33,338 bases of DNA from Candidatus Bipolaricaulota bacterium. GTDB lineage: Bacteria; Bipolaricaulota; Bipolaricaulia; RBG-16-55-9. The stretch's first letter is position 1. Each line of letters starts with the position of its first letter. Under the pieces are notes generated by a model. That model did not search any database. It was not told the origin of the DNA and saw only the letters and a list, made by a program, of their open reading frames with translations. Below are positions 1-33,338 of the stretch, piece by piece. The stretch covers positions 1 to 33,338 of the forward strand of contig JALSGO010000009.1 in assembly GCA_026982655.1 (NCBI GenBank), read 5' to 3'. A program made the position numbers and the translations under genes.

Positions 1-411
1 ACTTCCACCAACACCGTCTCCGGCTCCCCGGCCTGCTGCCCGAGGAGCCCTTGGCCGGAGGTATCGCTCCCGCCCTCTTCCTCCGTGCTCACCTCGCACC
101 CCTTGGCCCGCCAGACCATCAGCCGCTTCCCCAGCGAGGCCAGCACCTGCTTCAGCTCTTGGGCCTCTTCCTCCTCGACCAAGGCCTCCCGGGCCTCCTT
201 CCGGGCCTCGCGGCGGCTCAGGTCCTCCTTACAAGCGGCGGGCTCGTCCTCCCCCTGGGCCGCCAGCAGCCACGCATCCCCCGAGACGACCTCCACCTCC
301 GAGGCGACCTCCTCCTCTTCGGGGGAGGGGACGAGGAGCGAACATCCGGCCAACACGACCATCAGCACGAGGAGAGTTCCGGCCAACCCCCCGAGGGGGA
401 TGCTCTTCATG
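1..411 (-). CDS. Putative lipoprotein, truncated at the left window edge (MKSIPLGGLAGTLLVLMVVLAGCSLLVPSPEEEE...)
   Basis: Manual minus-strand translation from ATG at 411 is open to position 1; signal peptide followed by lipobox LAGC. Not listed in the ORF track because it runs off the edge. Confidence 0.75.
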
Positions 412-487
412 GGAAGACCTCCCTTTCCTGCTTTTCTGCGTATGAACCCTGAGTTCCCAGGCATCACCCTTGGAAGAAGGTGGACGG

Positions 488-513
488 ATTATACCACGGG
501 GGGGAGTTGTCAA
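488..513 (-). promoter_or_regulatory. Candidate promoter for the lipoprotein gene: TTGACA-N14-TATAAT
   Basis: TGTCAA at 508-513 and ATTATA at 488-493 (reverse complements of TTGACA and TATAAT), with a 14-nt spacer. Confidence 0.45.
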
Positions 514-565
514 GCCCCCCGGGGGGATCCGGCGGCGTCGATTTCCCACGGGCGAGAGCTTAGGA

Positions 566-595
566 TTGCTTCTTCAAGTCGCTTCTGGGTATACT
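566..595 (+). promoter_or_regulatory. Candidate promoter for the enoyl-CoA hydratase gene: TTGCTT-N18-TATACT
   Basis: Hexamers at 566-571 and 590-595, followed by AAAGGAGG and ATG at 614. Confidence 0.5.
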
Positions 596-613
596 CCCCA
601 CAAAGGAGGCATT

Positions 614-1378
614 ATGGTCCATCTCGATCATCGCGATTCCGTGGCCATGATGCGCTTAGAGCACGGCAAGGTCAACGCCCTCGACCTCGAGCTCCTCCAA
701 GAGCTTCGTCGGCACTTGGACGAACTGAGAGAAGCATCTGACGTGCGGGCCGTGGTCCTTACGGGCTCCGGTCGGAGCTTCTCCGCAGGAGTGGACCTCT
801 TCCGCATCCTGGAGGGCGGCCCGAGCTACATCGAGGAGTTCATGAAGGCCTTTCGCAACGTGCTCCTTCGGATCGCGGAGTTCCCGAAGCCGGTCGTAGC
901 CGCCGTGAACGGACACGCGATCGCCGGAGGATGCGTGCTCGCCTGCGCCTGCGACTACCGGGTGATGGCCCAAGGGGAAGGGGAAGGGGAAGGCAAAATG
1001 GGGATCCCCGAGCTGCTCGTGGGCGTGCCCTTCCCCGCGCTGGCTTGGGAGCTCCTCGGCTCCGCCGTCCCCGAGCCGGAGGTCCGTCGGCTGGCCCTCA
1101 CCGGGAAGCTCCTCTCCCCGGAGGAGGCCCTGCGTACAGGACTCGTCGACGAGCTCGTCAAGCCGGAGCTCTTGGGGGAGCGGGCCCGGGCGCGGGCCGA
1201 GCAGCTGGGCCGCATCCCGCCGGAGACGTACCGGCTCACGAAGCGAAGGCTGCGCCGATCGCTCCGGGAGCACGAGGGGGATGCCCTGGATAAGGAGGTC
1301 CTGGCCGCGTGGAGCTCTCCTGAGACTCATGAGGCGATTCGAGCCTACCTGGAAAAGACCTTAGGGAAACGGAGCTAA
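614..1378 (+). CDS. Enoyl-CoA hydratase/isomerase family protein
   Basis: MVHLDHRDSVAMMRLEHGKVNALDLELL...SGRSFSAGVDL...GHAIAGGCVLACACDYRV... crotonase-fold motifs; RBS AAAGGAGG just upstream of ATG 614. Confidence 0.88.
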   Translation: MVHLDHRDSVAMMRLEHGKVNALDLELLQELRRHLDELREASDVRAVVLTGSGRSFSAGVDLFRILEGGPSYIEEFMKAFRNVLLRIAEFPKPVVAAVNGHAIAGGCVLACACDYRVMAQGEGEGEGKMGIPELLVGVPFPALAWELLGSAVPEPEVRRLALTGKLLSPEEALRTGLVDELVKPELLGERARARAEQLGRIPPETYRLTKRRLRRSLREHEGDALDKEVLAAWSSPETHEAIRAYLEKTLGKRS

Positions 1379-1423
1379 CGCGCATCCGCTCGGGGATGCC
1401 TCCGTTCTCGCCTCGCAAAGGGG

Positions 1424-1452
1424 TTGACTTTTCCCGGCAAACGTGGTAGGGT
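1424..1452 (+). promoter_or_regulatory. Candidate promoter for csp: TTGACT-N17-TAGGGT
   Basis: Hexamers at 1424-1429 and 1447-1452, 17-nt spacer; implies a leader of about 155 nt. Confidence 0.5.
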
Positions 1453-1534
1453 GAGGTTAGACATCTGCAGCTTGATAGGTTTCCACCTGCCAAGTTCTGA
1501 CTCATCGGTGCAGACGAAGGCCCAAGGTGTCCAG

Positions 1535-1613
1535 CGGTAAACCCGTTGCACGTAGGAGCCGTCGCCAGAGCCAGAGGAGTCAAATCCCCAGCAGATCGGA
1601 GGAGGGTTTACCG
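1535..1613 (+). promoter_or_regulatory. csp 5' leader inverted repeat CGGTAAACCC...GGGTTTACCG
   Basis: Perfect 10-nt arms at 1535-1544 and 1604-1613; the distal arm overlaps the end of the SD (GGAGGAGGG, 1598-1606) and lies 1 nt from the ATG. Confidence 0.6.
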
Positions 1614-1614
1614 T

Positions 1615-1818
1615 ATGGCTACCGGAAAGGTGAAGTGGTTCAACGACGCGAAGGGCTTCGGCTTCATCGAGCAGGACAACGGCGACGCCGATGTCTTCGT
1701 GCACTTCTCCGCCATCCGCGGTGAAGGATACAAGTCGCTGCGGGAGGGCCAGGCGGTCGAGTTCGACATCGAGCGCGACGCCAAGGGCCTGCGCGCGGCC
1801 AACGTGAGACCGCAGTAA
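1615..1818 (+). CDS. csp: Cold shock protein (CspA family)
   Basis: [52 protein letters not shown]...; RNP1/RNP2 motifs; 67 aa. Confidence 0.95.
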
Positions 1819-1861
1819 CCGCAGTAACGCCGAAGGATCACGAAACCGAAACCCACGACGG

Positions 1862-1897
1862 ACCCCGGTAGAGGGACACCCGCCCCTACCGGGGTCT
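1862..1897 (+). terminator. Intrinsic terminator-like hairpin after csp
   Basis: ACCCCGGTAG / CTACCGGGGT perfect 10-bp stem followed by CTTCTT. Confidence 0.65.
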
Positions 1898-1942
1898 TCT
1901 TGCTCGTAGCGCGGCGTGAGCAGAAAGGGGGTGGAACCGCAT

Positions 1943-2161
1943 ATGGGCAAGCGAGATGAGCTGATCACGAAGCAAGGCCAGGTCGTCACGGCGCTCAACC
2001 ACCTGATGTATCGGGTGCAGCTGGACGACGGCCCGGAGATCTTGTGTTATTCTTCCGGGCGGATGCGCCGATTTCGCATCCGCATCCTCACGGGGGACCG
2101 CGTGACCGTCGAGATCTCCCCTTACGACCTCACCAAGGGGCGGATCGTCTACCGGCATTAG
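1943..2161 (+). CDS. infA: Translation initiation factor IF-1
   Basis: [72 protein letters not shown]; 72 aa, S1-like fold, C-terminal [13 protein letters not shown]. Confidence 0.9.
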
Positions 2162-2211
2162 CTGTGCTCGGGGGCGCAGACCGTCGTGTCGTCGGGCCGT
2201 CGTCGCGGTGC

Positions 2212-4428
2212 TCAGTCCTTTTGGAAGAGGTCCAGCCCGATTCCCCGGTTGATCTTGACTTCGGTGAGGGTGTACTCGCCCGTGAGTTCGCCGTCCTGGA
2301 AGGTCTTCTGCACGAAGGGCACCCGGTAGCCGTCTATCTCCCGGTAGTCGGAGAAGAGCGTTTTTTCTGTGCGCTCCCCGCTCTCCTCGACGATCCGGAG
2401 GAGGCGGAGCGGCTCGCCTCCGTAGTAGAAGCGGGCCGTGTTCCCCTGCGCGTCCGTCACCTCCAGGACCTCGGCTACGAGGGGGCTCCCTTCGACCTCC
2501 ACCTCCTCGGTCCCTCGATAGGCGAACCGAAAGCCCTCGTGGCCGATGAAGAGAGGCGTAAACAGCGGATCGAAGGCGATCCCCTTCTGGATCTCGGCCA
2601 CGAGTTCGGCGGGCATCTCCTGCCAGCGGCCTCCCTGCCGGATCCAGCCCTGCTCGCCGTTCCACAGGTAGACGACCTTGAACCGCTGCCCGCCGAGGGA
2701 GATCGTGAGCTCCTGGCGCATCATCTGCGGCAGGACGATCCAATTCTCAACGACAACGTCGAAGCTCTGGCCCTGCTGGTAGAGCGTTCCCTCCCCCTTG
2801 GAGTAGTAATCCTTCAGCCGTTCCAGCGCGGCCAGTCCGCCTTGGGCGGCGATGACCCTCTCCAGCAGCGCGCGGGCCTCCTCGTCCATTTGGGCCTTCC
2901 AGGCGACGGTCAGGGGCTGCCTCGCCCGCGCCCGGGCCGCTTTGAACTCCTCGTACGCGATCCCCCGCGCGTCGACGGGGGAGAGCCAGTCCACCACCTG
3001 AACGTCCGCCAGGGACACCCCCGGCACGAGCTCCGCGATCCCCTGCTCCTCCAGGGACTCCAGCACCGAGAAATCCCCTAAGAGCGCGATCTGCAGCTCC
3101 TCGGGGCGGAAGTGCTCCGCGATGAGCGCGTTGACCTCCTCCCGGGTGTAGGCGCGGACGGTCTTCTTGAAGTTCCGGATCCAGTCGAGGCCGCGATCGT
3201 AGAAGAGGGCGTTCTGCACCGTGTGCGCCAGGCCGTTTAGGGTCTCCAGGCGGAGCACGTAACTCCCGGCGAAGTAGCCCTGGGCGGCCTCCAGCTCGTC
3301 CGCGGTCATCCCCTCCCGTTGGAATTTCTCGATCTCTCGTAGCAAAAGCTCCAGAGTGGAGCGAAGCTCCTCGCTGCGGGTAAACGTCCACACCACGAAG
3401 TACCCCGGGAAGCGGTAGCTGGGGAAGCCGCTGGAGACCGCGTACGTCTTGCCCTCCTCGGAGCGGACCACCTGGATGAGCCGCGAGGAGAACGCGCCAC
3501 CCCCTAAGACGTAGTTCGCCAGCTGGACCGGGAGGTAGTCGGGATCGGAGACGGCCAGCCCCCGATGCCCCAGGGCGATCTGGACCTGGGTCTGGCCCGG
3601 CTTGTGGACGAAGCGCGCCCGCCGCTCCTTGAGAGGGGTGAGCGCGACGGTGCGGCGCTCGGATACGGGGCGCTCCTCCCAGTCGGCGAAGGCCTCCTTC
3701 ACCTTGGCGATGAGGGCCTTCGGGTCGACGTCCCCGGCGATCACCAACGTGGAGACGTTGGGGCGGTAGTACGCCTCGTGGAAGCGCACGAGGTCCTCGC
3801 GGGTGATCGCGTTGAGGGTCTCCTCCGTCGTCACGAAGCCCAAGGGGTGGAAGCCCCCGAAGAGGAGCTGCTTGAGGTGCTCGCGCACGAGTTCCCCGGG
3901 GTCGTCCTGGGTCGCTTTGACGCTTCCTATCAGGCGGTTGCGTACGATCTCCATCTCCTCCTCGGGGAATGTGGGGCGGATCACCACGTCCGCCAGAAGC
4001 TCCAGCCCCAGGTCGAGGTCCTGGGAGAGGACTTGGGCCGTGACGGTCGCGTAGTCGGTGGCCGCCGAGGCCGAGAGCTGCCCGCCCACGAAGTCGATCG
4101 CCTCGGCGATCTCCTCGGCGGTGCGCGTCTCGGTCCCCTGGGTGAGCATCGCGGCCACGAACTCCGCCAGGCCCGCCTTCGTCTTGAGATCCCGGACGCT
4201 CCCGCCCTCGGCGACTCTCAAATTGAAGTGGACGATGGGCAGCTGCCGCTGCTCGATCACCACCACCCTCAAACCGTTCTCCAGGGTCTCTTGGTAGATG
4301 GAGGGCAGGCGGATCTCCTCCGCCCCTTGCGCCTCCTGGGCCCGCAGGGCGGAAAGCTCCGGTCCGCCCACAACCCCCAGCAGTCCCACTAGGATCGCCG
4401 CAAGCACAACGCGCATCCCGCGGGTCAT
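2212..4428 (-). CDS. M16 family peptidase, catalytically inactive (no HxxEH), with C-terminal LolA-like/outer-membrane-lipoprotein-like domain
   Basis: 738 aa; signal peptide; GLAEFVAAML where HLxEH is expected; paired with the upstream active M16 gene; beta-rich C-terminus. Confidence 0.85.
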   Translation of the reverse strand: MTRGMRVVLAAILVGLLGVVGGPELSALRAQEAQGAEEIRLPSIYQETLENGLRVVVIEQRQLPIVHFNLRVAEGGSVRDLKTKAGLAEFVAAMLTQGTETRTAEEIAEAIDFVGGQLSASAATDYATVTAQVLSQDLDLGLELLADVVIRPTFPEEEMEIVRNRLIGSVKATQDDPGELVREHLKQLLFGGFHPLGFVTTEETLNAITREDLVRFHEAYYRPNVSTLVIAGDVDPKALIAKVKEAFADWEERPVSERRTVALTPLKERRARFVHKPGQTQVQIALGHRGLAVSDPDYLPVQLANYVLGGGAFSSRLIQVVRSEEGKTYAVSSGFPSYRFPGYFVVWTFTRSEELRSTLELLLREIEKFQREGMTADELEAAQGYFAGSYVLRLETLNGLAHTVQNALFYDRGLDWIRNFKKTVRAYTREEVNALIAEHFRPEELQIALLGDFSVLESLEEQGIAELVPGVSLADVQVVDWLSPVDARGIAYEEFKAARARARQPLTVAWKAQMDEEARALLERVIAAQGGLAALERLKDYYSKGEGTLYQQGQSFDVVVENWIVLPQMMRQELTISLGGQRFKVVYLWNGEQGWIRQGGRWQEMPAELVAEIQKGIAFDPLFTPLFIGHEGFRFAYRGTEEVEVEGSPLVAEVLEVTDAQGNTARFYYGGEPLRLLRIVEESGERTEKTLFSDYREIDGYRVPFVQKTFQDGELTGEYTLTEVKINRGIGLDLFQKD

Positions 4429-5918
4429 GGCAGCGTCTCCTCCTCTCCCTCTCCTTCCTCTCCCGGCTGCAGGGTGACCAGGGTGAGCGTCTCGTCCACG
4501 AGGTACTGCCGGGCTACGCGTTGGACGTCCTCGGGGGTGACGTCCGCGTAGCGCTTAGCCCCCTCCAGGAAGAGCTTGGCATCCCCTCCGATGACGGCGG
4601 CCTCGCCGATCGCGCTCCCCACCCCGCTGATCGAGTCCAGATTGAACACGTACTGGGCCGTCAGTTGGTTTTTCGCCTTCTGCAGCTCGCGCTCCTCTAG
4701 GGGTTCCTCCTTGAGCCGGTCGATCTCCCGGAGGAGGGCTTCCTTGACGGCCACAGGGTCCTTGTCGGGGGTGAAGAAGGCGAAGACGAGCATCATCCCC
4801 AGGTCTTTGTAGATGAGGGGGACGCCCCCGGCGGCGATGGCCAGCTTCTGCTCCCGCACCAGCGACTTGTTGAGCCGGGAGCTCTCCCCCGCCGTCAGGA
4901 TCATGCCCGCGATCTCGAGGGCCGGCAGATCGTCGTGGCCCGCGCCCGGGAGGGGGTACCCGCCCAAGACGGCGGGGAGCTGGACGGGCATCGTGAGCGT
5001 CTCCTCCCGCCGGGCCGTCGGCTCCGGCGGCTCGATGACGACCTCCGGGGGCTCGGGGCCTCGGGGGATCGGCCCAAAGTACCGCTCCGCCAGCTCGAAG
5101 GCCCGCTCGGGCACGACGTCCCCCGCCAGGATGAGCACGGCGTTGTTGGGGACGTAATACCGCCGATAGAATCGCTCCAGGTCCTCCAGGGTGATGGTAT
5201 CGAGGTCTTCGGGGGTCCCGGCGGCGGTCCAGGCGTAGGGCGTCCCCTCGAAGGCCAACGCCCGGAAGCGGTCGAAGGCCTGGGAGACGGGGTTGTTCTC
5301 CAGCCGCAGGCGATATTCCTCCTTGACGACCTCGCGTTCCGAGTCGAGGTGCTCCTGGGTGAGCACGAGGTTCTGCATCCGCTCGGCCTCCAGGCGCAGG
5401 GCCAGCTCCAGCGCCTCCGTGGGAACGACGTCGTAGTAGCCCGTCGCGTCCTCGCGGGTGAAGGCGTTGTTGATCCCCCCGACGCGGTCGATGAGGCGGG
5501 CGTGCTCCTCCGGCCCGACGTTCTTCGAGCCCTTGAACATCATGTGCTCCATCAAATGGGCCAAGCCCCGCTTCCCGGGCACCTCGTTCCGCGAGCCCAC
5601 CCGATACCAGACGTTAACGGCCACCACGGGGGCCGTGCGGTCCTCGTAGACGATCACCTCGAGGCCGTTGGGGAGCGTGCGGGTGTGCAACCGGGGCTGG
5701 GGTTGGGATTGGGGTTGGGCCTCCTCCGAGGGCTCGGGGGCGACGGCGGAGGGAGGAGCCGTTCGGGGGCCGAGGGACTGCCAGATCAGAATCCCGACCG
5801 CCGCGAGGATCGCCGCGGCCAGCACGAGGAGGCCGGGCGAGATCTTCCGCGCCCGGGGCTGGGGCGATTTCTGCGGGGTGTCCGCACCTTCGGGTTGCTT
5901 GCCCTCTGTGGGTTCCAT
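4425..5918 (-). CDS. M16 family zinc metallopeptidase, active form, N-terminally membrane anchored
   Basis: RGLAHLMEHMMFKGSKNVGPEEHARLIDRVGG; HLMEH motif; N-terminal TM GLLVLAAAILAAVGILIW; 4-nt overlap with the downstream gene. Confidence 0.92.
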   Translation of the reverse strand: MEPTEGKQPEGADTPQKSPQPRARKISPGLLVLAAAILAAVGILIWQSLGPRTAPPSAVAPEPSEEAQPQSQPQPRLHTRTLPNGLEVIVYEDRTAPVVAVNVWYRVGSRNEVPGKRGLAHLMEHMMFKGSKNVGPEEHARLIDRVGGINNAFTREDATGYYDVVPTEALELALRLEAERMQNLVLTQEHLDSEREVVKEEYRLRLENNPVSQAFDRFRALAFEGTPYAWTAAGTPEDLDTITLEDLERFYRRYYVPNNAVLILAGDVVPERAFELAERYFGPIPRGPEPPEVVIEPPEPTARREETLTMPVQLPAVLGGYPLPGAGHDDLPALEIAGMILTAGESSRLNKSLVREQKLAIAAGGVPLIYKDLGMMLVFAFFTPDKDPVAVKEALLREIDRLKEEPLEERELQKAKNQLTAQYVFNLDSISGVGSAIGEAAVIGGDAKLFLEGAKRYADVTPEDVQRVARQYLVDETLTLVTLQPGEEGEGEEETLP

Positions 5919-5992
5919 CGAGCCCCTCCTCCCTGTCTTCTGACGTTTGCTCCGTTCCGCGATGGGGCTCCGTTTACGGCACCGTGGAGATT

Positions 5993-6736
5993 CTAGGCGT
6001 CGGGGAGGAGGGAGTCAAGGGGAAGGAGCCCCGCTTGCACCCAGGCCTCCGCCGCTTCGAGGTCCCAACGCGTGGTGATCTTGAGGTTCCACTCCTCGCC
6101 GGAGACGCAGAAGGGGGAGACGCCCCCGTAGGCGAGGACGGCGCCCGCTTCGTCGGTGAAGCGTTCGCCCCGTCGCCGGGCCTCCCGGAGCGCGTCCGCA
6201 AGGAGCCTGCGCTCGAAGCACTGGGGCGTCTGGGCCCGCAGCAGCCGGCTGCGGTCCACCGGTCGGAGCAGCCTTTCCTCCCCGGGTCCGAGCTCGTGGA
6301 GGCTCTCCTCCACGGGGAGGACGGGGAGCGCCGCACGGTGCTCCCGAACGGCTTCCCAAAGGGCTTCCAGCAGATCCAGGGAGAAGAAGGGCCGGGCCGC
6401 GTCGTGGACGGCCACCCACTCGCTCGAAGCCGCCCGCACGCCCGCGAGCGCGGAGTCCTGCCGATGCTCTCCTCCATAGACCCGCTTGAACTCGACGTGC
6501 GCAGGCAGGGGGATCCGGGGCTCCACCTGCGTGCGGAACCGCTCTTCGTCCTCCGGGTGGATCACGAGGACGATCTCGCACAAGGGCGGAAAGCGGGCGA
6601 ACTTCTCCAGGGAGTGGAGCAGGAGGGGCTTCCCCGCCAGGGGGACGTATGCCTTGGGCACGGGGCCCCCGAGGCGCTCCCCGCGGCCCGCGGCCAGCAC
6701 CACCGCTCCCAGCTCTCGTCGCATGCTCTTAAACAA
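5993..6736 (-). CDS. ispD: 2-C-methyl-D-erythritol 4-phosphate cytidylyltransferase
   Basis: GAVVLAAGRGERLGGPVPKAYVPLAGKPLLLHSLEKF...VAVHDAARPFF...QTPQCF...FTDEAGAVLAYG. Confidence 0.93.
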   Translation of the reverse strand: MFKSMRRELGAVVLAAGRGERLGGPVPKAYVPLAGKPLLLHSLEKFARFPPLCEIVLVIHPEDEERFRTQVEPRIPLPAHVEFKRVYGGEHRQDSALAGVRAASSEWVAVHDAARPFFSLDLLEALWEAVREHRAALPVLPVEESLHELGPGEERLLRPVDRSRLLRAQTPQCFERRLLADALREARRRGERFTDEAGAVLAYGGVSPFCVSGEEWNLKITTRWDLEAAEAWVQAGLLPLDSLLPDA

Positions 6737-6750
6737 GTTTAGAGGAAGCG

Positions 6751-7893
6751 TTAGGAGCTGCTCTGCTGGTACTGGCCGTCGACCTCGCCCTTGGCCCGGA
6801 CGAAGAGCATCTTCCCCGCGTCGGTCTGCAGGGAGCTGGAGACCACCGCACGGACCTTCTTGCCGATGTAGCGCCGCCCGTTCTCCACCACGACCATGGT
6901 CCCGTCGTCCAGGTACCCCACCCCCTGACCGATCTCCTGGCCGCGGTCGATGACTTCGATCTCGAGCTCCTCGCCGGGGATGAACGGAGGCTTGAGGGAC
7001 TTCGCCAGCTCGTTGACGTTGAGCACCTCCACGCCGGAGACGCGGGCTACCTTGTTGAGGTTGTAATCGGTCGTGAGGATCTTCGCCTTCAGGTCCTTGG
7101 CCAGGCGGATGAGCTTACGGTCCACCGAGGGGACCTCGGAGACGTCCTCCTCCCAAAGGATAATGGGGGTGTTCGGGAGCTTTTGCAGCTCTTCGAGGAT
7201 GTTGAGTCCCCGACGTCCCTTGCGACGGCGCAGGCCGTCTTGGGAATCCGCAATCCGCTGGAGCTCGCCCACCACGAAGTGAGGGACGTAGAGGGGGCCC
7301 TCCAGAAAGCCCGTCCGGACCAGGTCGTAGATGCGCCCGTCGATGATCACGCTCGTGTCCACCACCTTGGGCGTCTTCCCCCCGGGCGAGGACGGGTCGG
7401 AGGGGGACGGGGCAGCGTCCCCGAAGACGAACGCTCCGAGCAGATCCTCTTGGCTGTAGCCGATGCGAAACCCTAGATACGTCAAGAAGAGGAGGAGTCC
7501 GGCTTGTGCGAGTTGGAGGCCGAGGTTCGGCCGACCCGTCCCGAAGAGCAGCTCCAGGACCGCGTACCCCAGCAGACCGAACAGCGTTCCGATCAAGCCG
7601 AGGAGGCTGCCCTGAAGGAGTGCGACGCCCTTGCCTGCCTCTACGGCCTGCAGGGCGGCGCGCACGGCAGCCCGTGCTGCAGCCAAGATCGACGCCCCGA
7701 CGATGGCGCCCACCAGCGCGTTCAGCCATACCGGTCGGATCCACTCCTCGGGGACGACGGCCGGGGCCGTGGGCAACGGATCTCCCGGGACGACCCACCC
7801 GATGGGGACCTGGCTCGCCCCCAAGAGGGCCCCCAGCGCGGACGCTATCAGATACGGCCCGATCCTTCGGATACCTCGCGTTACCGTCTCCAT
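6751..7893 (-). CDS. PIN/TRAM domain-containing integral membrane protein (YacL-like)
   Basis: N-terminal TM helices; VVDTSVIIDGRIYDLVRTGFLEGPLYVPHFVVGELQRIADS PIN motif; C-terminal TRAM-like region. Start chosen at METVTRG (7893) because a promoter lies between 7893 and the longer ORF start 7989. Confidence 0.88.
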   Translation of the reverse strand: METVTRGIRRIGPYLIASALGALLGASQVPIGWVVPGDPLPTAPAVVPEEWIRPVWLNALVGAIVGASILAAARAAVRAALQAVEAGKGVALLQGSLLGLIGTLFGLLGYAVLELLFGTGRPNLGLQLAQAGLLLFLTYLGFRIGYSQEDLLGAFVFGDAAPSPSDPSSPGGKTPKVVDTSVIIDGRIYDLVRTGFLEGPLYVPHFVVGELQRIADSQDGLRRRKGRRGLNILEELQKLPNTPIILWEEDVSEVPSVDRKLIRLAKDLKAKILTTDYNLNKVARVSGVEVLNVNELAKSLKPPFIPGEELEIEVIDRGQEIGQGVGYLDDGTMVVVENGRRYIGKKVRAVVSSSLQTDAGKMLFVRAKGEVDGQYQQSSS

Positions 7894-7942
7894 CGTCCTC
7901 TGCGGTCTCTTGCCCTTCTCTTCCCCGTTCGAGCGCTCCGGT

Positions 7943-7971
7943 ATCTTACCGATCCCTTGACGGGGAGGCAA
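7943..7971 (-). promoter_or_regulatory. Candidate promoter for the yacL-like gene: TTGCCT-N17-TAAGAT
   Basis: AGGCAA at 7966-7971 and ATCTTA at 7943-7948 on the plus strand, 17-nt spacer. Confidence 0.5.
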
Positions 7972-8060
7972 CGATTCTGTTACCTTCAATCAGGACACAA
8001 AGGGGGCTTGCGCGGGTGGTGAGAGGGCAGATCCCGATCCGACAAAGGTCATTGCGGGGT

Positions 8061-8966
8061 ATGGAGCCGGAGACGTGGACGGTCAGGCGGATCTTGGAGT
8101 GGACGTCGGGATATCTGCGTCGCGGCGGGGTGGAGACGGCCCGCTTCGAAGCCGAGTTGCTCCTGGCCCACGCGCTGCGCACCGAGCGCCTCGACCTCTA
8201 TCTCCATCCGGACCGCCCCTTGAGCGAGGCGGAGCGGGCCCGCTTCCGCGAGCTCATCCGGAAGCGGCGCGAGGGGGTCCCGTTGGCGTACCTGCTGGGC
8301 ACGGTGGAGTTCTTGGACGTGACGCTGCGGGTGGACCGGCGGGCGCTTATTCCCCGCGTCGAGACGGAGGAGCTCGTCGAGCTCCTCCTCCAGGACTGCG
8401 ATGCACAGGCGCAAGCCCAGGGACCGGGTTGGCGGGTCTTGGATCTGGGTACGGGCTCCGGGGCCATCGTGATCGCCCTCCTCAAGCGCTGGCCGCAGGC
8501 GCGGGCCGTGGCCGTAGATCGATCACGGGACGCCTTGGAGCTGGCCCGGGAGAACGCGCGCGCCAACGGCGTGGACGGGCGAATCCACTGGGTGCAGACG
8601 GATTGGCTGCGGGGCCTGCGCGCTTCCTTCGACCTCATCGTCTCCAACCCGCCGTACGTCCCCTCGGAGGAGTACGCCCACCTCCCGCGGGAGGTCCGGG
8701 TGTACGAGCCCCGCTTGGCGCTGGACGGCGGCCCCCGCGGACTGCGGGAGCTGGCGCGCATCGCGGAAGAAGCCCCCAAGCATCTGACCCCCGGCGGACG
8801 GCTCTATCTGGAGATCGGCGCTCAGCAGGCTGAGGACGTCCGGCGCCTGCTGGAGGAGACCCGAGCGTTCGCCTCCGTGGAGGTCCTGCAAGACCTATCG
8901 GGGCGGGACCGCTTCGTGCGCGCCCGCGGGCGCTCCCGAGGGCGGGAGGCGGCAGGATGCCCGTGA
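8061..8966 (+). CDS. prmC: Peptide chain release factor N(5)-glutamine methyltransferase
   Basis: VLDLGTGSGAIVIAL ... FDLIVSNPPYV (NPPY motif), ALIPRVETEELVE; ATG 8061 within ORF 7506-8966. Confidence 0.92.
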   Translation: MEPETWTVRRILEWTSGYLRRGGVETARFEAELLLAHALRTERLDLYLHPDRPLSEAERARFRELIRKRREGVPLAYLLGTVEFLDVTLRVDRRALIPRVETEELVELLLQDCDAQAQAQGPGWRVLDLGTGSGAIVIALLKRWPQARAVAVDRSRDALELARENARANGVDGRIHWVQTDWLRGLRASFDLIVSNPPYVPSEEYAHLPREVRVYEPRLALDGGPRGLRELARIAEEAPKHLTPGGRLYLEIGAQQAEDVRRLLEETRAFASVEVLQDLSGRDRFVRARGRSRGREAAGCP

Positions 8967-9685
8967 TGGTTCAGATCGCGGAGCTGGCCGTACGAGAAGG
9001 TAAGAGGTTCCTCTTCCGGGATCTGAGCTTTCGACTGGGACGGGGGGAGTGGGCCTGCCTGGTGGGGCCGCCGGAGCGGGGTCGGGCTCTGCTGGAGGTC
9101 CTCTGCGGCCTGCGGAGGCCCGAACGCGGTCAGGTGCTCGTGGACGACCGAAACGTCATCCGCCTCCGCCCGGAGAAGCTGCGGCTCCTCCATCGGCGCT
9201 TGGGGATCGTCTTCGGGGAGCTGGGGCTGCGCCGAGGCACGACTCCGGAAGGATGCATCATATTCAAGCTTCGCGCGTTAGAGCTCTCGGCGGAGGAAGC
9301 CCAGGCCCGCGCCCATCGGGCACTCTCGCTCGTGGGCCTCGGTTCGCCCCCCGACGCCGAGGTCCCCGAAGGGACCCCCAACGCGCAGGGCAGCAACCGG
9401 CAGCGGCGCGTGGAGGAGCTGAGCCCCGGGGAGCGACGCCTCCTGCAGTTGGCCGTGGCCCTCTGCGACGATCCCGTGCTCCTCCTGCTCGAGGAGCCCT
9501 TGGAAGGGCTCTCCCCTCCCGAGCAGCGGCGCTACCTCCGAGCGCTCGAGGAGGTCTTCCTGCGCCGGAGGTTGACCCTCCTGATGACGGCCCGCGATCC
9601 GGAGCCCCTACGGGGGAGTCCGGCCCTCCTCTACGCCCTCGAGCCGGAAGGAATCACGCCCTGGGCCGGGGAGGAGAGGTTCTGA
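8957..9685 (+). CDS. FtsE-like ABC ATP-binding protein with degenerate Walker A/B, Q-loop and H-loop
   Basis: Overall ABC/FtsE layout but VGPPERGRALL (Walker A), GIVFGELGL (Q-loop), LSPGERRL (signature), LLLLEEPLEG (Walker B), MTARDP (switch). Confidence 0.8.
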   Translation: MPVMVQIAELAVREGKRFLFRDLSFRLGRGEWACLVGPPERGRALLEVLCGLRRPERGQVLVDDRNVIRLRPEKLRLLHRRLGIVFGELGLRRGTTPEGCIIFKLRALELSAEEAQARAHRALSLVGLGSPPDAEVPEGTPNAQGSNRQRRVEELSPGERRLLQLAVALCDDPVLLLLEEPLEGLSPPEQRRYLRALEEVFLRRRLTLLMTARDPEPLRGSPALLYALEPEGITPWAGEERF

Positions 9686-9686
9686 G

Positions 9687-10652
9687 ATGAGCAGCACGCC
9701 CTATCTGTTCCGGGAGCTCCTGCGCTCCCTCTCCTTGGGGAGCTGGGCACTGGCGGCGCTGGCGGTCGGGGCGCTGGCCTTGGCGCTCCAGCTGGTTGCC
9801 GTAGGATCCCTCCTGCGGGAGCCGCGCTCCGCGGCGCCCCGGGAGGAGCTGATCGCCGTCCCCTTGGGGACGCTCTCCCAACGGGAACTCGCGGAGGTCC
9901 ACCAACGGCTTGCAGAAGACCCCGACATCGCCGGGGTGCGCTTTCGCTTCCCTCAAGATCCCCGGGGGGAGGCCCTGGGATACTATCGGATCACGCTGCA
10001 CGAAGGGATCTCTCCCGACACCGTGATCGAACGCCTTGTGGGCTGGGGGGTCTTCGAGCGCGTGGAAGAGCCGCAGCCGGAGCCGAAGGGGCTCGTGCGG
10101 AGCTGGGCGGAAAGTCCGCAGGGGAGGTGGCTCCTCCTCGGGGGGATGCTGGCGATCGCGGGCCTCGCCCTCGGCCTCTTGGCAGCGAGCCTGCGCGCCG
10201 CAGAGAGGAGCTTCCGGGCGGAGCGCAAGCTGCTGGAGCTCTCGGGCGTCGATCCCGCGGTGATCCGTCGGCCCTTCGTGCTGCTCGGGGGACTGTACGC
10301 CGCGCTCGGCGCGCTCCTGGCCGCCGCCCTCGCCGCCGTGGAGGGGGCCTGGATCGCCTCGAACCCCTCCGGCCTCGGGCTGAAGAGAGTGCTCCCGGAG
10401 CTGTTCGAGAAGGGGGCGTTTGTCCGGTTGGGGGTGCGGGCGCTGCTGCTGGGAATCCCGCTCGTGGGGATCGGGGCGGGACTCGGGCAGCTCCTCGCTC
10501 GGGGCGCTTACAGATATCCCAGCCCGCGCAGCCGCTCCCGGATCTCCTCCTCCTCCTCGGGGGAGAGCGGGGAGCCCTCCGACCCCGACCGCGACCCCTC
10601 CAACGCGGAGAGACCCTCCTCCGCGTCCGCGCCGAAGTCCCCCGGACCTTGA
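9687..10652 (+). CDS. FtsX-like permease, four predicted TM helices, Ser/Pro-rich C-terminal tail
   Basis: One N-terminal TM, extracytoplasmic region, three C-terminal TMs; starts 2 nt after the FtsE-like gene. Confidence 0.75.
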   Translation: MSSTPYLFRELLRSLSLGSWALAALAVGALALALQLVAVGSLLREPRSAAPREELIAVPLGTLSQRELAEVHQRLAEDPDIAGVRFRFPQDPRGEALGYYRITLHEGISPDTVIERLVGWGVFERVEEPQPEPKGLVRSWAESPQGRWLLLGGMLAIAGLALGLLAASLRAAERSFRAERKLLELSGVDPAVIRRPFVLLGGLYAALGALLAAALAAVEGAWIASNPSGLGLKRVLPELFEKGAFVRLGVRALLLGIPLVGIGAGLGQLLARGAYRYPSPRSRSRISSSSSGESGEPSDPDRDPSNAERPSSASAPKSPGP

Positions 10653-12283
10653 TCCTGAGCCGCCGTCCGGCCCCCGTCGAGGGTTTCCGAAGTCGAAGCC
10701 GAGCCCACGGGGTGCCGCGCCCGGAGCGCCTCGCTCGCCCGCCCGTCGAGCCCTGGAGGCGGGGGGACCCCCAGGAGTTCACAGATCGTGGGGAAAAGGT
10801 CCAGCAGCCGCAAACGAACCCTCCCTCGGGGCAACCCCGCACCGCAGCCCAGAAAGACCCCATACAGTCGGTGCCAGCCGGAGTGGGCCACCGCGTGCGT
10901 CACCGGGCGGTTCGAGAGGAACTCCGAGAGCCCCATGGGGGAGTGTCCCTCTGCGGGGAGGAAGACGAGGTCGGGGCTCTGAGGGTGCCGTTCGGGGCCG
11001 TATAGCTCCTCCGCCCGGAAGAGGCGCTCGACCACGGGCTCCCCCGTCCAGGGGTTGCGCCACTCTCTTAGCGCTTCCTCAACCTCCTCCAAGATCTTCG
11101 GCGCGCAGCGAGGGGGGACGATCCCTTGGGGCTCGCGGCCCCGGCGGTTCAGAAAGATCTGTCCTACGTTCCCGTAGGAGTAGGCCACCGTCCGGGACCA
11201 GTCCACGTTCGCGGTCGAGAGGGCGAAGCGGCTCAGCCACCGATACGCCTGCGCCGGATCTCCGCTCCCCCGGCCCAAGAGCCCCAGCCGAGCCTCCCAG
11301 GGATAGAGGTTCTCGGGGACGACCCCCAGCTCGTAGAGGGCCCTCTTCACCCGGGTGGGAAGGTTCCCCCGCAGGCGCAGAAAGCCCTGCCGCAGGAGCC
11401 AGGTGTTGAGGTGGAGGTTGTAGCGATGGGGGCCGAAGCCGTGGTCCGAGATCACCCAGAGGGTGTCACGCTCGTCCAGCAGCGAGCGGAGCTCGCCCAC
11501 GAGCGCGTCGGCCCGGCGATAGACCTCGAGCACGGGCTCCTCGTCGGGGAGGGGGGACCCATAGCGGGGCCGGGGGTGCCGGTCGAGGGTGTGCCACATC
11601 TGGTGCTGGACGGAGTCCGTCTCCATCACATGGGCCAGGAAGACGTCCCAGTCCTTGCGGGCGGCCAGATAAAGAATAGCCCGGGCGCGCAGCTCCAAGG
11701 ACCGTTGAAGCCGGGAGAACCACCCCGCGGCCCGACGCCCGCCGGGCCACGGCGGCGGCGCGAGGGGGTAGCGCCCTCCCAGCGCCTCCTCCAGCTCCCG
11801 TTGGAGTGAGGGCGGATGGGTGTAGGGACGCCCCGGCGGGGTCAGGAGATCCCCCACGGCGAACCCCCCGCCGCCTCCGCCCCGATCCCGAAACCGAAAC
11901 GGGTACGTGAGGGGGAGGCTCACGACGCCCACCCGTTGGCCGTGGGCGCTCAGCCACTCCAGGAGCGTGGGCGAGGGGAGGGCGGAGCCGTCCACCGGCT
12001 CCAGGGCGTACGAGTGAGGACGGCGGCGGAGCCACTCGCACACCCCGTGCCTCCCGGGAGAGAGCCCCGTGAGGAACGACCCCCAGGCCGCGCCCGTGAC
12101 GGGCGGGATCACGCTCTCCAAGGGGCCGAAGGCCCCTTCCTCCATGAGCCTCCGGAGGTGGGGCAGGCGGCCCTCGGAGGCCCAGCGCTCGATCAGCTCG
12201 GGGGAGGCGCCGTCCAACGCCAGGATGAGCAGTCTGCGGGTACGATCCCGATAGCGGGTGCCTCCAGACATCCCTCCAGACAT
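10508..12283 (-). CDS. Alkaline phosphatase superfamily / type I phosphodiesterase-nucleotide pyrophosphatase family protein
   Basis: LLILALDGASPELIERW...PPVTGAAWGSFLTGLSPGRHGV...METDSVQHQMWH...LWVISDHGFGPH; C-terminal EEEEEIRERLRGLGYL. Confidence 0.88.
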   Translation of the reverse strand: MSGGMSGGTRYRDRTRRLLILALDGASPELIERWASEGRLPHLRRLMEEGAFGPLESVIPPVTGAAWGSFLTGLSPGRHGVCEWLRRRPHSYALEPVDGSALPSPTLLEWLSAHGQRVGVVSLPLTYPFRFRDRGGGGGGFAVGDLLTPPGRPYTHPPSLQRELEEALGGRYPLAPPPWPGGRRAAGWFSRLQRSLELRARAILYLAARKDWDVFLAHVMETDSVQHQMWHTLDRHPRPRYGSPLPDEEPVLEVYRRADALVGELRSLLDERDTLWVISDHGFGPHRYNLHLNTWLLRQGFLRLRGNLPTRVKRALYELGVVPENLYPWEARLGLLGRGSGDPAQAYRWLSRFALSTANVDWSRTVAYSYGNVGQIFLNRRGREPQGIVPPRCAPKILEEVEEALREWRNPWTGEPVVERLFRAEELYGPERHPQSPDLVFLPAEGHSPMGLSEFLSNRPVTHAVAHSGWHRLYGVFLGCGAGLPRGRVRLRLLDLFPTICELLGVPPPPGLDGRASEALRARHPVGSASTSETLDGGRTAAQDQGPGDFGADAEEGLSALEGSRSGSEGSPLSPEEEEEIRERLRGLGYL

Positions 12284-12316
12284 CTAGGTGAAAAGCCTCC
12301 TTGCGGGCGTCCTCCT

Positions 12317-13066
12317 CTAGCGGGAGGGCTCCTTGAGCATCCACTCCGGGACCCGTCCCTGCCAGACGAGCGCGAAGTACGCCCGGTAGCCGTCGAGGGT
12401 ATAGCGCAGCCACTCCCGGTGCAACCCGTAGCGGCGGCTCGACGAATAGACCCGCACCTCCGGCGCGTAGACGATCCGCTCCCCCGGCCTAAGCACCTTC
12501 CCCAGGCGGAGCCCCAACTCCAAGTCCTCCCCCAGGCGCAGCCGGGTGTCGAACCCGCCCACCCTTTGGAAGATCTCCCGCCGCACCGCGAAGTTGAACC
12601 CCCAGAAATGGGGCCTCCGGAGCCAAACGTGCACCCGCTGGTGCAGCGCGATGAGCCGCTCTAAGAGGAGCACCCGCTGGATCCAATGGGGGCGGTAAAA
12701 GCAGACCCGCCCGCAGAGGGCCATCACCTTGGGGTCTTCAAAGCGCCGGACGATCGCCTCCAGCCACGTGGGGGCCACCCGGGTGTCCGCGTCCGTGCGG
12801 GCGATCAGCCCATAGCGGGCCTCGCAAAACCCCCGCTGCGAGGCCGCGGCCACCCCACTCTCCTCCTCGTGGACCAGGCGCAGGGGCAGCTCCGGGTGGG
12901 CCCGATGGAAGCGCCGGATGAGCTCGCGGGAGCCGTCCGTGGAGCCGTTGTCCACCGCCACGACCTCGTAGGGCTTCCGAAGGGTCTGGCGCGAGGGGAG
13001 GAGCGCTTCCAGGCACGCTTCTATGGCCTCGGCCTCGTTATAGACCGGGATGACGACGGAAATCAT
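12317..13066 (-). CDS. Glycosyltransferase family 2
   Basis: MISVVIPVYNEAEAIEACLEALL...VVAVDNGSTDGSREL...IARTDADTRV. Confidence 0.92.
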   Translation of the reverse strand: MISVVIPVYNEAEAIEACLEALLPSRQTLRKPYEVVAVDNGSTDGSRELIRRFHRAHPELPLRLVHEEESGVAAASQRGFCEARYGLIARTDADTRVAPTWLEAIVRRFEDPKVMALCGRVCFYRPHWIQRVLLLERLIALHQRVHVWLRRPHFWGFNFAVRREIFQRVGGFDTRLRLGEDLELGLRLGKVLRPGERIVYAPEVRVYSSSRRYGLHREWLRYTLDGYRAYFALVWQGRVPEWMLKEPSR

Positions 13067-14138
13067 CGGGAGGGACGGTGAGGGGACGGGGCTCCTCGGC
13101 GCTTACGGGGGCCAGGGCCCGGGGCTCCGGAGGCTGGGCGAGCACGCTTCGGTACAGCTCCTGGAGGCGGCGGCCCACCCGCTCGAGGCTGTGCTCTTGC
13201 GCGAGCCGCTCGGCCCCCTCTTGGAGCTTTTCATAGAGGGTCCGATCCTCGGCCAGCCGCCGAACGCATTCGGCAAACTCCTCCACGGTGCGGGCCTTGA
13301 GGCAGTTCTCCCCGTGATGGAGCCAATCTTCGTACTCGGGGAGGTCCCGCACGACCACGGGCCGCCCCAGCGAGGCGGCCTCTAGGATGACGAGCCCTTG
13401 GGTCTCCGTCTTGGAGGGGAAGAGGAGCACGTCTCCGGCGGCGAAGGCCCCGGGGGTGTCCTCCACGAACCCCGGGAGGATCACGTTCGGCGGCTTTTCG
13501 TCCAAGCGCTTCTCCATCTGCGGATGGAAGGCCAGCGCCTTGGGCCAGCGGTGGCCGTACCAGATGAAATCGTACTGAGGAAGCAGCTCCGCGACGTCTA
13601 AGAAATCCGTCACCCCTTTGCGCGGGATGATGTTCCCCGCCCCGAAGACCGTAAAGCGCGCAAGCCCAAACCTTCGGCGATAGAGGGCGCGCTTTTCGGG
13701 ATCGAAGCGGAAACGTTCCCGGTCCACGCCGTTGCTGACCACCTCGATGCGTTTGCGCACCCCGGCCCGGAGGAGCTGGCGCTTGGCGAACTCCGTGGGG
13801 GTGAAGACCGCGTCCCCCTGCTCGTAGAAGAACTTCAAATACGCTTCGTACAGGGGCGCGATCACGTTGGACATGGTGAAGCTGTCGCGGAAGTCGTGGG
13901 CCCCCACGCTGTGGGCGTGGACCACGACTTTGATCCCTTCCCGCTTCGCTTTGCCGAGGTAGTAGAGCGACTTGGGTCCGAAGGCGTGGAGGTGCAAAAG
14001 GTCGTAGGGCTCGTCGGCGGGGTCGGTCACCACCTCGACGCCCGCCATCCGGAGGGCCTTGCGGTGGGATTCATAAGCCCGCTTGAAGCCCGATTTCGAG
14101 ACGACCTCCTCCGCCTCCAGGTAGAGACAGACGCGCAT
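13038..14138 (-). CDS. Glycosyltransferase family 4-like (GT-B)
   Basis: MRVCLYLEAEEVVSKSGFKRAYESHRKALRMAGVEV...LLFPSKTETQGLVILEAASLGRPVVVRDLPEYEDWLHHGENC. Confidence 0.9.
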   Translation of the reverse strand: MRVCLYLEAEEVVSKSGFKRAYESHRKALRMAGVEVVTDPADEPYDLLHLHAFGPKSLYYLGKAKREGIKVVVHAHSVGAHDFRDSFTMSNVIAPLYEAYLKFFYEQGDAVFTPTEFAKRQLLRAGVRKRIEVVSNGVDRERFRFDPEKRALYRRRFGLARFTVFGAGNIIPRKGVTDFLDVAELLPQYDFIWYGHRWPKALAFHPQMEKRLDEKPPNVILPGFVEDTPGAFAAGDVLLFPSKTETQGLVILEAASLGRPVVVRDLPEYEDWLHHGENCLKARTVEEFAECVRRLAEDRTLYEKLQEGAERLAQEHSLERVGRRLQELYRSVLAQPPEPRALAPVSAEEPRPLTVPPDDFRRHPGL

Positions 14139-14240
14139 GGTGCCCCCTTCTCTCCAACCCTCCATCGGCGGTCGGATGTCCCCGTCTCAACCCGCAATTT
14201 GCCTGCCAGCGGGCCGTCGACGTCGCAGCTCCGATCCCGC

Positions 14241-15800
14241 TCATTCCCACTCGATGGTTCCCGGCGGCTTCGACGTTATATCATACACCACCCGCGTGAT
14301 CGGGGGAACCTCATTGGTAATGCGCGAGGAGATCCTCTCTAACACCCCGTGGGGAATTTTGTACCAGTCGGCGGTCATCCCGTCCCGGGAGTGGACGGCT
14401 CTTAGGGCCACCACGTACCCATACCCGCGCCCGTCTCCCCGGACGGCCACGCTCCGGACGGGCAGCAGCACGGCGAAGTACTGCCAGATCTCGCGGTGGA
14501 GCTTCGCCCGTTGGATCTCCTCCCGCAGGATGGCGTCGGCCTCCTGCAGCAGGGCGACCTTCTCCGGGGTGACCTCCCCGAGGATGCGCACGGCGAGCCC
14601 CGGGCCGGGGAAGGGCGGCTCGTCCACAATTTCCTCGGGGAGCCCCAGCGCCCGCCCCAGCTCGCGCACCTCGTCTTTAAAGAACTCCCGCAGGGGCTCC
14701 ACCAGCTCAAACCCCAGCTGTGCGGGGAGCCCGCCCACGTTGTGATGGCTCTTGATCGTCTCGGCCCCGTGCGCCGTCCCCGCGCCCCCGCTCTCGATCA
14801 CGTCGCTATAAATGGTCCCCTGGACCAAGACGTCTAGGGGCTCCTCCCGCTCCAGGCGGCGGGCCTCCCGCTCGAAGACCCGGATGAACGTCTCCCCGAT
14901 CGCCTTGCGCTTCCCCTCCGGGTCCGTCACACCCCGGAGTTTCTCGAAGAACTCCCGCTTCGCGTCCACCGTCCGTAAGGGGAGGCCCAGCCGCTCGAAG
15001 ACCCTCCGGACGCGCTCCGGCTCGCCCTTGCGCAGCAGCCCGGTGTCCACGAAGACGGGCACCAGTCGGTCCCCGATGGCCCGGTGGACGAGCACGGCGG
15101 CGACGCTGGAGTCCACCCCTCCCGAGACGGCGATCAGGGCCCGCTTGCCCTCCAGCTGCGCACGAAGCTCCTCGACCTTCGGCTGCACGAGATCGCCGGG
15201 CCGCCAACGCTCCCGGAGTCCACAGATCCGACGGAGCCAGTTGTGAAGCATCCGGGGGCCGTGGGGCGTGTGGTGGACCTCGGGGTGGAACTGCACGCCG
15301 TAGATCCGTCCCGGTTCATCGCGCATCGCGGCCAGGAGGGGCGGCTCGCCCGCGGAGTAGGCCAGCGCCCGGAAGCCGGGCGGGAGCTCCGCAATGACGT
15401 CTCCGTGGCTCATCCAGACCCGCCCCCTCCGGCCTAAGCCCAGGAAGAGGGGGTCGTCCTCCACGATCTCGATCTCGGCGACGCCGTATTCCGCCTTCCG
15501 AGAGGAGCGCTCGACCCGCCCGCCCAGGAGTTGGGCCAAAAGCTGCATCCCGTAGCAGATCCCCAGCACGGGAATCCCCAGCTTGAGAACGTCGGGGCCG
15601 AGGCGGGGGGCGTCGGGCTCGTAGACGCTGCGCGGCCCGCCCGACAGGACCAAGGCGCGGGGGCCTCGCTCCCGCACCTCGCGGGCGGAGAGGGTGGGCG
15701 GGGCCACCTCGCAATAGACCCCCTGGGCCCGGATCGCCTTGGCGATCAGGCGGGTGTACTGCGAGCCAAAATCCAAAATGAGCACCCACTCGTCCGTCAC
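14241..15800 (-). CDS. guaA: GMP synthase (glutamine-hydrolysing)
   Basis: ILDFGSQYTRLIAKAIR...GICYGMQLLA...ALIAVSGGVDSSVAA...PPFPGPGLAVRILGEVT...C-terminal PGTIEWE. Confidence 0.98.
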   Translation of the reverse strand: MTDEWVLILDFGSQYTRLIAKAIRAQGVYCEVAPPTLSAREVRERGPRALVLSGGPRSVYEPDAPRLGPDVLKLGIPVLGICYGMQLLAQLLGGRVERSSRKAEYGVAEIEIVEDDPLFLGLGRRGRVWMSHGDVIAELPPGFRALAYSAGEPPLLAAMRDEPGRIYGVQFHPEVHHTPHGPRMLHNWLRRICGLRERWRPGDLVQPKVEELRAQLEGKRALIAVSGGVDSSVAAVLVHRAIGDRLVPVFVDTGLLRKGEPERVRRVFERLGLPLRTVDAKREFFEKLRGVTDPEGKRKAIGETFIRVFEREARRLEREEPLDVLVQGTIYSDVIESGGAGTAHGAETIKSHHNVGGLPAQLGFELVEPLREFFKDEVRELGRALGLPEEIVDEPPFPGPGLAVRILGEVTPEKVALLQEADAILREEIQRAKLHREIWQYFAVLLPVRSVAVRGDGRGYGYVVALRAVHSRDGMTADWYKIPHGVLERISSRITNEVPPITRVVYDITSKPPGTIEWE

Positions 15801-15839
15801 GCCTGCGGTCCCCTCCCGCTTCGCTCTCTGCGCCCTTTG

Positions 15840-15868
15840 AGGGTAGTAAGAGCCCTTGGAATTTGCAA
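15840..15868 (-). promoter_or_regulatory. Candidate guaA promoter: TTGCAA-N17-TACCCT
   Basis: TTGCAA at 15863-15868 and AGGGTA at 15840-15845, 17-nt spacer. Confidence 0.5.
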
Positions 15869-15874
15869 ATCCTG

Positions 15875-15903
15875 TTGCACTCCCTTGGGGAAGGGCCTAG
15901 AAT
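15875..15903 (+). promoter_or_regulatory. Candidate hflKC promoter: TTGCAC-N17-TAGAAT
   Basis: Hexamers at 15875-15880 and 15898-15903, 17-nt spacer; arranged back-to-back with the guaA promoter. Confidence 0.55.
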
Positions 15904-16041
15904 CCCTTGGAGAGCGGCGTGGGTGGGCTCGGCCCCCTCCTGCGGGCTTCTCCGAGCGGAAGGGGTCGAGAACCTTCACCTCTAGGGATCCCAAGCCAAG
16001 CGAACGCGGGAACACGGAGCGGAGAAGGAGGGAGAGCCTCT

Positions 16042-17064
16042 ATGCGAGGACCGCTGGACTTCGACATAGAAGACGAGGGCGAACGGTGGCAAGAGGTAGG
16101 CCGTCGCCTGGGGAGGCTGGGCGGCTGGACGGGCTGGCTGGTGGCCCTGGTCATCGTAGGGCTGTGGCTGGCCAGCGGGGTGTATACGGTGGGGCCCTCG
16201 GAGGTGGGGCTGGTCAAACGCTTCGGGAAGTTCGTGCGTCAGACGGGGCCGGGGTTGCACTACCGCCTGCCCAGCCCCATCGAGAGCGTGGTGATCGTCA
16301 ACCAGTATGGGAAGCAAGAAGTGGAGATCGGAGTGACCCCGCCGGGACGGTTCGGTCGCGCTCCGGCGGAGGAGTCCCTGATGCTCACCGGGGACTTCAA
16401 CATCGTCTACGTGGAGGCGACGATCGCCTACAACGTCACCCGCGATCCCCAGGCGTACGCCTTCGAGATCGAGGACCCGCAGTTGATCGTACGACAGGCG
16501 GCCCAAGCCGTCATCCGCGAGCAGGTGGCCCTCCAGGAGGTGGACCGGCTCTTCGCCTCCGAGGAGCGACAGCTCATGGGCGAGCGGATCAAGCAGGAGC
16601 TTCAAGAACTCCTAGACCGTTACGGCACGGGCATTCAAGTGCTCAACGTCTTCCTCCAGGAGGTGAAGCCCCCCACCCCAGAGGTTGCCGCAGCCTTTGA
16701 CGACGTCAACAGCGCCGTGCAGGACAAGGAGCGGATGATCCTCGAAGCGCAGCGGTACGCCAACGAGCAGATCCCCCGGGCCGAGGGCCAGGCGCAGAAG
16801 ATCCTGAACGAAGCGGAAGCGTACCGACAGAGCCGCATCCTGGAGGCCCAAGGGGCCGCCGCCCGCTTCACCAAGGTCCTGGAGAGCTACTACCTGGGGG
16901 AGACGGTCACCGCGGCGCGGCTCTACATCGAGACCATGGAGGAGATCCTCCCCGGAATGCGGAAAGTGATCCTCTCCACCGAGGGGAGTGGCCTGGTGAG
17001 CCTGCTCGACCTGGAGAGGCTCTTCCAGGAACGCCCGATGAGGGAAGGGGGTGAGGGCCGATGA
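16042..17064 (+). CDS. hflK: FtsH protease modulator HflK (SPFH/band 7)
   Basis: TM then GVYTVGPSEVGLVKRFGKFVRQTGPGLHYRLPSPIESV...; followed by hflC. Confidence 0.93.
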   Translation: MRGPLDFDIEDEGERWQEVGRRLGRLGGWTGWLVALVIVGLWLASGVYTVGPSEVGLVKRFGKFVRQTGPGLHYRLPSPIESVVIVNQYGKQEVEIGVTPPGRFGRAPAEESLMLTGDFNIVYVEATIAYNVTRDPQAYAFEIEDPQLIVRQAAQAVIREQVALQEVDRLFASEERQLMGERIKQELQELLDRYGTGIQVLNVFLQEVKPPTPEVAAAFDDVNSAVQDKERMILEAQRYANEQIPRAEGQAQKILNEAEAYRQSRILEAQGAAARFTKVLESYYLGETVTAARLYIETMEEILPGMRKVILSTEGSGLVSLLDLERLFQERPMREGGEGR

Positions 17065-17945
17065 GGACCTTGATCGGGTTCGCCCTGGTCGTGGGACTGG
17101 TCTGGATCGGGTTTGGACTCTTCACCTTTACCGTCGACGAGACCCAGAAGGCGGTGGTGCTGCGGTTTGGGGAGATCGTCCGCGTGGTCGAGGAGCCGGG
17201 CCTCTACTTCAAGACGCCCTTCGTCCAGCAGGTGCTCTATCTGGAGGACCGGCTGATGAGCTACGAGCTGACCACCCCGGAGCCGATCATCACCGCGGAC
17301 AAGCAGCGGCTCAACATGGACAGCTACGTGCTGTGGCGCATCCGGGACCCGCGGGCCTATCGGGAGCGCCTCCCCGGCCTGCGGCGGGATGCCGAGGTCC
17401 AGCTCGTGCGGGCGATCCGCGACGCGCTGCGGGACATCGTGGCCCAACAACCCTTTCAGGAGGTCCTCAAGCGGGACTTCCTGGTTGAGGTCCAGCGCCA
17501 AGCGCAACGGGAGGTGGACGCCTTCGGCATCGAGATCGTAGACGTGCGCATCAAGCGGGCCGACCTGCCCGAAGCCAATGAGAAAGCTGTCTATCAGCGC
17601 ATGATCAGCGAACGCAGACAGATCGCGCAGCAGTTCCGCGCCGAGGGCGAGCGCGAGGCCCAGCGCATCCGGGCCGAAGCCGACAAGCGCATCCAGATCC
17701 TTCTGGCGGAGGCCCGCCGCCGGGCCGAGGAACTCAAAGGCGAGGGCGACGCGGAGGCGTTGCGCATCTACGCCGAGGCCTACAACCGGGATCCGAACTT
17801 CTTCCTCTTCTGGCGGACGCTCGAGTCCTACAAGACCGCCCTGGCCCAGAACAGCACCCTCGTGCTCTCCACGGAGAGCGACTACCTCAAGCTCTTGGAC
17901 ATCATGGAGTCGAAGCGCCTGATCGAGGCGCTGAACCGGGAGTAG
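17061..17945 (+). CDS. hflC: FtsH protease modulator HflC (SPFH/band 7)
   Basis: FTFTVDETQKAVVLRFGEIVRVVEEPGLYFKTPFVQQVLYLEDRLMSYE...; 4-nt overlap with hflK. Confidence 0.93.
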   Translation: MRTLIGFALVVGLVWIGFGLFTFTVDETQKAVVLRFGEIVRVVEEPGLYFKTPFVQQVLYLEDRLMSYELTTPEPIITADKQRLNMDSYVLWRIRDPRAYRERLPGLRRDAEVQLVRAIRDALRDIVAQQPFQEVLKRDFLVEVQRQAQREVDAFGIEIVDVRIKRADLPEANEKAVYQRMISERRQIAQQFRAEGEREAQRIRAEADKRIQILLAEARRRAEELKGEGDAEALRIYAEAYNRDPNFFLFWRTLESYKTALAQNSTLVLSTESDYLKLLDIMESKRLIEALNRE

Positions 17946-18701
17946 CTAGAGGTCCCAGCCGAGCAGCTCCGCCAGGCGCCGCATCGTCGGCCCGAGCTCG
18001 GCGTGGATCACCAGATCGGCCATCGCATCGAAGTCCGTGGGGTCGCGGTTGAGGATGGCGAGCCGCGCCCCGCGGGCTTTCGCTTGGGGGACCAGTCCCG
18101 CCACGGGATAGACCTCCAGCGAAGAGCCCAAGGCCAGAAGCAGGTCGCACTTCAGCACCTCGAGCTCGGCCTCCGGGAACGCGGGAGGGAGGAGCTCCCC
18201 GAAGAGCACCACATCGGGCTTGAGCAGCCCCCCACAACGGTCGCAGCGGGGGACGCCCTCCTCGCTCCCTTCCACCTTGCGGAAGACGGTCTCTATAGGG
18301 TAGGGCTGCCGACACTCCACGCAGACCCCGCGGGTGTAGCTCCCGTGGACCTCGAGGACGCGCTTCGAGCCCGCTTTCGAGTGGAGGCCGTCGATGTTCT
18401 GGGTGATCACCGCCCGGAGGAGTCCCTCCTCCTCCAGCTTCGCCAGCACCCTGTGGGTGACGTTGGGCTCAGCCTCGGTGAGCTTGGCAAAGCGCCACTT
18501 CCAGAACTCGTAGAAGCCCTTAGGGTCCCGTCGGAAGCCCTCGACGGAGGCGACCTTCAGGGGATCGACCTGGGCCCACAGGCCGCTCCCCGGGCTGCGG
18601 AAGTCCGGGATGCCCGACTCCGTCGAGACGCCGGCCCCCGTGAGGGCTACGGCGTAACGGGATCTCTCCAGCATCTCTCGGAGCTCTCGGACGCGGTCCA
18701 T
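17946..18701 (-). CDS. cobB: NAD-dependent protein deacylase, Sir2 family
   Basis: ALTGAGVSTESGIPDFRSPGSGLW...ITQNIDGLHSKAGSKRVLEVHGSYTRGVCVECRQ...CDRCGGLLKPDVVLFGE; two CxxC zinc motifs. Confidence 0.93.
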   Translation of the reverse strand: MDRVRELREMLERSRYAVALTGAGVSTESGIPDFRSPGSGLWAQVDPLKVASVEGFRRDPKGFYEFWKWRFAKLTEAEPNVTHRVLAKLEEEGLLRAVITQNIDGLHSKAGSKRVLEVHGSYTRGVCVECRQPYPIETVFRKVEGSEEGVPRCDRCGGLLKPDVVLFGELLPPAFPEAELEVLKCDLLLALGSSLEVYPVAGLVPQAKARGARLAILNRDPTDFDAMADLVIHAELGPTMRRLAELLGWDL

Positions 18702-18710
18702 GGCCCTAGG

Positions 18711-18740
18711 AGCTTAAAGGGAAGCGCTCGCGTCTTGCAA
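18711..18740 (-). promoter_or_regulatory. Candidate cobB promoter: TTGCAA-N18-TAAGCT, near-leaderless
   Basis: TTGCAA at 18735-18740, AGCTTA at 18711-18716; start codon at 18701. Confidence 0.4.
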
Positions 18741-18749
18741 GCCCAAGGG

Positions 18750-18778
18750 TTGCCATCCCCGGAGGGCTTTCATACCAT
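18750..18778 (+). promoter_or_regulatory. Candidate trpF promoter: TTGCCA-N17-TACCAT, near-leaderless
   Basis: Hexamers at 18750-18755 and 18773-18778; ATG at 18790. Confidence 0.5.
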
Positions 18779-18789
18779 AGCAAAGAGCT

Positions 18790-19464
18790 ATGGCTGCCCA
18801 CGGGAGGACCAAGGTCAAGATCTGCGGCCATCGAACCCTCGAAGACGTCCGCGCGGCCCGGGGGGCCGACGCGCTCGGCTTCGTGGTGGCTACCCCTGCT
18901 TCGCCTCGAAACCTCCCGGTGGAACAGGCCCGCGCGCTGATCCGGAGCGCGCGATGCTCTCATAAGATCGTGCTCGTCACCACCGAGAGCGACCCCGAGC
19001 GCTTGGCCCCGCTCGTGGAACGGCTCCAACCCCATGGGCTCCAGGTGCACCGGGAGCTCCCCCCCGCGGAGCTCCGAGGGATCGCCGATGCCCTGCCCCC
19101 CGACGTCGAGCTGTGGGGGCTGCTCGCCGTCCCTCCGGGCGCGGAGGTCTCGGAGCGGGTGGAGAGGGCCCAGGCGCTGGTCCAAGCCCCTCTGGAAGCG
19201 CTCGTGCTCGATACCCACAAGGACGGTCGAAGCGGCGGGACCGGGGTCCCTCACGATTGGGAGGTCAGTCGTCGAGTCCGCGAGGCCGTCCCGCTGCCCG
19301 TGGTGTTGGCTGGAGGGCTCACCCCGGAGAACGTCCGCGCCGCCGTCGCGTGCGTCCGGCCCTGGGCCGTGGACGTCTCCTCGGGCGTCGAGCAGGGGCG
19401 GTACGGACGCAAGTGCCCTCACAAGATCGAGGCGTTCTTGAGGGAGGTGCGCCGCGGTGGCTGA
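18790..19464 (+). CDS. trpF: Phosphoribosylanthranilate isomerase
   Basis: [25 protein letters not shown]...[19 protein letters not shown]...[10 protein letters not shown]...VDVSSGVE. Confidence 0.93.
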
Positions 19465-20704
19465 ACGACGGAAGCGCAAGCTGCATGCCCCAGCTTCCGA
19501 GAGGGAGAGGGAGGAACCGCCCGAGAAGCTGAGCGCCTGGCCTCGGGAGGGGCGCTTCGGCCCCTTCGGGGGACGCTATGTCCCGGAGATCCTGATGCCC
19601 GCTTTGAAGGAACTCGAGGCGGCCTACGAGGAACTTCGAGAGAATCCGAAGTTCCGGCGGGAAGTGCGGGAGTATTTCAGCGACTACGGCGGGCGGCCTA
19701 CGCCCCTCTACTGCGCCCGGAGGCTCACGGCGTGGGCCGGGGGCGCGCGCATTTACCTGAAGCGGGAGGATCTGCTGCACACGGGGGCGCACAAGTTCAA
19801 CAACGCGATCGGGCAGGCCCTTCTGGCCAAGCACATGGGCAAGAGGCGCCTCATCGCCGAGACCGGAGCCGGCCAGCACGGGGTGGCGACGGCCATGGCC
19901 GGGGCCGTCCTGGGGCTTGCCACGGAGATCTACATGGGCGCCTTAGACATGGAGCGCCAGCGGATGAACGTCTACCGCATGGAGCTTCTCGGGGCCCAGG
20001 TCCACCCCGTGGAGACGGGCACGGCCACCCTCAAGGACGCGATCAACGAAGCCTTGAGGGACTGGGCCACGAACGTGCGCAGCACGCACTACGTCATCGG
20101 CTCCGTCGTCGGTCCGCACCCCTACCCCCGGATCGTGCGAGACTTCCAGCGGGTGATCGGCGACGAGATCAAGGGGCAGATCCTGCGCAAGGAGCGCCGT
20201 CTGCCCGATCTGGTCGTGGCCTGTGTGGGCGGGGGGAGCAACGCGATCGGGACGTTCTACCCCTTTGTGGACGACGAGGACGTCCGGCTCTTGGGCGTGG
20301 AGGCCGGGGGGTCTTCGCAGGGGAACGCCGCCTCCATCGTCCACGGCCGCGTCGGCGTGCTCCACGGCGCCAAGACGTATCTCCTCCAGGACGAGTGGGG
20401 CCAGGTGCGGGAGACCCACAGCATCTCCGCCGGGTTGGACTACCCCGCCGTGGGGCCGGAGCACGCCCTCTATCACCACGTGCAGCGCGCGGAGTACACG
20501 GCCGTGACGGACGAGCAGGCCGTGGAGGCCTTCCACCGGCTCTGTGAGCTGGAGGGCATCGTACCCGCGTTGGAGCCCGCCCACGCCCTCTACGCGGCGA
20601 TCGAGCGGGCCCGAGAGCTGGGCAAGAACGGCCTGGTGGTCGTCACCCTCTCCGGCCGAGGGGACAAGGATTTGGAGGTCGTCCTCCGCCATGGAAAGGG
20701 ATAA
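19457..20704 (+). CDS. trpB: Tryptophan synthase beta subunit
   Basis: [16 protein letters not shown]...[46 protein letters not shown]...[15 protein letters not shown]. Confidence 0.98.
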
Positions 20705-21551
20705 AGGACAGGGGACATGGCGGACCCGTCGCATCGAGCGCACCTTCCGAGAGCTGCGCGCCCGCGGGGAGGGAGCGCTCTTGGGCTACGTGATGGTCGG
20801 GGACCCCACCCCCTCCCGGTGCCTCGAGTACGCCCGAGCGCTCCTCCGGGGCGGAGTGGATCTCTTGGAGCTGGGGATCCCCTTCTCCGATCCCATCGCG
20901 GACGGCCCCGTCCTCCAGCAGGCCGGGGCTCGGGCCTTGAGGGCCGGGACCACTCCGGAGCACGCCTTCGAGGTGCTGGCCGCTCTGCGCCGCGACCCCG
21001 ACGGCCGGGAGATTCCCCTCGTGGTGATGACCTACTACAACCCCATTTTGGCGATGGGCGAGCGGACCTTCTGCCGCCGCTTGGCCGAGGGGGAGGCCGA
21101 CGGGCTGATCGTCCCCGACCTGCCCCCGGAAGAGGCCCAACCCCTCCGGGAGCAGGCCGAACGCTACCTCCTGGATTTGATCTTCCTGGCCACGCCGGAG
21201 ACCGGGGAGGAGCGCCTGCAGGCCCTGGCCGAGCACACCCGTGGCTTCCTCTACGTGGTCCCCCGCTACGGGGTGACGGGCTCCCCCACAGAGGTGGACG
21301 AACGGAGGCGACGCTTCATCCGACGGGTGCGCGCCCGGCTGCCCGCCGAGCTGCCCCTCGCCGTGGGGTTTGGGATCTCCACCCCCGCGCAGGTCGAAGC
21401 GGTGCTCCGCGCGGGGGCGGACGGGGCGGTGGTCGGAAGCGCTTTCGTGGAGCGCATCGCCCAGGGCACCCCGCCCGAAGAACTGCGCGAGATGGCTGCC
21501 CGCCTCAAGGCCGCCACCCGCAGGGCCTCCACGCTCCCGAAGAGCTCCTAG
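20691..21551 (+). CDS. trpA: Tryptophan synthase alpha subunit
   Basis: [36 protein letters not shown]...[12 protein letters not shown]...[13 protein letters not shown]. Confidence 0.96.
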
Positions 21552-21564
21552 ACGGTAGACGGCG

Positions 21565-22116
21565 ATGGCTCGGGACGGAGAACGCGGGCTGCCCCCCAAC
21601 CTCTACCTGGTGGGGATGATGGCCTCCGGGAAGACGACCTTAGGGCGGATGCTCGCCGCGGCCCTGGGTCGTCCCTTCCTCGATTTGGACGAGCTGATCG
21701 AGGAGGAGGCGGGCCGGACGATCGCGGAGATCTTCGAGCAGGAAGGGGAAGAAGGGTTCCGCAGACGGGAGACCCGGTCTCTTGGGCGGGTAAGCGGCGA
21801 GCGGGGGCTCGTCGTCTCGTTGGGAGGGGGTGCGATCCTGAGGGAGGAGAACCGACGGATGCTCCGGGCCAGCGGCTACTCCATCTACCTGAAGGTGCGC
21901 CCGGAGACGGCCTTGGCGCGCCTGTCGGAACACCCCGTTCGGCCCCTGCTGCGGGGGCTTTCCCTGGAGGAGCGCCTCCGGCTCCTACGCCACCTGCTCC
22001 GCGTCCGGGAACCCTACTATCGAGAGGCTGATTTGGTCATCGAGAACGAGGGGCCTCCGGAGGAGACGCTGGAGCGCCTGCTGAGGACGTTGCGCCGGAA
22101 GGGGTGGGTGGGATGA
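21565..22116 (+). CDS. aroK: Shikimate kinase
   Basis: NLYLVGMMASGKTTLGRMLAAALGRPFLDLDELIEEEAGRTIAEIFEQEGEEGFRRRETRSL...SLGGGAI. Confidence 0.95.
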   Translation: MARDGERGLPPNLYLVGMMASGKTTLGRMLAAALGRPFLDLDELIEEEAGRTIAEIFEQEGEEGFRRRETRSLGRVSGERGLVVSLGGGAILREENRRMLRASGYSIYLKVRPETALARLSEHPVRPLLRGLSLEERLRLLRHLLRVREPYYREADLVIENEGPPEETLERLLRTLRRKGWVG

Positions 22117-23213
22117 GTGCAAGGACCCTCTGGGTGGAGTTGGGAGAGCGACGCTACCCCGTTTACCTCGAGGCCGGGGGGCTGGAGGAGCTGGGAGAGC
22201 TCTACCGGCAGCACGGATTGCAGGGGCGGGCGGCGATCGTCACCGACCGCACCGTGGAGAAACTCCACGCCCGCCGGGCGCTCCGTGCGCTCAAGGAGGC
22301 GGGGATCGACGCCCAAGTGATCCCCGTCCCGCCGGGGGAGTCGAGCAAATCCTGGGAGTGGGCCGATCGGCTCTACACCCGGCTCCTCTGGGGCGGCTTC
22401 GACCGGGAGTCCGTGATCGTGGCCGTGGGCGGGGGGGTCGTCGGGGATCTGGCGGGTTTCGTGGCCGCTACCTATCTGCGGGGGGTCCGCTGGGTCCAGG
22501 TCCCCACGACGCTCTTGGCGCAGGTGGACGCCTCCGTGGGGGGGAAGACGGGGATCAACCACCGCTTGGGGAAGAACTTGATCGGGGCCTTCCACCAGCC
22601 CCGGTTCGTGCTGATCGACCCGCAGGTGCTGGAGACGCTCCCCGAACGGGAGCGCCGGTCGGGGATCGCCGAGGTCCTCAAGGTGAGCCTCGTCCGCGAC
22701 GCCGAGCTCTTCGCGTTCCTCGAGGAGCACGTAGACGGGCTCATCCGGCTCGAGCCGCCTGCCGTCGTGGAGGAAGCCCTCGCGCGGGCGGTGAGGATCA
22801 AAGCGGAGATCGTCGCCGAGGACGAGCGCGAGGTCAAGGGGGTGCGGACGTTGCTCAACTTCGGCCACACCGTGGGCCACGCCCTCGAGGCGGCCACCGG
22901 CTACAGACTCCTGCTTCACGGCGAGGCGGTGGCCTGGGGCATGCGGGTGGAGGCCGCGCTCTCGCGGGCGCGGGGGGCGCTCTCCCCGGAGGAGGAGGAG
23001 CGCGTTCGAGCCCTGGTGCACCGCCTGGGCCTGCCCCCGCTCCCCCCGGCACTTGACATCGAGACTCTAATGGAATATATTCGTCGTGACAAGAAGGTGC
23101 GGGCCGCAAAGCTCCGCATCGTGCTCTTACGGGGGATTGGTCACGCCGAACCGGTCGAGATCCCGGAAGTAGAGCTCCTCGGAGCTCTACGGGAGGGACT
23201 CCAATCGCGGTGA
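22113..23213 (+). CDS. aroB: 3-dehydroquinate synthase
   Basis: VAVGGGVVGDLAGFVAATYLRGVRWVQVPTTLLAQVDASVGGKTGINHRLGKNLIGAFHQP; ATG 22113 overlaps the aroK stop. Confidence 0.97.
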   Translation: MSARTLWVELGERRYPVYLEAGGLEELGELYRQHGLQGRAAIVTDRTVEKLHARRALRALKEAGIDAQVIPVPPGESSKSWEWADRLYTRLLWGGFDRESVIVAVGGGVVGDLAGFVAATYLRGVRWVQVPTTLLAQVDASVGGKTGINHRLGKNLIGAFHQPRFVLIDPQVLETLPERERRSGIAEVLKVSLVRDAELFAFLEEHVDGLIRLEPPAVVEEALARAVRIKAEIVAEDEREVKGVRTLLNFGHTVGHALEAATGYRLLLHGEAVAWGMRVEAALSRARGALSPEEEERVRALVHRLGLPPLPPALDIETLMEYIRRDKKVRAAKLRIVLLRGIGHAEPVEIPEVELLGALREGLQSR

Positions 23214-23231
23214 GGTGAGAGGGAGCGCCGC

Positions 23232-23714
<483 letters not shown>

Positions 23715-23728
23715 TGGAGGGGGGACCG

Positions 23729-23755
23729 CCGAGGCCCCTTCCCCCCGGGCCTCGG
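23729..23755 (+). repeat. GC-rich inverted repeat CCGAGGCCC-N9-GGGCCTCGG in the leader of the RHH gene
   Basis: Perfect 9-nt arms at 23729-23737 and 23747-23755, extendable with GGA...TCC around a bulge; no T-run follows. Confidence 0.6.
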
Positions 23756-23802
23756 TCCGACCCGAGACCGCATTCCATACCAACTAGAGGAGGTGGGCAG
23801 CG

Positions 23803-23976
23803 ATGCCGATGGACAAGCTGAGCATCTACGTCCCGCAGGACAAGCGCCAGTACCGCTTGATCGAGCGGTTGAACAAGCTGGCCAAGAAGCGGGACCGCTC
23901 GGTCAACTACCTCGTGGTCCAGGCGATCATGGAGTTCGTCGACCGCGAGGAGAAGAAGGACAGCCGCGGCAAGTAA
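23803..23976 (+). CDS. Small ribbon-helix-helix (CopG/Arc-like) DNA-binding protein, 57 aa
   Basis: Manual translation MPMDKLSIYVPQDKRQYRLIERLNKLAKKRDRSVNYLVVQAIMEFVDREEKKDSRGK; RBS GAGGAGG upstream; below the ORF-track size cut-off. Confidence 0.75.
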   Translation: MPMDKLSIYVPQDKRQYRLIERLNKLAKKRDRSVNYLVVQAIMEFVDREEKKDSRGK

Positions 23977-23999
23977 CCGCATCCCCCTTGGACCAAGGA

Positions 24000-24054
24000 A
24001 ACGGGGAGCGGATCGGGCTTGCAACCCCCCACCAAGCTCGGTAAGCTCCCCGTT
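24000..24054 (+). repeat. Nested hairpin AACGGGGAGC...GCTCCCCGTT between the RHH gene and tRNA-Thr
   Basis: Perfect 10-nt arms at 24000-24009 and 24045-24054, with an inner GCTTG/CAAGC stem. Confidence 0.55.
24019..24047 (+). promoter_or_regulatory. Candidate promoter for tRNA-Thr(TGT): TTGCAA-N17-TAAGCT
   Basis: Hexamers at 24019-24024 and 24042-24047; tRNA begins at 24062. Confidence 0.35.
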
Positions 24055-24061
24055 GTTCTAA

Positions 24062-24134
24062 GCCGGCGTAGCTCAGCAGGGAGAGCGGCCGCCTTGTAAG
24101 CGGCAGGTCGTCGGTTCGAGCCCGACCGCCGGCT
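24062..24134 (+). tRNA. tRNA-Thr(TGT)
   Basis: GCCGGCG/CGCCGGC acceptor stem, CTTGTAA anticodon loop, GTCGG-TTCGAGC-CCGAC T-arm; no encoded CCA. Confidence 0.95.
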
Positions 24135-24234
24135 CCCCGATCCCTCGCTCCCTGCCCCCTACAGGGCAGAAGGGAGAGTCGAGTAGAGAAGAGAAGTCGG
24201 ATCGGGTAGAATACCCATCCCGAGTGCATCGGTT

Positions 24235-24316
24235 GGAGGGGTACCCAAGCGGCCAACGGGGCCTGGCTGTAAACCAGGTGGCACTGCCTTCGGGGGTTCG
24301 AATCCCTCCCCCTCCA
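24235..24316 (+). tRNA. tRNA-Tyr(GTA)
   Basis: GGAGGGG/CCCCTCC acceptor stem, CTGTAAA anticodon loop, class II long variable arm, GGTTCGAATCC T-loop. Confidence 0.95.
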
Positions 24317-24326
24317 CCCCTCTCGT

Positions 24327-24355
24327 TTGCCGTCCGGAGGGCATCCCGTTATAAT
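24327..24355 (+). promoter_or_regulatory. Candidate promoter for tRNA-Thr(GGT)-tuf: TTGCCG-N17-TATAAT
   Basis: Hexamers at 24327-24332 and 24350-24355; tRNA begins at 24367. Confidence 0.6.
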
Positions 24356-24366
24356 AACGAGACCGC

Positions 24367-24438
24367 GCCCGGGTAGCTCAGTGGTAGAGCGTTCCCTTGG
24401 TAAGGGAAAGGTCGCCGGTTCAATCCCGGCCTCGGGCT
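24367..24438 (+). tRNA. tRNA-Thr(GGT)
   Basis: GCCCGGG/CTCGGGC acceptor stem, TTGGTAA anticodon loop, GGTTCAATCC T-arm; no encoded CCA. Confidence 0.95.
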
Positions 24439-24508
24439 CCCGAATTCCCTTCTCGTACGGGGCACCCCCCGATCGAGAAGTCGATACGGAAATCCGGAGG
24501 AGGTTTGC

Positions 24509-25708
24509 ATGGCGAAGGAGAAGTTCGAGCGGACGAAGCCGCACGTCAACGTCGGCACCATCGGCCACATCGACCACGGGAAGACGACGCTCACCTCGGC
24601 GATCACCCGCGTGCTGGCGCAGCAGGGGAAGGCGAAGGAGAAGTCCTACGCCGATATCGCCAAGGGCGGCGTCGTCCGGGACGCCTCGAAGATCCTGACC
24701 GTCCAGGTGGCCCACGTGGAGTACGAGACGGACAAGCGCCACTACGCCCACATCGACTGCCCCGGCCACGTGGACTACATCAAGAACATGATCACCGGGG
24801 CGGCCCAGATGGACGGGGCCATCTTGGTGGTGGCCGCCGACGACGGGCCGATGCCCCAGACCCGCGAGCACGTGCTGCTGGCCCACCAGGTCAACGTCCC
24901 CTACATCGTCGTCTTCCTCAACAAGGTCGACCTGGTGGACGACCCCGAGCTGGTCGACCTGGTGGAGATGGAGGTGCGGGACCTCCTCAGCAAGTACGAG
25001 TACCCCGGGGATGACGTGCCCGTGATCAAGGGCTCGGCGAAGAAGGCGCTGGAGAACCCGAGCGACCCCGAGGCGATCCAGCCCATCCTCGACCTGCTCA
25101 ACGCGCTCGACGAGTACATCCCCGAGCCGAAGCGCGAGGTCGACAAGCCCTTCCTCATGCCCATCGAGGACGTCTTCTCCATCAAAGGCCGCGGCACGGT
25201 GGTGACGGGCCGGGTGGAGCGCGGTCAGCTCACCCCCGGCCAGGAGGTCGAGATCGTCGGGTTGCGGGACAAGCCGATCAAGACCGTGGCCACTTCGCTC
25301 GAGATGTTCAACAAGACCCTCGACCAGGTGATCGCCGGCGACAACGTCGGGATCCTCCTGCGCGGCGTGGAGAAGGACGACGTGGAGCGCGGCATGGTCG
25401 TCGCCGCCCCCGGGAGCATCACCCCGCACACCAAGTTCGAGGGCGAGGTCTACGTCCTCTCCAAGGACGAGGGCGGACGGCACACCCCCTTCTTCTCGGG
25501 GTACAAGCCGCAGTTCTACTTCCGCACCACCGACGTGACCGGCACCATCACCCTGCCCGACGGGGTGGAGATGGTCATGCCCGGGGACAACGTCACCATC
25601 ACCGCCGAGCTCATCAAGCACATCGCCATGGAAGAGGGGTTGCGCTTCGCCATCCGCGAGGGCGGACGCACCGTGGGCGCCGGGGTCGTGACCAAGGTGA
25701 TCGAATAA
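24509..25708 (+). CDS. tuf: Elongation factor Tu
   Basis: [22 protein letters not shown]...[26 protein letters not shown]...NKVD...; full-length with non-canonical switch I. Confidence 0.98.
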
Positions 25709-25711
25709 GCG

Positions 25712-25858
25712 ATGGCCGAGCACGTGACGCTCGCCTGCACGGAGTGCAAGCGCCGGAACTACCACACGACCAAGAACCCGCGCACCCATCGGGCCAAGCT
25801 CGAGCTGCGCAAGTACTGCAAGTGGTGCCGCAAGCACACCGTGCACCGCGAGGTCTAA
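25712..25858 (+). CDS. rpmG: 50S ribosomal protein L33
   Basis: Manual translation [48 protein letters not shown]; two CxxC pairs. Confidence 0.95.
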
Positions 25859-25897
25859 GCGCGGGTATAATGGGTAAAGGAGAAGGCCCGAAGGTGT

Positions 25898-25973
25898 AGG
25901 CCCGTAGCTCAACTGGCAGAGCACCGGTCTCCAAAACCGGGGGTTGGGGGTTCGAGTCCTCCCGGGCCTGCCA
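25898..25973 (+). tRNA. tRNA-Trp(CCA), with encoded 3' CCA
   Basis: AGGCCCG/CGGGCCT acceptor stem, CTCCAAA anticodon loop, GGTTCGAGTCC T-arm, GCCA 3' end. Confidence 0.96.
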
Positions 25974-25997
25974 AGCGACGGAGGGGAATTCACGACC

Positions 25998-26210
25998 ATG
26001 GTCGAGCAGCTCAAGCGGTTCTTGCAGGAGGTCCGGGCGGAGTTCTACAAGATCAGCTGGCCGAGCCGGATGGAGACCTTCGGGCTCACCGTCCTGGTAA
26101 TCACAATGCTGACCCTGTTGACGCTGATCTTGTTCTTCTATGACTTCGCCTTCGGGCGGGCCATCGGCTTCCTCTTTGAGCTCTTCGGCGTCGTGCGCCC
26201 CACCGGGTAG
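25998..26210 (+). CDS. secE: Preprotein translocase subunit SecE
   Basis: MVEQLKRFLQEVRAEFYKISWPSRMETFGLTVLVITMLTLLTLILFFYDFAFGRAI; between tRNA-Trp and nusG. Confidence 0.93.
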   Translation: MVEQLKRFLQEVRAEFYKISWPSRMETFGLTVLVITMLTLLTLILFFYDFAFGRAIGFLFELFGVVRPTG

Positions 26211-26262
26211 GCTTCCGACAAGGGGCGGCGCTCCGCACGTACCGGGGGAGAGGGCGAACGGC

Positions 26263-27345
26263 ATGAAGAAGTGGTATGCGATCCAGACCCAGGCCGGGTC
26301 GGAGCTCAAGGTCAAGGAAGAGCTGGAGAAGCGCGTTCGGGAGCAGGGCCTCGAGGAGAAGTTTGAGGCCTTCCGCCTCAACGGCGAGGTGGCGTACTTC
26401 CTCGCGCCCGTGGAAGAGGTGATCACCGCCAAGAGCCACCGCGGGCGGGCGGCGGAGTACCGCGTACCCTACGAGTACAAGCTGGCCATCGAGCCCAATC
26501 AACGCATCAAGCGCGGGGATCTTCTGGCGGTCAAACCCGAACGCTGCATCGAGTACGACGCCAAGGTGGTGAGCGTCGAGACCCTCCAGCGGGTCATCAT
26601 CGAGCTTACGAACCGCAACGAGGAAGTCTACCTGATCCCGGAGGACAAGCGGATCCGGCGGGACATCCGCGTGGGCGAGAAGGTGCCCGCCAACGTCCCC
26701 TTAACCAGCGACCGCGACCCGCGCTTCTTCACCAAGGTGAAGGGGAAGGTGGTGGACCGCTCGCGGGTGAAGCGCATCGTCTTGGAGCGCGAGGACGGCG
26801 AGCGGGTCGTCGAGGAGATCCCCGAGCACTACGCCGTACGGCTCAAGGAGGGGATGCAACTGCGCAAGGGGGACCTCCTCGAGAAGGAGCACCGCCTCTA
26901 CTCGAAAGCCTCCGGGATGGTCAAGGTCAAGGAGTACAAGGACAAGCGGGTGGTGACCGTCCAGCGGATCGAGAAGCGTCGCCTCTTCCCCGGATACGTC
27001 TTCACCAAGGCCGAGATGAGCGAGGAGGTGCTGGGGCTCCTCGACGGGATCAAGGCGAGGTTCGTGGGCGACCCGCCGCTGCCCGTCCCCGACGAGGACA
27101 TGAAGGTCGTCCAGCGCAAGGCAGGCGTGCTCGAGGTGCCCACCGCGCCGAAGCGCGAGGGCCCGGTCATCGAGGTCGACTTCGAGCCGGGCGAGGTGGT
27201 GCGCATCGTCGAGGGTCCGTTTGCGGACTTCACGGGCGAGATCCGCGAGATCGACAAGGAGAACGAGGAAGTCACCGTCATGGTCAAGATCTTCGGGCGC
27301 GAGACCCCTGTGAAATTGAGCTTCGACGGGATCGAAAAGCTCTAA
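26263..27345 (+). CDS. nusG: Transcription termination/antitermination factor NusG with large internal insertion (360 aa)
   Basis: KKWYAIQTQAGSELKVKEEL... RLFPGYVFTKAEMSEEV... DFEPGEVVRIVEGPFADFTGEIREID (KOW); insertion about aa 58-230. Confidence 0.95.
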   Translation: MKKWYAIQTQAGSELKVKEELEKRVREQGLEEKFEAFRLNGEVAYFLAPVEEVITAKSHRGRAAEYRVPYEYKLAIEPNQRIKRGDLLAVKPERCIEYDAKVVSVETLQRVIIELTNRNEEVYLIPEDKRIRRDIRVGEKVPANVPLTSDRDPRFFTKVKGKVVDRSRVKRIVLEREDGERVVEEIPEHYAVRLKEGMQLRKGDLLEKEHRLYSKASGMVKVKEYKDKRVVTVQRIEKRRLFPGYVFTKAEMSEEVLGLLDGIKARFVGDPPLPVPDEDMKVVQRKAGVLEVPTAPKREGPVIEVDFEPGEVVRIVEGPFADFTGEIREIDKENEEVTVMVKIFGRETPVKLSFDGIEKL

Positions 27346-27358
27346 GCTTGGGGGCGAT

Positions 27359-27437
27359 CCGCGGTCAGCTCAGCCTTCAGCCAGAGGACCGAGCGCTAAG
27401 GGGCGACAGCGGAGGGAGTGCTGAGAGCGGACCGCGG
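27359..27437 (+). promoter_or_regulatory. Structured rplK leader: nested inverted repeats CCGCGGTC...GACCGCGG and CTCAGC...GCTGAG
   Basis: Arms 27359-27366/27430-27437 and 27369-27374/27420-27425, immediately upstream of rplK. Confidence 0.5.
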
Positions 27438-27463
27438 AGGGCTCCTTAAAGGAAGGGATTCGT

Positions 27464-27916
27464 ATGGCGACGATACCGGCACCGGGAAAGCGCGTAGAAG
27501 CCGTGATCAAGCTGCAGATCCCCGCGGGCGGGGCGACCCCCGCGCCGCCGGTCGGCCCCGCGTTGGGCGAACACAAGGTCAACATCATGGACTTCTGCAA
27601 GCGCTTCAATGACGCCACCAAGGACCAGGAGAAGGGCCTGCTCATCCCGGTCCAGATCTACGTGTATCACGACAAGAGCTTCGACTTCGTGCTCAAGAAG
27701 CCGCCGGCCTCGGAGCTGTTAAAGCGCGCGGCGGGGATCCCCAAGGGCTCCGGGGTCCCGCACACCCAGAAGGTGGGGCGCGTCACGAGGGAGCAGCTCA
27801 AGAAGATCGCCGAGATCAAGATGCCCGACCTCAACACGGACGACCTCGAGGCCGCCATGCGCATCCTCGAGGGGACGGCGCGCAACATGGGCATCGAAGT
27901 GGTGGAGGGGAGCTGA
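27464..27916 (+). CDS. rplK: 50S ribosomal protein L11
   Basis: [70 protein letters not shown]. Confidence 0.98.
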
Positions 27917-27921
27917 CGACC

Positions 27922-28662
27922 ATGGCCACGAAGACCGAGCTACGACTGCGGAAGAGACACGGACGCCGCTACGCGGAGGTCGCCCAGAAGGTCGACCGCT
28001 CCCGCCTCTACTCGGTGGACGAAGCGATCGCGCTGCTCAAGGAGACGGCGAGCGCCCGGTTCGACGAGGCCGCCGAGGCCGTCTTCCAGCTCGGGGTCGA
28101 CCCGCGACGCAACGAACACCGCATCCGGGGGACGGTCACCCTCCCCCACGGGACGGGGCGGTCCGTCACCGTGCTGGCCTTCGCCAAGGGCGAGGCCCTC
28201 AAGGAGGCCGAGGAGGCCGGGGCGGACTACGTCGGCGGCGAGGATCTGGTGAAGAGGATCGAGGAGGGGTGGCTCGAGTTCGACCGCGTGGTGGCCACGC
28301 CCGACATGATGGGCATCGTGAGCCGTCTGGGCCGCATCCTGGGTCCGCGGGGCCTGATGCCCTCCCCGAAGACGGGGACGGTCACCAAGGAGATCGGCCA
28401 GGCCATCAAGGAGATCAAGCAAGGGAAGCTCGAGTTCCGCGTGGACGAGTACGGCCAGGTCCACTCGATCTTCGGACGGGTCTCCTTCCCCGAGGAGCAC
28501 TTGAAAGAGAACCTGTTAGCGCTGGCGGCGGCCATCTTGGACGAAAAACCCGAAGACGTCCGGGGCCGCTACGTCCGGCGCGTGGCCGTCTCCACCACCA
28601 TGGGGCCGGGCATCAAGGTCGACCCGGATGAGGTCGTGCGCCTGGCAGGGGAGAGGATCTGA
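27922..28662 (+). CDS. rplA: 50S ribosomal protein L1
   Basis: [37 protein letters not shown]...[31 protein letters not shown]. Confidence 0.98.
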
Positions 28663-28663
28663 G

Positions 28664-29332
28664 ATGCCGACCGCGGAAAAAGAGCGCATGCTGGAGGAGT
28701 TGGAAGAGCGCTTCCAGCGCTCGCAGGCGCTGGTCTTTACGGGCTTTCGGGGGCTTACGGCCAACGAGATGGTCGAGCTCCGCAGGGAGCTTCGCAAAGC
28801 GAATATAGAGTACAAGGTCATCAAGAACCGGCTGGCGAAGATCGCCGCCCAGCGGGTCGGGCTCGACATCGACCCCCTCCTGGACGGCCCCACCGGGATC
28901 TGCTTCGGCTACGACGACCCCGCCTTGGCCTTCAAGGTGGCGGTGGAGTTGGCCAAGCGCTTCGAGAAGTACGAGGTCCGGGGCGGGATCAGCGAGGGGC
29001 AGCTCGTGGACGCCGAGGGGGCCAAGGAGTTAGCCTCCCTGCCCTCGCGCGAGGAGTTGTTGGCGCGCCTGGCCGGGGCCTTCCAAGGGCCCATCCAGGG
29101 CTTCGCCGGCGCCCTCAACGCCTTGATCCGGGAGCTCGTGACCGTCCTGAACGAGGTGGCCAAGGTGAAGCCCGACGAGACCGCCCCCGCCGCTGCGGAA
29201 ACCGCCGGAGCCGAAGCGGGGCCCGCAGCCGGGGGAGCGAAGGCGAAGGCCGAAGCCCAAGAGCCGGCGGAAGGACAACCCGAAGAACCCGAAGAACCCG
29301 AGCAAGCGAAAGAGGAGAGTGAAGCATCATGA
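28664..29332 (+). CDS. rplJ: 50S ribosomal protein L10 with Ala/Glu/Pro-rich C-terminal tail
   Basis: [48 protein letters not shown]...; start ATG 28664. Confidence 0.95.
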
Positions 29333-29715
29333 CGATGACGGCGGAAGACATCCTCGAGGCGATCGACAACATGACGGTCAAGGACCTCCACGCGCTGGTC
29401 AAGGCGCTGGAGGAGAAGTACGGGGTCAGCGCCCAGGCCGCGGTGGCCGTAGCCGCGGTGCCCGGGGCCGCCGCCGGAGCGGCGGGAGCGGAGGCGGCTG
29501 CGCCCTCCACGGTGAAGGTCGTGCTCACGAACGCCGGCCAGCAGAAGGTCCAAGTCATCAAGAAGGTGAAGGAGATCACCGGCAAGGGGCTCAAGGAGTG
29601 CAAGGAGCTGGTGGACAACCTCCCCGCCGTGCTCAAGGAGGGCATCAGCCCCGAAGAAGCGGAGCAACTCAAGGCGCAACTCCAAGAGCTGGGCGCGGAA
29701 GTCGAAGTACAGTGA
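29329..29715 (+). CDS. rplL: 50S ribosomal protein L7/L12
   Basis: [29 protein letters not shown]...[56 protein letters not shown]; 4-nt overlap with rplJ. Confidence 0.97.
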
Positions 29716-29813
29716 AGCGGTTAGCGGTCCGCTTGCCGCTTTCCTACGGCTGATGGCTGGCCGCTGATCGCTGCTGGCGGAAAGCTCTCATTCCCCAAGG
29801 AGGGGCATCGACT

Positions 29814-33167
<3,354 letters not shown>

Positions 33168-33178
33168 CGGGGCCTACC

Positions 33179-33338
33179 GTGACGCTGGGCGACCTCCTCA
33201 ACCCGGTCACCGTCTCACTGGCCATCTTCGTTGTCGCGTACATCCTCCTGTCTCTCGATAAGATCCATCGGACGATCATCAGCCTGGCGGGCGCCACCGC
33301 GATGGTCTTCGCCGGGAAGTTCTTGGGGTTTAGCGATA
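33179..33338 (+). CDS. Probable ArsB/NhaD-type (ion transporter superfamily) permease, N-terminal fragment truncated at the window edge
   Basis: Manual translation from GTG 33179: MTLGDLLNPVTVSLAIFVVAYILLSLDKIHRTIISLAGATAMVFAGKFLGFSD; hydrophobic segment followed by DKIHRTIISLAGA, reminiscent of ArsB/NhaD N-termini. Confidence 0.6.
   Translation, partial: MTLGDLLNPVTVSLAIFVVAYILLSLDKIHRTIISLAGATAMVFAGKFLGFSD

Follow-up and report, generated by a model that had tools for sequence, protein, structure and literature searches.

Separation of the RNA polymerase genes rpoB and rpoC throughout the phylum Bipolaricaulota

The window analysed here is an entire contig (C9; 33,338 nt) of a Bipolaricaulota MAG that comprises 169 contigs and 2.08 Mb. 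It carries the canonical upstream part of the beta operon, with rplK-rplA-rplJ-rplL at 27464-29715 on the forward strand (gene calls and order taken from the translations). The order nusG-rplK-rplA-rplJ-rplL-rpoB, described as canonical in a first-pass annotation of this DNA, was verified and lies on a single strand. The rpoB gene (29814-33167, forward strand) encodes an intact RNA polymerase beta subunit (NCBIfam PRK00405, score 1416.9 vs a cut-off of 896), which is 96% identical to the RpoB of a genome of the same genus (G062) and 83% identical to that of another family member; in a named search, the nearest RpoB proteins were those of Candidatus Bipolaricaulota/Acetothermia. As the first-pass annotation had stated, RpoB ends normally, at a TGA stop codon (33165-33167), and is separated by a spacer of 11 nt (33168-33178, forward strand) from the next reading frame, which starts with GTG at 33179 and is not RpoC. 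The gene expected directly behind rpoB in a canonical beta operon, rpoC, is missing from this position and from the rest of the contig. An Rfam scan of the window, of contigs C6 and C139 of the same genome and of five relatives' loci detected tRNAs only, with no known RNA leaders near the split.

The frame downstream of rpoB (33179-33338, forward strand; VTLGDLLNPVTVSLAIFVVAYILLSLDKIHRTIISLAGA...) comprises the N-terminal 53 codons of a permease of the ion-transporter superfamily and stops at the contig end, 33338. The 53-aa fragment alone gave no Pfam match. Its full-length orthologue, which occupies the same place in G062 (452 aa), matched CitMHS (PF03600, E 7e-84) and, weakly, ArsB, supporting the earlier description of the frame as the N-terminus of a membrane protein unlike RpoC. 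The permease orthologues scored 241-282 bits with Pfam CitMHS, and with Pfam ArsB (PF02040) 37 bits against 22 in one and 20 in the other; the NCBIfam model nearest to the G062 permease was MamN, with a score below its cut-off, and the NCBIfam arsB/NhaD models scored far below cut-off with the orthologues. The provisional name "ArsB/NhaD-like permease" is appropriate as regards the superfamily, but the protein is neither ArsB nor NhaD proper and is closest to the CitMHS/MamN type.

A search for rpoC elsewhere in the genome, proposed with the initial description, located the gene in two pieces, of which the 5' piece (472 codons) is terminal on contig C6 and the 3' piece (1,328 codons) is terminal on contig C139. 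A stretch of 270 nt is common to both contigs, with 4 mismatches and 0 amino-acid changes, and the silent nature of these mismatches shows that strain variation, and not biology, ended the contigs inside rpoC. Upstream of rpoC on C6 are a uvrD/pcrA helicase gene and a gene for a ThiI-like protein, followed by an hpf-like gene, and downstream of it on C139 are rpsL, rpsG, fusA, rpsJ and rplC with the remaining S10-spc genes. In G062 rpoC is whole, as an open frame of 1729 aa (93-95% identical) that has uvrD on its upstream side and rpsL on its downstream side. The possibility that a foreign rpoC contaminates the MAG was rejected, as the rpoC pieces match G062 at 93-95% and rpoB matches it at 96%. 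The proteins have the features of a functional RNA polymerase beta/beta' pair: the beta' active-site motif NADFDGDQ is present in P0003, and RpoB as well as the relatives' RpoC are full length.

The distribution of the split was surveyed in 100 genomes of Bipolaricaulota (the phylum formerly called OP1/Acetothermia). Both rpoB and rpoC were found in 98/100 genomes each and were adjacent in none of them; most of these genomes are fragmented MAGs and many of the non-adjacencies rest on the location of the genes on different contigs, so that direct evidence is provided by the inspected flanks and the one-contig genomes. Only in four genomes do both genes share a contig, at distances of 496 kb (G004), 664 kb (G005) and 342 kb (G072) in one-contig genomes and of 61 kb in G094. 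The flanks were inspected behind rpoB in about 37 genomes from nine families, none of which has rpoC there in up to 9 kb, and ahead of rpoC in 20. All the named Bipolaricaulota loci likewise lack rpoC after rpoB. Among the close relatives, four other genomes of the window's family show the same rpoB-permease junction, with gaps of 5, 8, 21 and 64 nt. One locus titled Neomarinimicrobiota (L082; JAJRVI010000067.1) groups inside Bipolaricaulota by RpoB and gene order and is probably mislabelled.

The adjacency of rpoB and rpoC is among the most stable of bacterial gene pairs, and it is usually rationalized by a need to make beta and beta' in balanced amounts and to assemble them at one place. In a sample of 47 families outside the phylum, with one genome each, rpoC lies directly after rpoB in 46, in agreement with the initial expectation that this order holds in nearly all bacteria; in two of the 46 (G124 and G131) rpoC is broken by a contig end, with its start behind rpoB, and one of the 46 is a confirmed natural RpoB-RpoC fusion. 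At L159 (G137:C77; 364-7956, reverse strand), outside the phylum, rpoB and rpoC are fused in a frame of 2,530 aa followed by rpsL; this fusion scores below the cut-offs of the Helicobacter- and Wolbachia-type fusion models and may represent a separate fusion event. In G112 (1.7 Mb, 99% complete), another genome from outside the phylum, rpoB and rpoC are separated by a single EF-G gene (3840-5858 of locus L158, G112:C34:83000-92000), with the three genes on the same strand, and it is possible that this arrangement is an early stage of separation. Named loci from outside Bipolaricaulota have rpoC after rpoB wherever the contig is long enough, with the exception of one from Lysinibacillus antri (L100; NZ_RYYR01000029), which has no rpoC within 8 kb downstream of rpoB. 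The RpoB encoded there (7305-11516; 1,403 aa) is extended at its N-terminus by about 230 residues with many E/R/A/K repeats, and its gene probably represents a second copy of rpoB in this genome.

The neighbourhoods of both genes are conserved within the phylum. Downstream of rpoB nearly every Bipolaricaulota family has a gene for a NUDIX hydrolase, which often shares a few bases with rpoB and is followed in several families by genes for the permease, a metallo-beta-lactamase-fold protein and PriA; the order rpoB-NUDIX-permease is also present in one-contig genomes, and in family f9 NUDIX is followed by other genes. The window's family lacks the NUDIX gene behind rpoB, and only weak paralogues (33-42% identity) were found elsewhere in this genome and its family, which shows that the gene was lost; this loss left the permease directly behind rpoB. 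The permease is a remnant of the ancestral downstream neighbourhood and not an inserted cause of the split.

Upstream of rpoC most families carry a gene for a small FmdB-type zinc-ribbon protein, a ThiI-like gene and hpf, and, the window's family aside, the fmdB frame adjoins rpoC in most of them; the encoded protein (e.g. L064, L070 and L075) has the form MPxYRYxCxxCG... KGSGFYTTDYR. Downstream of rpoC, the order of the str operon cluster (rpsL-rpsG-fusA), seen on C139, is kept in all families but f3. In that family (L063-L065, L067 and L068) rpoC is parted from rpsL too and lies in a promoter-fmdB-rpoC unit with a putative promoter, with ndk upstream of fmdB-rpoC in three of these five loci; its beta' gene is isolated from both ancestral neighbours.

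In 17 of 21 loci, which are not independent of one another, rpoC is preceded within 600 nt by a promoter-like site (sigma70-type consensus TTGnnn, 15-18 nt, TATA(A/C)T, in many cases with the -10 extended by TGn), vs 2.4% of control windows from the same loci; L066, L071, L074 and L077 gave no match. In the window's family the spacer before rpoC, otherwise poorly conserved, retains TTGnnn and TATACT at a distance of 16 nt, in most cases with a TGn extension of the -10, and family f3 shows a conserved TTTGCA ... TTTTTGCTATACT block ahead of fmdB-rpoC. Judged from this sequence conservation, rpoC seems to have its own conserved promoter, and some distant families may have another promoter-like site.

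The NUDIX gene after rpoB, fmdB before rpoC and rpsL-rpsG-fusA after rpoC fit one break exactly between rpoB and rpoC. It is highly probable that the rplKAJL-rpoBC-str string was broken a single time, early in the history of the phylum, that rpoC acquired a transcription start of its own, and that beta and beta' are translated from unlinked mRNAs. In a phylogenetic tree of RpoB (81 rows), obtained by a quick method, a single change of the label "split" is needed, and the branch that carries it has an SH-aLRT support of 100; the Armatimonadota neighbour was flagged as a long-branch join.

The break could in principle have occurred more than once at the same junction. Several independent splits within the phylum, or replacement of rpoC by a transferred copy at a new site, would account for neighbours that vary by family, as in f3 (ndk before fmdB-rpoC and no rpsL after) and f9, but this explanation is improbable given that the NUDIX gene and fmdB recur at the same positions in nearly all families, that rpoC retains its ancestral downstream genes (f3 excepted), which fits a break and not the import of rpoC, and that one change suffices on the RpoB tree. 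Even less likely is a small insertion, that is, one or a few genes such as those for NUDIX and the permease lying between rpoB and an rpoC located just beyond. Such an arrangement has a counterpart in the rpoB - EF-G - rpoC order of G112, and according to published work on this gene cluster the separation of operons often begins with the insertion of a gene (PMC8046335). As the present-day state, it was rejected on the evidence of the 9-kb flanks, free of rpoC, and of the 61 kb to 0.66 Mb that separate both genes where they share a contig, while gene insertion may have been the first historical step of the split. An assembly chimera that joined rpoB to an unrelated permease fragment, suspected from a fragmented MAG and from a permease frame cut after 160 nt by the contig end, a place prone to misassembly, was rejected as practically excluded by the same junction in independent genomes and by the rpoB-NUDIX-permease order in other families, one-contig genomes included. 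Of the two readings left open by the first-pass annotation, a genuine split or a wrong join, the former was upheld and found to extend beyond the lineage to the whole phylum; neither an rpoC a few genes downstream, in the up to 9 kb inspected, nor a chimeric junction, the two findings that the annotation had named as contrary to a split, was encountered.

According to the single-break reading, the left half of the string (secE...rpoB) would have ended up in front of the NUDIX - permease - metallo-beta-lactamase - priA block and the right half (rpoC-rpsL-rpsG-fusA-S10...) behind the hpf, ThiI-like and fmdB genes, so that rpoC would head its own transcription unit, usually promoter-fmdB-rpoC-rpsL-rpsG-fusA. 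The window's family would then have lost both the NUDIX gene and the fmdB before rpoC, placing the permease 11 nt from rpoB. In present-day cells rpoB would be transcribed at the end of the secE-nusG-rplKAJL unit, reading on into the NUDIX or permease genes, and rpoC at the head of the str-S10 unit, from a promoter of its own. Since rpoC would belong to a separate transcription unit, beta and beta' would be produced from unlinked mRNAs and their balance would be achieved by promoter strength, mRNA stability or protein turnover and not by operon co-transcription. Both units encode growth-regulated transcription and translation machinery, and thus a common growth control may roughly match beta and beta'; a fine balance would need subunit turnover or feedback. 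A more elaborate proposal, advanced only tentatively and judged rather unlikely, combines the ancestral loss of linkage with a dedicated, conserved promoter-fmdB-rpoC unit and an undescribed feedback or turnover mechanism that matches beta and beta', in which the FmdB-type zinc-ribbon protein might take part. The relation between operon order and complex assembly has been treated in general terms (PMC4742563).

As to its kind, the event is an operon rearrangement; its depth, its place inside rpoBC and its fixation in the whole phylum are unusual. Cyanobacteria and plastids have a phylum-fixed rearrangement of rpoBC in which rpoC is cut into rpoC1 and rpoC2, yet still lies beside rpoB, whereas in Bipolaricaulota rpoC is whole (about 1,640-1,770 aa) and has moved away. 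The fused rpoBC of Helicobacter and Wolbachia (NCBIfam PRK09603 and PRK14844) also departs from the ordinary rpoB-rpoC pair, but it yields one polypeptide, and the change in Bipolaricaulota is the opposite, a separation. In cluster reconstructions for other phyla, as far as the portions of that work considered here extend, breaks are placed at rpoBC|str and str|S10 and attributed to gene insertion followed by separation (PMC8046335). The Bipolaricaulota case resembles these in that identical genes in identical order lie on both sides of the break, but it differs in that those breaks, within the same portions, fall between operons and the present one falls inside the rpoBC operon and is fixed in a whole phylum. 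A literature search, with most subscription journals outside its scope, retrieved no report of the rpoB/rpoC split in Bipolaricaulota, nor is the split mentioned in either of the phylum's two founding genome papers (PMC3267732; PMC6092417).

Bipolaricaulota, as a phylum without rpoB-rpoC linkage since its origin, represents a natural experiment on whether this linkage is needed. In addition, the split is a rare genomic change that is usable as a synapomorphy of Bipolaricaulota.
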